Of a stretch of DNA of 64,000 nt, positions 1 to 64,000 are shown piece by piece (the first letter of the stretch is position 1; each line of letters begins with the position of its first letter). This DNA is from Chitinophaga polysaccharea (GTDB lineage: Bacteria; Bacteroidota; Bacteroidia; Chitinophagales; Chitinophagaceae). The notes below the pieces were generated by a model. The model had not been told where the DNA came from. It saw nothing but the letters and a program-made list of their open reading frames with translations, and did not search any database. The position numbers and the translations under genes are program-made. Where the stretch lies: assembly GCF_902150045.1 (NCBI RefSeq), contig NZ_CABFVU010000003.1, positions 744,001 to 808,000 on the forward strand, written 5' to 3'.

Positions 1-1191
1 ATCAATATTTTTGTACCCATATGTATAATCCACTCCCAGGCCGGTGCTTTTGGTTCCCTTTTTGGTAGTGATCAGGATTACGCCATTGGCGCCTTTACCA
101 CCGTACAAAGCAGCGGCGGTAGGGCCTTTCAGCACACTGATACTTTCAATATCCTCTGGGTTGATCATGTTGATAGGGCTACCAAAATCCTTTGGGGAGC
201 TGGTGTTGGAAGCATCCGCGTTGTTACCCGCATACATGGCGCTACCGGTGGGCGCATTGCGCACATCGTAAGGCCTTGCAAGGTCATTGGCCATAGGCAT
301 ACCATCTACGATGATCAGGGGCTGGTTATCGCCCTGGATGGTGTTGTTTCCACCAATTACGATACGGGTGGTACCGCCATCCACACCATTGGGGCTGGTA
401 ACATTTACACCGGCCATCTTTCCTGCCAGCGCGTTTACAATGTTGGGAGCATTAGACCTGGCCACTTCTCCTCCTTTCACTTCTTCCTGGGAGTAGCCCA
501 GTGTTCTTACATTTCTTTTGATGCCCAATGCCGTGATGGCTACTGCATCCAGCGAAGTGGCCGAAGCAGCCATTACTATATTGATCACGGAATTGGCGCC
601 TACTGTTACGCGTTGCTGTGCAAAACCAATAGATGAAAAGATCAGTACATCCCCTTCTTTTGCTTCCAGTTCAAAATGCCCGTCTACGTTCGTTACCGTT
701 CCTTTGTTGGTACCGGCCACCATGATATTCACCCCCGGCAATGCAGCGCCATCGCTGGATTTCACGGTTCCGCTGATCTTCTGGAAAAGCACATTCAACC
801 CTTCTATATTCATGCCGGCCTCGTTGCTTTTCTCTTTCTTCAATACTATCTGTTCGTTGATCACTTCAAACGTGATGTGCAGGGGATTGAGCAAACGTGG
901 TAAAAGCTCTCCCAGTTGCTCATCGCTGGCTTTCAGCGCCACACGCTGCCTGGTGGGCAATGTGCTGTTGTTGTAGGTAAAGTTCACGGCGGTTTTTTCC
1001 GTGATGGCCCGGAGGATATTACGCAGGTCTGTAGGCGGCATATTTAATGACACCTTTTTGCTCAGTACCTCCTGGGCATGCACATTCCGGCCGAAAGTGC
1101 AGGTGATCAGGCAGAGCAGAAAACCTATTTGTAGCAAAGTAACCCTCATAAAAAATATGACAGTCCGGTTGGAGTTTGCAATTTTGTGCAT
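1..1191 (-). CDS. SusC/RagA-type TonB-linked outer membrane protein, N-terminal part
   Basis: Only the first ~397 residues lie in the window; the gene continues beyond position 1. In order: a signal segment (LLQIGFLLCLITCTFG, then AQ cleavage-like site), an STN domain (about residues 45-100), a carboxypeptidase-regulatory-like beta-sandwich (GTVKSSDGAALPGVNI, about 120-200), the ALGIKRNVRTLGYS linker typical of SusC, and a TonB plug with MINPEDIESISVLKGPTAAALYG. The STN domain is the part that signals to a FecR-type anti-sigma factor, and the FecR gene lies directly upstream on the same strand, so this is likely the outer-membrane sensor/transporter of that circuit. Two in-frame ATGs are possible (1191 and 1149); the longer is chosen because such positively charged extensions are common in STN-type SusC proteins, but 1149 is equally credible. 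The substrate cannot be told. Confidence 0.93.
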   Translation of the reverse strand, partial: MHKIANSNRTVIFFMRVTLLQIGFLLCLITCTFGRNVHAQEVLSKKVSLNMPPTDLRNILRAITEKTAVNFTYNNSTLPTRQRVALKASDEQLGELLPRLLNPLHITFEVINEQIVLKKEKSNEAGMNIEGLNVLFQKISGTVKSSDGAALPGVNIMVAGTNKGTVTNVDGHFELEAKEGDVLIFSSIGFAQQRVTVGANSVINIVMAASATSLDAVAITALGIKRNVRTLGYSQEEVKGGEVARSNAPNIVNALAGKMAGVNVTSPNGVDGGTTRIVIGGNNTIQGDNQPLIIVDGMPMANDLARPYDVRNAPTGSAMYAGNNADASNTSSPKDFGSPINMINPEDIESISVLKGPTAAALYGGKGANGVILITTKKGTKSTGLGVDYTYGYKNID

Positions 1192-1241
1192 AACTTCAAG
1201 TGTTTTGTTGTGATTAATGAAAACGTTAGTGCGACAATTCC

Positions 1242-1315
1242 TTTCCTGTAGCAGTTGTCCAGACTTTACAGGAAAAAATTACAGGTGGCGGTGTTAGGGC
1301 ATCGCCACTTTTTTT
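1242..1315. terminator. two tandem hairpins between FecR and SusC genes
   Basis: A perfect 9-bp inverted repeat (TTTCCTGTA 1242-1250 with TACAGGAAA 1267-1275) is followed by a second 9-bp stem (GTGGCGGTG 1285-1293 with CATCGCCAC 1300-1308, one G-U pair) and seven T residues on the plus strand. On the minus strand, the sense of the flanking genes, the hairpins could attenuate or process the transcript between fecR and susC. Seen in sequence; the role is inferred. Confidence 0.5.
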
Positions 1316-1386
1316 GGTTGATAATTTCAGGTAAACTTAATAACAGTGAACATTTTAGCGGAATTACAAGTGAACAATACTTTTAA

Positions 1387-2466
1387 TTAACTGCAGGGCT
1401 TCCCGGTAATGTATACCTGGCCACCGCTGATCTTATAGCTGGCGTTAATGGCCGCACAGATTATTTTCAATTTATTTTCAAATGATTCATTCGTGATGGT
1501 AGTGGTGATCATGCACTTTCCAAACACTTCCTCGCTTGCATTTATTTTTATACTGTAAGCAGTTTCCATGGCGTGGAAAATATCCGTTACAGCAGTATTG
1601 TCGAATACGAAAGGTTTTGGTTGCACAGCAGGCTGCAGTTCCGCCAGCTCGCTGTTATCAAGTGAATCGGCAACAAAGGCCGAGGTGAGGGTATTAAAGC
1701 GGATCTTATGGTTAGGCGTTACCACGTAGCTGCGCTGTTTTTTATCGGCCAGGTTATACACGGCTATTTTGCCGGTTTTTACAGTTACCGTCAGACTTCC
1801 ATTTTCTTCAGACACCCTGAAACTTGTTCCCAGTACCCTGATCCCAACTTTTGGCGTATATACTATAAATGGTCTTGCCGCATCTTTTGCGATATCAAAA
1901 AAAGCTTCTCCTTTCAGGAATACTTCCCGTTTGTTTTGCAATAAAAACGCATCGTGCCGGATAGAGGCGCCGGCATTCAGCACTACGGTAGAACCATCTG
2001 TAAGCCATGCTACCTGGCTGGCATTGCTGGTATTGATGCGGGTAAGCTGCTCATTTTCCATATGGCTGTTCAGTGTTGCAGCTACCGGTGTTTGGTTGTC
2101 TTTTTTCAGGTAGATGGCTACCAGCGCTATTCCTGCCAGCGCTGCAGCCGCTGCGCCCAACCACCTGTAACGGCCCATGCCTCTTATACGGGCAGGCGTT
2201 TCTTCCACTGCAGGGCGCTCTTCTTCCATATGCCTGTCAAGACTGGCATACAGCTCTTCCAGCATAGCTTCATCTACTGCAGGTTGTGGCACTTTAGCCA
2301 ATGCAGCTACCATATCACGGGCCTTTTCAACATCCCTCACCCTTTCCGGATGGGCCATCATCCACTGCTCCCAGCGGGCAGTGCTGGCATCGTCCGGGCG
2401 CAATACCCATTGAACAAAACTATCGTCCCTGATGAACTCCCAGGTATCCTCTCCAAAATGCTTCAT
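1387..2466 (-). CDS. FecR family anti-sigma factor
   Basis: A 359-residue inner-membrane regulator. The N-terminal cytoplasmic part (about 1-110) contains the anti-sigma region (FVQWVLRPDDASTARWEQWM), a single transmembrane helix follows (WLGAAAAALAGIALVAIYL, about 120-140), then the periplasmic FecR domain (TDGSTVVLNAGASIRHD, KREVFLKGEAFFDIAKD, VLGTSFRVSE) and a C-terminal DUF4974 region (FDNTAVTDIFHAMETAYSIKI). Length and domain order are normal for the Bacteroidota family. It sits between the sigma gene upstream and the STN-containing SusC downstream, the standard order of a cell-surface signalling cassette in which the SusC STN domain signals through FecR to release the sigma factor. Confidence 0.95.
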   Translation of the reverse strand: MKHFGEDTWEFIRDDSFVQWVLRPDDASTARWEQWMMAHPERVRDVEKARDMVAALAKVPQPAVDEAMLEELYASLDRHMEEERPAVEETPARIRGMGRYRWLGAAAAALAGIALVAIYLKKDNQTPVAATLNSHMENEQLTRINTSNASQVAWLTDGSTVVLNAGASIRHDAFLLQNKREVFLKGEAFFDIAKDAARPFIVYTPKVGIRVLGTSFRVSEENGSLTVTVKTGKIAVYNLADKKQRSYVVTPNHKIRFNTLTSAFVADSLDNSELAELQPAVQPKPFVFDNTAVTDIFHAMETAYSIKINASEEVFGKCMITTTITNESFENKLKIICAAINASYKISGGQVYITGKPCS

Positions 2467-2704
2467 GCAGCTGTTTTTTAAGCGGCAATCAGTTGCCCTT
2501 TAAATGTAAATGACAGAGATGCTCATTTTATACTCAAAAAAAATAAAGTTTTTTTAACAGTGTTGTTTTTGTTGGTACAGATACTTCCCTGATACCTCTC
2601 TGATACTTAGGAGTCGTTTATGTGTAGTACTCATCATATAGTCCTTATACACTCGTCATACTGTGACGAGGCATTAATGATGCCCCCATTTCCCGGTACG
2701 AGAT

Positions 2705-2754
2705 CCGGCAATAAGCGGTAAAACCGGCGGATTGATTTTGCCGCCTATTGCCCG
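2705..2754 (-). terminator. large two-tier hairpin downstream of the sigma gene
   Basis: Outer arms GGCAATA (2707-2713) and TATTGCC (2746-2752) pair perfectly around an inner GGCGG/CCGCC stem (2726-2730 with 2741-2745). Read on the minus strand the inner stem is followed by GGTTTT. It lies in the 324-bp gap between the sigma and FecR genes, which otherwise holds no coding sequence, so it may terminate or attenuate transcription between them. Confidence 0.45.
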
Positions 2755-2790
2755 GGTGGTAATTTAGCAGTGGACTTTATTCTTATTGAA

Positions 2791-3402
2791 TCAGAAAAAG
2801 AGATAGAAGGTTTCCAGCAGGCGCCGGGCAAACGGGGTGGTTTCCAGCGTTTCTTTGATACGGCCAAGGGCGTTATAAAGGAGGTTGCTTACAGACTGGT
2901 ACTTCATGTGCATCAGTTCCGCGATCTGGGCATTGGTAAAGCCCATATAAAAACGCAGCGTGATAATTTCCTGCTGCCGCCGCGATAATTTCTTAATGGC
3001 ATTATCCAGCAGTATACTGCGGGAATCACTGATTTCGGCGTCAATGATCCTTTCTTCCACGGTAGATTCCACCTGGAGATGTTCGTGAAGGAATTTATCC
3101 TGCTTATCGGTAACGGAGCGGTATTGATAGTTGGCCCGGATCAGTTTATATCTCAGGCTGCGGCATAGGTAAAACCGGATGGCCACTTCTTCACTAACAG
3201 TGTCCCTGCTGTTCCATATCTCTATAAAAAGATCATGGATGATGTCTTTCAGCTTTTCCTGGTCGGCACAAAACCTGGATCCATACTGGAACAGGTGCCT
3301 GGTATATTCGCGGTAAATCAGCGTAAAAGCAGCTTTATCGCCACCTTTAAATCGCTTCCATAAAGCAGCGTCCTCAAAACAAACGTCTTTCTTTGCAGGC
3401 AT
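2791..3402 (-). CDS. ECF RNA polymerase sigma-70 factor (FecI-like)
   Basis: A 203-residue sigma factor of the Bacteroidota ECF type. Region 2 is at about residues 15-90 (FTLIYREYTRHLFQYGSRF, IIHDLFIEIWNSRD) and region 4 at about 130-190 (KKLSRRQQEIITLRFYMGF then TNAQIAELMHMKYQSVSNLL, the helix-turn-helix). The FecR anti-sigma gene and an STN-type SusC gene follow on the same strand, so it probably transcribes the SusC operon when that receptor is occupied. The start is the ATG at 3402; no closely overlapping upstream gene argues for another. Confidence 0.95.
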   Translation of the reverse strand: MPAKKDVCFEDAALWKRFKGGDKAAFTLIYREYTRHLFQYGSRFCADQEKLKDIIHDLFIEIWNSRDTVSEEVAIRFYLCRSLRYKLIRANYQYRSVTDKQDKFLHEHLQVESTVEERIIDAEISDSRSILLDNAIKKLSRRQQEIITLRFYMGFTNAQIAELMHMKYQSVSNLLYNALGRIKETLETTPFARRLLETFYLFF

Positions 3403-3594
3403 GCGTGGATCTTTTACGGCAAAACTGATGCTGGTATCAATTGGGTTGGCTAAAATTTTTGGATGTACCCGAAATGTAAATATTTTTTGTCAATCAATCA
3501 AAAATCATTCAAATACCATAAAGGAAATACATAAAAATACCAGTAAAACACCCCTGCCCTCCCGGTTTTTAATTGTCCAATATACACCTGAAAA

Positions 3595-3626
3595 CAATAA
3601 GGCGCCAAAAAAATAGCGCCTTATTG
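3595..3626. repeat. perfect 11-bp inverted repeat
   Basis: CAATAAGGCGC (3595-3605) and GCGCCTTATTG (3616-3626) form a perfect stem with a 10-nt A-rich loop, in the 436-bp gap between the divergent sigma (minus) and acyl-CoA synthetase (plus) genes. It ends no recognised gene, so a terminator of an unseen transcript, an operator or a relic repeat are all possible. The rest of the gap shows no convincing gene: an 84-codon minus-strand frame crosses the hairpin and has no recognisable features. Confidence 0.5.
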
Positions 3627-3838
3627 TATCAGCTGTTTTCAGGAAAGAATTATGACGTAACCGTAATAACTGCTTCTTTATAAACGGATATACCGAAGTA
3701 TTGGCTACTTCAAATACTTTAAGCAGCTGTTTTCCCACCTGGAAAAGAAAACAATCCACCGCTTTTTTACTTCTTTGGCGAAGCGAAGTTTCATACCGGT
3801 TTTTTAGTATATTTAAAGAACATCCTTAATTTTCACGT

Positions 3839-5635
3839 ATGAACAATGTTTCCAAGAGTAGGCTTTTTGATGCGGTTGCCTGGCAGTTGGCCAAATTCCC
3901 TAAACCTGATATGTTGGCGGCTAAAGTTGACGGACAATGGAAAACCTATGACACTGCCGCCGTCAGTGAAATCGTAAACCGGTACAGCGCGGGTTTGTTA
4001 CAGCTGGGTATTGGTGGCAACGACTTTACCCCCGAAGGCGCCGATAAAATTGCTATCATCAGCAACAACCGCCCGGAATGGATTTTCACGGACCTGGCCG
4101 TGCAGCAAACAGGGGCCGTACTGGTACCTATCTATCCCACAACCAATCCCGCTGAATTGCAGTTTATCCTGAAAGATGCCGCGGTGAAATATATGTTCGT
4201 GAGCAGCAGGGAATTGCTGGATAAGGTAAACAGCATACGGGAAGGGATTCCGTCTTTACAACATGTTTATACATTCGATGAAATACCCGGCGCCACACAC
4301 TGGTCGGTTATTCCGGCACAGGCCACCCCAGAGCTGCTGCAACAGGTGGAACAAATAAAAGCAGGTATTGATCCCGGCCACCTGGCTACCATTATTTATA
4401 CATCCGGTACCACTGGTACCCCCAAAGGGGTGATGCTTACGCACAGTAATATTGTGTCGAATGCTTTTTTATCCAAAGAAAGTTTTCCGTTTGAAGATGC
4501 TCCGCAACCCAGTAAGGTACTGAGCTTTTTGCCTTTGAATCATATTTTTGAAAAGTGCGTGACCTATATCTACCTGTTCAGCGGCATCAGCATTTATTAT
4601 GCAGAAAGTATGGACACGCTCAGCGCCAACCTGAAAGAGATCGGGCCTGATGGATTTACTACCGTTCCCCGTCTCCTCGAAAAAGTATTTGAAAAAATTA
4701 TGGCTACCGGCAGCGGGTTAACCGGCATTAAACGTAAACTGTTTTTCTGGGCGGTATCCCTTGCAGGGAAATACGATAATAACATCAGCGGCGGGGCGTG
4801 GTACAACCTGCAGCTGGCCATTGCCAATAAACTTATATTCAGCAAATGGCGGCAGGCACTGGGCAACAACATCCGGTTTATAGTAACCGGTGGCGCTGCC
4901 TGCCAGGAAAAACTGCTGCGCATTTTTAACGCTGCACGCATCCCCGTGTATGAAGGCTACGGCCCTACAGAAAACAGCCCCGTTATTTGTGTGAACCGTA
5001 AAACACCAGGCGATACAAAGTTTGGTACCGTAGGACCGCCTATCAATGGTATTGAAGTAAAGCTGGCCGAAGATGGAGAAATATGTGTGAAGGGGCCTTC
5101 CGTTATGAAAGGCTATTACAAACGCCCCGACCTTACCGCTGAAACCGTGATTGATGGCTGGTTGCACACCGGTGATATCGGATTATGGGTAGATAATAAA
5201 TTCCTGAAGATCACCGACCGCAAGAAAGAACTGTTTAAAACCAGCGGTGGAAAATACGTGGCCCCACAGCCAATTGAAAATAAATTCAAGGAAAGCCCTT
5301 TTATAGAACAGATCATGGTAGTGGGCGCCGGGGAAAAGTTTACAGGCGCATTGATTGTTCCTGCTTTTACTTACCTGAAATACTGGATGAACCAGCAGAA
5401 CATTCCTTTCAGTACCAATGAAGCGGCAGTAGAAAACCCGAAGGTATTAGCGATGTACCAACAGGTAGTGGACAATTACAACCAGCATTTTAACCATGTA
5501 GAGCAAATCAAAAAGTTTGAACTGCTCACGGAAGAATGGAGTATTGCCGGTGGTGAAATGACGCCCAAGCTCAGTTTGAAAAGAAAGGTGGTGACGGAGA
5601 AATTTAAAGATGTGATCGCAAAGATTTACAGTTAG
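3839..5635 (+). CDS. AMP-dependent long-chain acyl-CoA synthetase
   Basis: A 598-residue ANL-superfamily enzyme that adenylates a fatty acid and transfers it to CoA; cytoplasmic or membrane-associated. Visible motifs are the phosphate-binding loop IIYTSGTTGTPKGVMLTH (about residue 188), the adenine motif GYGPTENSP (about 376), the GWLHTGDIG motif with its ATP-contacting Asp (about 440), and TDRKKELFKTSGGKYVAP carrying the hinge region (about 455). Length and motif order match bacterial long-chain (FadD15-like) synthetases. It is transcribed alone and converges on the DedA gene with a 4-bp overlap of stop regions. A TATATTTA sequence about 25 bp upstream of the ATG resembles a -7 element. Chain-length preference cannot be judged. 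Confidence 0.95.
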   Translation: MNNVSKSRLFDAVAWQLAKFPKPDMLAAKVDGQWKTYDTAAVSEIVNRYSAGLLQLGIGGNDFTPEGADKIAIISNNRPEWIFTDLAVQQTGAVLVPIYPTTNPAELQFILKDAAVKYMFVSSRELLDKVNSIREGIPSLQHVYTFDEIPGATHWSVIPAQATPELLQQVEQIKAGIDPGHLATIIYTSGTTGTPKGVMLTHSNIVSNAFLSKESFPFEDAPQPSKVLSFLPLNHIFEKCVTYIYLFSGISIYYAESMDTLSANLKEIGPDGFTTVPRLLEKVFEKIMATGSGLTGIKRKLFFWAVSLAGKYDNNISGGAWYNLQLAIANKLIFSKWRQALGNNIRFIVTGGAACQEKLLRIFNAARIPVYEGYGPTENSPVICVNRKTPGDTKFGTVGPPINGIEVKLAEDGEICVKGPSVMKGYYKRPDLTAETVIDGWLHTGDIGLWVDNKFLKITDRKKELFKTSGGKYVAPQPIENKFKESPFIEQIMVVGAGEKFTGALIVPAFTYLKYWMNQQNIPFSTNEAAVENPKVLAMYQQVVDNYNQHFNHVEQIKKFELLTEEWSIAGGEMTPKLSLKRKVVTEKFKDVIAKIYS

Positions 5636-6228
5636 GAAGATGATTTCCGGAATTCCTTTACAATGCGGATCACTACGGGAACCGTTACTGTAACGATAAT
5701 CACCGCAATAAAATATTTGAGATAAGGTTTCAGGAACGGCATACTTCCAATAAGGTAGCCAACCAGCGTAAAGCTGAAAGTATAGGCAATGGAGCCAATG
5801 GTTACAAATAAAAGGAAGCGGCGGAAATCCAGTTTGATCATTCCTGCAACAATTGGCGCAAACGTACGGATAAGGGGAAGGAAAACCCCTGCCGTAAGCG
5901 CGGTGGTGCCATATTTTTTATAAAAGGTTTCGGCAGATACCAGGTATTGCCGGCGAAAGATCCCCGAATCTTTTTTATTTTTAAGCAGGTGTCCGGTGGT
6001 CCGTCCGAACCAGTACCCGGTGGCATTGCCTGCTATCGCAGCAACGGCGCACAATGCGCAAATCACCAGCACATTATTATCAAAGCTTCCTGATGCCGCC
6101 AGTACGCCGGCGGTAAACATAAACCCTCCGCTTGGGAGGAAGAAGCAGAAAAACAATCCTGTTTGTCCGAATACAGATAGGCATACAATGAACAGCCCTC
6201 CATAGCTGATCCACGATTCAGCATCCAT
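5632..6228 (-). CDS. DedA family (VTT domain) membrane protein
   Basis: A 198-residue integral membrane protein with the VTT/SNARE-associated fold. Hydrophobic segments lie at about 10-32, 45-65, 130-155 and 168-188, with the family signatures FFCFFLPSGGFMFTAG near the N terminus, GYWFGRTTG, and the conserved re-entrant stretch FLPLIRTFAPIVAGM (about 114-128). DedA proteins are implicated in lipid flipping and envelope homeostasis; the specific role here is unknown. The 3' end overlaps the convergent acyl-CoA synthetase gene by 4 bp. Confidence 0.93.
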   Translation of the reverse strand: MDAESWISYGGLFIVCLSVFGQTGLFFCFFLPSGGFMFTAGVLAASGSFDNNVLVICALCAVAAIAGNATGYWFGRTTGHLLKNKKDSGIFRRQYLVSAETFYKKYGTTALTAGVFLPLIRTFAPIVAGMIKLDFRRFLLFVTIGSIAYTFSFTLVGYLIGSMPFLKPYLKYFIAVIIVTVTVPVVIRIVKEFRKSSS

Positions 6229-6296
6229 AGTTTATTGTTTTAAGAGTTGCCGGATGCCTCAGCACCAGTAACGCGAATATTAGGTCATCTTCCTGC

Positions 6297-6323
6297 TGAC
6301 AGGCCATCAATGCTGGCCTGTCA
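6297..6323. repeat. 10-bp perfect inverted repeat upstream of the dedA-like gene
   Basis: TGACAGGCCA (6297-6306) and TGGCCTGTCA (6314-6323) are separated by 7 nt. It lies in the 240-bp divergent gap between the DedA gene (minus) and the haloperoxidase-like gene (plus), a position suitable for an operator or a cruciform. No T-tract adjoins it, so it is not an obvious terminator. Confidence 0.45.
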
Positions 6324-6468
6324 AAATTACTGCGGGTAATTTACAATTAAAACTTTTATACTTTGAAAAATGCATTCACTACGCGGATTGGCTGCGTAAA
6401 GAGGGGGTAATTTGGTGGTATTGTTTGTAACCATACATGTATAACCTTAAAAAGTAAAAAGTAAAAAA

Positions 6469-7824
6469 ATGAAAACCTATTGTTTGTTAGCCCGTACTGT
6501 TGCTTTCTTTTTTGTGGCTGGTATGATAGCCTGTAAAAAAAATGATGCCCTGGTTCAAAGTATCCCGGGCACGCCCACAGCAGTAGCAGCTCGTACGCTG
6601 CTGGCCGGTGGGGATGTAGCCGTTCCTGTTTCCTGGTACCAACTGGAACTGAAGCTGATAAAGGAAACACCGGGGTTTAGTCCGCCGGTTGCTGCCAGGG
6701 CTATTGCCTATACCGGTATCACGCTCCGGGAGGCAGTACTGGGCGGTATGAACGGGGCGCCTTCCCTGGCGGGTCAGCTGAATGGCCTCCGTCGTTTGCC
6801 CGCACCGGAATGGGGAAAAAGATATAACTGGGTTATTGCCGGCAACAGCGCTATGGCCCGTATCATCAGGAACCTGTTCCCCAATGCAAGCAGTGAAAAC
6901 CTTGGCCTGGTGGCACAACTGGAAAGTGATAACCTGCAGGCGCATGCAGACAGTTGTTCGCCGGAAGTGGTGAGCCGCTCCATTCTTTATGGCCAGTCAA
7001 TTGCCAATGCCATTTATCAATGGTCCGCTTCAGATGGCGGTAAAGACGGGTATCTGAACAATTTCCCCACAGATTATATTCCGCCTGTTGGTCCGGGCTA
7101 CTGGGTGCCTACACCACCGCTCTTCCAGCGGGCAATGTTACCTTACTGGGGAAAGAACCGTCCCATCGTTAAATTCACGGCATCGGATTCAGCCAATATT
7201 CCGCCACCCGCTTTCTCAACAGATACAGCCAGCGCATTTTACAAAGCAGCCTATTTTGTTTACAGGAAAGGACAAACACTTACACCGGAAGAAACCCTGA
7301 TTGCCCAATACTGGGCAGATGGCGGTGGCACCTTCACTCCTCCCGGGCACCTGATAGCCCTCACCACACAGCTGGTAACAGAGCAGCAGCTGAGTCTGGG
7401 CCAGGCAGCCAACCTCTTTGCACAGGTGGGGATAGGCCTGAACGATGCGGGGATCCTTTGCTGGAAATATAAATACCGGTACAACCTGGTGCGCCCTATT
7501 TCGTATATCCGTTCACGTATAGACAGCAGCTGGGCGCCACTTATAGGTACTCCTCCTTTCCCGTCGTATACATCGGGGCATGCCTCCTTTACCAGTGCGA
7601 CAGGCAACATCCTGGCAGCGCGTTTTGGCAGTGGCTTTTCTTTTACAGACAAACAAAAGGTACCGGAAGGCTTTGCACCACGTTCTTTCAGCAGCTTCTC
7701 ACAAATGATCAATGAAGCTTCTATTTCCAGGGTATACGGTGGAATTCATTATGAATACGATAGTGAAACCGGTAAGCTCACGGCAAAAAGCCTCGCACAA
7801 AGAATACTGTCATTAAATTATTAA
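6469..7824 (+). CDS. vanadium-dependent haloperoxidase / PAP2-type lipoprotein
   Basis: 451 residues. A lipoprotein signal (VAFFFVAGMIACKKN, lipobox Cys about residue 22) suggests membrane anchoring after export. The C-terminal half carries the vanadate/phosphate-binding signatures of the PAP2-haloperoxidase superfamily: PSYTSGHASFTSATGN (the SGH motif, about 364) and SRVYGGIHYEYD (about 418). KYRYNLVRPISYIR supplies the first K-x6-RP motif. These are the residues that bind vanadate in haloperoxidases and phosphate in acid phosphatases, so catalysis cannot be assigned between the two from sequence alone. Bacteroidota have many such lipoprotein paralogues of unknown substrate. It is monocistronic and followed by a palindromic element shared with the convergent gene. 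Confidence 0.9.
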   Translation: MKTYCLLARTVAFFFVAGMIACKKNDALVQSIPGTPTAVAARTLLAGGDVAVPVSWYQLELKLIKETPGFSPPVAARAIAYTGITLREAVLGGMNGAPSLAGQLNGLRRLPAPEWGKRYNWVIAGNSAMARIIRNLFPNASSENLGLVAQLESDNLQAHADSCSPEVVSRSILYGQSIANAIYQWSASDGGKDGYLNNFPTDYIPPVGPGYWVPTPPLFQRAMLPYWGKNRPIVKFTASDSANIPPPAFSTDTASAFYKAAYFVYRKGQTLTPEETLIAQYWADGGGTFTPPGHLIALTTQLVTEQQLSLGQAANLFAQVGIGLNDAGILCWKYKYRYNLVRPISYIRSRIDSSWAPLIGTPPFPSYTSGHASFTSATGNILAARFGSGFSFTDKQKVPEGFAPRSFSSFSQMINEASISRVYGGIHYEYDSETGKLTAKSLAQRILSLNY

Positions 7825-7876
7825 CCCAGTCAGCGCAGCTTGCATTATTGTATGCTCCGATCTGTGCCAGAATGAG

Positions 7877-7995
7877 AAAGGGGCTGTATCAAAAGTAATC
7901 TGAAGGTCCTGAGAATTATTGCGTAAACGAAAATTCTTTCCATCAGGTACCCGAATAAAATCGAGTAAAAATCACTTTTGATACAGTCCCTTCTT
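7877..7995. repeat. ~119-bp palindromic repeat element, copy A (MITE-like or bidirectional terminator)
   Basis: Terminal inverted repeats AAAGGGGCTGTATCAAAAGT (7877-7896) and ACTTTTGATACAGTCCCTTC (7974-7993) differ by one substitution and one 1-nt indel. The interior (GAGAAT, ACGAAAATT, GGTACCCGA, TAAAATCG, GTAAAA in that order) is shared with copy B at 18538-18652. It fills the gap between two convergent genes and could serve both as terminator. It is too small to encode a transposase. Confidence 0.7.
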
Positions 7996-8024
7996 TCCTT
8001 TACTAACCCTACCCAGGGAAGCAT

Positions 8025-8594
8025 TTAAAATTCAATGTCGTCTGCTACGTTCCCTCCCTGCTTTTCGGCAAACAGTTGCTGATACTTCGCCTGGTAAGCT
8101 GCCTGCCTTGCATTGTACCCGGCGTAATCAGCCTGGATATCCCGGTGGATCTGGTCATTCCACATAGAAGCTGCCACCTGGAAATCGCCAAGAGGAATCC
8201 CATACTTATCCATGATCCATTGCGCACCATCCAGGCCGTAATCGTAGGCCACCTGCCTGGCTACTTCCAGCTCCTGGTAGAAATCCTTGTCTGCCTTGAT
8301 CTTTTCAATATTGCCCGCGCCTTCTGCAGATGTTTCCGCTTTTAAACCACTGAACTTCGGATGCTGATCCGCCTGGCCAAAATACTGGCCAAAGAGCGTC
8401 ACAATATGAAAAGTAGGATCCTGCTTCATACGTTCAGGCCAAAGCAGGTTAGCCTCCTGCCAAACAGGTAGCTCTACCCCCAGTGCTTTTGCTACATCGT
8501 CTTCACTAAGACCGCTACCCAGTTTTGCACAGGCAGCACTGTAATCTTCTAATGTAATACCATGAATTGGTTCTAATAATGGATTGCCAGACAT
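8025..8594 (-). CDS. hypothetical protein, last gene of the SPFH/zinc-ribbon operon
   Basis: 189 residues, soluble, no signal peptide or membrane segment; family not recognised with certainty. It is rich in Asp, Glu, Ala and Gln, with helical stretches such as FYQELEVARQVAYDYGLDG and a Gln-rich C terminus. Repeated W/D patterns (LPVWQEANLLWPERM; AQWIMDKYGIPLGDF; ASMWNDQI) suggest a helical repeat-like fold. It lies 11 bp downstream of the zinc-ribbon gene on the same strand, so it is probably co-transcribed with the six genes upstream and may act with the SPFH protein. The 3' end faces palindromic element A. Confidence 0.75.
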   Translation of the reverse strand: MSGNPLLEPIHGITLEDYSAACAKLGSGLSEDDVAKALGVELPVWQEANLLWPERMKQDPTFHIVTLFGQYFGQADQHPKFSGLKAETSAEGAGNIEKIKADKDFYQELEVARQVAYDYGLDGAQWIMDKYGIPLGDFQVAASMWNDQIHRDIQADYAGYNARQAAYQAKYQQLFAEKQGGNVADDIEF

Positions 8595-8605
8595 ATCGTT
8601 ATTGT

Positions 8606-9433
8606 TTAAAGATGATTAATGGAGTAGTCACTTAATAATCGTTCGTAAAATTTCTCGTTTTCGCCTGCCATATCGGGTACTATCCTGTTCCACTCATCAA
8701 ACATGGCGCGCAGGTAAAGCCGGTATAATGCGGGGTTTTTAGGCCTGCTTTCCTCGTAGTTCCTGAGTAAGTGGGCAGTGCGCTGTTCTGCCAGGCTACG
8801 TGCCTGGTGCAGTACCATACGCGCCCCGGTAGAAGGGCTGAAAGTGTTCTGCGACTGGCAGAAGGGGCAGGTGATGTAGGTGTCAATAAAAAACATCTTT
8901 GGAATGGTGATATTGCCGCCACACTGCCTGCAGCTGAACTTATCCCTTATCCTTTCAAACGCCGCCAGTTCTTCCCGGTAAGCGCCTTCCAGATCCTGCT
9001 CCCCTGCCGCATTCTTCAACAGTTCAATAGCTTCGTTGATCTTCTCTTCAAAAATAAAATGACGGTTCAGGCAGGCCATCCTGAAAGTATGCAGCTTCCC
9101 GTGATATGCAAGGCCCGCACTGCTGGTAATAGACGGGATCGTTGATTCCGCTTCATACACGAAGGAAATAATATTTTCATCCTTAATTTCATTCGCCTTG
9201 TTCCTCATTTGGTTAACCTGCCCTATGAGCCCCTGCACCATTTGGTGATGCGCCCGTTTATAAGGGTCGGTATCTTCCCGGAAAACCCTTTGCAGTTCAG
9301 GTATTGCAGCGGCGGTCATCTCCTGCATACGGGCTTCCAGTTTATCCAGGAAAGCAAACCATCTCTCCTGTCTTGAACTGATCTCCGCAATTAATGCAGG
9401 GTTTTCATACTTCCTGCCAAATAAACCAAACAT
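8606..9433 (-). CDS. zinc-ribbon-containing cytoplasmic protein
   Basis: 275 residues without signal or membrane segments. The N-terminal half is helical (EISSRQERWFAFLDKLEARM, coiled-coil-like), and a four-Cys zinc ribbon follows at about 167-195 (CRQCGG...CPFCQSQ), then a helical C-terminal tail. It is 2 bp from the smaller zinc-ribbon gene and inside the operon with the YdjI-like SPFH protein. In Bacillus the SPFH protein YdjI works with a zinc-ribbon protein (YdjG) at the membrane, which makes a partner role plausible here, but the sequence itself does not prove homology. Function otherwise unknown. Confidence 0.78.
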   Translation of the reverse strand: MFGLFGRKYENPALIAEISSRQERWFAFLDKLEARMQEMTAAAIPELQRVFREDTDPYKRAHHQMVQGLIGQVNQMRNKANEIKDENIISFVYEAESTIPSITSSAGLAYHGKLHTFRMACLNRHFIFEEKINEAIELLKNAAGEQDLEGAYREELAAFERIRDKFSCRQCGGNITIPKMFFIDTYITCPFCQSQNTFSPSTGARMVLHQARSLAEQRTAHLLRNYEESRPKNPALYRLYLRAMFDEWNRIVPDMAGENEKFYERLLSDYSINHL

Positions 9434-9435
9434 GT

Positions 9436-9681
9436 TTATGAATTATTTTCCTTTTTGATATGCACCCCATCCGTGAGGGTTGTATCCATGAATACAAAGC
9501 CGCAATAGGCACAGGCAGTAAGCCCCTTCCGGTAGGCCCGTCCTGCACCGCATTCAGGGCAATCACGGATATCCATTTTCGCCTCTTCAATCTTTATCTC
9601 ACCACCATAATGCTCCCGTGTTTCTACTTTTTTCTTCAGCTGCTCCAGGAAGCCCAGCACCCGTTTCTTTTCTTCTGCCAT
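9436..9681 (-). CDS. small zinc-ribbon protein
   Basis: 81 residues. A charged helical N-terminal half (KKRVLGFLEQLKKKVETREH) precedes a four-Cys ribbon: CPECGAG at about 38 and CAYCGF at about 57. No membrane segment. It is tightly packed between the SPFH gene (19 bp upstream) and the larger zinc-ribbon gene (2 bp downstream), so it is almost certainly translated from the same mRNA. Likely a metal-stabilised interaction module for the SPFH complex; the partner is not shown by sequence. Confidence 0.75.
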   Translation of the reverse strand: MAEEKKRVLGFLEQLKKKVETREHYGGEIKIEEAKMDIRDCPECGAGRAYRKGLTACAYCGFVFMDTTLTDGVHIKKENNS

Positions 9682-9700
9682 AATGCGAACCGGTTAAAGG

Positions 9701-10657
9701 TTAAAGTAATTTCAGCAGTTCTTCTTTCTTAGCAGCATACTCCTGCTCTGTGATGAGCTGTGCATCGAAAAGCGCCTTCAGCTGCTTAAGCCGTTCTGTA
9801 ATATCTATAGCCGGAACCGGCTGTTGTTGTTGCATAGTTCCGTTGGTCATCATATTCGTGATCATGCCCATGGTTACCGCCTGCCGCGCACCCTCGCCAA
9901 TATCCGAACGCTCTTTATCCATTGCATTCGCAATGCTGTACTGCGAAAATTTATTCATGTCTGTTACCATGTTCATACCAGTAACCTTATCGTATTGTTT
10001 CAATACATCTTCCGGTAATGTAATACTGGTAATGGTAAAGCGGGTAATCTCCAGGCCAAAATCAGTAAAATAGGGCTGGATCATCGGCTGGATCTTTTCG
10101 TTTAATGCGGAAATATTTCCGGCCGCATCTACTACGGAAATATTTGCAAGTGCCAGCACTTCTGCGAATTTTGGCGCAATAAAATCGCGCAGCTGTAATT
10201 CCAGTTCTATGATATCCAGTCGTGGAAAGGTGCCCGCGTATTCCCTGAAGAACCGCGATACATCCGCTATACGGATATTATAGGTACCGAAAGCCCTTAC
10301 ACGCACCTGTCCAAAGCCCGGATCCTTCATTAACACCGGAGCCGGGGTGCCCCATTTGAGATTAACAAACTGATGGGTGTTGAAAAAATAAATATCCGCT
10401 TTAATGGGGCTTTCAAAACCATATTTCCAGCCTCTAAGCCTGGTAAGGATAGGGATATTTTCGGTGCTCAGCGTGTGCTTTCCGGCCGGGAACACATCGG
10501 CCAGCTGCCCTTCGTTCAGGAAAAGCGCATGCTGGCTTTCCCTGACGGTTAGCACCGCGCCATTCTTAATTTCTTTATCTGCGTCCGAAAACTTCCACAT
10601 CAGGGAATTAGGGTCCGGGGTTACGGACTCAATGATTTCTATAAAAGGTAATCCCAT
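9701..10657 (-). CDS. SPFH/Band-7 domain protein, YdjI-like, with C-terminal SHOCT domain
   Basis: 318 residues. The SPFH fold covers about residues 10-215, including TVRESQHALFLNEGQLADVF and the FPAGKHTLST element characteristic of the YdjI (virion core protein-like) branch, and TITSITLPEDVLKQYDK. A Gln-rich linker (QQQQPVP) leads to a short C-terminal SHOCT motif (LKALFDAQLITEQEYAAKKE). There is no N-terminal membrane anchor, as in YdjI and unlike flotillins. In Bacillus YdjI recruits PspA to damaged membrane together with a zinc-ribbon and a membrane protein; here zinc-ribbon genes follow and three membrane-protein genes precede, but no PspA is in the window. It is the best-defined member of this operon. 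Confidence 0.9.
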   Translation of the reverse strand: MGLPFIEIIESVTPDPNSLMWKFSDADKEIKNGAVLTVRESQHALFLNEGQLADVFPAGKHTLSTENIPILTRLRGWKYGFESPIKADIYFFNTHQFVNLKWGTPAPVLMKDPGFGQVRVRAFGTYNIRIADVSRFFREYAGTFPRLDIIELELQLRDFIAPKFAEVLALANISVVDAAGNISALNEKIQPMIQPYFTDFGLEITRFTITSITLPEDVLKQYDKVTGMNMVTDMNKFSQYSIANAMDKERSDIGEGARQAVTMGMITNMMTNGTMQQQQPVPAIDITERLKQLKALFDAQLITEQEYAAKKEELLKLL

Positions 10658-10667
10658 GCTGCAAGAT

Positions 10668-11186
10668 TTAAATATTGGGCACTTTTGCCGTAACTATCAT
10701 GTCTTCTAAAATTTCCAGTATCTCTGTTTCAAACTGCTCCTGCCGTTTTCGTCCTTTTTTTGTATCCGGGAAATAATCGCTGATGATATAGTTTTTTCCA
10801 AACCTGTTTTTTTTATTGGAGATAACATAACAGAGGTCCCCATTGGTGGTTTCCTGTAGAAAATAAAGCTCCTCAAACGACATGAGTTTCCTTGAATACA
10901 AACCGGGTACCTGCTGGTACACTTCCCGGGTTAACTGGTTAAAGACAAATGTAAGATTCAATTTAAACAAAAAGTCGTACGCCGCGTAAAAAGCACAGAC
11001 ACCTCCTATGCACATCACCAGCCTGGACACCTCGTACGACAGCTTCCATAGCGACGGTACCACAAACGCTGTTGCTGCCAGTATTAAACAAATAATAATC
11101 CTGGCTTTATAAACTTTGTTGGGTTGAAAGCTCACTTGCCCTTCAGTAATTTTTCTGCTGTATAACATCCCCGTAGTTTTAAGCAA
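10668..11186 (-). CDS. hypothetical membrane protein with two N-terminal TM helices
   Basis: 172 residues. Two hydrophobic helices (IIICLILAATAFVVPSLW about 30-47 and LVMCIGGVCAFYAAYDFLF about 56-74) are followed by a soluble region with beta character (TFVFNQLTREVYQQVPGLY, LMSFEELYFLQET). The layout, TM pair plus small PH-like beta domain, is shared with the next gene upstream, so the two may be distant paralogues. Spacing is 4 bp to that gene and 10 bp to the SPFH gene. Family not recognised; probably a membrane anchor of the same complex. Confidence 0.72.
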   Translation of the reverse strand: MLKTTGMLYSRKITEGQVSFQPNKVYKARIIICLILAATAFVVPSLWKLSYEVSRLVMCIGGVCAFYAAYDFLFKLNLTFVFNQLTREVYQQVPGLYSRKLMSFEELYFLQETTNGDLCYVISNKKNRFGKNYIISDYFPDTKKGRKRQEQFETEILEILEDMIVTAKVPNI

Positions 11187-11190
11187 CCTG

Positions 11191-11652
11191 TTAATCCTCT
11201 ATCTCCATGATGGCAGCCATTTCCGCTGTTATTTTCTGCAGGGGCTTTGTTAGAAATAAGGTCTGGTGAAGCATCACCGATCTTTCCCTGCCATTTTTAA
11301 GAATGATCATCGCCACTGTGGCATTCACCGTAATAATGAAGGTCTGTTTTGAAACCAGGAAGTGCTGAAAGTCTTCAAACCGGAACACGGTCACCGGCAT
11401 AAAGAACGCCGGTTGCACAGAAATGGTGCGGGCATCCGCATCTATCCTGAGCCTGGCGGTAGCCCTCAGTAAGATAACGATACCCAGCACCCCTATGAAT
11501 AAACTACCCACCTTTGCACCTCGGGCAGGGTTATTATATAACATAAACACAACCAGGCCGGCTAAAAGAAGGGCTAACAAACAAAAGAAGGCCGTCTGAT
11601 TTTTTTTTGTATATACATTCCCTTCCCGGGTAAAATATCGAAGCGACTGCAT
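11191..11652 (-). CDS. hypothetical membrane protein with PH-like C-terminal region
   Basis: 153 residues. Two hydrophobic segments (AFFCLLALLLAGLVVFML about 21-38 and VGSLFIGVLGIVILL about 48-62), then a beta-rich soluble part with RLRIDADARTISVQPAFF and FRFEDFQHFLVSKQ resembling bacterial PH-like folds. It is second in the minus-strand operon, 52 bp after the DUF4870-type gene and 4 bp before a similarly organised gene. No catalytic motif; function unknown. Confidence 0.7.
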   Translation of the reverse strand: MQSLRYFTREGNVYTKKNQTAFFCLLALLLAGLVVFMLYNNPARGAKVGSLFIGVLGIVILLRATARLRIDADARTISVQPAFFMPVTVFRFEDFQHFLVSKQTFIITVNATVAMIILKNGRERSVMLHQTLFLTKPLQKITAEMAAIMEIED

Positions 11653-11704
11653 ACGGTAATTCTAATCTAATATGGTTATATAAATATAATCGGTCAACCT
11701 TCCG

Positions 11705-12028
11705 TTAATTGATAAAGGCAAATTTATCTTCGAACACTTTGCCTATTACCGGAACTGGTTTTTCTGCCTGGTTAGCGGCGTTAATGATGCCCAGTACCCA
11801 GAAAATGAGGATAACATATCCTACCAGGCCCAGGAAAGATAATGCCGGTACCATATGGGCTATAATGCTCAGGGCAATATTGAGCACAATGCTTACAATG
11901 GCAAGGCCCAGCGATTGTTTCAGGTGGTACCTGAGCAGGCTGTCCGATTTCTCCTTTCCGGAGAAATAAGCGATCAACCATCCGATAAGGGTTACATAAG
12001 ACAAAATAGATAACGTTTTGCTGTTCAT
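11705..12028 (-). CDS. DUF4870-like (Tic20-type) small membrane protein, first gene of the operon
   Basis: 107 residues from the ATG at 12028. Four hydrophobic stretches (LSILSYVTLIGWLIAYF, SLGLAIVSIVLNIALSII, LSFLGLVGYVILIFWVLGI) and the LLRYHLKQSLG motif fit the DUF4870 family. A longer frame begins at 12088, but the predicted -7 box of this operon lies at 12071-12064 on the same strand, so transcription would start after 12088; the ATG at 12028, about 30 nt into the mRNA, is preferred. Four GTAG tetramers upstream form the operator described separately. Family members are of unknown function and common in stress or membrane operons. Confidence 0.85.
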   Translation of the reverse strand: MNSKTLSILSYVTLIGWLIAYFSGKEKSDSLLRYHLKQSLGLAIVSIVLNIALSIIAHMVPALSFLGLVGYVILIFWVLGIINAANQAEKPVPVIGKVFEDKFAFIN

Positions 12029-12063
12029 GGATTCGAGGTTTTCGTCTGGCGTTATTGCCTCTG

Positions 12064-12153
12064 CAAATTTGGAAGGAACAGTTGTCAATCCGGCATCCGT
12101 CTATCCTACAAAATGACTACCCGGGTTAAAAATAGCGTCTACAATATGACTAC
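12064..12153 (-). promoter_or_regulatory. GTAG-array operator and promoter of the SPFH operon
   Basis: On the minus strand four GTAG tetramers (plus-strand CTAC at 12106, 12117, 12139 and 12150) are spaced 11, 22 and 11 bp, giving units GTAGTCATATTGTAG and GTAGTCATTTTGTAG. After 34 bp comes a -7-like box CAAATTTG (12071-12064; 7 of 8 against TAnnTTTG if the first T is relaxed). Tetramer spacing and the 34-bp gap are identical to those at 20966-21055. Helical phasing suggests an activator bound as direct repeats, perhaps LytTR-type. Confidence 0.7.
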
Positions 12154-12257
12154 AACATTTTCAATCATCTTATTATTAGTATCTTATAAATATCAATAAT
12201 TACCTCTTTAATAACTTTTACTGGTTCACTTTTAACGATTTGTAGTAATTTGCCCGC

Positions 12258-14123
12258 ATGAAATCAATACCATATCTGCCATTTGTTTGTATACTTGTTT
12301 GTATGTGCGGATGGTTCTCGAAGGCATCTGCACAAATTTCGCTGGCCGACAGCCTGCAATCCGTAATAGCCGATCCGGCATTTAATGAGAAGGAGAAACC
12401 AGCCCTCCTTAACCAGTTGGCCGAGATATACCGGGCGGGTAAAAACTATCCCCTTGCCGGGGCGGCAGCCAGGCAAAGCGCCACCATATCCTTAAAATAC
12501 CAGGACTACAGGGAAGCCACCAAGGCTTATACCATGCTGGCAAATATCAGATTCAACCTGCAACAGTATGCTGATCTGAAAAAAGCAGTGGATTCCGTTT
12601 TTACCATAGCGCAAACAGTACCCGACCCCATCGCCATGGCCTATGCCTGTTATTCGAAAGTACTGTTATACAAAACCCTGGATAATTCAGACGATATGGT
12701 GAAATACTGTCAGCTGGGCCTCCGGCAACTGGACAAGGAGCCCGATCCCTACATCGCCGCTAAAATATTATACCAGCTTTATGTAGTGTATTCAGGCTGG
12801 AATAACGAGGAAAAGGTAGATGTATATGCCAGGGCAGCCACCGAAAATGCACTGAAGACCCATGATTACAACCTCCTGAGCAATTGTTATACGGCCTTGT
12901 CGGTAGCGCATGAGTATAAATACAATGCCACCAGGAACAAACAGGAACTGGACAGCGTGATGTTTTACCTGAACAAACCGGTGGCATTGTACCATCAGTA
13001 CCCTGGCAGGGTGGCCAATAACACCTACGCCATTGCCTGTATAAATATTGCCAACACCTACCTGAAATATTTCCCCTCCGACGACCCGGGAGCAAAAGCC
13101 CAGGCTATCCATTATGCCGGTGCTGCACGATCTGTGCTGAAAAATGCCGGTAACAGTGAAGATGTATTTGCCAGCAGCCTGGGTATACTAAGCGAATTTG
13201 CCAAACGGGAAGGCAATACGGCCCAGGCAGAAAGCTACCTGCAGGAAGCATATGAAGTGATAAAAGCAGCCGATCCCGCATACTATTACACGCTGATCAA
13301 CGTGGTGCAGTCGCTGTCAGCCTTCTACGAGCAAAGGGGAAACTACCATAAAGCCCTGGAATACCAGAAAGAAGCAACCCTCTACAACAACAAGATCTTT
13401 AACCAGCAACAGGCGCTCAATACCCAGAAGCTGGAAATACAATACGAAACAGAGAAGAAAAACAACGAAATGCAGATCCTGAAAGAAAAGGAAAAAAGCC
13501 GCACCATGCAGAATTATCTGTATGCCTGCATTGCCATAGCCTCTTTCCTCGGGCTGGTATTCATGTTCCGCTCCTACCACTTCAGGTTGCGCCTTTCATT
13601 ACAGCGGGAAAAACAGCTACAACTGGAAAAACACGAGTCGGAAATGCAGGTGCGGCTGGAAAAGGAAGAACATGCCAGGCTCCGGGCAGAACAGCAGCTG
13701 CTGGCCACCCAACAACAACAGCTGAAAAAAGAAGTAATGGCCAATGTGCTGCAACTGGAACATAAAAATCAAACCCTGCAAAGCATACGGAACAAGCTCA
13801 CGGAAGGCGACGCCATCAATATGCAAAAGATCCTGAAAGAACAGATGGTGATCGACAGCGATTTTGAACATGCAAAGCTGCAAATCCAGCAGGTACATCC
13901 CGATTTTTTTAACCTTATCAACAACAAAGCCCAAAGAAAGCTCACCTTACTCGATCTGAAACTCTGCGCCTACCTTTATCTTAAGATGGATACCCGCCAG
14001 ATTGCCCAGCTGATGAACATTGAAGCAAAAAGTGTGAGAATGAGCCGTTATCGGATCAAACAGAAGCTGGGACTGGATAAAGATGATGATCTCAACGGAT
14101 TCCTGCAGGGGCTGGGGAATTAA
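12258..14123 (+). CDS. TPR-repeat membrane regulator with C-terminal helix-turn-helix
   Basis: 621 residues. Signal peptide (PFVCILVCMCGWFSKASAQ), a periplasmic array of tetratricopeptide-like repeats (about 25-390; e.g. EKPALLNQLAEIYRAGKNY, LSAFYEQRGNYHKALEYQ), one transmembrane helix (LYACIAIASFLGLVFMF, about 417-433), a long Gln/Glu-rich cytoplasmic coiled coil (about 440-530) and a LuxR/SpoIIIE-like HTH at the C terminus (LTLLDLKLCAYLYLKMDTRQ, then IAQLMNIEAKSVRMSRYRIK). This one-component layout, periplasmic TPR sensor joined to a cytoplasmic DNA-binding domain, is common in Bacteroidota. It is divergent from the SPFH operon, so it is a candidate but unproven regulator of that operon. 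Confidence 0.9.
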   Translation: MKSIPYLPFVCILVCMCGWFSKASAQISLADSLQSVIADPAFNEKEKPALLNQLAEIYRAGKNYPLAGAAARQSATISLKYQDYREATKAYTMLANIRFNLQQYADLKKAVDSVFTIAQTVPDPIAMAYACYSKVLLYKTLDNSDDMVKYCQLGLRQLDKEPDPYIAAKILYQLYVVYSGWNNEEKVDVYARAATENALKTHDYNLLSNCYTALSVAHEYKYNATRNKQELDSVMFYLNKPVALYHQYPGRVANNTYAIACINIANTYLKYFPSDDPGAKAQAIHYAGAARSVLKNAGNSEDVFASSLGILSEFAKREGNTAQAESYLQEAYEVIKAADPAYYYTLINVVQSLSAFYEQRGNYHKALEYQKEATLYNNKIFNQQQALNTQKLEIQYETEKKNNEMQILKEKEKSRTMQNYLYACIAIASFLGLVFMFRSYHFRLRLSLQREKQLQLEKHESEMQVRLEKEEHARLRAEQQLLATQQQQLKKEVMANVLQLEHKNQTLQSIRNKLTEGDAINMQKILKEQMVIDSDFEHAKLQIQQVHPDFFNLINNKAQRKLTLLDLKLCAYLYLKMDTRQIAQLMNIEAKSVRMSRYRIKQKLGLDKDDDLNGFLQGLGN

Positions 14124-14261
14124 CCAACCACGTAAACCTTTTACAGGACCCAAAACCTTCTATTGTACCCTCCCATCCGTCATTTTGGCTACAAACATCT
14201 TCAATATGGCAACATAGCAAAACTGCCGGCGATCGACTTTTGTGTTATAAAAAAGAACAAC

Positions 14262-15056
14262 ATGAAAACGATCTTTATTACCGGCGCTTCTACCGGTTTA
14301 GGTAAAGCCACCGCGAAGTTATTCCAGCAGAAAGGATGGGCAGTAATAGCCACTATGCGCCAACCTGAAAAAGAAACGGAGCTATCCGGACTTGAAAATG
14401 TAACCCTGTTACCCCTGGATGTCACCAACCCGGAACAGGTAAACAGTACCGTTCAAAAAGCCATACAGTTGGGGGTAGACGTAGTGTTTAACAATGCCGG
14501 CTACGGTTTGGTAGGCCCCATGGAAGCCTTCAGCGACGAACAGGTGGTAAGACAGTTAAATACTAACCTGCTGGGCGTGCTCAGAGTAACTCGCGCATTC
14601 ATTCCCTATTTCCGGGAGAGAAAAAGCGGCCTGTTTATTACCACCACTTCCATGGGCGGCCTGTTTGCCTTTCCCCTGAGCTCAGTATATCACGCTACCA
14701 AATTTGCCCTGGAAGGCTGGAGCGAAAGCCTCTCCTTTGAAATGGCACTGTTCAATGTAGGGGTTAAAACCGTGGCCCCGGGCGGTATTATCACCGACTT
14801 TGGCGGCCGCTCCATCGATGCCCCAACACATCCCGCTTATGATGATGCCACTAAAAAGCTCTGGGCGCTCTTCAACACTGATAATTTCTCAACGGCAGAA
14901 CAAATAGCCGCCGTTGTGTATGAAGCCGCTACAGACGGCAAAAACCAGGTGCGCTATGTAGCCGGGCAGGATGCACAATCTTTATATGCAAGACGCGAAG
15001 AAATAGGCAATGAAGCCTTCAGAATGGAGATGGGCAAAAATGTATTAGGTTTGTAA
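14262..15056 (+). CDS. SDR family NAD(P)-dependent oxidoreductase
   Basis: 264 residues from the ATG at 14262, chosen because the classical Rossmann start MKTIFITGASTGLGKATAK follows at once; the frame is open about 100 bp further upstream without family-like sequence. Cofactor motif TGASTGLG (about 7), NNAG-type motif VVFNNAGYG (about 76), catalytic Ser in TTTSMGG and YHATK (Tyr/Lys of the triad, about 146). Cytoplasmic reductase of unknown substrate. It is 17 bp from the AraC gene downstream and probably forms an operon with it. SDR plus AraC regulator pairs are common and usually respond to aldehydes or aromatic compounds. Confidence 0.93.
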   Translation: MKTIFITGASTGLGKATAKLFQQKGWAVIATMRQPEKETELSGLENVTLLPLDVTNPEQVNSTVQKAIQLGVDVVFNNAGYGLVGPMEAFSDEQVVRQLNTNLLGVLRVTRAFIPYFRERKSGLFITTTSMGGLFAFPLSSVYHATKFALEGWSESLSFEMALFNVGVKTVAPGGIITDFGGRSIDAPTHPAYDDATKKLWALFNTDNFSTAEQIAAVVYEAATDGKNQVRYVAGQDAQSLYARREEIGNEAFRMEMGKNVLGL

Positions 15057-15073
15057 CAGCGTAACTCAGCAAA

Positions 15074-15988
15074 ATGAAAAAACATCCTTCCGTTCCATTT
15101 AAAATCGATTCTATCACCGGGTTGCACCGCATGCTGGGGCTGCCAGGACCACAACATCCGTTGATAAGCCTGATCGACAACACAAAAATTACCGTGGGAA
15201 CAGATCAGTTACCTGAAACATTCCTGCTTAGCTTTTACAAAATATCATATAAAAAACTACAGCCCGGAAGGATCGGGTACGGACAGGGATATTATGATTA
15301 TGATGAGGGCGGACTGGTATTTACCGCTCCTCATCAGGTCATTTCCATTATCGGCGACCAGGAATTTTATGGCGCTACGCTGCTGATCCATCCCGACTTT
15401 ATCCGCAATTATCCGCTGGGGAAAAACATAAAAAACTATGGCTTCTTTTCTTATGAAGCCAATGAAGCCCTGCATCTTTCTGAAAAGGAAAAAGTAACCA
15501 TTATGGAAGTGCTGGACCATATCAACAGGGAATTGAACAACCCCATAGATGATTTCAGCCAGGATGTAATGATTTCTTATATTGAAGTATTGCTCAACTT
15601 CAGTAACCGCTTCTATAAACGGCAGTTCCTTACCAGGAAGGCGGTAAATAATGATCTCCTGTCAAAAATGGAGGAGCTGTTAAACGGGTATTTTGAAACG
15701 GCACATGCCCTGAACAAAGGATTGCCCACCGTTGAATACCTGGCCACACAACTGCATCTTTCTCCCCGCTACCTGAGCGATATGCTACGCTCATTAACAG
15801 GACAGAATGCACAGCAACACATCCATGAAAAACTAATAGAGAAAGCCAAGGAGAAGCTGTCGACCACCGGTTTAACCGTCAGTGAAATTGCATACGAACT
15901 GGGCTTTGAGCACCCCCAGTCTTTCAGTAAATTATTTAAAATTAAAACCCGTCTATCCCCGCTGGAATTCCGGCAGTCGTTTAACTGA
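15074..15988 (+). CDS. AraC family transcriptional regulator
   Basis: 304 residues. The N-terminal effector/cupin-like region (to about 190) precedes a C-terminal double HTH: YLATQLHLSPRYLSDMLRSL for the first helix pair and VSEIAYELGFEHPQSFSKLF for the second, followed by TRLSPLEFR. It starts 17 bp after the SDR gene. The probable target is the SDR operon itself or the alcohol dehydrogenase operon downstream. Effector unknown. Confidence 0.93.
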   Translation: MKKHPSVPFKIDSITGLHRMLGLPGPQHPLISLIDNTKITVGTDQLPETFLLSFYKISYKKLQPGRIGYGQGYYDYDEGGLVFTAPHQVISIIGDQEFYGATLLIHPDFIRNYPLGKNIKNYGFFSYEANEALHLSEKEKVTIMEVLDHINRELNNPIDDFSQDVMISYIEVLLNFSNRFYKRQFLTRKAVNNDLLSKMEELLNGYFETAHALNKGLPTVEYLATQLHLSPRYLSDMLRSLTGQNAQQHIHEKLIEKAKEKLSTTGLTVSEIAYELGFEHPQSFSKLFKIKTRLSPLEFRQSFN

Positions 15989-16013
15989 TATGATTCTCTT
16001 TGTTTGATTTTCT

Positions 16014-16021
16014 TAACTTTG
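16014..16021 (+). promoter_or_regulatory. -7 promoter element TAACTTTG
   Basis: Exact match to the Bacteroidota -7 consensus TAnnTTTG, only 4 nt before the ATG at 16026; TTTG at 15999-16002 is nearby but too close for an ideal -33 box. If this box is used, the transcript of the second AraC gene would be leaderless or nearly so. Confidence 0.5.
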
Positions 16022-16025
16022 TAAG

Positions 16026-16904
16026 ATGAAAAAAAGTCAGGCACGTTCCGTATCAGCATTCAATAACGAGCTCCGGCTGAAAGGCTTTAATGCCTTCCAG
16101 ATCGAAGAAGACAGCAACGTTACACGTTTTTACAGCCGGAAGGACTTTTATAAGATCTGCCTGACCACGGGTAAGAGCATTATCCATTATGCCGACAGGA
16201 GCTTCCAGGCGGAAGGTACGGTCCTGTTTTTCGGGAATCCTCATATTCCCTATTCCTGGGAAACTATTTCCACCACTTATGCAGGCTACACCTGTCTTTT
16301 TTCGGAGGAATTCCTGAATGCCTCTGAACGTACGGAGATCCTGCAGCAATCCCCTTTCTTCAAAATCGGGGGAACGCCCATATTAACCATCACCGATGAG
16401 CAGAGGATCTTCCTGAACACCATTTTCGAGAAAATGATCGAGGAACAGCAAAGCGGTTATACCTTTAAGGATAACCTGATCCGCAATTATATTAACCTGA
16501 TCCTGCACGAGGCCATGAAATTACAGCCCTCCGGGAACTTTGACCAGCATAAGAACGCTGCCAACCGGATCACGGCCGTTTTCCTTGAATTGCTGGAAAG
16601 ACAGTTCCCGATCGAAAACCCTGATAAACCCCTGCAGTTGAAAACGGCACAGGACTATGCGCAAAACCTGGCCCTGCATGTCAATTACCTCAACCGCATG
16701 GTGAAAACAGTAACCGGCAAATCAACCACCACGCATATTTCCGAGCGTATCATCAGCGAGGCAAAAGCCCTGTTACAGCATACCGACTGGAATGTAGCCG
16801 ATATTGCCTATGCGCTTGGGTTTGAATATCCCAGCTATTTTAATAATTACTTTAAACGGATCACCGGCACCAATCCCACCTCCTTACGCACACTGGAAGT
16901 TTGA
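16026..16904 (+). CDS. AraC family transcriptional regulator
   Basis: 292 residues. The N-terminal cupin-type sensor region (to about 170; KSIIHYADRSFQAEGTVLFF, NPHIPYSWE) resembles AraC N-terminal ligand pockets. The C-terminal HTH pair is ALHVNYLNRMVKTVTGKS and VADIAYALGFEYPSYFNNYF, with the GTNPTSLR tail. It directly precedes the alcohol dehydrogenase/cupin operon on the same strand but has a separate -7 box, so it probably regulates that operon. It is a different subfamily from the neighbouring AraC protein at 15074 and shares little beyond the DNA-binding domain. Confidence 0.93.
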   Translation: MKKSQARSVSAFNNELRLKGFNAFQIEEDSNVTRFYSRKDFYKICLTTGKSIIHYADRSFQAEGTVLFFGNPHIPYSWETISTTYAGYTCLFSEEFLNASERTEILQQSPFFKIGGTPILTITDEQRIFLNTIFEKMIEEQQSGYTFKDNLIRNYINLILHEAMKLQPSGNFDQHKNAANRITAVFLELLERQFPIENPDKPLQLKTAQDYAQNLALHVNYLNRMVKTVTGKSTTTHISERIISEAKALLQHTDWNVADIAYALGFEYPSYFNNYFKRITGTNPTSLRTLEV

Positions 16905-16956
16905 AATTCTTAATCATTCGTTTGATAATCATAACCGGGAGAAGATAAGACCGCCC

Positions 16957-16964
16957 TACCTTTG
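16957..16964 (+). promoter_or_regulatory. -7 promoter element TACCTTTG for the dehydrogenase operon
   Basis: Exact TAnnTTTG match, 98 bp upstream of the ATG at 17063, giving a leader of roughly 90 nt. No clear -33 TTTG at the usual distance. Confidence 0.5.
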
Positions 16965-17062
16965 CCTTGTGAAAAATATTCCCGGGAAACTTGTGCCCAT
17001 GGATATCCTGGGTTCCCGGAGGAAGCTATTCCTTTTTGATAAACATCTTCAACAAAAAAAAT

Positions 17063-18121
17063 ATGAGTACAACACAAGTAAGAGCCTATGGCACAACTGC
17101 TGCCGATGCCCCTTTGAATACGCTCAATATCAAACGGAGAAAAACAACTCCGCACGATGTGGAAATTGACATCCTGTATTGCGGGGTTTGTCATTCCGAT
17201 CTGCATACTGCACGTAATGAATGGCATTTCACCGTGTACCCCTGTGTACCCGGTCATGAAATCGTGGGCAGGGTTGTAAGCACAGGCGATCATGTTACCA
17301 AATTCAAGGTTGGAGATGTAGTGGGTGTAGGATGCCTGGTAGACTCCTGCCGCGAATGCCAGTATTGCAAGGAAGGGCTGGAACAGTTCTGTGAGCCCGG
17401 TGCTACACAAACCTATAATTCGCCGGATAAACACCTGAACACACCAACCTATGGCGGTTATTCAGAAAGGGTTGTGGTGGATGAGAACTTTATATTGCAC
17501 ATCCCGGAAAATCTTGATCCGGCAGCAGCTGCTCCTTTGCTCTGTGCGGGTATCACCACCTACTCTCCCCTGCGCCACTGGAACGTAGGCCCGGGTAAAA
17601 AAGTAGGTATCGTAGGTATCGGCGGTCTGGGCCACATGGGTATCAAAATAGCCAAGGCAATGGGCGCTCATGTAGTGGCCTTTACCACTTCCACATCAAA
17701 ATTTGCTGAAGCCAAACGTTTGGGTGCAGACGAAGTGGTACTGTCTAAAGATGAAAAACAGATGGCCGCCTACCGCGGCAAGCTCCATTTTATCCTCGAC
17801 GCCGTATCTGCAGAACATGATATCAACGCTTATCTGAACCTGCTCCGGGTAGATGGGTCCCTGGCCCTGGTAGGCGCACCCGAGCATCCGCTGCCGGTAG
17901 CCGCATTCAGCGTGATCGTAGGACGTAAAAGTCTTGCGGGATCAATGATCGGCGGCATTGCAGAAACCCAGGAAATGCTGGATTTCTGCGGGCAACATAA
18001 TATCACTGCCGATATTGAAATGATCAATATCCAGCAGATTAATGAAGCCTATGAACGTTTGCTGAAAGGCGATGTAAAATACCGCTTTGTGATAGACATG
18101 AATTCTTTAAAAAATTCCTGA
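17063..18121 (+). CDS. zinc-dependent NAD(P) alcohol dehydrogenase (YahK/CAD-like)
   Basis: 352 residues from the ATG at 17063 (the frame is open upstream but starts outside the family). Catalytic zinc ligands lie in CGVCHSDLHTARNEW and PGHEIVGRV; the structural zinc Cys cluster is CLVDSCRECQYCKEGLEQFC; the nucleotide-binding motif is GIGGLGHMGIKIAKAMGA. This is the YahK/cinnamyl-alcohol-dehydrogenase branch of medium-chain dehydrogenases, which usually reduces aldehydes with NADPH. It is 3 bp from the cupin gene downstream, so the two are one operon, and lies behind an AraC gene. Likely role: aldehyde detoxification. Confidence 0.94.
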   Translation: MSTTQVRAYGTTAADAPLNTLNIKRRKTTPHDVEIDILYCGVCHSDLHTARNEWHFTVYPCVPGHEIVGRVVSTGDHVTKFKVGDVVGVGCLVDSCRECQYCKEGLEQFCEPGATQTYNSPDKHLNTPTYGGYSERVVVDENFILHIPENLDPAAAAPLLCAGITTYSPLRHWNVGPGKKVGIVGIGGLGHMGIKIAKAMGAHVVAFTTSTSKFAEAKRLGADEVVLSKDEKQMAAYRGKLHFILDAVSAEHDINAYLNLLRVDGSLALVGAPEHPLPVAAFSVIVGRKSLAGSMIGGIAETQEMLDFCGQHNITADIEMINIQQINEAYERLLKGDVKYRFVIDMNSLKNS

Positions 18122-18124
18122 GCG

Positions 18125-18526
18125 ATGGAAATAACAAGAACAGGCATCAAAGCATCCGTTAAAGGACCGGCCGACTGGTTCAGCGGTGCAGTGCGCATCG
18201 ATCCTCTGTTCGACCCCAATAATACACGTCGCGCTGCAGCAGCAACGGTCACTTTTGAACCGGGGGCAAGAACAGCCTGGCATACCCATCCGCTTGGCCA
18301 AACGATCATTATTACATCGGGCCTTGGCTGGGTACAACGTGAAGGCGGCCCGGTAGAAGAAGTACACCCGGGGGATATAGTGTGGTTTGAAGCTGACGAG
18401 AAACACTGGCATGGCGCCTCCGCCACCGTGGGCATGAGCCATATTGCCATACAGGAAAGCCTGGATGGTGAAGTGGTGGACTGGCTGGAGCAGGTAACAG
18501 AAGAACAGTACAGCTTTAACAGGTAG
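18125..18526 (+). CDS. cupin domain protein
   Basis: 133 residues, a single small double-stranded beta-helix. First cupin motif: RTAWHTHPLGQTIIIT (metal-binding His pair, about 58); second: PGDIVWFEADEKHWHGA (about 88). N-terminal FSGAVRIDPLF is typical of the quercetin-dioxygenase-like/hydroxynitrile-lyase-like cupins found next to aldehyde dehydrogenases. The enzymatic reaction cannot be assigned. Co-transcribed with the upstream dehydrogenase; palindromic element B starts 12 bp after the stop. Confidence 0.92.
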   Translation: MEITRTGIKASVKGPADWFSGAVRIDPLFDPNNTRRAAAATVTFEPGARTAWHTHPLGQTIIITSGLGWVQREGGPVEEVHPGDIVWFEADEKHWHGASATVGMSHIAIQESLDGEVVDWLEQVTEEQYSFNR

Positions 18527-18537
18527 ATATATATAAA

Positions 18538-18652
18538 AAAGAGGCTGTATCATAAATAACTTAATGGGTGTGAGAATCGCATATACGAAAATTTTCTCCA
18601 CCCGGTACCCGAGTAAAATCGGGTAAAAGTTATTTATGAGACAGCCTCTTTC
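18538..18652. repeat. ~115-bp palindromic repeat element, copy B (MITE-like or bidirectional terminator)
   Basis: Ends GAGGCTGTATCATAAATAAC (18541-18560) and GTTATTTATGAGACAGCCTC (18629-18648) are inverted repeats with one mismatch. The core shares ordered blocks with copy A (GAGAAT, ACGAAAATT, GGTACCCGA, TAAAATCG, GTAAAA), and an internal CCCGA/TCGGG pair. Like copy A it lies exactly between two convergent genes, ending 3 bp before the methyltransferase stop codon. Confidence 0.72.
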
Positions 18653-18655
18653 CCT

Positions 18656-19294
18656 TCATTTTTTCTCCGCCCAGATATAAGCCCGCCTGCTTTGATATTC
18701 CACCTCTTCATACGGACGTCTCTCTATGGCGTCAATAATATTAAAACCGCCTTCTTCAAGTAACGCAATGATGTCTTCCGTTTTAAAGAAGAACAGGTCT
18801 ACATCCACTTCTTTATCACGGGCCTTATCAAAATGAACGATCTCATCGCCCGCGTGAAAGGAAAATAAAAAACCTCCTCCTGTTTTCAATACCCTGTTTA
18901 TCTCCTCAAAACATTTCCTGACCTGCTCCTTCGTAAAATGCACTATCGCATAAAAAGCCACTGCACTCCCAAGATGTCCGGATGGATAACTGATACGGAG
19001 CAAATCACCGGTCTCAAATTTGATCTGGGGGGAAAGTTTCCCGGCTGCCTCAATCATTGCCGGCGACAGGTCAACACCAATAATGTTTTTTACGCCATGG
19101 TCGTACAGGAACCTGGTGGTTTGCCCAGGTCCGCAGCCAAAGTCGGCGCATAGCCCCTTATCTTTATTAACAAAAGCAAACTCCTTCAATAACAACCGGT
19201 CAAAATGTTTTTTAGACAGTTCATCCCAACGCTCAGCGGCATAATCGCCGGCTACCTGGTTATAACAGCTCAGTACTTTTTCCTGTGAATTCAT
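18656..19294 (-). CDS. class I SAM-dependent methyltransferase
   Basis: 212 residues. Motif I for SAM binding is CADFGCGPGQTTRFL (about 49); motif II region VKNIIGVDLSPAMIEAA; post-II FETGDLLRI; then AVAFYAIVHFTKEQVRKCF as in the Methyltransf_11/25 group. The N-terminal YNQVAGDYAAERWDEL is the usual leader of this subfamily. Cytoplasmic; substrate unknown. It converges with the cupin gene across element B and is 21 bp downstream of the membrane-protein gene on the same strand, so it could be in an operon with it. Confidence 0.92.
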   Translation of the reverse strand: MNSQEKVLSCYNQVAGDYAAERWDELSKKHFDRLLLKEFAFVNKDKGLCADFGCGPGQTTRFLYDHGVKNIIGVDLSPAMIEAAGKLSPQIKFETGDLLRISYPSGHLGSAVAFYAIVHFTKEQVRKCFEEINRVLKTGGGFLFSFHAGDEIVHFDKARDKEVDVDLFFFKTEDIIALLEEGGFNIIDAIERRPYEEVEYQSRRAYIWAEKK

Positions 19295-19315
19295 TTCATT
19301 CGTGGTTTTCCAATG

Positions 19316-20041
19316 TTAATCAATATTTCCCGCTTTCTTCAATTGATATAATTTCCTGAACACCGCTGTATGCAAAAATAAGATAGTTGCAGGAGCAAAA
19401 GCGGGAAACCAAACAAACGGAAATACCGTCATCTCCCTCAGATTGCCATTAGCGCCTGTAATCACTGCAATCGTCAGCAGGTCTATAATATCTGCAATGC
19501 CCAGGATATTCCATGCATACACAGCGGTCATGTGCCCCGGGCTTTTCCTTGCAACCATCTTTGCCACCGGCAGCGCCAGGATAGCGGTAATAATATCTCC
19601 CAGGCCGGCCGCAAAAGCAAATCGTGCAGGAAGAAGATGATAAAAATAAAGAAGGATGAAAAATACGCCAACAACCCGGAATATATGTACGGCGACTAAT
19701 GATTCCAACGTGGCCGAGCGTAACAGTGTTTTAAATAATTTCGTGTTCCCGATAAATCCAAACAGGATGAGAAGCAGCGGCATACCAGCCCAGATCATTA
19801 CTTTCGGCGGTATGGAATTTACCTCAAATACCCCTTTCAGGGAAAACACGGAAACATAAACAAGATAAACAATATAAAAACAAAAAATACCAACCCGGAT
19901 ATTCCGTGACTTCCCCGGGGAGATGCCAGCACGGAGCGCTGCCTGTTTTACCGGTTTGGTAATAAAGAAGATGGAATAAAGAAAGCATACAATAAATAAT
20001 ACGATGGCCCAAAGAGGCATCCCTGATACGTGATTTCCCAT
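19316..20041 (-). CDS. multi-pass membrane protein of unknown function
   Basis: 241 residues from the ATG at 20041; the frame is open to 20137 but that would overlap the Crp-type gene and adds no sensible sequence. Seven hydrophobic stretches are visible, e.g. LWAIVLFIVCFLYSIFFI, GIFCFYIVYLVYVSVF, MIWAGMPLLLILFGFIG, FVWFPAFAPATILFLH. No transporter or catalytic motif is recognised. The gene is between a Crp-type regulator and a methyltransferase gene on the same strand, and the three may be one operon. The family is left open. Confidence 0.75.
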   Translation of the reverse strand: MGNHVSGMPLWAIVLFIVCFLYSIFFITKPVKQAALRAGISPGKSRNIRVGIFCFYIVYLVYVSVFSLKGVFEVNSIPPKVMIWAGMPLLLILFGFIGNTKLFKTLLRSATLESLVAVHIFRVVGVFFILLYFYHLLPARFAFAAGLGDIITAILALPVAKMVARKSPGHMTAVYAWNILGIADIIDLLTIAVITGANGNLREMTVFPFVWFPAFAPATILFLHTAVFRKLYQLKKAGNID

Positions 20042-20111
20042 TTGATCTGTAGTTTTAATAAGACAAAGGAAAATTAAATGTGCCAGCCTGGGCTTGGCAA
20101 ATGGCAAGAAA

Positions 20112-20705
20112 TCAGCAGCTGGCCGCTTTTCTGGCAAACTCCTTTCTTATCCTGCTCAACGAAGTATCAGTGATCCCCAGGAAGGAAGCGATGTACTTTA
20201 GAGGTACATTCTGAAAGATGCCCGGGCTTGAATTTATCAGGTTGCTGTACCGTTGTTCTGCCGTTTCCTGCAACATCGACAACATCCTTTCTTTCAGCGT
20301 GCTGTACTGGTTCACTATGTTCAGCCGGCCAAACTCACGAAACTCAGAAATGGCATGGAAACTGGCCTGCATATCTTCATAGGTAATATACCAGGTTTCA
20401 CACCCGGTAACTGCCTGGAGATATTCTTTTGCAGGACTTCTCTTGAAGAAGGAAAGCAGGTCGTTGGTAAAAGTGTTTTCCGGGTAAAATGCTGTGGTTA
20501 CTTCGTTGCCATCAACATCGTACGTATAGGACCTGATAATACCTTTCTCAATAAAATGAGATGCATTGCAAACTTTACCCGCTTCCAGCACATAACCGTT
20601 TCTTTCAAACTGCATTGGTTTGAACTTTTCCACCACCTGCCCTGCTTTAGCCTGGCTCATTGGCAATACCTGCTGAATAAACTGCACTAAACTTTCTTTA
20701 TTCAT
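20112..20705 (-). CDS. Crp/Fnr family transcriptional regulator
   Basis: 197 residues. Cyclic-nucleotide-binding-like beta-roll at about 20-120 (KPMQFERNGYVLEAGKVC, IIRSYTYDVDGNEVTTAFY), dimer helix, and C-terminal HTH (VPLKYIASFLGITDTSLSRI). Bacteroidota members usually lack conserved cAMP contacts and their ligand is unknown; no Fnr-type Cys cluster is present. The ATG overlaps the TGA of a decayed VOC-type gene fragment upstream (ATGA arrangement), a hint that the two were once translationally coupled. Confidence 0.92.
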   Translation of the reverse strand: MNKESLVQFIQQVLPMSQAKAGQVVEKFKPMQFERNGYVLEAGKVCNASHFIEKGIIRSYTYDVDGNEVTTAFYPENTFTNDLLSFFKRSPAKEYLQAVTGCETWYITYEDMQASFHAISEFREFGRLNIVNQYSTLKERMLSMLQETAEQRYSNLINSSPGIFQNVPLKYIASFLGITDTSLSRIRKEFARKAASC

Positions 20706-20890
20706 TGTTTGCTTTTATATGGCCGGTGCCGGCACCACATCTGAAATACATTGAACTTGTGACCATCAGGATCAGCAAATACAAAACCATTATATCCCTC
20801 TCTCCAGATCCCGTATACCGAAATGGGGCCGGATTTTTTTTGTCTTCATAAACTAGGGGCTTCTTTTTTAATCAACTCAAAAATAGTCCA
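20702..20890 (-). pseudogene. VOC/glyoxalase-superfamily remnant
   Basis: About 60 codons in one frame, interrupted by a TGA: TIFELIKKEAPSL, stop, then SGPISVYGIWREGYNGFVF and ADPDGHKFNVFQMW, the C-terminal signature of VOC-fold enzymes (A-D-P-D-G-x-x-F). No start codon or N-terminal VOC half can be found upstream. Its stop overlaps the Crp-type ATG. A relic of a gene that was probably co-transcribed with the regulator. Confidence 0.6.
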
Positions 20891-20965
20891 TAGGCCGGTC
20901 AAACAGGGGGCTATTCGCGAAATTCTCCGGGGGTATTTCTGCCATTCTATCATAAAACGCATTTA

Positions 20966-21055
20966 GTAGACATTTTGTAGTCGCCTCAAACACGAATTGT
21001 AGTAACACTGTAGTCACCCGGAAATGTGAAGCCCCACGCCGGCCGCGTATCTTTG
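20966..21055 (+). promoter_or_regulatory. GTAG-array operator and promoter of the YWKNG-repeat gene
   Basis: Plus-strand GTAG at 20966, 20977, 20999 and 21010 (spacing 11, 22, 11), with units GTAGACATTTTGTAG and GTAGTAACACTGTAG. After exactly 34 bp there is a perfect -7 box TATCTTTG (21048-21055), 63 bp before the ATG at 21118. The same layout is found on the other strand at 12153-12064, so the two promoters likely answer to one regulator. Confidence 0.72.
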
Positions 21056-21117
21056 AGTGTCCTTATAACCCGGGGCGACTCAATTCTCCAAAACTCATAT
21101 CAACAAAAAACTAAAGA

Positions 21118-22095
21118 ATGATCAGGAAAATTAAACGATTCACGGGCCCGTTGTTACTATTACTGGCTGCCACCTCCATGCTCCGGGCCCAGTCTGCACC
21201 CTCGTTGCTCTTTGTGTACGACGACTATTCTGGTACAGAAACGGGCCTCACCTACTACAGAAATGGTGAAATGCTCCGGCTCACAGATGGTAAAACCTAT
21301 GCGGGGGCATCGGCTATTACTATATCCGGTAATGACGAGTATGTGGCAGGGTATCAAAACAACGCTGCGGGCGAGCCCGTTGCCACCTATTGGAAAAACG
21401 GGCAGGCAATAACCCTCACCAACGGGGAAACCTATGCAAAGGCAGTAGGCATAAGTGTATCCGGCCAGGATGTACATGTGATTGGAAACGACGGGAAGCT
21501 GGCCATGTACTGGAAAAATGGAAAGGCTGCCTCTTTTGGGGAAGACACAAAATTATCCGCCATTTCCATCAGCGGAAACGATGTTTATATAGCCGGTTAC
21601 CGGCCCAATGAGGAAGGGGAATATGTAGCCACCTGTTGGAAGAATGGGGTGCCCCAGGCACTGACTGATGGTAAGAGAAGCGCAGAAGCTGCTTCTATTG
21701 CCATATCCGGAAATGATATTTACGTGGCGGGGTTTGAAGTGAATACGGAGGGAAAAGAAACAGCCATGTATTGGAAAAACGGTACACCGGTTATTCTTAA
21801 GGAAGGCTGCAGGGCAAACGCGATTGCCATATCCGGCAACGAGGTACATGTGGCGGGCATTGACAGGAACGAGGCAGGCGCCAATATTGTTGTACACTGG
21901 AAAAATGGCGTTGCTGCGCGCCTTACCAGTGGCGGGGAAACAGCTGGCGCCGGGGTCAAAACCATTGCTATTGCAGGGAATGATGTTTACCTGGCCGGTT
22001 ATCTTGATGGTAAAGCCACCTATTGGAAAAATGGTAAACCGGTAAATCTGAAAGATATAGTGGGGGGAATAAACGGGATGGCTGTTAAACCATAA
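21118..22095 (+). CDS. secreted YWKNG-repeat protein
   Basis: 325 residues. A signal peptide (LLLLLAATSMLRAQS) is followed by about seven imperfect repeats of 40-45 residues. Each has the pattern V-A-(T/M)-Y-W-K-N-G, a short turn, then L-T-D-G or similar, and I-x-I-S-G-N-D-V-Y-V-A-G (e.g. ATYWKNGQAITLTNGETYA, ISGNDVYVAGFEVNTEG). Such beta-rich repeats would fit a propeller or solenoid exported to periplasm or outside. No enzyme motif, lipobox or T9SS C-terminal domain was seen. The gene is monocistronic, with its own GTAG-type promoter and a strong terminator. No named family is assigned; proteins with comparable repeats occur in Bacteroidota without known role. Confidence 0.85.
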   Translation: MIRKIKRFTGPLLLLLAATSMLRAQSAPSLLFVYDDYSGTETGLTYYRNGEMLRLTDGKTYAGASAITISGNDEYVAGYQNNAAGEPVATYWKNGQAITLTNGETYAKAVGISVSGQDVHVIGNDGKLAMYWKNGKAASFGEDTKLSAISISGNDVYIAGYRPNEEGEYVATCWKNGVPQALTDGKRSAEAASIAISGNDIYVAGFEVNTEGKETAMYWKNGTPVILKEGCRANAIAISGNEVHVAGIDRNEAGANIVVHWKNGVAARLTSGGETAGAGVKTIAIAGNDVYLAGYLDGKATYWKNGKPVNLKDIVGGINGMAVKP

Positions 22096-22101
22096 AAAAG
22101 A

Positions 22102-22125
22102 GCCGCATACACGAATGTATGCGGC
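22102..22125. terminator. bidirectional terminator hairpin
   Basis: GCCGCATACA (22102-22111), loop CGAA, TGTATGCGGC (22116-22125): a perfect 10-bp stem 7 bp after the plus-strand stop codon and 19 bp before the convergent minus-strand stop, preceded by an A-run that acts as the U-tract for the minus-strand gene. Confidence 0.8.
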
Positions 22126-22143
22126 CCTCATTAAATTATATAC

Positions 22144-23448
22144 TCACGCACGTGTTTTCTTGAGTTTTACCTCCACCTTCTCACCTGGTTTACTCACTGT
22201 TACCACCTTTTTCACTACGGCGCCCATGCCTGTGCTGTAATCCCTGTTAACCGTATTGGTACTGGTTCCCTGGAACATGCCGTTGATGTAGTGATCGGTA
22301 TACCCTACCACTTCCGCCTGGGTGTAGGAATGGTCGTAACTAAACTCGGTATATAACAGGTACTCGCCTGGCATGAGGTTTACAAATTCGAAATGCCCTG
22401 CATCATCATACACTCTGGTTGTTTTGATACACTGGGCGGCTTCATCGAGCAAGGCAATACCTTCCCGGCCTTTTTTACGTTGGGATTCGTTGGTCTTGAT
22501 CCATTCCTTAAAATAGTCGTTGTAAGGGATGAGGATCACCTGTGTACCGCGGGGCGCTACCTGTTTCGCCTGGATATTCATCACCTGCATTTTGGCAAAG
22601 ATGGTACCATTATCATTGAAATCGCGGGCAAACACCTGCCCGGAAATGATGGACTTACCACCTTTCACCATTTTCATAGTGGCATCTTTATCGAACGGCG
22701 CCTTGATGGAGTTGAAATCTGTTTCCAGATCCACCATCCTGATCTGCTGCCCGTTGCTCCACATATCTATCTGCCATAAACGGCGGGTCTTCTTATCGAT
22801 GTAGGAAACAGATCTTTCATCCGTAGATGGTTCTACCACCGTCACTTCCCATACATCATGCTTACCGGTATATTTACTGATCCAGGTACTGTTCTTTACT
22901 TCCTCCACCACGGCTCTTTTCACGTTCGCTGTGTTGGTGGGCTTGTATTCATACACAGGCAGATCAGTGCTGTAGCCGGACGACAGCGGCAGCAGCGACA
23001 GGATGAACGGATAGGTATAGCTGTCTATGAAGTATTGGTTGCCCGCTTCCCTGATCTGGGTCTTCTCACCTGTTTTCTTATCTACATAATAACCGGTAAC
23101 ATTGTTGTCAAAGTGCAGTACCATATCTTTCAAGGTACTGTGCGAGGCACGGTAAACAGGCTTAAAATCGTTGAGGTTGGATATGGAGGTATCTTTCCAC
23201 TCTTCCAGCCCGGTAAGCGCCGTCACGGTAGTTAATGCCAGTTTATCACTGGTGGTGTTGATGCCAATGGTAAAGGTGCCGATCGCCGTTTCGTCGCTTC
23301 CGTTTACACTGTAACAGCCAAGCGTATATTTACCATTCTTCAGCAGCTTGCTGTCGAATTTTTCCTGGGCCTGGCTCCTGCCGCCAATAACAGTGAAGAG
23401 AAGCAAAGCAGAAGGGATCAGGATCAATTTAGGAAATTGAGAAAACAT
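22144..23448 (-). CDS. secreted DUF3108-like protein
   Basis: 434 residues. Signal peptide (LILIPSALLLFTVIGGRSQA), then a beta-rich domain resembling DUF3108 (YTLGCYSVNGSDETAIGTFT, FDSYTYPFILSLLPLSSGY-type segments, VWEVTVVEPSTDERSVSYI, KTRRLWQIDMWSNGQQIRM). The C-terminal third has a short carboxypeptidase-regulatory-like strand set (DAGHFEFVNLMPGEYLLY) and a Lys-rich end. Probably a periplasmic or surface protein. Transcribed alone, convergent with the YWKNG-repeat gene. Function unknown. Confidence 0.78.
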   Translation of the reverse strand: MFSQFPKLILIPSALLLFTVIGGRSQAQEKFDSKLLKNGKYTLGCYSVNGSDETAIGTFTIGINTTSDKLALTTVTALTGLEEWKDTSISNLNDFKPVYRASHSTLKDMVLHFDNNVTGYYVDKKTGEKTQIREAGNQYFIDSYTYPFILSLLPLSSGYSTDLPVYEYKPTNTANVKRAVVEEVKNSTWISKYTGKHDVWEVTVVEPSTDERSVSYIDKKTRRLWQIDMWSNGQQIRMVDLETDFNSIKAPFDKDATMKMVKGGKSIISGQVFARDFNDNGTIFAKMQVMNIQAKQVAPRGTQVILIPYNDYFKEWIKTNESQRKKGREGIALLDEAAQCIKTTRVYDDAGHFEFVNLMPGEYLLYTEFSYDHSYTQAEVVGYTDHYINGMFQGTSTNTVNRDYSTGMGAVVKKVVTVSKPGEKVEVKLKKTRA

Positions 23449-23709
23449 GGTTCTAATAGTTTATCAAACAATGACAAAAGTAGGCTATTCCGCAAATCCG
23501 GCGTATACTCGGATACAGGGAAGCAAATATACCTGTTTCCAGGTAGATGTGATTGTAAAACAGCCCTGATAAAGATACATGCCGGGCGCATTCCGTTCAC
23601 CGGAACGCCCGCTGCGTTTATACCTACCCGTTATCTCTTCTCATTTGCAAAAGAAATCCACGTAACTGGTTAACTTTACCATGAGTTTTACAACCTGAGA
23701 AAATAACAA

Positions 23710-24507
23710 ATGACCAATTGGAATACCGCAATCTGCGAAGCAAATAATATCAGCATACACTATACAAGAACCGGGGGAAACAAGCCTCCTTTAATTTTAC
23801 TGCATGGACTAATGACCAACGGCCTGTGCTGGACAGATCTGGCGCATGCCCTGGAGAGAGATTACGATATAATAATGCCTGATGCCAGGGGACATGGCAG
23901 ATCCGGTGTACCTGATTATGGATACCGGTACGAAGACCACGCCAATGATATAGCCGGTTTGATCAATGCCCTGGAGCTTCCGCCTCCTTTCCTGCTGGGG
24001 CATTCAATGGGAGGAATGACTGCCGCCGTGGTGGCAAGCCGTAAGCCCAACCTCTTCCGGGGCCTGATCCTGGCTGATCCCACATTCCTTAGCCCCAAAG
24101 TGCAGCGGGAAGTGCGCGACAGTGATGTTGCTGATCAGCACCGGAAAATGCTTGGTTTGTCGCTGGAAGAAGTAGTGGCCGCAGCAAGGGGACGGCACCC
24201 TCACCGCCGGCAGGGAACCCTTGAGCTATTTGCCCGTGCCAGGCTGCAGACCAGCATGAGCGCTTTTGATGTGCTCACACCACCCAATCCTGATTATAGG
24301 CAGTTGATGAGCGGGATTGATATTCCCACCCTCCTCCTGTTTGGTGATAAAGGCGTGGTTACACCTACTGTTGCGGAAGAGCTGCAACACCTTAATCCCC
24401 GCTTACAGGTGGAACAGATCCCGGGTGCAGGTCATAGTCTTCATATGGACCAGCCGGAGCGTTTTGCCGCTGCCGTTAAAAGATTCCCGGAACACACGGG
24501 AAAATAA
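23710..24507 (+). CDS. alpha/beta hydrolase
   Basis: 265 residues, cytoplasmic. Oxyanion loop LILLHGLMTNGLCW (about 28), nucleophile elbow LGHSMGGM (Ser about 99), acid in LLFGDKGVVT-type strand (about 215), and catalytic His in PGAGHSLHMDQP (about 245). A TAACTTTA sequence ends about 38 bp upstream and resembles a -7 box. It converges with a SnoaL-like gene. Substrate cannot be predicted. Confidence 0.93.
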   Translation: MTNWNTAICEANNISIHYTRTGGNKPPLILLHGLMTNGLCWTDLAHALERDYDIIMPDARGHGRSGVPDYGYRYEDHANDIAGLINALELPPPFLLGHSMGGMTAAVVASRKPNLFRGLILADPTFLSPKVQREVRDSDVADQHRKMLGLSLEEVVAAARGRHPHRRQGTLELFARARLQTSMSAFDVLTPPNPDYRQLMSGIDIPTLLLFGDKGVVTPTVAEELQHLNPRLQVEQIPGAGHSLHMDQPERFAAAVKRFPEHTGK

Positions 24508-24528
24508 ATGCTTCCAGGCCCACGGTTT

Positions 24529-24879
24529 TTACCTTGATGTGTGCTCAATAACAAACGCCTTTAATTCAGCCATCTTACCATCGCGAAAACGCCATACATC
24601 GCAGTAAGAGTAATCAACCATTTTCCCGGTTTCATCTTTCATGCTGATTTTGCCAACCGCCGTAACAAACTCACCTTCCGCGATCAGGTTTTCAACTATG
24701 AATTTTGGTGGCGTTGCATACGCGTTTGCCATATATTGCCGGACGGCTTCTTTTCCCCGCAGTGTTCTGTCACCTACAAAAGTCCATTCCGTATCTTCCG
24801 TGCAGAAAAACAGGAACCCTTCGTTATCGCCTCCGGCCACAGCCGCATTTGCTTTTTCCAGTACAGTTTTATTACTCAT
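24529..24879 (-). CDS. SnoaL-like / NTF2-fold protein
   Basis: 116 residues from the ATG at 24879; the frame is open for another 32 codons but those are not family-like. NTF2-fold pattern: VLEKANAAVAGGDNEGFLFF, DTEWTFVGDRTLRGKEAVRQ, MVDYSYCDVWRFRDGKMAEL. Proteins of this group are isomerases, hydrolases or simple ligand binders; no catalytic residues can be assigned. It is transcribed toward the hydrolase gene. Confidence 0.87.
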   Translation of the reverse strand: MSNKTVLEKANAAVAGGDNEGFLFFCTEDTEWTFVGDRTLRGKEAVRQYMANAYATPPKFIVENLIAEGEFVTAVGKISMKDETGKMVDYSYCDVWRFRDGKMAELKAFVIEHTSR

Positions 24880-25137
24880 ATATCGCTTCAGATTATACTT
24901 AATAAAAAGTGGTTTCCTTTTGTGAATTAGCATCTTCCGCATACCAGGTAAACAGAATTTGCTCTTCGCATACAAATTTCAGGAATTACTTCTAATTTTT
25001 TGCGAGACTGTCTTTTATGATCTGAAGTATTTTGCATACATCTTATTACGGAGTTTTTCGTGTATTTTTACCCTCTGTTTTTTTTAAAAAACATATAAGC
25101 CTGTTGCAGCGCTATTGTAAACCAACATCAACAGATA

Positions 25138-25872
25138 ATGAAGCATAAGGACATAAAGCCCTGCCCGGAGTTAGTACCGTTTATTCATTCCTTTTGGGAG
25201 TTAAAGGGCGGGGATAATGACGGTCAATGGGAAAGAAACTTTCCCGACGGATGCCCGGGGCTGGTGATAAATTTAGGGGATAACTGTATAACTGATAACG
25301 GTAGTCTTACCATGGAGCATCGTAAAACTTATGTTGTTGGCGCTATGACTTCCTTTAAAGATAGCTTTATCAATGCAGATACACATTTATTGGGCGTATG
25401 TATAAAACCGGCGGCTTTTTCAAACCTCTATAGCTATGCGCCCCAGGTTGAAATAATAAACAGTACCATTGAATTTGAAAATACAAATGCATTTGATTTT
25501 GAAAAGATAATCAAAGATCCCTTTATTTATCTCAACCGGTTTTTTATTGACAGGATTGGGAATAAGAATAAGCCGCTTCAACCTGTTATAGAAGATATTC
25601 ATCGCGCAAATGGTCAACTCAGCATTCAGGAAATTGCCAGAAGAAACCATACAACGGTAAGGCAGCTGGAGCGGAATTTCAGGATCCATATCGGTCTTAC
25701 GCCCAAAGAATATTCAAATATTGTCCGCTTCCAGCATGCGTTGTCGGTAATTAAAGGATCTGCCGGGGAACGCAGTTTATCAGACATTGCTTTTGATTGC
25801 GGATTTTACGATCATTCACATCTTACCAGCGAAATAAAGAAAAACACCGGGCTTGTACCCTCTCAACTTTAA
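25138..25872 (+). CDS. AraC family transcriptional regulator
   Basis: 244 residues. The N-terminal region (PCPELVPFIHSFWELKG, RNFPDGCPGLVINLGDNC) is the DUF6597-type sensor of short AraC proteins; the C-terminal HTH pair is IQEIARRNHTTVRQLERNF and LSDIAFDCGFYDHSHLTSE, ending in KKNTGLVPSQL. It lies 66 bp upstream of the RibD-like reductase gene on the same strand, which has its own -7 box. This section looks more A+T-rich than its surroundings, which may point to transfer. Confidence 0.92.
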   Translation: MKHKDIKPCPELVPFIHSFWELKGGDNDGQWERNFPDGCPGLVINLGDNCITDNGSLTMEHRKTYVVGAMTSFKDSFINADTHLLGVCIKPAAFSNLYSYAPQVEIINSTIEFENTNAFDFEKIIKDPFIYLNRFFIDRIGNKNKPLQPVIEDIHRANGQLSIQEIARRNHTTVRQLERNFRIHIGLTPKEYSNIVRFQHALSVIKGSAGERSLSDIAFDCGFYDHSHLTSEIKKNTGLVPSQL

Positions 25873-25913
25873 TTTTGTCGCATTTTTCCAAAACAGGAAC
25901 ATCGTCTGACATT

Positions 25914-25921
25914 TAACTTTG
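25914..25921 (+). promoter_or_regulatory. -7 promoter element TAACTTTG
   Basis: Exact TAnnTTTG match 18 bp before the ATG at 25939. It would give a very short leader to the RibD-like gene. Confidence 0.5.
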
Positions 25922-25938
25922 CTGAAAAATAAGTTTTT

Positions 25939-26481
25939 ATGAGAAAGGTGATATTAAATTTAGCAGTTAGCTTAGATGGATTTATAGAAGGCCCTAACGG
26001 GGAAATTGACTGGTGCATCATGGACGATGATATGAATTTTGATGCTTTCATATCAAGTATAGATACGATGTTTTACGGCAGGGTAAGTTATGACGCCTGG
26101 GGAAATTTTCAACCGGATGAAAATACAAGCCCGGCAGAAAAAATGATGTGGCAAGGCATACATGCTAAAAATAAATTCGTGTTTTCAAGCCAGAACAGGC
26201 AAGACGACAGAGCTACCTTTATCAGTTCCAATATTGCAGAAAAAGTAACAGCCATTAAAGAGCAGCCGGGTAAAGACATTTGGCTGTACGGCGGCGCCAA
26301 CCTTATAAAAACATTCATTCACTCAGGCCTGATTGATATGTATAAAATATCTGTGCACCCTGTAGCTTTAGGAAGCGGGAAGCCTTTATTTGAAGATTTG
26401 AAAGAGCGGCTTGGATTGAAACTAATAAATACCAAGGTTTATAGATCGGGGGTTGTAGAGCTTACGTATGAACCTGCGTAA
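25939..26481 (+). CDS. dihydrofolate reductase family protein (RibD C-terminal fold)
   Basis: 180 residues. It opens with VILNLAVSLDGFIEGPNGEI, the family hallmark, followed by the NADP-binding FYGRVSYDAWG-type strand and IWLYGGANLIKTFIHSGLI (glycine-rich loop). The fold is shared by RibD reductase and DHFR; stand-alone versions like this one usually have unknown substrates and are not true DHFR. Likely partner of the AraC gene upstream. Confidence 0.92.
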   Translation: MRKVILNLAVSLDGFIEGPNGEIDWCIMDDDMNFDAFISSIDTMFYGRVSYDAWGNFQPDENTSPAEKMMWQGIHAKNKFVFSSQNRQDDRATFISSNIAEKVTAIKEQPGKDIWLYGGANLIKTFIHSGLIDMYKISVHPVALGSGKPLFEDLKERLGLKLINTKVYRSGVVELTYEPA

Positions 26482-26597
26482 GCCCGGTGGGTAGTGGGAA
26501 TGGGGCAAGGGTTCCCTTCTCTAAGTATTTTTACCTGGTGTAGCAAAGCTATGATGCCGGATGCATTGAATTTTGTTCGAATTATAATAGAATGGGT

Positions 26598-26625
26598 CCA
26601 CACAGGTTTGCTCCAGCCTGTGTGG
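26598..26625. repeat. 9-bp perfect inverted repeat
   Basis: CCACACAGG (26598-26606) and CCTGTGTGG (26617-26625) with a 10-nt loop, in the 250-bp gap after the RibD-like gene. It could terminate that transcript or the decayed nuclease gene on the other strand, though no T-tract adjoins. The rest of the gap shows nothing. Confidence 0.4.
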
Positions 26626-26731
26626 TAAATATATTGAATCGACTGAAAGCGCCGCTCTGAGTTCTGGTGCCTTTATAAAAATTCAAAACCTCTGGCAGGA
26701 ACAAAAATCTATATACACTGCAATCATCGTC

Positions 26732-27470
26732 TTACGATATCATGCTTCTATTTGTCAAATTCTTTGTTATCACTAAAATTTCGTGAAGCTTTTTCTGGAG
26801 TATTTTTTTATCGGGAAGCTTGGTTTGATATTCCGCGATAAGCGTTGGCGACATGCACCGACTTAGTGTATATTCGACTACTTCTTTGTCTTTATCTTTA
26901 CAGAATAAGATGCCAATACTTGGATTTTCATTATCGTTTTTAACATCTCTATCCAATGCTTCCAGGTACAAATTGATTTGTCCCATATGCTCAGGTTTAA
27001 ATCTATCTGCTTTTAGCTCAATTGCGACCAAACACTGTAATTCCTTGTGATAAAACAATAGATAAATGTTAGTTATATTAGGATGAATTTCTCTCAGCAC
27101 TGCTGAGAGTTTTGAATTACCAATTACTGTGCGTTCAAAAATGCTGCTATTAATCTGTCTATCCAACTCCCTTGTACTATATTTTTCCCGAATACATAGC
27201 TTGAGATAAAATTCACGTTCATCTTGTGATTTAGTACGGCTGAATAGTCAGATTATTGGTCCAGGTGACCTCTTTTAACAGGGGCATAAGCTCCGGTGAA
27301 GATTCATATGCCTCATAAAATTGTTTCATACGCCATAGATTCTTGTTGGAGCATCCCTTAAGTTCCGGTTCATTACATCGTATGTACTCTGCCAGCTCAT
27401 CAACCACTGATTGCCCCACTCTGCGCATTTCACCTTTCTACTGATGTATTCACCAATATTCCAATACAAG
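26732..27470 (-). pseudogene. decayed DUF1016/YhcG-type PDDEXK nuclease
   Basis: The DUF1016 N-terminal domain starts with YWNIGEYISRKVKCAEWG, shifts frame near 27420 (next block QSVVDELAEYI, CSNKNLWRMKQFYEAYESS, TWTNNLTI), shifts again near 27240 (SQDEREFYLKLCIREKYSTR, then ELDRQINSSIFERTVIG) and ends in the C-terminal nuclease part (LLFYHKELQCLVAIELKAD, MGQINLYLEALDRDV, SIGILFCKDKD). In intact homologues about 55-60 residues separate HPNITNI from the LLFYH strand, including the PD half of the active site; they are absent here. Two frameshifts plus this deletion make a working enzyme unlikely. It converges on the RibD-like gene in an A+T-richer stretch. Confidence 0.8.
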
Positions 27471-27533
27471 CTGATTTATTTTGTATTAACTGATCTCATC
27501 GCGGCAATACGGGAATTTCTGATATAAAAAGTG

Positions 27534-27560
27534 GGCGTCTCAAAAAGAATTGAGATGCTC
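27534..27560 (+). terminator. terminator-like hairpin
   Basis: GGGCGTCTCA (27534-27543) pairs with TGAGATGCTC (27551-27560, two G-U pairs) and is followed by TTTTATTT on the plus strand. No plus-strand gene precedes it closely. The surrounding gap 27471-27730 contains no gene. Confidence 0.45.
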
Positions 27561-27670
27561 TTTTATTTCCTTTTGTCGTTCTCAAATTTAACCTCCTAAG
27601 CTGCTCTTTAAAGTCTTTCCTTCAACCTGATTACCTGGATAACCGGACTCCTTTTCTCAAAATAAATAAA

Positions 27671-27706
27671 AGGAGCTGCCTCAAAGTTACTTTTGAGACA
27701 GCTCCC
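27671..27706 (-). terminator. hairpin resembling the ends of the palindromic elements
   Basis: GGAGCTGCCTCAAA and TTTGAGACAGCTCC form a 14-bp stem with one mismatch, 25 bp after the stop of the beta-helix gene on the minus strand. The right arm ACTTTTGAGACAGCTCCCT resembles the right ends of elements A and B but no core lies between the arms, so it may be a core-less relative. Probably terminates the beta-helix gene. Confidence 0.55.
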
Positions 27707-27730
27707 TCGGCAGTCAAATGAGATCCTGAT

Positions 27731-29461
27731 TTAAGCCTGCATCACGCCGAAATAAGCATGATAATCAAATGTAACGGCGCCTGTATTCTCATTAAAGTTG
27801 GTGAGTTCAATTTCCCCTGTGACATCGCTTAATACAAAATAAGGAATACAGAAAGAAACATGTTGATTGCTGTGTAACATAACAAAGTTAGATGCCCATC
27901 CTGGCCCAGAGGCAAGCGTTACTCCTGCTGGTGCAGATACATACAGAATAGATTTATTTGTGGCCAGGGTACAGTAACCATTGAGAATAATAAATCCGCG
28001 TTCTCCTTTCGCAAACTTCTTGGTAAGGCCGGTAATTTTTTGTCCTGGATTATAGTTGCCCGTTACCGGCTGATACTTGTAAACATAGCCAACATCAGAT
28101 GCCGTTCCGTATCTGTTATCACTCAGTAATACCGGCTGTTCCAGATAGAATAGATCTCCGTTTCCCCTATAGCTGACATTCGCAATAGAGGAACTGTTTG
28201 AGCCGGTTCCTTTTATCTGGATCGGTGTCACATAAGTATTATCTATCTGTATATCAGAAATGGCCAGGTAAAGATTATTGTTGTTGGCAACGATCGCTAC
28301 ATTGGTGGTTGTTGCATTGGCAGCCTTAAACTGACATCCCCGAATGGCAACGTTACCCGCAAAGTTATTTAGCGTTATACCGGTTCCTTTCTGATCGCTG
28401 AAGATACAATTGGCGATATTAGCATGATATAACTGCGGTGAAGACGTGTTAGGATTAAAAATAATTCCCCTGGCATAGATCATATTGTTTTCGATCAATA
28501 GATCCTGACAATGGCTTGCCACTCCTTTTGTAAAATAGAAAGTCGCATTCCCGTTGACGGTGTTGGCCCCGAGGTAGTTATTGCATACCTGCAACGTATA
28601 AATATTTTCGACATGAAAGGTATTATAAAAGGCGTCAATGGTACAGTTGGTGATTGTCAGCCCTTCGGGATAAAGGATAGCTCCCTCTGGTCTGCCCCAA
28701 AGTCCAATACCGAAGCAGCCGGTTACACTGGCCGAGCAATAGATCACTGTACTGTCTATTACATTCTCCACTGTTTTGCCCCGATATTCTACTCCATTCT
28801 GACAGTAAAAGCTGCTGTTCAAAATATTAATGCGCCTGGTAGCATTTTCCTGCACCACACTTTTAGCAAAATACAACATATTGATCCTGTCAATGACAAT
28901 ATCCGAAGCATACGCACTGGCAGGAAGTTGGGTGGTAGCGTTTGGATCCCCAATAATAAATATGCATGTAGACGTGTTGGCAGTGTTATCGATGAGCATA
29001 CCATTCATGATGGTAATCTTGATCTGCTGCTGAATTCTTAACAGTGCGCCACCGGCAGTGGCATTTACAAATTTCAGGGTACTTCCGTTCAGGTCAATAT
29101 GCCTGTAGCTTTTAACATTAAGTGTTGCATTAACCGAATAACTACCGGTGTCAAACAAAATACTCATACAACTATCAAGACATCGTTGCAGCCGCTGTGT
29201 ATTGTCTGTGAGATTAGGCGCTTGAGCATCTTCTTTAACGCCAAACCATTTTACGGATGCCGGTTCATCTGCCAACCGGACCCAATATCCTCCTGGCGCC
29301 TGTATAATGGTACCATCATTACCAGATAATCCACTGCTGGTATCCCAGTAAAAAGATCCACCACCGCCATCTCCCGGTGCATAATAACCAAGTAGGGTAA
29401 CGACTTCCTGGGGTTGTGAGCCTGATGCAATTTTCATGCTGGCCATTGTTGTAAATACCAT
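27731..29461 (-). CDS. right-handed parallel beta-helix protein (tail-spike/pectate-lyase-like)
   Basis: 576 residues, no signal peptide or membrane segment. The N-terminal head has GYYAPGDGGGGSFYWD and GGYWVRLADEPASVKWFG, the entry sequence of Pectate_lyase_3 and phage tail-spike proteins. Residues about 90-430 form short repeats rich in Asn, Ile, Val and Thr (IDRINMLYF, ILNSSFYCQNGVEY, TITNCTIDAFYNTFHVEN, ISDIQIDNTYVTPI) as in beta-helix rungs. The last ~130 residues (GFIILNGYCTLATNKSIL onward) resemble a beta-sandwich cap. Such proteins bind or cut polysaccharide; no catalytic residues were recognised. Absence of an export signal and the nearby mobile-element traces suggest phage or tailocin origin, but no phage structural gene is adjacent. 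Confidence 0.8.
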   Translation of the reverse strand: MVFTTMASMKIASGSQPQEVVTLLGYYAPGDGGGGSFYWDTSSGLSGNDGTIIQAPGGYWVRLADEPASVKWFGVKEDAQAPNLTDNTQRLQRCLDSCMSILFDTGSYSVNATLNVKSYRHIDLNGSTLKFVNATAGGALLRIQQQIKITIMNGMLIDNTANTSTCIFIIGDPNATTQLPASAYASDIVIDRINMLYFAKSVVQENATRRINILNSSFYCQNGVEYRGKTVENVIDSTVIYCSASVTGCFGIGLWGRPEGAILYPEGLTITNCTIDAFYNTFHVENIYTLQVCNNYLGANTVNGNATFYFTKGVASHCQDLLIENNMIYARGIIFNPNTSSPQLYHANIANCIFSDQKGTGITLNNFAGNVAIRGCQFKAANATTTNVAIVANNNNLYLAISDIQIDNTYVTPIQIKGTGSNSSSIANVSYRGNGDLFYLEQPVLLSDNRYGTASDVGYVYKYQPVTGNYNPGQKITGLTKKFAKGERGFIILNGYCTLATNKSILYVSAPAGVTLASGPGWASNFVMLHSNQHVSFCIPYFVLSDVTGEIELTNFNENTGAVTFDYHAYFGVMQA

Positions 29462-29735
29462 TCTCTAATTTTTGAGGTTAACAAATAAATAGTAATGATT
29501 AATGAAGGTAGCCCTGCTATACGCATTGTATATACGTAATATTACTAAAACAAAAAACCTTGCAGAATAAGCTTGCGCAAGGATTTAATTATTTTCTCCG
29601 GGAGCTACTTTTCATTGATCAGAAGAAGAGTTTTCACATAAATAAACAGCTTCCCGTGGGCAATTTATATCTTACCCCCTTTGCTTTTTCTTGATTAGAA
29701 GAAATACTGGACAGGTAATGGTATTCAAATAAAAT

Positions 29736-29773
29736 AGCGTGATACATTTTTTGGGAATTATATCACGCTTTTT
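29736..29773. terminator. terminator adjoining the tRNA-like sequence
   Basis: AGCGTGATA (29736-29744) and TATCACGCT (29761-29769) form a 9-bp stem with T-runs on both strands. It begins 3 bp after the tRNA-like 3' end on the minus strand, the position of a normal tRNA terminator. Confidence 0.7.
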
Positions 29774-29775
29774 GT

Positions 29776-29865
29776 GATCCCCGCGGGACTCGAACCCGCA
29801 TTCCCCTTCCGGGGCAGTATGGCTGTAAATACGCTTCCCTACTAACCCCAGGTTTCGGTGCAACT
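29776..29865 (-). other. tRNA-like 3' half (class II type), likely truncated tRNA or attachment-site remnant
   Basis: On the minus strand: a variable arm CCCCGGAAGGGG, a perfect T arm (GCGGG, loop TTCGAGT, CCCGC) and the 3' acceptor strand GGGGATC followed by A, then a terminator. The matching 5' acceptor GATCCCC is not found upstream, and no convincing anticodon or D arm can be folded from the sequence to about 29865 (two TTTACAG copies occur there instead). It therefore looks like the 3' part of a Leu/Ser/Tyr-type tRNA separated from its 5' half, as happens when an element integrates into a tRNA. The rest of 29462-30047 shows no gene, only a duplicated CACCTGCGCA near 30000. Confidence 0.45.
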
Positions 29866-30047
29866 GTAAATTCTGATCATTGCAGAGCGCATCCGCAACG
29901 ATATGTATCCATACACTCCACGGCGACGTAATTTTTCCGCAGCTTTATCCATTTTAAGCGAGAGGATCATTGTTTTACAAAGATGCATACCCACCTGCGC
30001 AATACACCTGCGCAGTTAAAAGGAAAAATATTTTTATTTATGTAATT

Positions 30048-30062
30048 AACTACGTAGTTTTG
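30048..30062 (+). promoter_or_regulatory. palindromic operator overlapping a -7 box
   Basis: AACTACGTAGTT (30048-30059) is a perfect 12-bp palindrome overlapping the exact -7 box TAGTTTTG (30055-30062), 19 bp before the GNAT start. As a MarR gene is next in the operon, this is the probable autoregulatory site. Confidence 0.6.
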
Positions 30063-30080
30063 TACTGTAAATAAGTAAAA

Positions 30081-30578
30081 ATGAGCATCACAAAAGATAT
30101 CAGACCCATTCACAATGAATATTGTCAGCAAATAATTGACATCATCCTGCCCATCCAGCAAAAGGAATTCAATGTACCGGTTACTATCGAAGACCAACCG
30201 GACCTGTTTGATATAGAAACCAATTACCACAATACCGGCGGCGGATTCTGGGGAGGTTTTGTAAACGGGGAACTGGCTGGCACCATCGCGCTTATCAGCA
30301 TAGGGCACAATGCGGGCGCCATCCGGAAAATGTTTGTGAAAAAGGAATTCCGGGGAAAAGATACCGGTATTGGCCAGCAACTGCTGGAAGAACTGATCTC
30401 CTATTGCAGGTCTGCAGGAATAAAAGACCTGTATCTCGGCACGGTCGATAAACTTGCCGCTGCCCGCCGCTTCTATGAGCGCAATCATTTTAAAGAAATA
30501 AGAAAAACGGATTTACCGTCGTATTTTCCCCTGATGAATGCAGATAATGTTTTTTATCATCTACACATTAATGATTGA
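30081..30578 (+). CDS. GNAT family N-acetyltransferase
   Basis: 165 residues. Acetyl-CoA-binding motif A: IRKMFVKKEFRGKDTGIGQQ (about 91), and the downstream AARRFYERNHFKEI (about 132). Cytoplasmic. In front of a MarR gene by 5 bp, forming a two-gene operon with the palindromic promoter site. MarR-GNAT fusions and neighbours are common; substrate unknown. Confidence 0.93.
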   Translation: MSITKDIRPIHNEYCQQIIDIILPIQQKEFNVPVTIEDQPDLFDIETNYHNTGGGFWGGFVNGELAGTIALISIGHNAGAIRKMFVKKEFRGKDTGIGQQLLEELISYCRSAGIKDLYLGTVDKLAAARRFYERNHFKEIRKTDLPSYFPLMNADNVFYHLHIND

Positions 30579-30583
30579 TAAGT

Positions 30584-31054
30584 ATGACAAACGTGATCGA
30601 TGAATCAGGGATACTGGCTATTTCCACGAGGCTGCAACGGCTCAGCGACCAGCTGCGGAAAGACGGTCTCCTGATCTATAAGGCCAATGGGATCGAGTTT
30701 GAGCCGAAATGGTTCCCGGTGGTTTATACCCTGCACCTGAAGCCGGTGCTCAGCGTGGTGGAAATTGCCGGGGAAATAGGATACTCCCACCCCTCTACTA
30801 TCAGCCTGCTGAAAGAGCTGGAAAAGCAAAAGCTGATCCGCTCTAAAAAAGACAAAACCGATGAAAGGAAAAGGCTTATCCAGCTTACTGAAAAAGGGAA
30901 AGCCCTGATCAACGATATGCAACCCGTCTGGAATAAGATGATAATAGCCCTCACGGCGCTAACAGATACAAAAAATAACCTGATGAAGGCAATTGAAGAA
31001 GTGGAGCAACAAATGAAATCCTTTAGTTTTTTTGAAAGGGCACAACAACTATAG
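30584..31054 (+). CDS. MarR family transcriptional regulator
   Basis: 156 residues from the ATG at 30584; a TTG three codons upstream is open but the ATG is favoured. Winged HTH at about 55-115: SVVEIAGEIGYSHPSTISLL for the recognition region and DERKRLIQLTEKGKALI for the wing. N- and C-terminal helices form the dimer. Probably represses its own operon with the GNAT gene through the AACTACGTAGTT palindrome. The stop lies directly against the stop of the convergent gene. Confidence 0.93.
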   Translation: MTNVIDESGILAISTRLQRLSDQLRKDGLLIYKANGIEFEPKWFPVVYTLHLKPVLSVVEIAGEIGYSHPSTISLLKELEKQKLIRSKKDKTDERKRLIQLTEKGKALINDMQPVWNKMIIALTALTDTKNNLMKAIEEVEQQMKSFSFFERAQQL

Positions 31055-31666
31055 CTAAGCCAGCAAACCATTTACCAGCGCCTTCCACTGCAGTTTGGAT
31101 ATGCCGATCGCACCGGTAGAGCCCACAACGGCATTCCGGATCTTATCTCCCAGGTCGGTTGCCTGTGTATTTGGCACCTCATTACGTCCGTAAACAGTGG
31201 CAGTTATTTCCGCATGATCGCGTACCAGCACAAAGGAACTGCTGGCTTCCTTACGCAGGAAATGCGCAATACCGGCGCTTTTCTGAACCGGGTGCTCCGA
31301 TGGCCTGGCCCTGATAAAGAACACCTCCTGGTGCTCATTGAGCGCCACATGCTCCTTCTGCTCGATCTTTACCCAGTCGAACCCCTTGCCGGCATTATTA
31401 CCCGGCCCTGGAATATCAATCCTTATATACATACCGGTTTCCGCCTCGCCCTCCACCGGTTTCCCCGCCAGGTCGGTCAGCTGGAAGCCCGACGAAATGC
31501 TGCCGCTGAGCGATGCCCAGTGATTCACATCCAGCAGGCGCGCCATAGCGGTTCTGAAAAAGTCGCGCGCCGCCGCCTCGTGTACCAGTGCTTTCGTTTC
31601 TGAAGTAGTGGTAGCTTCGCCCGTATACTGCGCCGGAATAAAAGGCGCTGCAATATTATCTCCCAT
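31055..31666 (-). CDS. hypothetical protein
   Basis: 203 residues from the ATG at 31666; the frame is open for 47 more codons upstream, but the Pro/Ala-rich MGDNIAAPFIPAQYTG makes a natural start. No signal, lipobox or membrane segment. Mixed alpha/beta sequence, including FFRTAMARLLDVNHWASLSG, PVEGEAETGMYIRIDIPGPG and SSSFVLVRDHAEITATVYGR. Family not recognised. Its stop codon abuts the MarR stop. Confidence 0.72.
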   Translation of the reverse strand: MGDNIAAPFIPAQYTGEATTTSETKALVHEAAARDFFRTAMARLLDVNHWASLSGSISSGFQLTDLAGKPVEGEAETGMYIRIDIPGPGNNAGKGFDWVKIEQKEHVALNEHQEVFFIRARPSEHPVQKSAGIAHFLRKEASSSFVLVRDHAEITATVYGRNEVPNTQATDLGDKIRNAVVGSTGAIGISKLQWKALVNGLLA

Positions 31667-31972
31667 ACCTGAAATTTTCTGGTAAAATATTCTGTAAAGA
31701 TTGCGATAAAAAACTTGTGCCAATTTTATATTAGACATACCTTTGGGATGCAAAAGTATGGACTTTGTATTCCGGGCCTGGTAATTCTGTCGTTCAAAAC
31801 GATGCAATAAGGAAGCTCCGATCTGCCTTCCACCACTTTTTGACCATATTTACTCTTCATTAGAGCGCCTTTCCCACAACTGTCAGCACATTGGTAATTG
31901 TAAACTGTACCCTGCCACAGCTTTGCCTGTACGCAGGGATGAACAATTTATTGATGTTTAAAGATAAGGAAT

Positions 31973-32389
31973 ATGAATAGTATATACTCGCTTATAGTGA
32001 GCTGTTTTCTATACCTGGCCTGCAGCAATGCAAAGCCCAATCAAACAAACAGCAAAATCACCGGCCGTTGGCTGCCTGTTAAAACAGTCATCAGTTGTGT
32101 CGAAGACGGCAAAAAGACCTTTGAAAAAACAGATACCAATTTCACCGAAATGGATCTGATGGTGTTTAAAGAGAACGGTACACTGGAAGACGGCGGCCAG
32201 CGTTATGAAGCATACACCATTGACCTGAAAACAAAAGAACTCACCCTCCAGGAAGGCAACGGCGACGGCATCACCTTTAAAATAAGGACCATGAACCCCG
32301 AAGAACTGGTCATCTTCCGGGAGGATGAGGAGATCTTTAAAAGAACCAAACGCCAGATGAAACTGGAGATCTACTTCCGCCGCATCTGA
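31973..32389 (+). CDS. lipocalin-like lipoprotein
   Basis: 138 residues. Lipoprotein signal YSLIVSCFLYLACSN (Cys about 17), then KITGRWLPVKTVISCVEDGK and DLMVFKENGTLEDGGQRYEA typical of small Bacteroidota lipocalin-like (DUF4923/DUF5004-type) lipoproteins. Periplasmic or outer-membrane anchored; function unknown. It stands alone before the SusD gene on the opposite strand. Confidence 0.75.
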   Translation: MNSIYSLIVSCFLYLACSNAKPNQTNSKITGRWLPVKTVISCVEDGKKTFEKTDTNFTEMDLMVFKENGTLEDGGQRYEAYTIDLKTKELTLQEGNGDGITFKIRTMNPEELVIFREDEEIFKRTKRQMKLEIYFRRI

Positions 32390-32449
32390 TCATTTCAACA
32401 CCGGCAAATAATCCCCGAAGGAAGCACTTCACCAGCAAACCATCTGCCA

Positions 32450-33922
32450 TCAAGGATTCTGCGGGAAGTTGACGGGGTCATTATGAATATCTATTTCACT
32501 CTGCGGTATCGGAAATAACAGCCGTGCCGGCGTAAGCGCAGGTGTGGTAAGATTATATTCGTTCTTCAGGTGGGCCTGCATAATGGCCAGCCCTTTTGAA
32601 TAACGCACCAGGTCGAACCAACGATTATTTTCAAAGGCCAGCTCTACTCTCCTCTCTGCAAAAACAGCATCGCGGAAACTACCCTGGTCAGGCAACTCAG
32701 CCGGTGTTTTGTCTTTCAATCCCGCACGTCGCCTTACCTGGTTGAGGAAGCCAAAGGCGGTGTTATCACCGGTGGCAGCGCTGTATCCCTGCTCGTTCAG
32801 CGTTTCCGCCTGCAGCAACAGGATATCTGCATACCGTAATACCGGGAAACTGCTGCCTCCATCGCCGGTAGCGCCGGGAGGATCCAGGTATTTCTTTACA
32901 TAATTCCCTGCCTGTGTAGTAGTGGCATTCTTGTAAGACACGGTGTCCAGCGATGCGATCAGCCTCTTATCACCGGTTTCATAAGCAGCCACCAGGTCGT
33001 GCGTAGGCCGGTTATTGTTTGATCCCCCATAGGCCACACCGTTATAATAAAAGGAGAACGGCACCATGTCGGTGAAATAGTAATTGCCTTCAGAAGGATT
33101 CAGCCCCTTTTTAAAACGGATAATAAACAACACCTCTGCATTAAGCCCTGCTGCCGGGTTATACAAAGCAGCATAATCAGGCAGCAACGTATATCCGTTC
33201 ACGTTTTTCAGTACTGCGGCTGCAGCGCTCCATTTTTTCTCTGTCACATATACTTTCCCCAGCAGGCCGTTGGCGCTGCCGGCGGTTACCCGTCCATAAT
33301 CGTTCACGTTGGTATACACCGCGGGAAGCAAAGTGGCGGCAGATTGCAGGTCCTTTTCTATCTGCGCATATACTTCGGTGATATCATTCCGTTTATCGTT
33401 GAGCGATTCGCTGGTGGTTTCCACCCTGGTTACCAACGGCACTTTTCCATACAGCCGTACCAGGTCAAAATACACGAATGCCCGCAGGAATAAAGCCTCT
33501 CCCCTGAACTGCTTTTTGGAGGAATCCGGGATGTCCGCAGCATCAATCTGGTCCAGCACCGCGTTGGCGCGGGATATGGTAAGATAGGCGCCTGCATATA
33601 CATCGGTGAGGAACGGGTTGGTAGTGGTTTCTGTGAACAGGTCTATCTGCGAAGCCACACCGCCCAGCGCGCCACGGTCAAGGATATCGGTATTATCACT
33701 CCTTACTTCCATCAGGTAGTAGGCCGATTTGCCATAACTGCGGGTGTTCTGCAAACCATCATAGATGGCATTTACGCCCTGCTGGAAATCGCTGGTGGTT
33801 TTAAAGAAGGTGGCCGTTGTTTGATTGGATACCGGCGGAAGGTTGATAAAATTCTTGCTGCAGGATGCCATTGCTGTTACCAGCCATAAACCTGCTATTG
33901 CTTTTATATGATTCAGCTGCAT
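32450..33922 (-). CDS. SusD/RagB family nutrient-binding lipoprotein
   Basis: 490 residues. Signal with lipobox (LWLVTAMASCSKN, Cys about 21), SusD-like N-terminal domain (FKTTSDFQQGVNAIYDGLQN, then RSYGKSAYYLMEVRSDNTD) and the C-terminal SusD domain ending in RLLFPIPQSEIDIHNDP. Helical TPR-like segments include FRGEALFLRAFVYFDLVRLY. It works with the SusC gene 12 bp upstream as the lid of the outer-membrane importer. No glycoside hydrolase, sulfatase or protease neighbour is present on this strand, so the substrate cannot be inferred. Confidence 0.95.
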   Translation of the reverse strand: MQLNHIKAIAGLWLVTAMASCSKNFINLPPVSNQTTATFFKTTSDFQQGVNAIYDGLQNTRSYGKSAYYLMEVRSDNTDILDRGALGGVASQIDLFTETTTNPFLTDVYAGAYLTISRANAVLDQIDAADIPDSSKKQFRGEALFLRAFVYFDLVRLYGKVPLVTRVETTSESLNDKRNDITEVYAQIEKDLQSAATLLPAVYTNVNDYGRVTAGSANGLLGKVYVTEKKWSAAAAVLKNVNGYTLLPDYAALYNPAAGLNAEVLFIIRFKKGLNPSEGNYYFTDMVPFSFYYNGVAYGGSNNNRPTHDLVAAYETGDKRLIASLDTVSYKNATTTQAGNYVKKYLDPPGATGDGGSSFPVLRYADILLLQAETLNEQGYSAATGDNTAFGFLNQVRRRAGLKDKTPAELPDQGSFRDAVFAERRVELAFENNRWFDLVRYSKGLAIMQAHLKNEYNLTTPALTPARLLFPIPQSEIDIHNDPVNFPQNP

Positions 33923-33934
33923 AAGTGCCTGTTT

Positions 33935-36900
33935 TTAAAATGAAAGATTAATACCTGCGGTGAATGTTCTTGGCAACGGGTAGGTACCATAGTCCTCTCC
34001 CTGCGACAAGGGCGCATCGGGCCGGGCATTCACTTCGGGGTTATAACCGGTGTAATCGGTCCAGGTATAAATATTCTGGCCAGACAGGTACACCTGCAGG
34101 CCCTGGATCTTATTATTGAACAGTTGCGGGTTAAATGTATAACCGACAGTTAAATTACGTAAACGTACATACGAACCATCTTCCACGAAAAAGGAACTGG
34201 GTTGTGTACTGTTACCGGTAGTAACCCTGTTGGGGCGCATGGTATTGCCATCGCCGGGATCTGCAGGCGATTTCCAGTAGCCGGTTTCTTCAATCATTTG
34301 GTTGGCGTTGCCTTCGCTGTTATACAGGAAACGGCGTTGCAGGTTCATTACCTTATTGCCATTCACAGCCTGCAGCGATACGGTAAGGTCAAATCCTTTG
34401 TAGCGGAATTCATTGGTAAGCCCCCAGATGAATTTGGGAAAATAACTGCCAATCTCTGTCCTGTCGGCGGCGTCTATTTTCTTATCCCCGGTTACATCAA
34501 CAAATCTGCGGTCGCCGGGCCTGGTGCTGGCATAATGAGGATAAGCGTCAATCTCCGCCTGGTTCTTAAACACACCCCCATTTACATAACCATAATAGCT
34601 GCCAATGGGCGAGCCTACTTTGGTGATGTACAACTGGGAGATGGTGCCATTGCCCCCGTCGGAAATGACAGGCGCATTATTGGCGCCGAGTTGCAGCACT
34701 TCATTTTTGTTGGAAGAAATATTAAAGCTGGTGTTCCAGGTAAAAGGACCGGTGAAATTGCGGGAGGTTAAACCGAATTCCACGCCGGAATTGCGCACCT
34801 TGCCAATATTCTTCAATGCCTTGCCAAAGCCGGAACTGAGCGGCACCGGTACTTCCAGCAGCAGGTTGGAAGTGGTGGCCCGGTAGTAGTCGGCGCTGAG
34901 ATAGATCCTGTTGGCCAGCAATCCTATATCCAGCCCTGCATTGAGCTGCACTGTTTTCTCCCAGGTAAGGTCCGGGTTGGCCGGCTGTGCCAGCCCCACT
35001 CCGTTCACGGCGGTACCGCTGCCGTTGCCCAGTACATAACCGTTGGAAGCCAGCAGGTCGTACGCCGCGTAGTTGGCGATCTGGAAATTACCGGATGTGC
35101 CGTAGCTTACCCTGGCTTTCAGTTCAGAAACAGCTCTTACTTTAAAGAACGATTCATTGCTGATGAGCCAGCCGCCTGATACCGCGGGGAAATAACCCCA
35201 TTTGTTATTGGCGCCGAAACGGGAGGAGCCGTCGCTGCGGATGCTGGCAGACACAAAGTATTTATCAGCGTAATTATAGTTGAGCCTTCCCAGGTAGGAA
35301 AGCAGCGACCATTGCGATTCGGCGGAAGTACCGCTGGTAATGGTGGCCGCGTTCAGCGTTTGTACGGCATCATTAGGGAAGCCGGTGCCATAGGTTTCGT
35401 TGGCCTTGGTGGTATTCTTCTGCGAAGTATACCCGGCCAGTACATCGAAGTGATGTTTATCGCTGATATTGAACTGGTAGTTCAGTGTATTTTCCCAGAG
35501 CCAGTTCACAGACAGCGCCGTTTGTGCCGATCCTTTTGGAATAGTGGGCGCTCCCTGCTGGATGGGCTTATAACTTCCCAGTGTAGAAGGACGGAAATAA
35601 TTCCTGCTGAAATGATTGATATCTGTACCAAAGAAGGTTTTAAACTTCAGTCCTTTAATAATTTCATACTCTGCCCAGGCGCTGCCGAGATTGCGCACAT
35701 GATCCAGTTTATCCTTGATCTGTGTGGCCAGCGCTACAGGGTTTTCACCGCCGGAGTAACCATAGGCCCAGAGGTTTTGACGGTTGGTGGCCAGTGATCC
35801 GTCCGGGTTATACACCGGGAATACGGGCGATGCCTTCAGCGCATTACTGAGTATCCCGTCAAATGTCCATGGCCCTTCACTGTTGATCAGGTCGTAATGA
35901 TCAAAGGTAGGGTTAACGGTAACGCCTATCTTTAAACGGGAAGTAAGCGCTGCATTGAAGTTGGCCCTCAGCCCGTAACGTTTATAGCCGGAGCCGAGAA
36001 TGATGCCCTGCTGGTCGAGGTAGTTGCCGGAAATATAGTACTGGAATTTGTCGCTGCCACCGGAGGCCGACAATGTATGATTTTGAATAGGCGCCGTTCT
36101 GAAAAGGGCGTCCTGCCAATCGGTGTTGGTAAGACCAGCATCCCCGGCCAGGTAAGGCAATATTTCCGGTGCTATCTGGAAATTGGAATTTCCCCTGGTA
36201 GCGTTATTGTCGTTAATGCTGCCGGAAGGATTGAAATCCAGGTAAGCATTGTTTTTAGCATCAAAGCTGAATTTGGACCACTGGTAGGCGTCCATCAGCT
36301 TTATTTTTTTGCTCACCTGCTGAAAGCCTGCATACATGTTATATCCAAAGGAAGGCGGACCGGTGGTTTTTCCTTTTTTAGTAGTGATCAGCACCACGCC
36401 GTTGGAAGCGCGTGAACCGTAAATAGCGGCAGATGAGGCATCTTTAAGGATGTCTATGGAAGCAATATCATCGCTGTTTAAAGTGCTGAGCGGATCAGGG
36501 GATTTCTGGAAAGATGCCTGCCCGGTGATGTTGACCATATCGGTGGCTCCCTGTAAATTCTTCAGGTCGTTCGACAATGGAATTCCATCTACCACATACA
36601 GCGGATCAATGCCTGCGGAAATAGAGTTCAGACCGCGGATACGTACACTGATACTGCCCCCCGGCGCACCGGTGTTCTGCAGCACCTGTACACCCGGCAC
36701 CTTACCGGCAATGGCCTGTTCAAAACTGCTTACCGGCTGGTCTTTCAGATCGGCAGCCCGTACGGAAGCAACGGCGCCGGTGATCTCCCTGCGGCGTTGC
36801 ACCCCATAACCTACTACCACTACCTGGTTGAGGGAAGAACTGGATTCTTTCAAAACAACAGCCACCGGCTGATGCTCCTGCAAAGTAATACCCTCCAGCT

Positions 36901-37195
36901 GCGCAGGCTCGTAACCGATAGAGGTGAACCGGAAACTGTAAGGAGCCCCCAGCACCAGGCCGGGAAAATGGAAAGTACCACCTGCGTTTGTTTGTGTAGA
37001 TACCGTGGCGCCCGAGGTTTCATTTTTCGCCGTTACAGATACCCCCGGTAATCCTTCGTGCCTTTCATTTTGCACGGTACCGGTAACGCCTGTACGCTTT
37101 TCCTGCGCCTGCAGGTAAAAAGGGCTGAATAACAGGAGAAGTAACAATGCGCTCCTCCATTTTTCTTTTAAAGAGCGGATGTAAAAAGAGTCCAT
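33935..37195 (-). CDS. SusC/RagA-type TonB-linked outer membrane importer
   Basis: 1086 residues from the ATG at 37195 (the frame continues for 32 codons without signal-like sequence). Signal ALLLLLLFSPFYLQAQ, carboxypeptidase-regulatory-like domain (GVTGTVQNERHEGLPGVSVT), SusC plug with VVVGYGVQRRREITGAVASV (the TonB-box region) and DPLYVVDGIPLSNDL, STLNSDDIASIDILKDASSA, then the 22-strand barrel to a terminal Phe (FTAGINLSF). There is no STN domain, so unlike the first SusC it is not expected to signal to a FecR. Paired with SusD downstream. Confidence 0.96.
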   Translation of the reverse strand: MDSFYIRSLKEKWRSALLLLLLFSPFYLQAQEKRTGVTGTVQNERHEGLPGVSVTAKNETSGATVSTQTNAGGTFHFPGLVLGAPYSFRFTSIGYEPAQLEGITLQEHQPVAVVLKESSSSLNQVVVVGYGVQRRREITGAVASVRAADLKDQPVSSFEQAIAGKVPGVQVLQNTGAPGGSISVRIRGLNSISAGIDPLYVVDGIPLSNDLKNLQGATDMVNITGQASFQKSPDPLSTLNSDDIASIDILKDASSAAIYGSRASNGVVLITTKKGKTTGPPSFGYNMYAGFQQVSKKIKLMDAYQWSKFSFDAKNNAYLDFNPSGSINDNNATRGNSNFQIAPEILPYLAGDAGLTNTDWQDALFRTAPIQNHTLSASGGSDKFQYYISGNYLDQQGIILGSGYKRYGLRANFNAALTSRLKIGVTVNPTFDHYDLINSEGPWTFDGILSNALKASPVFPVYNPDGSLATNRQNLWAYGYSGGENPVALATQIKDKLDHVRNLGSAWAEYEIIKGLKFKTFFGTDINHFSRNYFRPSTLGSYKPIQQGAPTIPKGSAQTALSVNWLWENTLNYQFNISDKHHFDVLAGYTSQKNTTKANETYGTGFPNDAVQTLNAATITSGTSAESQWSLLSYLGRLNYNYADKYFVSASIRSDGSSRFGANNKWGYFPAVSGGWLISNESFFKVRAVSELKARVSYGTSGNFQIANYAAYDLLASNGYVLGNGSGTAVNGVGLAQPANPDLTWEKTVQLNAGLDIGLLANRIYLSADYYRATTSNLLLEVPVPLSSGFGKALKNIGKVRNSGVEFGLTSRNFTGPFTWNTSFNISSNKNEVLQLGANNAPVISDGGNGTISQLYITKVGSPIGSYYGYVNGGVFKNQAEIDAYPHYASTRPGDRRFVDVTGDKKIDAADRTEIGSYFPKFIWGLTNEFRYKGFDLTVSLQAVNGNKVMNLQRRFLYNSEGNANQMIEETGYWKSPADPGDGNTMRPNRVTTGNSTQPSSFFVEDGSYVRLRNLTVGYTFNPQLFNNKIQGLQVYLSGQNIYTWTDYTGYNPEVNARPDAPLSQGEDYGTYPLPRTFTAGINLSF

Positions 37196-37581
37196 AGGTG
37201 CTTTTTTGGGGCCCTCTGCAGGTTGTTGCCATGCCTGCAACAGCACAGGCTGCATATGCCTGCCGGTTTCCAGGGCCGTGTGATAAAACAATTACAACTG
37301 ATTGGCTGATGACGCGATAATAGATTTTCAGTTTACAGCGTTAAATGTAACAACAAGTTTCTAGTCCACCAAATCAATAGACTAACATACACGAAGATAT
37401 TTTACGGTAGATAAATTTATCCTGATGAAACAGTTGCCTCCCCGGAAGCTACTGTCCGGAAATGAACACCCCGCCCGGGAAAGCGGACAACCTGTGTTAG
37501 TTTTTATTACATTACTCACTGATAACCAATAACCGGAGGATTGGCACTTTCTTCGCTCCGGGAAAGCCACAATATCATGAT

Positions 37582-39990
37582 ATGTTAGGCAACCAGTTCA
37601 AAATCGCATGGCGGAATTTCCGCAAGCACATTACACATAGCCTCTTAAACCTTACAGGGCTCACACTTGGGCTCACGGGTTGTTTTTTTATTACGCTGTA
37701 CATAAACGATGAATATAGCTACGACCGCTGGATACCTGGGCACGAACAGGTATACAGGGCGGGACTGGACGTAAAAACCCAAACGAATGATATGATTTCG
37801 TTTGCCGCTACCTCCGGGTTTCTCCGGCAGGCAGTAATGGTATATCCTGAAGTACAATCGGCGGTAAGGGTATTTGAGTATGGAACAAATACCGCTGTCA
37901 GCAATGGCAGTAATAACGCCAGAACATTCAATGAGAAAGGCATCTACTTCGCCGACAGCACCTTGCTGGAGGTACTGCCCTACCCTTTGCTGGCTGGCAA
38001 TGCCCGCACCGCCATGAACAACGCGGATGGCATTATGCTCACAGTGGAGAAAGCGGAAAAGTATTTCGGAAGAGAGAATAATGCAAGTAACTATCTCAAT
38101 AAAATACTAACGATCAATAACAAAAATTACCGGGTAACAGGGGTATTGAAAAATGTACCTGCCAATACCTATTTCCGCCCTGATTTTATTATTTCTACGG
38201 TAAGCGTAAAGAACGAGGGATGGTTCAGGCGTAACATGGAAAACTGGCATGGCACCATGACACAAACCTTTCTGAAACTGGCGCCGGGAACAGATTGGAA
38301 AGCTTTTGAAAGAAAGATCAGTAAAATTGCCTACCAGTTTGTGGGAGATGAAATAAAGGCTAACTCCCAGGATTATACGAATTTCCTCCAGCCGCTTACT
38401 TCTATACACCTGCATTCAAATCTTCGCTATGAGCTAAGCAAAAACAGCGATATCCTATACGTAAGGATATTGTCGTTTGTAGCCTTGTTCATCCTCCTCA
38501 TTGCCGGCATTAACTTCATCAACCTGGCTACCGCTACTGCCGGCAGCCGAGCCAAGGAAGTAGGCGTCAGAAAAGTGATAGGCGCCAACCGTTCCCAGCT
38601 GGTATTGCAGTTTATGATAGAAGCCCTCATGATGAGCGCTATTGCTTTTATTGCTACGGTAATGTTAATCATGGTCCTGCTGCCTGTTTTTAACAGCATT
38701 GCAGATAAAAGCTTTACCATGGCGCAACTATTCCAGCTTCGCTTTATTGCCGCGGGCCTGGGAATCAGTATGGGCATCGGGCTGCTGGCAGGCATTTACC
38801 CCGCTATCATTCTTTCAGGATTCAATCCCATGCGTATTATACAGCGTCGCGGCGCGCAGAGGAAAACACATTCGCTCCGTAATGTGCTGGTAGTAACACA
38901 ATTTTGCATTTCCATCCTGCTGATCGTAGCTACCATGGTGGTATACCGGCAACTCCAGTTTATGAAAAGCTTTAACCTGGGCCTCAATCAATCGCAGGTG
39001 CTGGTGATCCCCATTAACGGGCCCGAGGCCGGCAACAGGAAGAAAGCCCTGCTGGAAAAATTCCGCGGCCAGGCCGATGTAATTTCCGTAAGCGCTTCCA
39101 GTTATGTGCCGGGCCAGGAATTTGGCAATAATCTTCTCCAGCTGAAAGGTGATCATACAAAGCAAACAGATGCCAGATTATTATCGGCCGACGACCAGTT
39201 TTTCCGCACCTACAACATACAGCTGCTGGCAGGCCGGTTGGTGAACATGACACCCGATACCAGCCGGGAAAGCGGTGATATCATGATCAATGAAGCTGCC
39301 CTTCCATTCTTTGGCTGGAAAACGCCGGAAGAAGCGCTTGGAAAGGAATTTGATTTCGGCTGGGGCACAGTATGCGGGGTTTACAAGGATTTTCATTTCA
39401 CCTCCCTGCAACGCGGGGTAACGCCACTGGCTATTTTTTATAATCCCAACTGGCTGAATTATATCAGCATAAAGATGAATACCCGTAACGCTGCGGCCAC
39501 TGTGGCCAGGTTGGAAAAAGTATGGCAGTCGGTAGTGCCTTCTGCTTCGTTTGATTACTTTTTCCAGGACGAGGCATTTAACCGCCAGTACCTGGCAGAG
39601 CAAAGGCTCGGCTCTCTCTTCCTCATCTTCTCCCTTTTTGCGATTGCCATTGCCTGTCTTGGTTTGTTTGGATTAGCCTCCTTCACCGCTGCGCAGCGGA
39701 CCAAGGAAATCGGCATCAGGAAAGTACTGGGGGCCAGTATTACAGGTATTATAAAACTGTTGTCGAAAGATTTTGTAATGCTGGTGATAATTGCCGCCGT
39801 TATTGCGTTTCCGCTGGCGTGGTGGGCTATGAGCAACTGGTTACAAAACTTTGCCTACCGTGCGCCTATAAGCGGCTGGATATTTATCCTGGCAGGCGGA
39901 GGCGCATTGGTGATAGCGCTGATCACGGTGAGTTTCCAGGCAGTGAAAGCAGCACTGGCCAACCCGGTGAACAGCCTGCAGGCAGAATAA
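37582..39990 (+). CDS. FtsX/MacB-type ABC transporter permease
   Basis: 802 residues. Two MacB periplasmic core-plus-FtsX units in tandem. First TM (LLNLTGLTLGLTGCFFITLY), periplasmic MacB_PCD, FtsX block 1 (SFVALFILLIAGINFINLAT, KEVGVRKVIGANRSQLVLQF), second half (VLVVTQFCISILLIVATMV) and a C-terminal FtsX block (CLGLFGLASFTAAQRTKEIG, IRKVLGASITGIIKLLSKDF). This eight-TM-like organisation is usual for Bacteroidota permeases that need a separate ATPase, which is not adjacent. Role in export or mechanotransmission unknown. Followed by a GC-rich hairpin. Confidence 0.94.
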   Translation: MLGNQFKIAWRNFRKHITHSLLNLTGLTLGLTGCFFITLYINDEYSYDRWIPGHEQVYRAGLDVKTQTNDMISFAATSGFLRQAVMVYPEVQSAVRVFEYGTNTAVSNGSNNARTFNEKGIYFADSTLLEVLPYPLLAGNARTAMNNADGIMLTVEKAEKYFGRENNASNYLNKILTINNKNYRVTGVLKNVPANTYFRPDFIISTVSVKNEGWFRRNMENWHGTMTQTFLKLAPGTDWKAFERKISKIAYQFVGDEIKANSQDYTNFLQPLTSIHLHSNLRYELSKNSDILYVRILSFVALFILLIAGINFINLATATAGSRAKEVGVRKVIGANRSQLVLQFMIEALMMSAIAFIATVMLIMVLLPVFNSIADKSFTMAQLFQLRFIAAGLGISMGIGLLAGIYPAIILSGFNPMRIIQRRGAQRKTHSLRNVLVVTQFCISILLIVATMVVYRQLQFMKSFNLGLNQSQVLVIPINGPEAGNRKKALLEKFRGQADVISVSASSYVPGQEFGNNLLQLKGDHTKQTDARLLSADDQFFRTYNIQLLAGRLVNMTPDTSRESGDIMINEAALPFFGWKTPEEALGKEFDFGWGTVCGVYKDFHFTSLQRGVTPLAIFYNPNWLNYISIKMNTRNAAATVARLEKVWQSVVPSASFDYFFQDEAFNRQYLAEQRLGSLFLIFSLFAIAIACLGLFGLASFTAAQRTKEIGIRKVLGASITGIIKLLSKDFVMLVIIAAVIAFPLAWWAMSNWLQNFAYRAPISGWIFILAGGGALVIALITVSFQAVKAALANPVNSLQAE

Positions 39991-39996
39991 TCTACA

Positions 39997-40027
39997 GAGG
40001 CGCAGCATCTGTCGGATGTTGCGCCTC
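39997..40027 (+). terminator. 13-bp hairpin after the permease gene
   Basis: GAGGCGCAGCATC (39997-40009) pairs with GATGTTGCGCCTC (40015-40027) with one G-U pair and a 5-nt loop, 6 bp after the stop. No long T-tract. Confidence 0.65.
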
Positions 40028-40066
40028 CTGTTATAAAAGAAAACAGCCGTTTTACTTCCCGGCTAT

Positions 40067-40369
40067 TTACTTCGTATAAAAAACAATATCATCTGCATCC
40101 GGTTCACTGTCTGCCAGCTGTTCTTCCCAGCCTGCAGGCAGTTTAAAGATATTATGCAATCCGCCCAGGAGCTCCAGCCAGCCGCTCATTTCGTCAGACA
40201 CCTCCAACGTTTCGCCCTCCATGGTTTTGAATACCAGGAAAGTGGCTTCTCCCGGGTACGCATACACTTTATAACCTGCAATATGCGTTACGTCTTCCCA
40301 GTAGATGGTGTTATCAATATCTTCATCATATTTCACGTAAAGCGTGCGTTCGTCAAATTGTATATCCAT
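40067..40369 (-). CDS. hypothetical protein
   Basis: 100 residues, acidic, beta-rich (ERTLYVKYDEDIDNTIYWED, HIAGYKVYAYPGEATFLVF, WEEQLADSEPDADDIVF). No signal peptide or membrane segment. Family not recognised with certainty; it resembles small Bacteroidota proteins found near immunity or cold-shock-type genes only in composition. It precedes no obvious partner; its start is 28 bp after the end of the secreted-protein gene on the same strand. Confidence 0.68.
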   Translation of the reverse strand: MDIQFDERTLYVKYDEDIDNTIYWEDVTHIAGYKVYAYPGEATFLVFKTMEGETLEVSDEMSGWLELLGGLHNIFKLPAGWEEQLADSEPDADDIVFYTK

Positions 40370-40397
40370 ATTTCGAATGTATTGATTTCTGGATGAT

Positions 40398-41297
40398 TTA
40401 CTCCCCGTTAAAGGTAAAACTTACTTTAAATAAACGACTGGCTCCGGCATCATTATCAGATACGAGGTGAAGCGTCAGGGTATTGCCTTGTATGCTTTCC
40501 ACGCAAATGCCTTCTATCTTTTCACCTTTAAATGCAGGGTGTGCGTTTGTTAAATTGAGCATGCCATCCGGTGTAATGGTAGTTTGTGATAATTTAAGGG
40601 AGATGTTATTGATCCATCCTATATAGCTGTCGCCGATAGCGCCGTCGTCATACGCATTGGCTGTGGCCTCGGAAGAGAAAGTACACAGGAGCAGGTCTTT
40701 TTCCGGCACATAGCAAAGCTCAGACACTCCTGCAAATACAGGCGTTGGCGTTAGTAACGTTAACGGTACTACGCTAAGGGCCGGCGCCGCCTGCTCCCAG
40801 AAACCTGGCGCCGTAAGCACCAGCTGGTTCTGTGGCCAGGTATTATTTCCGCGGTTGCTTAACAGTAAGGTATTATTCACTACAGCAGCGCCTTCTATAT
40901 TCAGCTCATTGATCCCGCTGGCCAGTAACTGCGCGGTAAAAGCGGGCGGGTATGGAATAAACTGTATATCGGCGCTGTCTCCGTCGGGCAGCGGCAGCAG
41001 TAGCAGCTGCCGGCGTTTTTCCGTTGCCAGCGATCCTGAGGCCATCAGGTAAGTACGGCCATGCAACCTGATAAGTACAGCTGCCTCATAATCCGCTTTC
41101 AGCGCTTTGGCAATCCTTTTTTCTGTGGCGCCGGAAATCCGGATATTTCTTACAATATGGTAATCCTTGTCCAGCACCTGGATACAGGCAGCGTCGTCGC
41201 CAATAAGATATAGCCTGTCCCCGTGAAATTCCACCGCTGAAGCCGAAGGGAAATCAGGCAGCAATAAGGTGCATATGAGTGTGATCACTGCTTTCAT
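40398..41297 (-). CDS. secreted beta-propeller-like protein of unknown function
   Basis: 299 residues. Signal VITLICTLLLPDFPSASA, then repeated strand-turn units (VEFHGDRLYLIGDDAACIQV, LYLIGDDAAC, LLLSNRGNNTWPQNQLVL, FAGVSELCYVPEKDLLLCTF) suggesting a propeller or solenoid. No lipobox and no catalytic motif seen. It is 7 bp downstream of the SGNH hydrolase gene and probably co-transcribed; it could be its export companion, but this is inference. It may belong to DUF6929; the assignment is not secure. Confidence 0.78.
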   Translation of the reverse strand: MKAVITLICTLLLPDFPSASAVEFHGDRLYLIGDDAACIQVLDKDYHIVRNIRISGATEKRIAKALKADYEAAVLIRLHGRTYLMASGSLATEKRRQLLLLPLPDGDSADIQFIPYPPAFTAQLLASGINELNIEGAAVVNNTLLLSNRGNNTWPQNQLVLTAPGFWEQAAPALSVVPLTLLTPTPVFAGVSELCYVPEKDLLLCTFSSEATANAYDDGAIGDSYIGWINNISLKLSQTTITPDGMLNLTNAHPAFKGEKIEGICVESIQGNTLTLHLVSDNDAGASRLFKVSFTFNGE

Positions 41298-41304
41298 GAA
41301 GTGT

Positions 41305-42078
41305 TTATTTTAAACGGCCCACCACTTTTTTAATGGCCTGCGCCCAGAAAGTGCCCAGCTCTTCTGCTCCCTTTGCATTGGGATGTAGCTGGAAAACGCC
41401 TTCCCTCCCATTTTCCTGGATAAACAGTTCAGGATGCTTTTTAAAATAGCTGAACCCACCTGTATACCCCGTGTATACCTGTCCGGGATGTGTGCTGCGG
41501 TAACCGGCAACAATAGCATCCAGCACCGGGAAATAAGCTTGCAGGCGGGCCAGCCCTTCTGCAAGGTAACGGGAGCTGTTATACGTATTGGGGCTATACC
41601 AGGTAGGATGATGCAGGATAATAACGCAGCCGGGATAACTGCTGAGCAGCCGATCCAGGATGGCTTTTACATTTAACCGGTACTGCTCCGGCGATACCGG
41701 CGATCCGTTAGGGCCTTCAATGGCGCTGTCGTTGGTGCCAAGCACCATGGAAAACACCAGCGTGGCGTCTTTATCGGCTTTAAAGGCATCTGCAGCCTTT
41801 ACCACGTTGTTGAACAATTTATTGGTGGCAGGAAGGAAATCTACTGTGGTAGAACCGCTTACGCCCTGGTTGCTGTATTGTATATCAGTGCCGGGCATAG
41901 CGCGTTTCAGCCATTCCCAGGCTTTTACAGGCGGCGCTTCCTGTAACGGGTGCTGCAGGCCGCCACCCTGTGTAATACTGTTACCGATAAATACAATATC
42001 CAGTTTCTTTGGCTGTGCTGCCGCACAAAGGCCGGCCAGCAGGAAATAAAGGGCAATGGGTAGTTTCTTCATCATCAT
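41305..42078 (-). CDS. SGNH/GDSL hydrolase, secreted
   Basis: 257 residues. Signal peptide LPIALYFLLAGLCAAAQ, block I IVFIGNSITQGGG (nucleophile Ser), block II-like VSGSTTVDFLP, block III LGTNDSA, and block V LHPNAKG supplying the catalytic His. GNSIT in place of GDSx is a known variant in sugar-deacetylating SGNH enzymes. Three consecutive ATGs mark the start; the first is used. It likely removes acyl groups from a polysaccharide in the periplasm or outside. Confidence 0.93.
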   Translation of the reverse strand: MMMKKLPIALYFLLAGLCAAAQPKKLDIVFIGNSITQGGGLQHPLQEAPPVKAWEWLKRAMPGTDIQYSNQGVSGSTTVDFLPATNKLFNNVVKAADAFKADKDATLVFSMVLGTNDSAIEGPNGSPVSPEQYRLNVKAILDRLLSSYPGCVIILHHPTWYSPNTYNSSRYLAEGLARLQAYFPVLDAIVAGYRSTHPGQVYTGYTGGFSYFKKHPELFIQENGREGVFQLHPNAKGAEELGTFWAQAIKKVVGRLK

Positions 42079-42165
42079 AGAAAACTTTCAAACTTGTAAA
42101 ATAACATCTTCGCCGCATAAAAGGGCATTTTTCATAAAACACTTTCCCCGGGGAAAAAATATTTT

Positions 42166-42207
42166 ACGTAACCAAATGGTTACGTATATTTGTAACCGAA
42201 AGGTTTC
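42166..42207 (+). promoter_or_regulatory. double ArsR-type operator bracketing a -7 box
   Basis: Operator 1 is a perfect palindrome ACGTAACC-AAAT-GGTTACGT (42166-42185). Operator 2 is GTAACC-GAAA-GGTTTC (42192-42207, one mismatch between arms). The exact -7 box TATATTTG (42185-42192) lies between them. The ArsR start follows at 42227, so binding at both sites would bury the promoter. Confidence 0.78.
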
Positions 42208-42226
42208 ATAATATAAAATAATTACC

Positions 42227-42556
42227 GTGAGAAGAGATGTATTTCAGGCAATAGCGGATCCTACCCGGCGACAGATCATCGGGTTACTGGCCGGCAGCTC
42301 GCTGAACCTCAACGCTATTGCAGACAATTTTGATATCAGCCGCCCGGCAGTGTCCAAACATATCCGCATCCTTACGGAATGCGGGCTGGTCACCATACGG
42401 CAGGATGGCCGCGAGCGCGTATGCAGCGCCGATCTCAGCAGGCTGAAAACGGTGGCCGACTGGACCATACAGTACCAGCAGTTCTGGACACAAAAACTGG
42501 ACGCACTGGAAAACTATCTTGGTAAAACCCCAAAGCCCCGCAGGAAAAAACAGTAG
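42227..42556 (+). CDS. ArsR family winged-helix regulator
   Basis: 109 residues, starting at a GTG (42227); the opening RRDVFQAIADPTRRQIIGLL is the normal N terminus of the family and no ATG in frame precedes it. HTH: LNAIADNFDISRPAVSKHIR with recognition helix, wing CGLVTIRQDGRERVC. No metal-binding Cys pattern, fitting the SdpR/AHSA-associated branch that pairs with SRPBCC proteins; the next gene is one. Autoregulation by the double palindrome upstream is likely. Confidence 0.94.
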   Translation: MRRDVFQAIADPTRRQIIGLLAGSSLNLNAIADNFDISRPAVSKHIRILTECGLVTIRQDGRERVCSADLSRLKTVADWTIQYQQFWTQKLDALENYLGKTPKPRRKKQ

Positions 42557-42590
42557 TCATGCTAATCGTTCATCAATAAAAAAAATCACC

Positions 42591-43034
42591 ATGAGTAACA
42601 AGCCACTGGTATTTGAACGCACCCTGGATACACCGGTAAGTGCTGTATGGGAAGCTATTACAGACAAAAACAAAATGAAGCACTGGTATTTTGATCTTAA
42701 AGAATTTAAACCGCAGAAAGGATTTGAGTTCAGCTTTATGGTAGAAAAGGATAACAAACAATACATTCATCTCTGCAAAATCACAGAGGTAATAACAGGC
42801 AAAAAGCTGAGCTATACCTGGAAATATCAAAACGAGCCGGGCGACTCAGAAGTAACCTGGGAGCTGTTTCCGGAAGGAGATAAAACAAAACTGAAGCTCA
42901 CGCACACCGGCATTCATACCTTTGCGGAAGCAAAAGATCCTGCCTTCGATGTCAGCAACTTCAACGAAGGATGGACTTATATTCTCGGTACTTCTTTACC
43001 GGGATTCCTGGCAAAAGAAAAGGTATCCGGTTAA
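42591..43034 (+). CDS. SRPBCC (AHSA1-like) domain protein
   Basis: 147 residues from the ATG at 42591; the frame is open upstream but overlaps the ArsR gene. START/AHSA1 fold signs: VFERTLDTPVSAVWEAITDK, HWYFDLKEFKPQKGFEFSFM, EPGDSEVTWELFPEGDKTKL, NEGWTYILGTSLPGFL. Binds a hydrophobic ligand or client; ArsR-SRPBCC pairs are frequent and of unknown purpose. Same operon, 34 bp after the ArsR stop. Confidence 0.92.
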   Translation: MSNKPLVFERTLDTPVSAVWEAITDKNKMKHWYFDLKEFKPQKGFEFSFMVEKDNKQYIHLCKITEVITGKKLSYTWKYQNEPGDSEVTWELFPEGDKTKLKLTHTGIHTFAEAKDPAFDVSNFNEGWTYILGTSLPGFLAKEKVSG

Positions 43035-43074
43035 GTAAAAACGCATGGCAGAACTATCATCTGCCATATGTGCC

Positions 43075-43740
43075 TTATTCCGCCACCGTAGCAAGCAAGG
43101 GCGATTCAAACATGCTCACCGGTGAAATAATTTTCTCCGTTAACGGGATGCTGTTACCATAGATCTCCTTCATTTGCTGCTTTACTGCAGGGCTTTCCAG
43201 GTCAAAATCTTTCAGCTGCTGCAACTTCCCTATTTCAAGACCGGTAACCTCATTATAAATTTTCCATACCAGTTCAGAGCAATAGATCCGCTCATCAGAC
43301 CAGCCGAAATAAAAGTCGTAGTCCCTGCCGTTGAACCGCTCCCCTGCCGTTTTCATTTTACTGATCACCTCCGGCGTTAACACCGTTCCCGCATTTTTCA
43401 GCCTTTTTATTACAAAATGCTGCTCCTTTCCCCTGTTAATCCATTGCATCAGGGGGGTATATCTTACTGGTTGTAAAGCTTCATACACATACCATTGATC
43501 ATCTCTCTTAAAAATTATTCCACAATGACTATATTTGGAATGCGTAGCCAGCTGGATAGCAGTGCTCAGGTCCGATTGGGATACCTGGAATATAATATCG
43601 CCTTCCTGCACAGCAGGAACAGCTGCTATGGATTTTTTGGAAAGATGTTTGCCCGTGAAAATATAACGCCCGGCCAGCAGGGTGCCTGTTAACATAAGAA
43701 GCGTTAGTATTGTTAGCATTATTTTTCTGAGACCTGACAT
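43075..43740 (-). CDS. YiiX/YebB-like NlpC/P60-family cysteine hydrolase
   Basis: 221 residues. N-terminal hydrophobic anchor (IMLTILTLLMLTGTLLAG), a permuted papain-like fold with GDIIFQVSQSDLSTAIQLA and YSHCGIIFKRDDQWYVYEA (catalytic His), and YCSELVWKIYNEVTG (catalytic Cys). Membrane-anchored or exported. Members cleave amide or lipid-linked bonds; the true target is unknown. Single gene. Confidence 0.9.
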   Translation of the reverse strand: MSGLRKIMLTILTLLMLTGTLLAGRYIFTGKHLSKKSIAAVPAVQEGDIIFQVSQSDLSTAIQLATHSKYSHCGIIFKRDDQWYVYEALQPVRYTPLMQWINRGKEQHFVIKRLKNAGTVLTPEVISKMKTAGERFNGRDYDFYFGWSDERIYCSELVWKIYNEVTGLEIGKLQQLKDFDLESPAVKQQMKEIYGNSIPLTEKIISPVSMFESPLLATVAE

Positions 43741-43792
43741 AAACCCGGATTTAATTTAAAGATAGATTCAATAATCAGATAAGCCATAAAAA

Positions 43793-44329
43793 ATGAACGA
43801 GATACTTATCGTGCCGGCCATAACGGCTGAAGCGGAACTGTTGCAGCAAATAGCCCGTGAAACCTTCCAGGAAAGCTATGCAGCCGTCAATACCCCGGAA
43901 AATATGAAACAATACATGCAGGAGAATTTCAGTATTGCCAGATTATCTGCCCAGCTGAGCGACCAGGATTGTGAGTTCTATTTCGCCATGCAGAAGAATC
44001 AGCCCTTAGGTTATATGAAAATAAATTACCGGGGCGCGCAAACAGAAATGTACAACAGCCGGGCAATAGAACTGGAACGCATATACGTATTGCAATCACA
44101 CCAGGGTAAAAAAATCGGGCAGCAGCTGTTCAATCATGCGGTAACCCTTGCTATGGAAGCCCGCGCACCTTTCCTGTGGCTGGGCGTATGGGAACACAAC
44201 GCCAAAGCGATCGGCTTTTACAGGAAGAATGGTTTTGAGGAGTTTGCCACCCACGCATTTCAGCTGGGCAGTGAAAAGCAAACAGATCTTGTAATGCGGC
44301 TAAACCTGCCGTTGCATAAGCTGCAATAA
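43793..44329 (+). CDS. GNAT family N-acetyltransferase
   Basis: 178 residues. Motif A: LERIYVLQSHQGKKIGQQLF (about 85-105); WLGVWEHNAKAIGFYRKNGF (about 123) forms motif B; C-terminal THAFQLGSEKQTDLVMRL. Resembles the spermine/spermidine-acetyltransferase-like GNATs. Cytoplasmic. Precedes the interrupted phosphotransferase gene by 43 bp, with which it may have been co-transcribed. Confidence 0.92.
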   Translation: MNEILIVPAITAEAELLQQIARETFQESYAAVNTPENMKQYMQENFSIARLSAQLSDQDCEFYFAMQKNQPLGYMKINYRGAQTEMYNSRAIELERIYVLQSHQGKKIGQQLFNHAVTLAMEARAPFLWLGVWEHNAKAIGFYRKNGFEEFATHAFQLGSEKQTDLVMRLNLPLHKLQ

Positions 44330-44372
44330 ATTTATTTCATTACTTTAGCGCCCCTTTTTAAATAGCGCGGCT

Positions 44373-45377
44373 ATGAATCATTTCCCGGTATCCAGTTCAC
44401 ACCTTTCCGCGCCGCACCTGGCGCTGTTCCTGCAATCACAATATAATGAGGCAAACGGCGCCGGTTGCCACCTGGTCAAATCAGGCATCAACGATACCTA
44501 CCAGGTGAATGCTTCCTCCGGGAAATACATGTTCCGTGTGTATAGCCTGCACTGACGCGCCATTTCGGAAATTTCCGAAGAGCTCAGGTTACTGTTGTTA
44601 CTGAAAGAGAACAACATCCCGGTGTCATGGCCGCTGGCCGATAAACAAGGCAACTTTATACAAACCCTGAACGCGCCGGAGGGTGAACGGTATGGGGTAT
44701 TGTTCACTTTTGCGGAAGGGGAAAAGCTATTGCATTATGATGAAGAACTGCACGCAAAAGCCGGTGTGATCATGGCCCGTATGCACCAGCTCACCCGCTC
44801 GATGCCCCTGAACCGGGTTACCTATACCGCCAAAAATCTACTGGAAGATCCATTGATATCTATCAAAAAGTTCCTGCCCGCAGATTCACCGGAAATGGCT
44901 TTCATGACAGCAGTACAGGCGCATCTTTTACAAATCCTGCAGGAAGCTGATCTCACTGCACTCCCGCAAGGGGTAGTACATATGGATATATGGTTCGATA
45001 ACATGAACATTCGTGCCGACCAGGAAATTACACTCTTTGACTTCGATTTCTGCGGTAATGGCTGGCAATGCCTGGATGTAGCTTACTATATTCTTCAGCT
45101 GCACAGCCTTATCCGTGATATGCCTGAATACCAGGCGAAAACAAACCGCTTCCTGGAAGGCTATAACTCCGTAATGCCGCTCACGGCAGAAGAGAAAAGA
45201 TTGCTGCCTGCCCTGGGAGTATGCATGTATTTCTTTTACCTGGGTGTTCAATGCGACCGCTTCTATAACTGGTCTAACTCTTTTTTAAATGAAAGTTATC
45301 TTAAAAGATTTATCAACCTGCTGGTGAAACGGTATTACGACCTCTATATCACAGAAGCATCAGCGGTAAACCCATAA
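44373..45377 (+). pseudogene. phosphotransferase (APH/choline-kinase-like) gene with an in-frame TGA
   Basis: 334 codons in one frame broken at codon 61 (44553-44555) by TGA, between FRVYSLH and RAISEISEELRLLL. In homologues this is usually Trp (TGG) in a YR-x-x-W-R-like stretch, so one G-to-A change explains it. The rest is intact: NETYQVN-like loop (GINDTYQVN), kinase loop VVHMDIWFDNMNI with the HxDxxxxN motif, FDFDFCG (metal-binding Asp) and the helical C terminus. An antibiotic- or aminoalkyl-kinase fold; substrate unknown. Either a fresh pseudogene, read-through, or a base-call error. Confidence 0.8.
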
Positions 45378-45465
45378 CAACAACGGCCGATCAACGGCAG
45401 CAGCCAGCCGACTGATGCTTTAAAACGTATCATGCATGTGAGATGCAGGACCTTGTATTTTCCAT

Positions 45466-45502
45466 ATGCCTCCACCGGGAAAAACCAGTGGAGGCATTTT
45501 TT
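45466..45502 (+). terminator. strong intrinsic terminator
   Basis: ATGCCTCCAC (45466-45475) pairs with GTGGAGGCAT (45488-45497), followed by TTTTTTA. It ends the phosphotransferase transcript and serves the convergent SMP-30 gene as well. Confidence 0.85.
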
Positions 45503-45516
45503 ATTCCGGTCATCTT

Positions 45517-46413
45517 TTACTCACCGCCTTTTACCTTCATCTGCAACGTATAAATGCCCTTACCCGCAGTGATGAAAAGAAGATCATTGTTTTTCCCGCC
45601 AAAGCAGGCATTGGCAGTCCATCCTTCGGGAACAGCGATCTGGCCTATCTTCCGGCCGTCTTTATTAATAACAGTGATGCCATTTCCACAGAGATAAAGA
45701 TTACCCTGCTCATCGAGCGCAAGACCATCGGTTGTTTTTTCCGTCATAAGATAACGGTCGCCCAGGCTGCCGTTCGCATGCACATTGTAGCGGTATATTT
45801 TACCAGCGGCAATATCCGCTACATACACCAGCTTCCCGTCGCGGGTGCCGATAATACCATTAGGCTTTTTTATATCTGCTGCAGCCACTACTGCCTCTTT
45901 GGCGCCGGGCGCCAGGTAGTATACATTTTCTTCTTTCAGATCGGGTTGTTTGCGTTCCCAGTAATCGCGCTGGTAATAAGGATCAGTGAAGTACATACCA
46001 CCGCCGGGCGCTATCCACACATCATTGGGGCCGTTGAACTGATGCCCCCCGAAATTATTCAGGAGCACTTTTATTTTTCCTTTGGGAGAGATAGACCACA
46101 ACTCGTATTTCTCATCCGCGCACACTACCAGGTTGCCTTTACTGTCGAAATACATCCCGTTGGCCCGGCCAGCCTTATCTGAAAAAACAGACAGCTTCCC
46201 CTTTGTATCATATTTCCAGATCTTATTATTGGGCTGATCTGTAAAATAGATATTCCCTTTTTTATCGGCCGCTGGCCCCTCGGTAAAATCAAATTGTTTT
46301 GAAACCAGCTCCAAACGGGCATTTTCAGCCACTGTGGGTGGAATGGTATCCTGTGCGGTAACGCCGGTGCTTAAGGCGCCTAATAGTAACGTGGAATAAA
46401 ATTTCAATTGCAT
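45517..46413 (-). CDS. SMP-30/gluconolactonase family protein, exported
   Basis: 298 residues. Signal LLLGALSTGVTAQ, then a six-bladed propeller of the SMP-30/strictosidine-synthase-like kind: FTEGPAADKKGNIYFTDQ (metal-binding Glu), FDSKGNLVVCADEKYELW, FNGPNDVWIAPGGGMYFTDP (Asn and Asp ligands), GLALDEQGNLYLCGNGITVI. Lactone hydrolase of a sugar acid in the periplasm is the family-level function. Single gene. Confidence 0.93.
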   Translation of the reverse strand: MQLKFYSTLLLGALSTGVTAQDTIPPTVAENARLELVSKQFDFTEGPAADKKGNIYFTDQPNNKIWKYDTKGKLSVFSDKAGRANGMYFDSKGNLVVCADEKYELWSISPKGKIKVLLNNFGGHQFNGPNDVWIAPGGGMYFTDPYYQRDYWERKQPDLKEENVYYLAPGAKEAVVAAADIKKPNGIIGTRDGKLVYVADIAAGKIYRYNVHANGSLGDRYLMTEKTTDGLALDEQGNLYLCGNGITVINKDGRKIGQIAVPEGWTANACFGGKNNDLLFITAGKGIYTLQMKVKGGE

Positions 46414-46514
46414 ATTGTTCCGTCAGTTTCTGCAATTGTAATCAATCCTGCGGAGAATTTTTTCTAAAAATATCGGAAGATGGCTGACAAGAATGATAAG
46501 GAGGAATAAAGGCA

Positions 46515-46557
46515 GCAGGCGGCTATATTGCGCCAGCTATATAAATAGCCAGCCTGC
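46515..46557. repeat. 12-bp inverted repeat with one bulge
   Basis: GCAGGC-GGCTAT (46515-46526) pairs with ATAGCC-A-GCCTGC (46545-46557) with one bulged A. It lies in the 318-bp gap between the AraC gene end (46732) and SMP-30 start (46413), both minus strand, and may terminate the AraC transcript. Nothing else is seen in the gap. Confidence 0.45.
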
Positions 46558-46731
46558 AGGTTAAAACATGATATAAATTTTTTGGGGTAACCAACGCTGG
46601 ATGACATTTCCCCCGATTTTAGAATGGCGTTCCTAATCTGTTGGGACGTTATATGTTATGGATGAAATCACAAGGGCAAAATTATCCTGATTAACAGCCT
46701 CATCATAGTACAAAAACGACATCTTTGGTAT

Positions 46732-47559
46732 TTATACCATTATTTTACGCAGGCGGATGGTATTCCGGAGCTCATCTTCGTGGATAAAGGAAGGGGTTAT
46801 CCCGGCAAACTTCTTGAAGTCGCGGATAAAATGCATCTGATCATAGTAGCCGCTGTTATAGGCAATCTCAGTCCAGGTTTTCCGGGGGAACAGTTCTTTC
46901 AGCTGGTAAGCTTTACAAAAGCGGATGAGCCGCGCATATTGTTTGGGGGGCATTCCCAGCCGTTCGGTACATTTGCGTTCAAACTGCCGCAGGCTCAGGC
47001 AGGCCAGGGAGGCCAGTTCTTCCATGGTAATATTGCCACCGGTGCTTACCAGCGCCGCCATCGCCTTATCTACCGGCAATACCGGCTTCAGCAGCGACAC
47101 TTTCTTCAGCAGGTAAAACTCAATAATACTTACCATGTGCGCCCAGTTATCTGCACCTTTCAGTCGCTCTGAAATTTCATCGATCTCATTCCCCAACAAT
47201 AACCGGGTATCAAAATCCTGCTCATATATTTCAGACATAGGGATCTTCAGCAACCGGTGCAAGCCACTGGGCTGAAAGGCGATGCACAGCGCCAGGTGCC
47301 GGCGGCCCATATCCAGGGTCACGGCCTGATCCTGCGGACCAATGGTTACGCAAACTGATTTGGTAATAAAATCACCGTTACCGGGCTTTAATACTTTAAT
47401 GGGATCTTCCAGGTAAAAGATAATGTATCGCTGATAGGCGGGCACAAAACGATAGATGTTTGACAATCCCTGGGTTTTGGTAAAGTCAACCTCATAAATA
47501 CTAATGCAGTTCACCAGATCCTGCAACGCAGGATGCGGCTTATAAATTTCTGATTTCAT
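46732..47559 (-). CDS. AraC family transcriptional regulator
   Basis: 275 residues. The N-terminal half (PHPALQDLVNCISIYEVDF, PAYQRYIIFYLEDPIKVL) is a DUF6597-like sensor; the C-terminal HTH pair is MEELASLACLSLRQFERKC and WTEIAYNSGYYDQMHFIRD, with FAGITPSFI. Divergent from the epimerase/steroid-reductase operon, whose start is 124 bp away, so it probably controls that operon. Confidence 0.92.
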   Translation of the reverse strand: MKSEIYKPHPALQDLVNCISIYEVDFTKTQGLSNIYRFVPAYQRYIIFYLEDPIKVLKPGNGDFITKSVCVTIGPQDQAVTLDMGRRHLALCIAFQPSGLHRLLKIPMSEIYEQDFDTRLLLGNEIDEISERLKGADNWAHMVSIIEFYLLKKVSLLKPVLPVDKAMAALVSTGGNITMEELASLACLSLRQFERKCTERLGMPPKQYARLIRFCKAYQLKELFPRKTWTEIAYNSGYYDQMHFIRDFKKFAGITPSFIHEDELRNTIRLRKIMV

Positions 47560-47683
47560 GGATGTATTCCGGCTATAGGTGCTCAGTACTGCCTTCTTCC
47601 TGCCAAAGATAGGTAATAAATAAAAAAGTCAACCAATGCTACCGGGAAGCGTTATCTTTTACGGGGTAATTTTATATTTAAAC

Positions 47684-48664
47684 ATGAAAATTGCGATAAC
47701 GGGCGCTTCGGGTTACATAGGCGGTGTGCTGGTTCCGCTGTTGCTGTCTGAAGGCCATAGCCTGCGTTTGCTTACCCGTAAATCGCCGCCAGAAGCCGCT
47801 CCGGAGCGCATTACTTTTGTACAGGGCCACCTGCTGAATGAAGCATCCATCAACAGGCTGGTAGCCGGCGCTGATGCCGTGATACACCTGGCAGCTGTGA
47901 TTTCGGTAGATGACCGGCCCGATAAAACCCTTTTTGATACCAATACCGGCGGCACCAGGCTCCTGGTGGGGGCATCGCAACAGGCCGGCGTTAAAAGGCT
48001 TATCCACCTCAGTTCTGTTACCGCCTATAACCAGGCGCCCTACAATGAACGGATGGATGAAAACCGCGGCCCGGCAACCACCACGCGATATGGTTACGAC
48101 TACTCCAAAGCGGTATCCCAGGCCATTGCATTATCCTGTAATGGCAACGGTATGGAAGTGATTGTGCTGGCGCCCACAGCGGTCATGGGGCCGTTCGACC
48201 GGCAGCCGTCGCTGATAGGTAAAGCGGTGATCAATATGTACAAAGGCAGAATACCCGCCCTCTTTCCGGGTGGTGTTGATTTTACGGATGTAAGGGATTT
48301 GGCCGGGGCCATCGTCAGCGCTTTAACCAACGGAACCCCGGGCACAGCTTATCTTTTAAGCGGAGAATGGATCTCCCTGGTAACCCTGCACCGTGAAATC
48401 CGCCGGATAAAAGGAAGCCCGCAAACCCTGCCGGTGCTGCCTTTGTGGCTTGTATTCAGTATGCTGCCATTGGTAAGGATGCTGGCGGTTATCAGCGGCG
48501 GCCCCCCTTTTTACACGCGGCAGTCGGTGTACAACCTGGTTTACAGCAATAAAAAAATTGATCATTCAAAGGCGGCTACGGAACTGGGTTTCCAGCCACG
48601 GCCTTTTACAGAAACCCTACGGGATACTATTGATTGGTTCAGACAAACAGGCACTATCAAATGA
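47684..48664 (+). CDS. NAD(P)-dependent epimerase/dehydratase (extended SDR)
   Basis: 326 residues from the ATG at 47684. Cofactor motif ITGASGYIGGVL (about 5), VIHLAAVISVDD, GVKRLIHLSSVTAY (Ser), YGYDYSKAVSQ (Tyr-x3-Lys) and VLAPTAVMGPFD. The frame opens upstream but the Rossmann start fixes the ATG; TATATTTA just upstream resembles a -7 box. Of the 3-beta-hydroxysteroid-dehydrogenase-like branch. Its TGA overlaps the next ATG (ATGA), so it is coupled to the steroid-reductase-like gene, suggesting one lipid/terpenoid reduction pathway. Confidence 0.92.
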   Translation: MKIAITGASGYIGGVLVPLLLSEGHSLRLLTRKSPPEAAPERITFVQGHLLNEASINRLVAGADAVIHLAAVISVDDRPDKTLFDTNTGGTRLLVGASQQAGVKRLIHLSSVTAYNQAPYNERMDENRGPATTTRYGYDYSKAVSQAIALSCNGNGMEVIVLAPTAVMGPFDRQPSLIGKAVINMYKGRIPALFPGGVDFTDVRDLAGAIVSALTNGTPGTAYLLSGEWISLVTLHREIRRIKGSPQTLPVLPLWLVFSMLPLVRMLAVISGGPPFYTRQSVYNLVYSNKKIDHSKAATELGFQPRPFTETLRDTIDWFRQTGTIK

Positions 48665-49428
48665 TTGACTATTTACCACTACGCGGTTATGTTGTTTTTA
48701 TCTGCTGCTGGATAGCCACGGGGATTGGCGCCGGTATCTATCTGTTACGCCGCGAAGCGCCTTACGGGCGGTACAGCAGCAACAACTGGGGCCCCATGAT
48801 CTCCAACAAAACCGGCTGGCTGCTGATGGAAACCACGGTGCTCATCACATTCCTGGTATGGCTGCCGCTGCGCACTTTTCAATGGCGTTCCCCCTCCGGC
48901 GTTATGGCTGGCTTTTTCCTCCTGCACTATATACACCGCAGTTTCGTATACCCGTTCATGATACGTACCAAAGGGAAAAAAATGCCGGTAGTGATCATGC
49001 TGTCGGCGATGCTGTTCAATTCCGTGAATGGCTCGTTGCTGGGCATCTGGTTCGCTGCATTTGCACATTACCCGGATAGCTGGTTCTTCTCGCCGGCGTT
49101 TATAGCAGGACTATTACTTTTCGCAACAGGTATGTACATCAACCTGCAATCAGACTATCACCTGATACAACTGAGAAAAAAACATGAAACCGGTTATAAG
49201 ATCCCACAAAAAGGGCTTTTCAAATATCTCTCCTCTCCCAACCTTACAGGAGAGATAATGGAATGGGGCGGTTACGCATTGCTTACCTGGAGCCTGCCGG
49301 CGCTGGCCTTCTTTATCTGGACCTGCGCCAACCTGGTGCCCCGTGCAATGGCTAACCACCGCTGGTACCAGCAACAGTTCGCGGAATACCCGGCCAGCAG
49401 AAAAGTATTACTCCCTTTCACCTGGTAA
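48661..49428 (+). CDS. 3-oxo-5-alpha-steroid 4-dehydrogenase-like (DUF1295) membrane reductase
   Basis: 255 residues from the ATG at 48661 that overlaps the upstream TGA. About six TM helices (VVFICCWIATGIGAGIYLL, VLITFLVWLPLRTF, MLSAMLFNSVNGSLLGIWF, FFSPAFIAGLLLFATGMYI). The C-terminal NADPH/active-site block is GLFKYLSSPNLTGEIMEWGG, then NHRWYQQQFAEYPASRKVLL. Steroid-reductase fold enzymes reduce enone double bonds of steroids, very-long-chain enoyl-CoA or terpenoids. The coupling with a 3-beta-HSD-like SDR supports a joint sterol/terpenoid-like redox role. Confidence 0.9.
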   Translation: MIDYLPLRGYVVFICCWIATGIGAGIYLLRREAPYGRYSSNNWGPMISNKTGWLLMETTVLITFLVWLPLRTFQWRSPSGVMAGFFLLHYIHRSFVYPFMIRTKGKKMPVVIMLSAMLFNSVNGSLLGIWFAAFAHYPDSWFFSPAFIAGLLLFATGMYINLQSDYHLIQLRKKHETGYKIPQKGLFKYLSSPNLTGEIMEWGGYALLTWSLPALAFFIWTCANLVPRAMANHRWYQQQFAEYPASRKVLLPFTW

Positions 49429-49503
49429 CCTACGGCATATGGCAAAAAAATACAGTCAGTTCAAAGCAGCATTGGTAATGGCAAAAACAAGCCTTATTGC
49501 ATT

Positions 49504-49824
49504 CTATGGTTCCGGGCTAAAAGCGTTGGGAATAAATAGGTCATCCAAATTTTGCTCCAATACAGGAGAAACAATGATTTTCTGTGATCCTATGTAATCT
49601 CCTGTGTTTTTATCAAAAACGGTAACCCTATATGTTGTAACAATTTGTGGTTGAGGATCTATTGTGATACGCGGTTTATTTTCTGATTTTATTACTGTGC
49701 CAGGTGTAATAGTACCATACTGATATTCATATTCCCCTGAGCCACCAGAAGCGTAAGTTATCAATTCCCTTTTCGTGCAATCCTTAATACCTAAGTTCGC
49801 CCCATTTGTAGTTACTTTAACAGA
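49504..49824 (-). pseudogene. fragment of a surface protein cut at a T9SS type-B sorting domain
   Basis: An open stretch of 106 codons with no plausible start (TAG at 49825-49827), containing an SprB/PKD-like repeat (CTKRELITYASGGSGEYEYQ, TITPGTVIKSENKPRITI, TTYRVTVFDKNTGDYIGSQK) and ending in DDLFIPNAFSPEP and a stop. Full-length type-B T9SS C-terminal domains begin IPNAFSPNGDG-N-D; here the match breaks off after NAFSP. Remains of a large adhesin-like gene. The area 49765-49954 is A+T-rich and otherwise empty. Confidence 0.65.
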
Positions 49825-49954
49825 CTACCCGTAAATGTATGGCACAATAAAAACATTTATTGAAATGCTAATTGTAATAATATTATATATTTTTATATAA
49901 ACATTTTTCATATTTGTTTTTCTTGAATAAAAAATTTCATTTATGGAAATAGTA

Positions 49955-50614
49955 CTATGGTAAAATTGTTACCGCCTGTTCGTTTTGAAAGCTATTCGGT
50001 ATAAGCAAAGGCAGAGTACTTGATAGTCCAATAATGCCAGTTCTTGCTTTGGGAGGAATTATGACCTTAATTATTTCATTGGATATAATGAATGTCTCAC
50101 AACGTAAAATTTTTTCGTTACTAAGACTATCCCATTCATTTTCCGGAGGAAAGAATCTAATTCTTTTTTCATCTCTGCCTTTGACGAATCCCTCCCCTGT
50201 GATAGTGATGGTATCTCCAATACGTACGGTAGTTGGTACAACTGAATAGATCCTGGGGGTAAGGCTTGAATAGAAATAAGCGGTGTCTACATATGGCCCC
50301 CCTTCTTTCTTAAGTACAAGCTGTGCTAGTAATTTATCCGAATCTGGAAAAACCCCAGTAGGCAATTTTAGTTGTATTCTGTTTCCCATGACGTTTCCTT
50401 GAACGGGGATACCGTTGATGGTAATAACATTTTTTTCCGGGTCAGGACTGAAATTTTTTCCGTAAACAGTAAAGGATTGTCCTTCCTTGACAAAGAGAGG
50501 ACGAATGGAGTCAATGTTGAATTTATCGCTGGGTAACTGTATTGGAGGTTGTTTGTTACAGGCATTCAACATAACGCTCAACAAACAGAGGATCCGGAAA
50601 TGACGTTGGTTCAT
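49955..50614 (-). CDS. IPT/TIG-domain lipoprotein
   Basis: 219 residues. Lipobox signal ILCLLSVMLNACNKQ (Cys about 19), then two immunoglobulin-like TIG domains: IDSIRPLFVKEGQSFTVYGK plus DPEKNVITINGIPVQGN, and YSVVPTTVRIGDTITITGEG plus IIPPKARTGIIG. Such lipoproteins sit at the outer membrane next to SusD-like or T9SS-secreted proteins. Its start overlaps the stop of the small lipoprotein gene upstream (ATGA), so the two are translationally coupled. Confidence 0.83.
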   Translation of the reverse strand: MNQRHFRILCLLSVMLNACNKQPPIQLPSDKFNIDSIRPLFVKEGQSFTVYGKNFSPDPEKNVITINGIPVQGNVMGNRIQLKLPTGVFPDSDKLLAQLVLKKEGGPYVDTAYFYSSLTPRIYSVVPTTVRIGDTITITGEGFVKGRDEKRIRFFPPENEWDSLSNEKILRCETFIISNEIIKVIIPPKARTGIIGLSSTLPLLIPNSFQNEQAVTILP

Positions 50615-50859
50615 TGTGGAGCAGTATTGGTCTGAATGGACAAGAGATGTTGGTTTTGTTTGCTAACAGATTTTAGTAATGCCGGATCATCCTTTACATC
50701 TGTTATTGTAATAATTTCAACAGTAGTTTTAAGCGAGTCTTTGGATTGGATGCTGGCAGTTGGCTCTTTGATTTCCTCTAACAGGTAATCCTTTTTGCAG
50801 GCATAAAGCAAGATACCTACTGAAATCAGAAGGAGGGGCAGTAGTGTTGGTTTTTTCAT
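50611..50859 (-). CDS. small lipoprotein
   Basis: 82 residues. Signal with lipobox LLISVGILLYACKKD (Cys about 21), then a short polar tail (EPTASIQSKDSLKTTVEIIT). No domain recognised. It forms an operon with the TIG lipoprotein (4-bp ATGA overlap). The preceding gap to the IS110 fragment (50860-51002) is A+T-rich with no gene. Confidence 0.7.
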   Translation of the reverse strand: MKKPTLLPLLLISVGILLYACKKDYLLEEIKEPTASIQSKDSLKTTVEIITITDVKDDPALLKSVSKQNQHLLSIQTNTAPQ

Positions 50860-51002
50860 ATATACTTTAAGGGTTTCTTAATATTGGTTGACGACAACAA
50901 ACATCTTCATAGTGATACAGCTACAATGAAATGATACAACCACTACTATTTTTTACCCTTTGAAATCAGTACTTTTTCTAAATTTAATATTGAGGACAGG
51001 GT

Positions 51003-51536
51003 CTATGCAGGCACTTTTAAGGGTTGGGTATCATAATCAGGATCATAAGGGGTAGCACGACGTACTACTGCAAACACGGTGTGCAGTATTTTATTGCGAA
51101 TATTGTTTCTGGCCAGGTTGGGATGTTTTCCTGCAGCCGTTTTACGCTCGAAGTATTGCTGGGTATGGCGGTGGTGGAGTAATAAGGTACTGACACCACT
51201 ACTAAGTAAAGACTTAAGCTTTTTATCAGCCTTTGACGATACTCTGGTTCCCCCTTTGATACTGCTGCCACTACTATGCTCAAAGGGAGCGCCCCCACTG
51301 TAACAAGCCATTTGACGGCTTTTACTGAATAAGGTAAAGCATTCAGTGACTACTAACAGGTATGTTCCTGTGATAATTCCAAGTCCTGGCACAGAAAGGA
51401 CGAGTTTAAAGCATTGCTCTGTTTGTGGGTCACTATTAATCAGTTCCAACATCAATTTTTCCACTCTTTTGATCCTGGTACGCAGCAGCTTTATCACCTC
51501 CAAAGTATCAGCTACTACTTCCGCACCGCCCTGCAT
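51003..51536 (-). mobile_element. IS110-family transposase fragment (C-terminal half)
   Basis: 177 residues of a transposase of the DEDD type lacking its N-terminal RuvC-like domain. VLSVPGLGIITGTYLLVVTE, FSKSRQMACYSGGAPFEHSS and KGGTRVSSKADKKLKSLLSS are the conserved Transposase_20 C-terminal region, with ATPYDPDY near the end. No inverted repeats are expected for IS110. The 5' edge (about 51536) coincides with a break in the ABC-2 permease gene on the other strand, so a deletion or rearrangement joined the two. Confidence 0.82.
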
Positions 51537-51544
51537 ACTGCCCG

Positions 51545-52200
51545 GCCAGCCCTCCCCTGCTGCGATCCGCGAAATAACAATTCCCGGCAGGGTATACCGC
51601 CAGATAGATTTTATTTTACCGGGTCAGCTGGCATTTTCCCTGCTCATGGCAGGCGTATTCAGCTCCACCTTCCTCCTTTTTAATTTGCGGCACACCCTCG
51701 TACTCAAACGCATATACGTAACCCCGGTGAGCCGTGCGGCGATATTGTCCGGCGAACTGATCAGCCGGTTATTATTCCAGGTGATCTGCTTTATGATCAT
51801 CACCGCGCTTGGATACTTTGCCTTCAGTTTTACACTGGTGAACGGGCTGCTCACTTTTATGAAAATGCTGTTACTGTCTGTATTCGGGCTGGTTATTTTT
51901 ACGGGCATCGGTTTTATCATCAGCGGTATGATCCGCAATGAAAGCTCTATTGCACCGGTGACCAACACGCTTACTATGCCCCAGATATTGCTTTGCGGTT
52001 TATTTTTTCCTATAGATAATTACCCCGTATGGTTACGCAGTTTTTGCGAGCTGCTGCCGCTTACTTTTTTTGTAGATGGACTACGGAAAATTGCCTTCGA
52101 GGGTTTACACATCTGGCAGATCCCCTGGCAACCGGGAGGGCTGATTGTATGGGGAGCGCTGATTGCAGCACTATCCATCAGGTCATTCAAATGGGAATAG
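51545..52200 (+). pseudogene. ABC-2 type transporter permease, 5'-truncated
   Basis: About 218 codons of the C-terminal part: VYRQIDFILPGQLAFSLLMA, TLVLKRIYVTPVSRAAILSG, MIRNESSIAPVTNTLTMPQI, LCGLFFPIDNYPVWLRSFCE and LPLTFFVDGLRKIAFEG are the membrane segments and signature of this family. The N-terminal ~150 residues are missing and the reading frame upstream runs antisense into the IS110 fragment, with no native start. The ATPase gene is absent. Confidence 0.78.
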
Positions 52201-52304
52201 CAGGTTGTCGCGCCTGCCCCTTTTGTTGTCTTATACGGCCACCTTTTCTCTCCGGGAAGTAACCTAACTTTACATCATCTTCCTAAACATAAAAAAATTA
52301 CATC

Positions 52305-52724
52305 ATGGCAGCAGTGAATCCTTACCTGAATTTCAACGGCAACTGTGAAGAAGCCTTCAACTTTTACAAATCTGTTTTTGGAAAAGAATTCCAGACATTT
52401 TCGCGTTTTGGCGATATGGAACATTGCGCCGAAGGAGAAGAAAATAAAGTGATGCATGTGGCTTTACCACTGGCGAATGGTTCTTTTCTTTTTGGCAGCG
52501 ACCGCCCGGCTTATTATGGTCCCGGCACAGCAGGCAATCTTTTCAGTGTTGCCATTGCTGCAGAAAGTGAAGCCGAAGCCGATAAACTGTTCAATGGTCT
52601 TTCAAAGGACGGCCAGCCTACCATGCCCATGAACAAGGCGCCCTGGAATGCTTACTTCGGTATGTTAACCGATCAGTACGGCGTAACCTGGCTGATCAAC
52701 TACGACTACGGTCAGCAAAGCTGA
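52305..52724 (+). CDS. VOC family protein (PhnB/3-demethylubiquinone methyltransferase-like)
   Basis: 139 residues. Begins AAVNPYLNFNGNCEEAFNFY, the PhnB-group signature, with EENKVMHVALPLANGSFLFG, PTMPMNKAPWNAYFGMLTD and DQYGVTWLINYD at the C terminus. Glyoxalase/bleomycin-resistance fold; usually of unassigned activity. TAACTTTA about 35 bp upstream of the ATG resembles a -7 element. Ends at a strong terminator. Confidence 0.92.
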   Translation: MAAVNPYLNFNGNCEEAFNFYKSVFGKEFQTFSRFGDMEHCAEGEENKVMHVALPLANGSFLFGSDRPAYYGPGTAGNLFSVAIAAESEAEADKLFNGLSKDGQPTMPMNKAPWNAYFGMLTDQYGVTWLINYDYGQQS

Positions 52725-52743
52725 TAACTCCTGAAGAAACAGG

Positions 52744-52780
52744 CAGCCGGTTCACTCCACTGAACCGGCTGTTTTATTTA
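52744..52780 (+). terminator. intrinsic terminator
   Basis: CAGCCGGTTCA (52744-52754) and TGAACCGGCTG (52761-52771) form an 11-bp perfect stem with a 6-nt loop, then TTTTATTTA; 20 bp after the VOC stop and 30 bp before the convergent thioredoxin-like stop. Confidence 0.85.
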
Positions 52781-52809
52781 GTGTGACAGTTAAGGGGCGG
52801 CATTCACTT

Positions 52810-53952
52810 TTATGGATTGGTTATTAAAGTGGTGAGTTGTTTATCCAGTTGCTCCCCTCTCAGGTTCTTGGCAATAATTTTTCCATCCGGCGAAATCAGG
52901 TAATTGGTAGGCACCCCACGAACGCCATACCTGCGCGCCACGGCATTGTCCCAGTATTTAAGATCGGATACATGCACAAAATCCTGTAACCCGTCTTTTT
53001 CAATAGCGCCCAGCCAGGCCGCTTTTTTCCCGGGCTGATCCAGCGATACACTTAACACCATGAAGTTCTTATCATGAAATTTCTTGTAAGCCGCCACTAC
53101 ATTGGGGTTCTCAGCGCGGCAGGGACCACACCAGGAAGCCCAGAAATCCAGCAATACATACTTGCCCCTGAAATCCGACAATTTCACCGGCTTATCGTTG
53201 ATATCGTTTTGTGTAAAATCCGGTGCAGGAGCCCCGATGCCTAATGCCTTTTCTGTTTCCATCGACTGGTAAAACTCTTGTCCGGCAGGGCTTTTCTTCA
53301 ATGCTGCCGTAAGGCTGTTATACATTGGAGTAAGCTCTTTCAGGTTCATATTATTCATCACTGCCAGCTCTTTCAGGGCTACAATGCTGAAAAAAGAGTT
53401 AGGGTTTTCGCTGATAAACCTGCGCTGCAGCGCTTTCTTTTCATCAATTGCTGCATGGAAACGGGTATTCAGCTGGTTGGTAAAGGCTGTATCGCTCCGC
53501 TGCGCATCCGTAGCGCCGCCATAGTCTTTGTTGATGCCCGCCATCGCTGAATCGTACGCTGAAATAAACAGTTTATACCGGTCAAATTCCTTGTTTACCG
53601 GCGACCCGGTGATCACCGCATCACTGATATTGCCATTGCTGGCTACTGTAAACGTGGCATTGTCCAGGTACAACAGGCGCCGGTCCATATCCATCCCGTG
53701 ACCGGCAAGCCCGGCGCCGTTATGGTCTACCGTAAGCATTACCAGGTATGGCGATTTCAAGGTGCCTTTGAATTCGAAACTGCCATCTTTAATGACGGCA
53801 GAATCGAGGAAGGTTTCCCCGTTCACCCGGCGGTCCAGATAGGCTTTGGCACCCGGAGCAGTTTGCCCCACCTTGCCTTTCAGTGTATAGGCCTGCTGTG
53901 CAAAGGCCATAGCCGGCAACACAAGCGCTGCCAATAGTATCCCTGTCTTCAT
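52810..53952 (-). CDS. TlpA-like thioredoxin with N-terminal DUF4369 domain
   Basis: 380 residues. Signal ILLAALVLPAMAFAQQ, DUF4369 (YTLKGKVGQTAPGAKAYLDR to about residue 130), helical linker, and a C-terminal thioredoxin fold with GKYVLLDFWASWCGPCRAEN (active site WCGPC, about 275) and GVRGVPTNYLISPDGKIIAK (cis-Pro). Periplasmic disulfide reductase, typical for Bacteroidota; the exact client is unknown. Single gene. Confidence 0.94.
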   Translation of the reverse strand: MKTGILLAALVLPAMAFAQQAYTLKGKVGQTAPGAKAYLDRRVNGETFLDSAVIKDGSFEFKGTLKSPYLVMLTVDHNGAGLAGHGMDMDRRLLYLDNATFTVASNGNISDAVITGSPVNKEFDRYKLFISAYDSAMAGINKDYGGATDAQRSDTAFTNQLNTRFHAAIDEKKALQRRFISENPNSFFSIVALKELAVMNNMNLKELTPMYNSLTAALKKSPAGQEFYQSMETEKALGIGAPAPDFTQNDINDKPVKLSDFRGKYVLLDFWASWCGPCRAENPNVVAAYKKFHDKNFMVLSVSLDQPGKKAAWLGAIEKDGLQDFVHVSDLKYWDNAVARRYGVRGVPTNYLISPDGKIIAKNLRGEQLDKQLTTLITNP

Positions 53953-54210
53953 AAATTAACTGTATAACGTTGGTTTATGACAGATAAAGCAGAAAGTCGC
54001 CCGGATCTTAGCGTTATCCCGCTTTTTTTTTCTGCTGCCCGCCGGGCCTGCATGGGATTTAACAGTAGTTAACATTGTCATAATAAACTAATTAGCATTA
54101 TTACCGTCCAATAACCCGTAGCCAGCTACCGGATAATTATCGCCCGTTTCTGAACAATACAATTAAACGGATAGTTACTCATAGTACCTGATTGCTGTCT
54201 GTATTATTTA

Positions 54211-55365
54211 ATGAACCGTAAAAACGCTATGAGCCGATCTACAATTGCACTTTTGCTGCTGGTATGCTGTGCCTGCAGGAACAACAAGCAAGGCAGTACA
54301 AAAAACACCGTAAAGCCCTACCCTGTTATTGTACTGCAACCCAAAAATGCCATCATCAACGCTGATTATCCCGCTACTATCCAGGGTATCCAGAACATCG
54401 AGATCCGCCCCAAGATAGATGGATATGTGGACGCCATTTACATTGATGAAGGCGCCACCGTAAAAAAAGGACAGCTGCTGTTCCGGATCAGCGCCCCCCA
54501 GTATGAGCAAAACGTAAACACTGCACAGGCCAATATCAAAATTGCCGTGGCAGATGTAAATGCAGCGCAGATGCAGCTGAACAAAGTAAAACCGCTGGTA
54601 GAAAAAGATATCATCAGCGCTTACGAACTGGAAGCCGCGGCATATAACCTGCAATCCAAACAGGCCGCGCTGGCCCAGGCACAGGCTGCGCTTAACAATG
54701 CCAAAACCAATCTTAGCTATACTACTATTTACAGTCCTGCTGATGGCGTAGTAGGCATATTGCCATACAAGATCGGCAGCCTGGTGAACAGTACTACTAC
54801 TAACCCACTCACCACCGTTTCCAATATTACGCAGATCTACGCCTACTTTTCTATCAACGAAAGACAGGGGCTCGATTTCTTCCTGGCTTCCAAAGGAGCT
54901 ACCATGCAGGAAAAACTGGCTACGCTGCCACCGGTAACACTGGTGCTGGCCAATGGCATTGTATTGCCCAGGCAGGGCCGCGTGGAAACTGCCAGTGGTT
55001 TGATCAACCCTTCCACGGGCGCCCTTAATATGCGGGCCACCTTCTCCAATCCGGATGGACTGGTACGCAGCGGCAGCAGCGCTATTGTAAGGATACCCCA
55101 GCCGATAGATACGGCCTTGCTGGTGCCACAAAAGGCAACCTTCCAGATCCAGGGTAAACTGTTTGTGTATGTAGTGGATGCAGATAATAAAGTAAGATCA
55201 GTAGACATAGGCTCCAATGCCAGCGCCGCCGGGCAGTCGTTTGTAGTACAGCATGGCGTGAAAAAGGGCGATAAAATAGTAGTAGACGGGATCAGTAACC
55301 TGCGGGAAGACCAGGTGATCAACCCCCGCCCTGTAAACGCCGACAGTGTTTACAACAGTCTCTGA
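54211..55365 (+). CDS. RND efflux periplasmic adaptor (membrane fusion) lipoprotein
   Basis: 384 residues. Lipobox signal STIALLLLVCCACRNN (Cys about 19-21); lipoyl/biotinyl-like hairpin halves GYVDAIYIDEGATVKKGQLL and YTTIYSPADGVVGILPYKIG around an alpha-hairpin (about 90-160); beta-barrel region NISQIYAYFSINERQ-like and GLVRSGSSAIVRIPQPIDTA; C-terminal membrane-proximal domain. An alternative ATG at 54229 fits the signal equally well. First gene of a three-gene efflux operon. Confidence 0.94.
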   Translation: MNRKNAMSRSTIALLLLVCCACRNNKQGSTKNTVKPYPVIVLQPKNAIINADYPATIQGIQNIEIRPKIDGYVDAIYIDEGATVKKGQLLFRISAPQYEQNVNTAQANIKIAVADVNAAQMQLNKVKPLVEKDIISAYELEAAAYNLQSKQAALAQAQAALNNAKTNLSYTTIYSPADGVVGILPYKIGSLVNSTTTNPLTTVSNITQIYAYFSINERQGLDFFLASKGATMQEKLATLPPVTLVLANGIVLPRQGRVETASGLINPSTGALNMRATFSNPDGLVRSGSSAIVRIPQPIDTALLVPQKATFQIQGKLFVYVVDADNKVRSVDIGSNASAAGQSFVVQHGVKKGDKIVVDGISNLREDQVINPRPVNADSVYNSL

Positions 55366-55383
55366 TCCATTTAAAACAACATC

Positions 55384-58300
55384 ATGCTAAAAAGATTTAT
55401 AGAGCGGCCGGTATTGTCAACAGTAGTGTCGATAATTATTGTTACACTGGGTATATTGGGACTGGTATCACTGCCCATTTCCCAGTATCCTGATATAGCT
55501 CCTCCCACCATACAGGTGCAAACTTCCTACAGCGGCGCCAATGCCGATGTGGTACTGAAAAGCGTGGTAGTACCGCTGGAACAGCAGATCAATGGCGTAG
55601 AGAACATGGACTATATCACCTCCACCGCCGGTAACGACGGATCAGCAAATATTACCGTTAGTTTCAAAATAGGCAGCGATCCGAATATGGCCGCGGTAAA
55701 TGTACAAAACGCCGTAGCCCGCGCCACGCCGCTGCTGCCGCAGGAAGTAACCCGCTCCGGCGTTACCGTGCAAAAGAAACAGACCAGTAACCTGCTCATC
55801 TTTTCCATTTACAGTACCAACCCCTCTTTTGATCAAACCTTCCTGCAAAATTATACTGATATAAATATCACACCGGTGATCAAGCGTATCCCCGGTGTGG
55901 GCGATGCCTCCGCCTCAGGTAACATGGACTATTCCATGCGGATCTGGCTCAACACCCAGGCGATGGCCTCATACGGACTGGTGCCGGCCGATATTACCGC
56001 CGCACTGGCAGAACAGAATATCCAGGCCGCACCCGGCCAGTTCGGGGAAAGCGGCGGGCAATCCTTTCAGTATGTGATCAGGTACCCCGGCACCCTCATT
56101 GATACCACCCAGTTTGGTAACATCGTACTGCGCTCCAACCTGCGCAGCCGCCTGCTGCGCCTGAAGGATGTGGCCCGCATAGAGCTGGGCGCCCTCAGCT
56201 ATTTCAACAGCACCCGTACCAACGGCTATCCCGCAGTTTCGGTGAGCGTGGCACAGGTAGCAGGTTCCAACGCCCGCGATGTGATCACGCAAACGCTGAA
56301 GGTAATGGAAGACGCTTCCAAAACTTTTCCCAAAGGCGTGAAATACGTGGTACTGCAAAATGTAGACGACTTCCTCACGGCCTCTATCGATAAAGTATTG
56401 CATACGCTGGTAGAAGCATTTATACTGGTATTTTTGGTGGTATTTATTTTCCTGCAGGATTTCCGCTCCACGCTGATACCCGCCATATCCGTTCCGGTGG
56501 CTATTATAGGCACTTTCTTCTTCCTTAAGCTGTTTGGCTTTACCATTAACCTGCTTACCCTTTTTGCCCTGATCCTGGCCATTGGTATAGTAGTAGATGA
56601 TGCTATTGTAATTGTGGAAGCTGTACATGCCCGTTTGGATACCGGTTATAAATCGGCCCGCAAGGCAAGTATTGATGCACTGGACGAAATATCCGGCGCT
56701 ATTGTTTCTATTACCCTGGTTATGTCGGCAGTGTTTATCCCGGTTAGTTTTATAGGCGGCTCCTCCGGTATTTTCTATAAGCAGTTCGGCCTTACACTGG
56801 CCATTGCCATTGTGCTTTCTGCTATCAACGCACTTACACTAAGTCCTGCACTTTGTGCTATTTTCCTCCGGCCTCACGGGAAGGAACATACGAAAATGGG
56901 CTTCCTGCAACGTTTTTATAAGGCATTCAACGCGGCCTTTGAGAAAATGACCAGGCGTTATACCAGTTCCCTGCGGTTCTTCAGCAAACGGAAATGGATA
57001 CCGCTTACCATACTGGGCGTTTTCTGTGTGGGTCTTTTCATCCTCTCCAAAACAACGCCTACCGCTTTCGTGCCGGAAGAAGATCTCGGCACCATTAACT
57101 GTAATATCAGTTTACCACCGGATGCCTCCCTGGAACGCACTGATATAGTGACACGTAAAATTGAAAAGATCGCGGCTACCGTGCCCGAAATCAACAACGT
57201 ACTGGCGGTTACCGGCCGCGGACAATTATCCGGCACCGGCAGTAACTATGCCATGGTGGTAATGCGGCTGATCCCCTGGAGCCAGCGCAAACGCGACATC
57301 CAGCAGATTATCAGGGAGCTGAATAAGAAAACAGCGGATATGACGGAAGCGGAGATTAAATTCTTTGCGCCAGGTACCATCCAGGGTTTCGGCGCTTCCA
57401 ACGGCTTCGCCTTCCAGCTGCAGGATAAGACCGGCGGCGATATTGCGCACTTCTTTAAGGTAAGCAAAGACTTCCTCTCCGTGCTGGGCGAAAGACCGGA
57501 GATCCAGTTTGCCACCACCTCTTTTAACCCGAACTTCCCCCAATACCAGATGAACGTAAATGTGCCGAAGATCAAGGATGCGGGGCTGAATGTAACAGAT
57601 ATCACCAATGCCATGCAGGGATATTTTGGCGGCATCTACGCCTCCAATTTCAACCAGTTTGGACAGCAATACCGTGTAATGGTACAGGCATCACCTGAGT
57701 TCAGGGTAACGCAGGAAAGCCTTAATGCCGTGTTTGTGCGCACTTCCGAGGGCGTAATGGTACCCATCACAGAGTTTGTAAGCCTGTCGCAAACCTACGG
57801 CCCGCAGGCTATTACAAGGTTTAACCTGTTCAACTCCATCAGTATCAACGGTACGCCAAACGCCGGTGTCAGCTCAGGGGAAGCCATCAAAGCCATCCAG
57901 CAGTCGGCCGCAGAAACATTGCCCACCGGCTTTGGCTTTGAGTTTTCGGGGCTTAGCCGTGAAGAGCTAGCAGGCGGCAGCCAAACGATCTTCATTTTCC
58001 TGCTATGCCTCATTTTCGTGTACCTGCTGCTCAGCGCCCAGTACGAAAGTTACCTGCTGCCTTTCGCTATCCTGCTGGCCATACCAGTGGGCATTTTCGG
58101 GGCCTTCCTCTTTGCACAGATCTTTGGTATCAGCAACAACATTTATGTACAGATCACCCTGATCATGCTGATAGGATTGCTTGCTAAAAATGCGATCCTG
58201 ATAGTAGAATACGCCGCAGAAAGAAGACGGGCAGGGATGAGCATTGCGGAAGCCGCAGTAAGCGGCGCGCAGGCCAGGTTACGGCCTATCCTGATGACCT

Positions 58301-58530
58301 CCTTCGCCTTCATCCTCGGGCTGATCCCCCTGATGCTGGCCACCGGCGCAGGAGCCAACGGCAACCGCTCCATAGGTACCGGCGCTGTTGGAGGAATGCT
58401 TGTGGGCACCGTATTCGGCGTATTCATCACGCCCACCTTGTTTATCATCTTCCAAACCTTACAGGAAAAGGTTAAACGCGCACCGGAGCAGGAAGAAGAG
58501 GAGGAAGAAAATCTATCACCGGTATCTTAA
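55384..58530 (+). CDS. RND multidrug efflux permease (HAE1 family)
   Basis: 1048 residues. Twelve-TM RND pump: FIERPVLSTVVSIIIVTLGI start, PISQYPDIAPPTIQVQTSYS and VVPLEQQINGVENMDYITST in the first porter domain, TM4 LFALILAIGIVVDDAIVIVE with the paired Asp of the proton relay, and second half GRGQLSGTGSNYAMVV, ITLIMLIGLLAKNAILIVEY (TM10 Lys) and GTVFGVFITPTLFIIF (TM12). Full length for the family. Inner-membrane pump that couples proton entry to drug efflux with the adaptor upstream and the outer-membrane channel downstream. Confidence 0.96.
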   Translation: MLKRFIERPVLSTVVSIIIVTLGILGLVSLPISQYPDIAPPTIQVQTSYSGANADVVLKSVVVPLEQQINGVENMDYITSTAGNDGSANITVSFKIGSDPNMAAVNVQNAVARATPLLPQEVTRSGVTVQKKQTSNLLIFSIYSTNPSFDQTFLQNYTDINITPVIKRIPGVGDASASGNMDYSMRIWLNTQAMASYGLVPADITAALAEQNIQAAPGQFGESGGQSFQYVIRYPGTLIDTTQFGNIVLRSNLRSRLLRLKDVARIELGALSYFNSTRTNGYPAVSVSVAQVAGSNARDVITQTLKVMEDASKTFPKGVKYVVLQNVDDFLTASIDKVLHTLVEAFILVFLVVFIFLQDFRSTLIPAISVPVAIIGTFFFLKLFGFTINLLTLFALILAIGIVVDDAIVIVEAVHARLDTGYKSARKASIDALDEISGAIVSITLVMSAVFIPVSFIGGSSGIFYKQFGLTLAIAIVLSAINALTLSPALCAIFLRPHGKEHTKMGFLQRFYKAFNAAFEKMTRRYTSSLRFFSKRKWIPLTILGVFCVGLFILSKTTPTAFVPEEDLGTINCNISLPPDASLERTDIVTRKIEKIAATVPEINNVLAVTGRGQLSGTGSNYAMVVMRLIPWSQRKRDIQQIIRELNKKTADMTEAEIKFFAPGTIQGFGASNGFAFQLQDKTGGDIAHFFKVSKDFLSVLGERPEIQFATTSFNPNFPQYQMNVNVPKIKDAGLNVTDITNAMQGYFGGIYASNFNQFGQQYRVMVQASPEFRVTQESLNAVFVRTSEGVMVPITEFVSLSQTYGPQAITRFNLFNSISINGTPNAGVSSGEAIKAIQQSAAETLPTGFGFEFSGLSREELAGGSQTIFIFLLCLIFVYLLLSAQYESYLLPFAILLAIPVGIFGAFLFAQIFGISNNIYVQITLIMLIGLLAKNAILIVEYAAERRRAGMSIAEAAVSGAQARLRPILMTSFAFILGLIPLMLATGAGANGNRSIGTGAVGGMLVGTVFGVFITPTLFIIFQTLQEKVKRAPEQEEEEEENLSPVS

Positions 58531-58567
58531 AAAAAATCTGCCGCAGGCAGTTATCAAAACAGGTAAT

Positions 58568-59953
58568 ATGAACGGTCGAAACAGCATATATATTCTACTT
58601 TCTTTCATCCTGGCAGGATGCATTACTGCCTGCCGTATCACAAAGCCCTACCAGCCTCCCGCCATCACAGAGAATAACCTGTACCGGGATGTGAATACAA
58701 CAGACACCAACAGTATTGCCAGGGTTCACTGGAAGGAAATTTTTACGGATACGCTTTTACAACAGCTGATCGCTACCGGTATCCGTAACAATTTGGACCT
58801 GCAGGTGGCATGGTCACGCATGCGGCAGGCGGAAGCCAGTTACGCCCAAAGCAGGCAGGCGCTGTATCCTGCGGTAAGCGGGAACGTAAGCGCTGCTTAT
58901 GCAGGCGCCTCCAATCAACAACGTACAGGCAGAACCGTTATACCCCAGCAATACAACGCCGGGCTGACCGCTACCTGGGAAGCAGACATATGGGGCAGGC
59001 TGCGCAGCAACAAACGCGCAGGCCTGGCCGCTCTCCTGCAGGCTACTGCCAATGCCCGGGCGGTACAAACAGGGCTTATTGCCAGCATTGCCACTAACTA
59101 CTACAACCTTATGGCGCTGGATCAGCAACTGAAAATTACACAGCAAACCGTGGTGAACTGGCAAGCTACCGTGGAGGTAATGAAGGAACTGAAAAAAGGC
59201 GATGTGGTAACCGGTGCAGCAGTAGTACAAAGTGAGGCCAGCAGGTATGCCGCTGAAGTAACAATTCCTGATCTGAAACAATCGATCCGTGAAACAGAGA
59301 ACCAGCTGAACCTGTTGCTGGGACAGCCCCCCGGGCCTATTGCCCGCAGCGGGCTTGACGACCAGCAACCGCTGATGCTGCTGAAAACAGGCGTGCCGGC
59401 GCAATTGCTGGCCAATCGCCCTGATGTGCAGGCCGCTGAATACAACCTGCGCTATTACTACGAATTAACAAATGTAGCCCGCGCTTATTTTTATCCCGCG
59501 CTTACTATTTCAGCCTCGGGAGGTTACGCCAGTTACCTGTCTCTCACCGGGCCAGGCTCCTGGATCAGCAATCTCACGGCGGGTTTAACACAGCCTATCT
59601 TTAACCAGGGCATTAATAAAACACGCCTGAAAGTAGCAAAGGAACAACAGGAACAGGCCGCACTGGATTTCCGCACTTCGGTATTAACAGCCGGGCAGGA
59701 AGTATCCAACGCGTTATACTCTTACCAGACGGCAGTGGAAAAAGGCAACTCGCGGCGCTTACAGCTGCAAAACCTGCAACTATCAGTAGAATATACACAG
59801 GAACTGGTGAGATATGGATTTGCCAACTATACGGAGGTATTGAATGCGCAGCAAAACCTATTATCGGCGCAGCTGAGCAGGATCAACGATCACTTGCAGC
59901 AATTGCAGGCAGTGGTGTTCCTATACAGGGCGCTGGGCGGCGGCTGGCAGTAA
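58568..59953 (+). CDS. RND efflux outer-membrane factor (NodT/TolC-type) lipoprotein
   Basis: 461 residues from the ATG at 58568 (the frame is open upstream inside the permease gene). Lipobox signal [16 protein letters not shown], then two OEP repeats: [39 protein letters not shown] and [18 protein letters not shown], with [19 protein letters not shown] and the final [15 protein letters not shown] helices. Forms the trimeric exit duct for the RND pump. The 3' end overlaps the convergent ClpP gene by 33 bp. Confidence 0.95.
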
Positions 59954-60559
59954 CTCCTGCCGGAAGGCGATGGCAGGTATGGTGGCCGTGCTGTTCAGCA
60001 CCTCGTCTACCAGCCCGAAATCGCGGGCTTCGGCTGCATCCATGAAATGATCGTTCCTGAATGCATACGCCACTTCTTCTACTGAACGGCCAGACTGTAA
60101 GGCGATCAGCTGGGAAAGCTTGTCCTGCAGCCGGCCCTGTTCATTAAAAGCGATCCGCACATCTTCTGTATAACCTTTGGCGCCGCCGCTGGCGGGATGC
60201 ATGTGAATAGTGGTGTTAGGCAGCGCATAACGTTGCCCGCTGGCGCCGGCCGTGAGGATAACAGTGCCCATGCTGCCGGTGAAGCCCATAGCCGTTGTAG
60301 ATACGGGCGACTTCAGCATTTTCATGGTATCATAAATTGCCATGCCGGCGTAAATCACGCCACCCGGGCTGTTGATATACATATTGATGGGCCGGTGGTT
60401 TTCGCTGTCGAGGTACAGCAGCTGCGCCACTATGAGATTAGCCACCTGGTCGTCGATGGCTGTGCCCAGAAAAATAATCCGCTCCTTCAGGAGCAGGCTG
60501 TATATATCAAACGCACCGCGGCTTTCACCGTCGATAACCGTAGGAACAAGAAAGGCCAT
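59921..60559 (-). CDS. ClpP-type serine protease (accessory paralogue)
   Basis: 212 residues from the ATG at 60559 ([20 protein letters not shown]); the frame is open further upstream but lacks family sequence. Catalytic Ser in [14 protein letters not shown] (about 110, where ClpP normally has AASMGA), catalytic His in [10 protein letters not shown] (about 135) and the Asp region [20 protein letters not shown] (about 185). [19 protein letters not shown] is canonical. The altered SMG and His neighbourhoods set it apart from housekeeping ClpP. It forms a unit with the two genes upstream (1-nt gap to the anti-sigma-like gene), hence it may degrade that protein. Confidence 0.9.
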
Positions 60560-60560
60560 G

Positions 60561-60818
60561 TTATGTAAAAATAGAAGTGATGGAATTGTTGAAAGAAGTA
60601 TCCTGCATAAGGCGCTGGAAAAGCTGGTCCAGTTCGCGGCGCTTTTCTTCCCGCGCAAGCCAGCGTACCAGCTGTAACGTTTTCCGCTGGTAGCGTACCT
60701 TTTCACGCAATGCCGGCGCCGCCAGCATCCGGGCCTGGAATACCAGCCGGGAGGCAGCGGGCATTTCCCGCAGCAGGTACTGTTCTATTTGCTGCGCTTC
60801 AGCTAACTGTTTCCGCAT
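60561..60818 (-). CDS. anti-sigma-like small helical protein
   Basis: 85 residues, no TM segment. [20 protein letters not shown] followed by [20 protein letters not shown] recalls the N-terminal helical domain of Bacteroidota anti-sigma factors (I-x-x-Y-L-x-G-x-L-x-x-E...F...L...L). The gene overlaps the sigma gene by 20 bp and lies 1 nt before ClpP, so the three are co-translated. It probably binds the sigma factor; this assignment rests on pattern and position, not clear homology. Confidence 0.65.
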
Positions 60819-61320
60819 AATCCGACTGTTTAATCTGTTCCCTTACTTTTTCCAGGCATTTATATTTCTGCACACTGGCAGAATGCTGTGTTTTGAAATT
60901 AAAGTCTTCCGCTATTTCCTGTATGGAAAGATGATCGTAATAAAATGCGCGCAGCAGCTGCAAGCACCGTTTGCCGGCGGCCTTCACATACTCCAGCACC
61001 GGTTTGGCCACCGGTGGCGGCGCATAATAATCTGCCGGCACCCCAATATCGCCGTCCATGTCGTCCAGCGGAATATGAGGGCCTGATCGTTTCAGTTTGC
61101 GGATGCCCAGTATCCTGGCAATACCGCCGATATAAGCCGCTGCCGGTACTTCGGGAGGCAGTTTGTTTTGCTGTTTTTTTTCGAGATAGATGATAACAGC
61201 ATCCTGGAATATATCTTTGGCCATCTCCAGGTTGCCGCCCATCCGGTATATGGCTGCTGCCACACGAGGCAGGGTATTCCGGTATATTTCCTCCAGCCAT
61301 TGATCTTCCTGAGTACGCAT
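60799..61320 (-). CDS. ECF-like RNA polymerase sigma factor
   Basis: 173 residues from the ATG at 61320 (longer frame open to 61368). Region 2: WLEEIYRNTLPRVAAAIYRM and MAKDIFQDAVIIYLEKKQQN; region 4: GKRCLQLLRAFYYDHLSIQE, IAEDFNFKTQHSASVQKYKC (HTH). Between them a Pro-rich linker (ADYYAPPPVAKPVLE). No FecR or SusC gene adjoins; instead the next genes encode the small anti-sigma-like protein and ClpP. It diverges from the ABC-F gene, with about 70 bp between the sigma start and the ABC-F -7 box. Confidence 0.85.
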   Translation of the reverse strand: MRTQEDQWLEEIYRNTLPRVAAAIYRMGGNLEMAKDIFQDAVIIYLEKKQQNKLPPEVPAAAYIGGIARILGIRKLKRSGPHIPLDDMDGDIGVPADYYAPPPVAKPVLEYVKAAGKRCLQLLRAFYYDHLSIQEIAEDFNFKTQHSASVQKYKCLEKVREQIKQSDYAETVS

Positions 61321-61389
61321 ATGAGCCTGGTTTTTATATACTAGTGTCAGAAACCAACTGGATATCACCTAAAATTTAAGATTTTTTTT

Positions 61390-61500
61390 TACCTTTGCCT
61401 CACAATGTGATCAATATCCTACATACAATAGCGGGCTGAAGCCCTTATACATGCCGCTCCGGCGTGTTTTATCTCCCGTTTCCATAACTTTTTTTTACAA
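61390..61500 (+). promoter_or_regulatory. promoter and structured leader of the ABC-F gene (attenuator-like)
   Basis: Exact -7 box TACCTTTG at 61390-61397, about 240 bp before the ABC-F start. The leader holds a small hairpin GGGCT-GA-AGCCC (61433-61444) and a terminator-like hairpin ACATGCCG-CTC-CGGCGTGT (61449-61467, one G-U) followed by TTT, and another T-run at 61489-61496. A short frame, ATG at 61554 to TAA at 61716-61718 (54 codons), overlaps the ABC-F start in another frame. Together they look like the attenuation leaders of antibiotic-resistance ABC-F genes. Confidence 0.55.
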
Positions 61501-61635
61501 TCATACAGTGATGCCGCTGCATACGCTGATCTATTCAATTAAATTTTACTGCCATGAAAATGAGTATCCTCGTTTCCCGTCCCGCTAACCCGGCGATACC
61601 TTTCGCCGCCATTGTTCATTTCAAAACGATTACAC

Positions 61636-63300
61636 ATGCTTATCAGCGTACAACAGCTCAGTTACCAGCTTCCATCAGGCCAGGATTTATTCAGGGATAT
61701 CAGTTTCACGCTTCATAAGGGATACAAGGCCGCCATTGCAGGCCATAACGGCGCAGGCAAATCTACATTGCTGAAGATCATTGCCGGCCTGGAAAAGCCG
61801 TCGTCCGGCACCGTGCGGATAACGGAGCCCTGTTACTATGTGCCGCAGCATTTCGGCCATTTTAATACGCTCACGGTAGCACAGGCTGCAGGCACTGCAC
61901 AGAAACTGGATGCGTTGGAACTAATACTGCAGGGCGATACCCGTCCGCATTTATACGATATACTTGGCGACGATTGGGATATTGCCGTTCGCAGTGAAGC
62001 CGCATTTGAAAAATGGGGGCTGCGGGCATTACAGCCGGATCAGCCACTGTCGTCTCTCAGCGGTGGCGAAAAAACACGGCTGTTCCTTGCCGGCACCGAT
62101 ATCTTCGAACCATCCATCGTGCTGCTGGACGAGCCTACCAATCATCTCGACCACCACGCACGGGAACAATTATACGAATGGATGGCCGGCACTTCCTGCT
62201 CGTTGCTGATCGTAAGCCACGACCGGCAGCTGCTGCGCCTCTGCGAGCCCATCTGGGAATTGCAGGCCAACGGCATTAAAACCTATGGAGGCAATTATGA
62301 TTTCTATGCCGAACAAAAAAGCATAGAAACAGATGCTCTGCAACAGCGTGTTGCCCACCAGGAGAAAGCTTTGAAAGAAGCTAAAAAACAACGGCAGGAG
62401 GCTATGGAGCGCAAGCAACATGCCGATGCACAGGCAAGGAAAAACGCCAAGAACGGAGGGATACCCAAGATACTGCTGAACGGAAGAAAGAATAATGCAG
62501 AAGTATCTACCGCAAAACTGAAACAGGTGCACAACGAAAAAGTAGAGGAGCTCCGTGCTGGCTGGCAGGAACTTTCGGCTATGACACAGATCCAGCGCAT
62601 GATGAAAGGATACTTCGAACAATCATCGCTGCATACAGGAAAAGTACTGGTACAGGCCACGGGCATAAATTTCGGGTGGACAACACAGTCACCTGACGCA
62701 ACGGCGCCGGATCCCGCAGCAACGGGTGAACCGGCACAGTTCACATCTCCCGGGAACATGCTCTGGCAAACACCACTTACCTTTACCATCCGCAGCGGGC
62801 AACGGATAGCCATTACAGGCCCAAACGGCAGCGGCAAGTCTACCCTGCTGCAACTGATACTTGGTCAATTACAGCCAGCCACCGGTGAGATGCATACTGC
62901 CATCAGCCGCAGCCTGTTGCTGGACCAGGACTACACGTTGATCGACCGCGAAAAAACAGTATTGCAGCAGGCATTGTCTTATAACAATAACCGGCTGGAA
63001 ATATCGATGGTAAAAACGGTGCTGGTGAATTTCCTTTTCGGCCCGGATAACTGGGATAAGTCCTGCGCCGTTTTAAGCGGCGGTGAAATGCTGCGGCTCG
63101 CGCTTTGCAGCATGACCCTGCAGGACAAAGCCCCCGATGTGATACTGCTGGATGAGCCTACCAATAACCTGGACCTGCAGAATATCAATATACTCACGCA
63201 GATCTTCAGGGAGTACAAAGGCACGCTGCTGGTCATTTCCCACGATGCCGGCTTCATAGCAGAAGTAGGCGTGGATGATGTACTGGTGTTAAACAGGTAG
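61636..63300 (+). CDS. ABC-F family ATPase (ribosome-associated)
   Basis: 554 residues from the ATG at 61636 (LISVQQLSYQLPSGQDLFRD). Two ABC domains without TM: GHNGAGKSTLLKIIAGLE, SSLSGGEKTRLFLAGTDIFE and IVLLDEPTNHLDHHARE in the first; GPNGSGKSTLLQLILGQLQP, VLSGGEMLRLAL and VILLDEPTNNLDLQN in the second. The inter-domain linker is long and Lys/Gln-rich (VAHQEKALKEAKKQRQEAME, RKQHADAQARKNAKNG). The linker length suggests ribosome-tunnel access as in ABC-F antibiotic-resistance proteins, though a housekeeping role is possible. It overlaps the convergent histidine-kinase gene by 12 bp. Confidence 0.93.
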   Translation: MLISVQQLSYQLPSGQDLFRDISFTLHKGYKAAIAGHNGAGKSTLLKIIAGLEKPSSGTVRITEPCYYVPQHFGHFNTLTVAQAAGTAQKLDALELILQGDTRPHLYDILGDDWDIAVRSEAAFEKWGLRALQPDQPLSSLSGGEKTRLFLAGTDIFEPSIVLLDEPTNHLDHHAREQLYEWMAGTSCSLLIVSHDRQLLRLCEPIWELQANGIKTYGGNYDFYAEQKSIETDALQQRVAHQEKALKEAKKQRQEAMERKQHADAQARKNAKNGGIPKILLNGRKNNAEVSTAKLKQVHNEKVEELRAGWQELSAMTQIQRMMKGYFEQSSLHTGKVLVQATGINFGWTTQSPDATAPDPAATGEPAQFTSPGNMLWQTPLTFTIRSGQRIAITGPNGSGKSTLLQLILGQLQPATGEMHTAISRSLLLDQDYTLIDREKTVLQQALSYNNNRLEISMVKTVLVNFLFGPDNWDKSCAVLSGGEMLRLALCSMTLQDKAPDVILLDEPTNNLDLQNINILTQIFREYKGTLLVISHDAGFIAEVGVDDVLVLNR

Positions 63301-64000
63301 GTGCTCCATGATCGCTTTATAAATGTCCTTCTCCCGGAAAGGCTTCAGGAGCCAGCCGTTGAAGCCTGCTTTAACAAAGGCGGCTTCATCGCTGGCGGAA
63401 ATATTGGCTGTTAACGCCAGTGTTATCACTCCTGCCTTTCCGGGATCACTGTTTTTGCGGATCTGCTCCATCACCTCAATACCGTTCAGCTTCGGCATGT
63501 GCAGATCCAGCAGCACAAGGTCGTAGCTGTATTGCTGAAACAGCTCCAGCGCGGCCTGCCCGTCGGTGGCCATATCGAACCGGCATTTCCAGCGGGTAAG
63601 GATCATCTTGAGCAGGAGCAGGTTCATTTCCTGGTCGTCCGCAACCAGCACATAACGTCCTTCCATATGCGCGCCCACCATTTCTTTTCCTTCATGGGTA
63701 TGCGCAGGTACCATCAGCGGTACATTCACTTTTTCATAAGGGATACGGCACATAAAGCGGGAGCCTTTCCGCAGCTCGCTTTCCACCGAAATATCCCCGC
63801 CCTGTAAAGTAACCAGGCGCCTGGTGATAGCCAGTCCCAGGCCGGTACCATTTAAATGGCTTCTGGCATTACCAGCCTGGAAAAATCTTTCAAAAAGATG
63901 TTGCTGCGCTTCCGCGCTGATACCCTCACCGGTATCGGCCACTGTGAGCCGGAACTGCCATTGTTTTTCCCCGGCTGATTCCAGTATAGCCGTTACCGTT
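63289..64000 (-). CDS. hybrid histidine kinase/response regulator, C-terminal part
   Basis: The gene continues beyond 64000; about 236 residues are visible. HATPase segment with N/G boxes (VADTGEGISAEAQQHLFERF, GTGLGLAITRRLVTLQGGDI), then a receiver domain (VLVADDQEMNLLLLKMILTR, YSYDLVLLDLHMPKLNGIEV with phospho-Asp, VITLALTANISASDEAAFVK, GWLLKPFREKDIYKAIMEHL). Membrane or cytoplasmic sensor part lies outside the window. Regulon unknown. Confidence 0.92.
   Translation of the reverse strand, partial: TVTAILESAGEKQWQFRLTVADTGEGISAEAQQHLFERFFQAGNARSHLNGTGLGLAITRRLVTLQGGDISVESELRKGSRFMCRIPYEKVNVPLMVPAHTHEGKEMVGAHMEGRYVLVADDQEMNLLLLKMILTRWKCRFDMATDGQAALELFQQYSYDLVLLDLHMPKLNGIEVMEQIRKNSDPGKAGVITLALTANISASDEAAFVKAGFNGWLLKPFREKDIYKAIMEHLPV

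Follow-up and report, generated by a model that had tools for sequence, protein, structure and literature searches.

An array of four GTAG boxes stands twice in the window, the 64,000-nucleotide stretch of Chitinophaga polysaccharea DNA that was analysed here, each time at a fixed distance upstream of a promoter. The array, its spacing and its conservation, as well as its linkage to and co-occurrence with the gene for a TPR/HTH regulator, are observed in the genus and beyond. Very probably, the array is the operator of this protein, a membrane-tethered one-component activator that would control a seven-gene SPFH operon and the gene at 21118. Coordinates of all features are collected in Table 1.

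Table 1. Features of the window that bear on the GTAG arrays, the putative regulator and its candidate targets.
Feature	Position	Strand	Basis or remark
TPR/HTH regulator, 621 aa	12258..14123	+	hydropathy, AlphaFold, Pfam, fold search
Array 1 (12106-12153), four GTAG boxes	12153-12150, 12142-12139, 12120-12117, 12109-12106	-	sequence; GTAG starts 12153, 12142, 12120, 12109; exact array recurs in genus
-7 box CAAATTTG of array 1, TAnnTTTG type	12064..12071	-	34 bp past array 1; predicted transcription start ~12059
Array 2	20966..21013	+	GTAG at 20966, 20977, 20999, 21010; spacing identical to array 1
-7 box TATCTTTG of array 2	21048..21055	+	starts 34 bp past array 2; predicted transcription start ~21060
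Gene 1, DUF4870-like small membrane protein, 107 aa	11705..12028	-	ATG 12028
Membrane protein, 153 aa	11191..11652	-	sequence; 2 TM-like segments
Membrane protein, 172 aa from mechanical TTG start	10668..11186	-	sequence; 2 TM-like segments
SPFH/Band_7_1 protein with SHOCT-like tail	9701..10657	-	Pfam Band_7_1 258 bits
Zinc-ribbon-like protein, 81 aa	9436..9681	-	sequence; two CxxC
275-aa protein, internal CxxC..CxxC motif	8606..9433	-	sequence
DUF6620 protein, last operon gene	8025..8594	-	Pfam PF20325 57.7 bits, cut-off 27
Secreted-looking protein with YWKNG-type repeats	21118..22095	+	behind array 2; second candidate regulon member

The preliminary description had reported four GTAG boxes spaced 11-22-11 bp with a -7-like box 34 bp further on, and a second promoter with the same tetramer spacing and the same gap; both are exact in the sequence. 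The -7 box CAAATTTG at 12071-12064 matches five of the six fixed positions of TAnnTTTG, and TATCTTTG matches all six. Sigma-A promoters of Bacteroidota have a -33 TTTG box, and TTTG is absent 20 bp upstream of the -7 box at both window promoters. In F. psychrophilum, TAnnTTTG occupies -12 to -5 relative to the start, as given in the promoter passages of one study (PMC9723704), and the predicted position of the arrays is about -47 to -94, counted from the transcription start. The unit GTAG(T/A)CAT(A/T)TTGTAG proposed earlier fits three of the four 15-bp units, but the fourth (20999-21013), GTAGTAACACTGTAG, departs from it. The codon at 12088, described before as an ATG, is TTG. The first gene was proposed to begin at 12028, where an ATG opens a 107-aa frame, and this is the likelier gene start because the -7 box puts the start of transcription at about 12059.

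With up to three mismatches allowed, the four-box pattern was found twice in the window, against 0.11 matches expected by chance. The whole 7.62 Mb genome contains arrays 1 and 2 as its two exact matches, none with one mismatch and two with two mismatches. The reversed control gave no match at up to one mismatch and 12 at up to two, so that matches with two mismatches carry no meaning. A search with a tolerant gap and a required -7 box again returned arrays 1 and 2 and nothing else. The exact 15-bp unit has three copies in the genome, all inside the two arrays; the degenerate single unit at up to two mismatches is useless as a genome-wide marker, with 45 matches versus 113 in the control. The earlier statement that there is no third copy therefore holds for this genome, which has two only, but not for its relatives, which carry many.

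We searched 79 genomes of the genus, this one included, and found the exact array, in the form with a T preceding boxes 2 and 4, in 36. G049 and G071 contain plain 11-bp tandem repeats only and were set aside, leaving 34 array genomes. The locus set comprised 62 loci: 52 exact arrays (the two of this genome and 50 others) and ten more. Those 50 are all the arrays judged by eye not to be tandem repeats, which left out G049, G071 and all G004 matches but one. The ten additions, five of them with one mismatch (L107, L112-L115), were chosen by eye from the matches listed, among which other repeat-like or chance-like ones were passed over; L112 and L113 look like chance matches and were kept, L112 being without a -7 box at 33-35 bp. 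Across the 62 aligned loci, the distance from array to -7 box is 34 bp in 55 cases, 35 bp in four, and 33, 32 and 47 bp in one each, and it is 34 bp for 47 of the 52 exact arrays. The genus consensus over these loci reads GTAG(A/T)CG(C/T)(T/A)TTGTAG(A/T)CGC, about 14 variable bases, GTAG-N6-TGTAG, and column counts reveal a weak TTTG-like element about 20 bp upstream of the -7 box.

Some Chitinophaga genomes also carry 11-bp tandem repeats with GTAG at several places, such as the GTAGACCCGGT repeats of G004. Repeats of this kind fit the array pattern in G004, G010, G036, G038, G049 and G071, among others, and occur at loci including L044, L009, L028 and L030. They look unrelated to the promoter arrays, and we treated them as a separate phenomenon of some relatives and not as a source of the arrays.

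Clustering of neighbouring proteins by BLAST showed that the family of the TPR/HTH protein encoded at 12258-14123 is present at 38 of the 62 loci, more than any other family. At 30 of these the gene is divergent from the array, and at eight it lies convergent beyond the target gene. In the divergent loci the regulator's mechanical start codon is 27-105 bp from the array; in the window, array 1 begins 104 bp from it. For 34 of the 52 exact arrays, the two of this genome included, a TPR/HTH gene lies no further than about 5 kb away; for the remaining 18, where none does, action in trans is assumed. By the same clustering alone, no family besides TPR/HTH and its targets recurs at more than 13 of the 62 loci. 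Two arrangements stand out at single loci: in G066 two tandem TPR/HTH copies adjoin one array (L094), and in G037 the gene adjacent to an intact array is split into two open frames by a stop codon (L079).

Presence of the array also follows presence of the gene. All 34 array genomes encode a TPR/HTH protein at E <= 1e-40, and the array was found in none of the 26 genomes scored as lacking the gene (Fisher 5e-9, a value that is too small because related species are not independent). The homolog search behind these counts missed at least L071 and L114, both located at arrays, and G033 was wrongly scored as lacking the gene because its L114 was missed. Every genome with a homolog of at least 40% identity has the array (28 of 28), while 19 of the 53 genomes with a TPR/HTH gene have no exact array, several of them carrying pairs with another gap. 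Our genome contains one full-length copy; seven other matches share parts only.

Starting from the protein, we identified 89 distinct genus homologs of at least 560 aa, 71 of which carry a GTAG-N7-GTAG pair in the stretch that runs from 350 bp upstream to 60 bp into the gene. Subtracting two that were known only via arrays leaves 69 of 87, against a background of 0.106 pairs per kb; the other 18 have no such pair. Homologs without an exact array often show a gap of 21 or 23 between the pairs.

The association extends beyond the genus. Among 394 genomes of the family search, ten of them Chitinophaga, the gapped pattern with a -7 box occurred in 14 genomes from eight genera, seven besides Chitinophaga, and the reversed control gave none. 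At ten of the eleven arrays outside the genus, a TPR/HTH gene is no more than about 1.5 kb away; the exception, L210, belongs to a genome with two arrays, the other of which does have one nearby. An alignment search of named Bacteroidota genomes yielded 285 loci with homologs, of which we used the best 80; they include Chitinophaga, Pedobacter, Mucilaginibacter, Chryseobacterium, Flavobacterium, Sphingobacterium, Elizabethkingia, Taibaiella, Dyadobacter, Tannerella, Myroides and others. Fifteen Chitinophaga loci and L250, apparently from G070, overlap the genus set. In these best 80 of 285, a divergent GTAG-N7-GTAG pair is present at 77 and a full array at 50. Two of the exceptions, L232 and L237, have no upstream part because they start within about 100 bases of a sequence end, and the third, L280 from Dyadobacter, is a true miss without a pair. 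Outside Chitinophaga, 62 of 65 loci have the pair, with L250 counted among the 65.

The spacing within a pair is rigid. In the best 80 of 285 loci, GTAG boxes follow each other at a start-to-start distance of 11 bp in 127 cases, of 12 bp in one and of 10 bp in none, so that the boxes do not drift freely between relatives. Distances of 21, 22 and 23 bp occur 17, 30 and nine times. The fixed 11 bp and the varying 21-23 bp together suggest that the pair is the unit and that the link between pairs is slightly flexible. TTTG stands at the position of the -33 box in eight of 30 phylum loci. These data support the view of the preliminary description that direct-repeat boxes ahead of a promoter point to an activator: the two boxes of a pair keep a distance of 11 bp and their position relative to the promoter is fixed, a layout that an activator would require.

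The protein encoded next to array 1 has features of a transmembrane regulator. In its AlphaFold model (35 sequences, mean pLDDT 82.9), a signal-like helix is followed by a TPR superhelix at residues 29-359 and a long helix at 363-489 that includes a hydrophobic segment (~419-441); a linker that is poorly defined leads to a helical domain at the C-terminus. Hydropathy likewise indicates a signal-like N-terminus and one membrane segment at the same place. Model and hydropathy fit a periplasmic sensor, a membrane segment and a C-terminal HTH, although this topology is a prediction. The TPR part resembles many TPR proteins in the Foldseek listing, among them the peptide sensors NprR and Rap, and this likeness suggests that it may receive a peptide signal.

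Because the Foldseek search with the full model listed TPR proteins, the LuxR/NarL-like HTH (residues 532-618) was modelled alone, reaching a pLDDT of 93.1. Its fold matches DosR, RcsB, LiaR, VraR, NarL and GerE, with a best Z of 8.8 (rmsd 2.7 over 65 residues), which is modest for a helical domain. All 50 fold matches listed are of LuxR/NarL type by description, as are nearly all of the 50 listed by Foldseek, where the best E was 0.042. Sequence matches of the HTH are weak and point to the same family: the Pfam GerE score is 18.6 bits against a cut-off of 23.5, and two relatives score 19.8 and 20.8. The recognition-helix residues K, S, R, M, Y, R, K and K are invariant in 34 sequences. Pfam detected no ATPase domain in the protein, and no receiver domain was found.

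These data make the TPR/HTH protein, which had already been named as a candidate binder, the likely ligand of the array, given their linkage in the genus and the phylum and their co-occurrence in the genus. A fixed neighbour need not be the binder, however, and binding by the TPR/HTH protein is itself a prediction. Another regulator, for example a response regulator of the OmpR/PhoB family, might bind the array, with the TPR/HTH protein acting as its sensor or signalling partner at the locus. Direct repeats of 11 bp are typical of OmpR/PhoB boxes, which counts in favour of such a factor, and the box distances in the best 80 of 285 loci (127 at 11, none at 10, one at 12) follow that rule. Yet Crp-like, AraC-like, GntR-like and sigma-like families, assigned by eye, each occur near at most six of the 62 loci, compared with 38 for TPR/HTH; the TPR/HTH gene is present in all 34 array genomes; and its product itself contains an HTH, whose recognition helix is nearly invariant. 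We therefore consider a separate binder unlikely.

If the TPR/HTH protein is the binder, as we prefer, its mode of action would be as follows. A periplasmic TPR superhelix, which probably senses something outside the inner membrane, would be connected by a single membrane segment to a long cytoplasmic helix and the LuxR/NarL-like HTH. Each GTAG-N7-GTAG pair, with its 11 bp corresponding to about one helical turn, would take one head-to-tail pair of HTH domains, and the four-box array would consist of two of these box pairs, with a gap of 21-23 bp from box 2 to box 3. Located just upstream of a promoter that in this genome has a good -7 box and a poor -33 box, the bound protein may help RNA polymerase to start, switching on the seven-gene DUF4870-like/SPFH operon and, via array 2, the secreted-looking protein. 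The fixed phasing to the -7 box and the position upstream of a poor -33 element fit activation, and we infer an activating role from them.

The same operator could instead serve repression by the TPR/HTH protein, or act mainly on the regulator's own divergent promoter, as the location of array 1 between two divergent genes, 104 bp from the regulator's mechanical start codon, would allow. This is rather improbable: at the 30 genus loci with a divergent regulator the array is oriented away from it, at eight loci the regulator is convergent beyond the target, and no GTAG spacing occurs more than twice on the other strand upstream of the best 80 of 285 phylum homologs. In addition, the boxes lie upstream of the promoter, the usual place of an activator.

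The preliminary description had suggested that the activator was perhaps of LytTR type, an idea that found no support. LytTR proteins recognize two ~9-bp boxes 21-22 bp apart, a distance similar to the 22 bp from box 2 to box 3, and the genome encodes 27 LytTR domains. None of them lies inside the 64-kb window, although a LytTR regulator might also act from elsewhere in the genome; TPR/HTH genes are found near 38 of 62 loci, and the peak of GTAG distances at 11 bp within the pairs is not predicted by the LytTR rule, even though 21, 22 or 23 bp also occur between boxes 2 and 3; a LytTR regulator is thus highly improbable as the binder. That the boxes are a chance or repeat-derived pattern is practically negligible despite the GTAG-bearing 11-bp tandem repeats of some relatives that fit it, considering the expectation in the window, the restriction of matches at up to one mismatch to arrays 1 and 2 in this genome, the lack of control matches to the gapped pattern with a -7 box in 394 genomes, and the fact that the linked arrays, which have a -7 box at 34 bp, do not consist of one repeated 11-mer.

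The seven genes behind array 1 form an operon, as proposed before: they run from 12028 to 8025 on one strand with gaps of 52, 4, 10, 19, 2 and 11 bp. The first is only DUF4870-like, with 19.8 bits against a Pfam cut-off of 25, and the SHOCT score of the SPFH protein, 26.7 bits, is slightly under the cut-off of 27. For the 81-aa protein, NCBIfam gave weak sub-cut-off matches alone, several of them to zinc-ribbon proteins; the 275-aa protein has no Pfam match at E 0.001, and the protein of gene 21118 has only short, spurious-looking ones. We dismissed an assignment to defence or phage families, as nine proteins gave no match to PADLOC defence families and the PHROGs matches were to families without a useful name only. 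Just past the operon, at 7878-7992, lies a 115-bp element with 22-bp inverted ends that are 91% complementary. It looks like a MITE-type element because similar inverted ends, 108 bp apart, are found three more times in the genome, for instance at C1:2877652-2877759.

Relatives of the operon genes accompany the regulator in the phylum. Among the best 80 of 285 loci, a DUF4870-like gene is found on the divergent side at 67, and relatives of the 153-aa and 172-aa proteins at 24 and 29, respectively. The SPFH gene can also stand first behind an array of its own with the regulator not within 5 kb (L058, L080, L087, L097 and L115), and the SPFH module has an array but no regulator within 5 kb in G014, G039, G058 and G067, for example. 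We examined 30 loci from a longer list of SPFH orthologs, reading 1.5 kb at each. A clear array was present at 11 (G000, G020, G014, G039, G058, G003, G067, G032, G066, G065 and G040), two of them with 15 of 16 box letters. At 18 there was no array in the 1.5 kb read; seven of these are in genomes with a close regulator, seven in genomes with a distant one, and four in genomes scored without one, including the misscored G033. The ortholog of G030 has an array with a 21-bp gap that the 1.5 kb read cuts off.

Gene 21118 has 14 close orthologs (>400 bits), and each of their genomes encodes a close regulator. An array-like element lies upstream of 11 of them, nine with 16 of 16 box letters and one with 15, and in that of G075 the spacing from box 2 to box 3 is 12 bp rather than 22. 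The orthologs in G069, G020 and G067 have no array.

Several known regulators share parts of this architecture. MalT of E. coli combines a TPR-type sensor with a LuxR-type HTH and binds repeated asymmetric boxes, and it is a soluble STAND ATPase. By contrast, the N-terminus of the TPR/HTH protein is signal-like, a membrane segment is predicted in it, and Pfam shows no ATPase domain. The DosR, RcsB, LiaR, VraR and GerE domains of the NarL/FixJ-LuxR group have the HTH fold in common with it (best Z 8.8), but the TPR/HTH protein is without a receiver domain, is predicted to be membrane-tethered, and stays below the GerE cut-off, with a Foldseek E of 0.042.

SusR is located at the inner membrane. 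According to the sections on this regulator in PMC3878776, its periplasmic ligand is maltose, a putative HTH is located towards its C-terminus, and its targets are starch genes; its predicted operators are direct repeats on one helix face, with two sites 67 or 77 bp apart. The SusR-like regulators of Bacteroides would resemble the TPR/HTH protein, with its predicted topology, in a one-component design, periplasmic sensing, a C-terminal HTH and a direct-repeat operator. Here, however, the operator has four boxes at 11-22-11 bp in place of two distant sites, sensing would fall to a TPR superhelix, and the main target is an operon of membrane proteins. One study describes BT_3442 as a TPR protein with several domains whose gene cluster also contains a MACPF gene; its passages on this protein mention no operator (PMC2954219). 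The BT3442 family (NF053779 in NCBIfam) can be aligned with residues 332-607 of the TPR/HTH protein at 50.4 bits, far under its cut-off of 940, and the protein falls outside the family by that measure. At the level of titles and abstracts, a literature search of limited coverage returned no binding site for a protein with this TPR-membrane-HTH layout. The four-box operator and the TPR sensor set the TPR/HTH system apart from both SusR-like regulators and MalT.

A wider interpretation, which we put forward tentatively and hold to be somewhat less probable than not, is that the arrays belong to an undescribed, phylum-wide pathway of envelope signalling. In such a pathway the periplasmic TPR part would sense a peptide or envelope damage and, by way of the single membrane segment, bring four LuxR-like HTH domains into place on an array held at the membrane. 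These would switch on membrane-maintenance operons of the DUF4870-like and SPFH types, a very small regulon with a few promoters per genome.

Proteins with the TPR-membrane-HTH layout occur in many genera of Bacteroidota, and one such family is now linked to an exactly defined operator, a promoter arrangement that stays fixed and a small set of targets in Chitinophaga, Pedobacter, Mucilaginibacter, Chryseobacterium, Sphingobacterium, Elizabethkingia and others. The SPFH/DUF4870-like operon gains a candidate regulator, and the binder, the regulon and the signal become directly testable.
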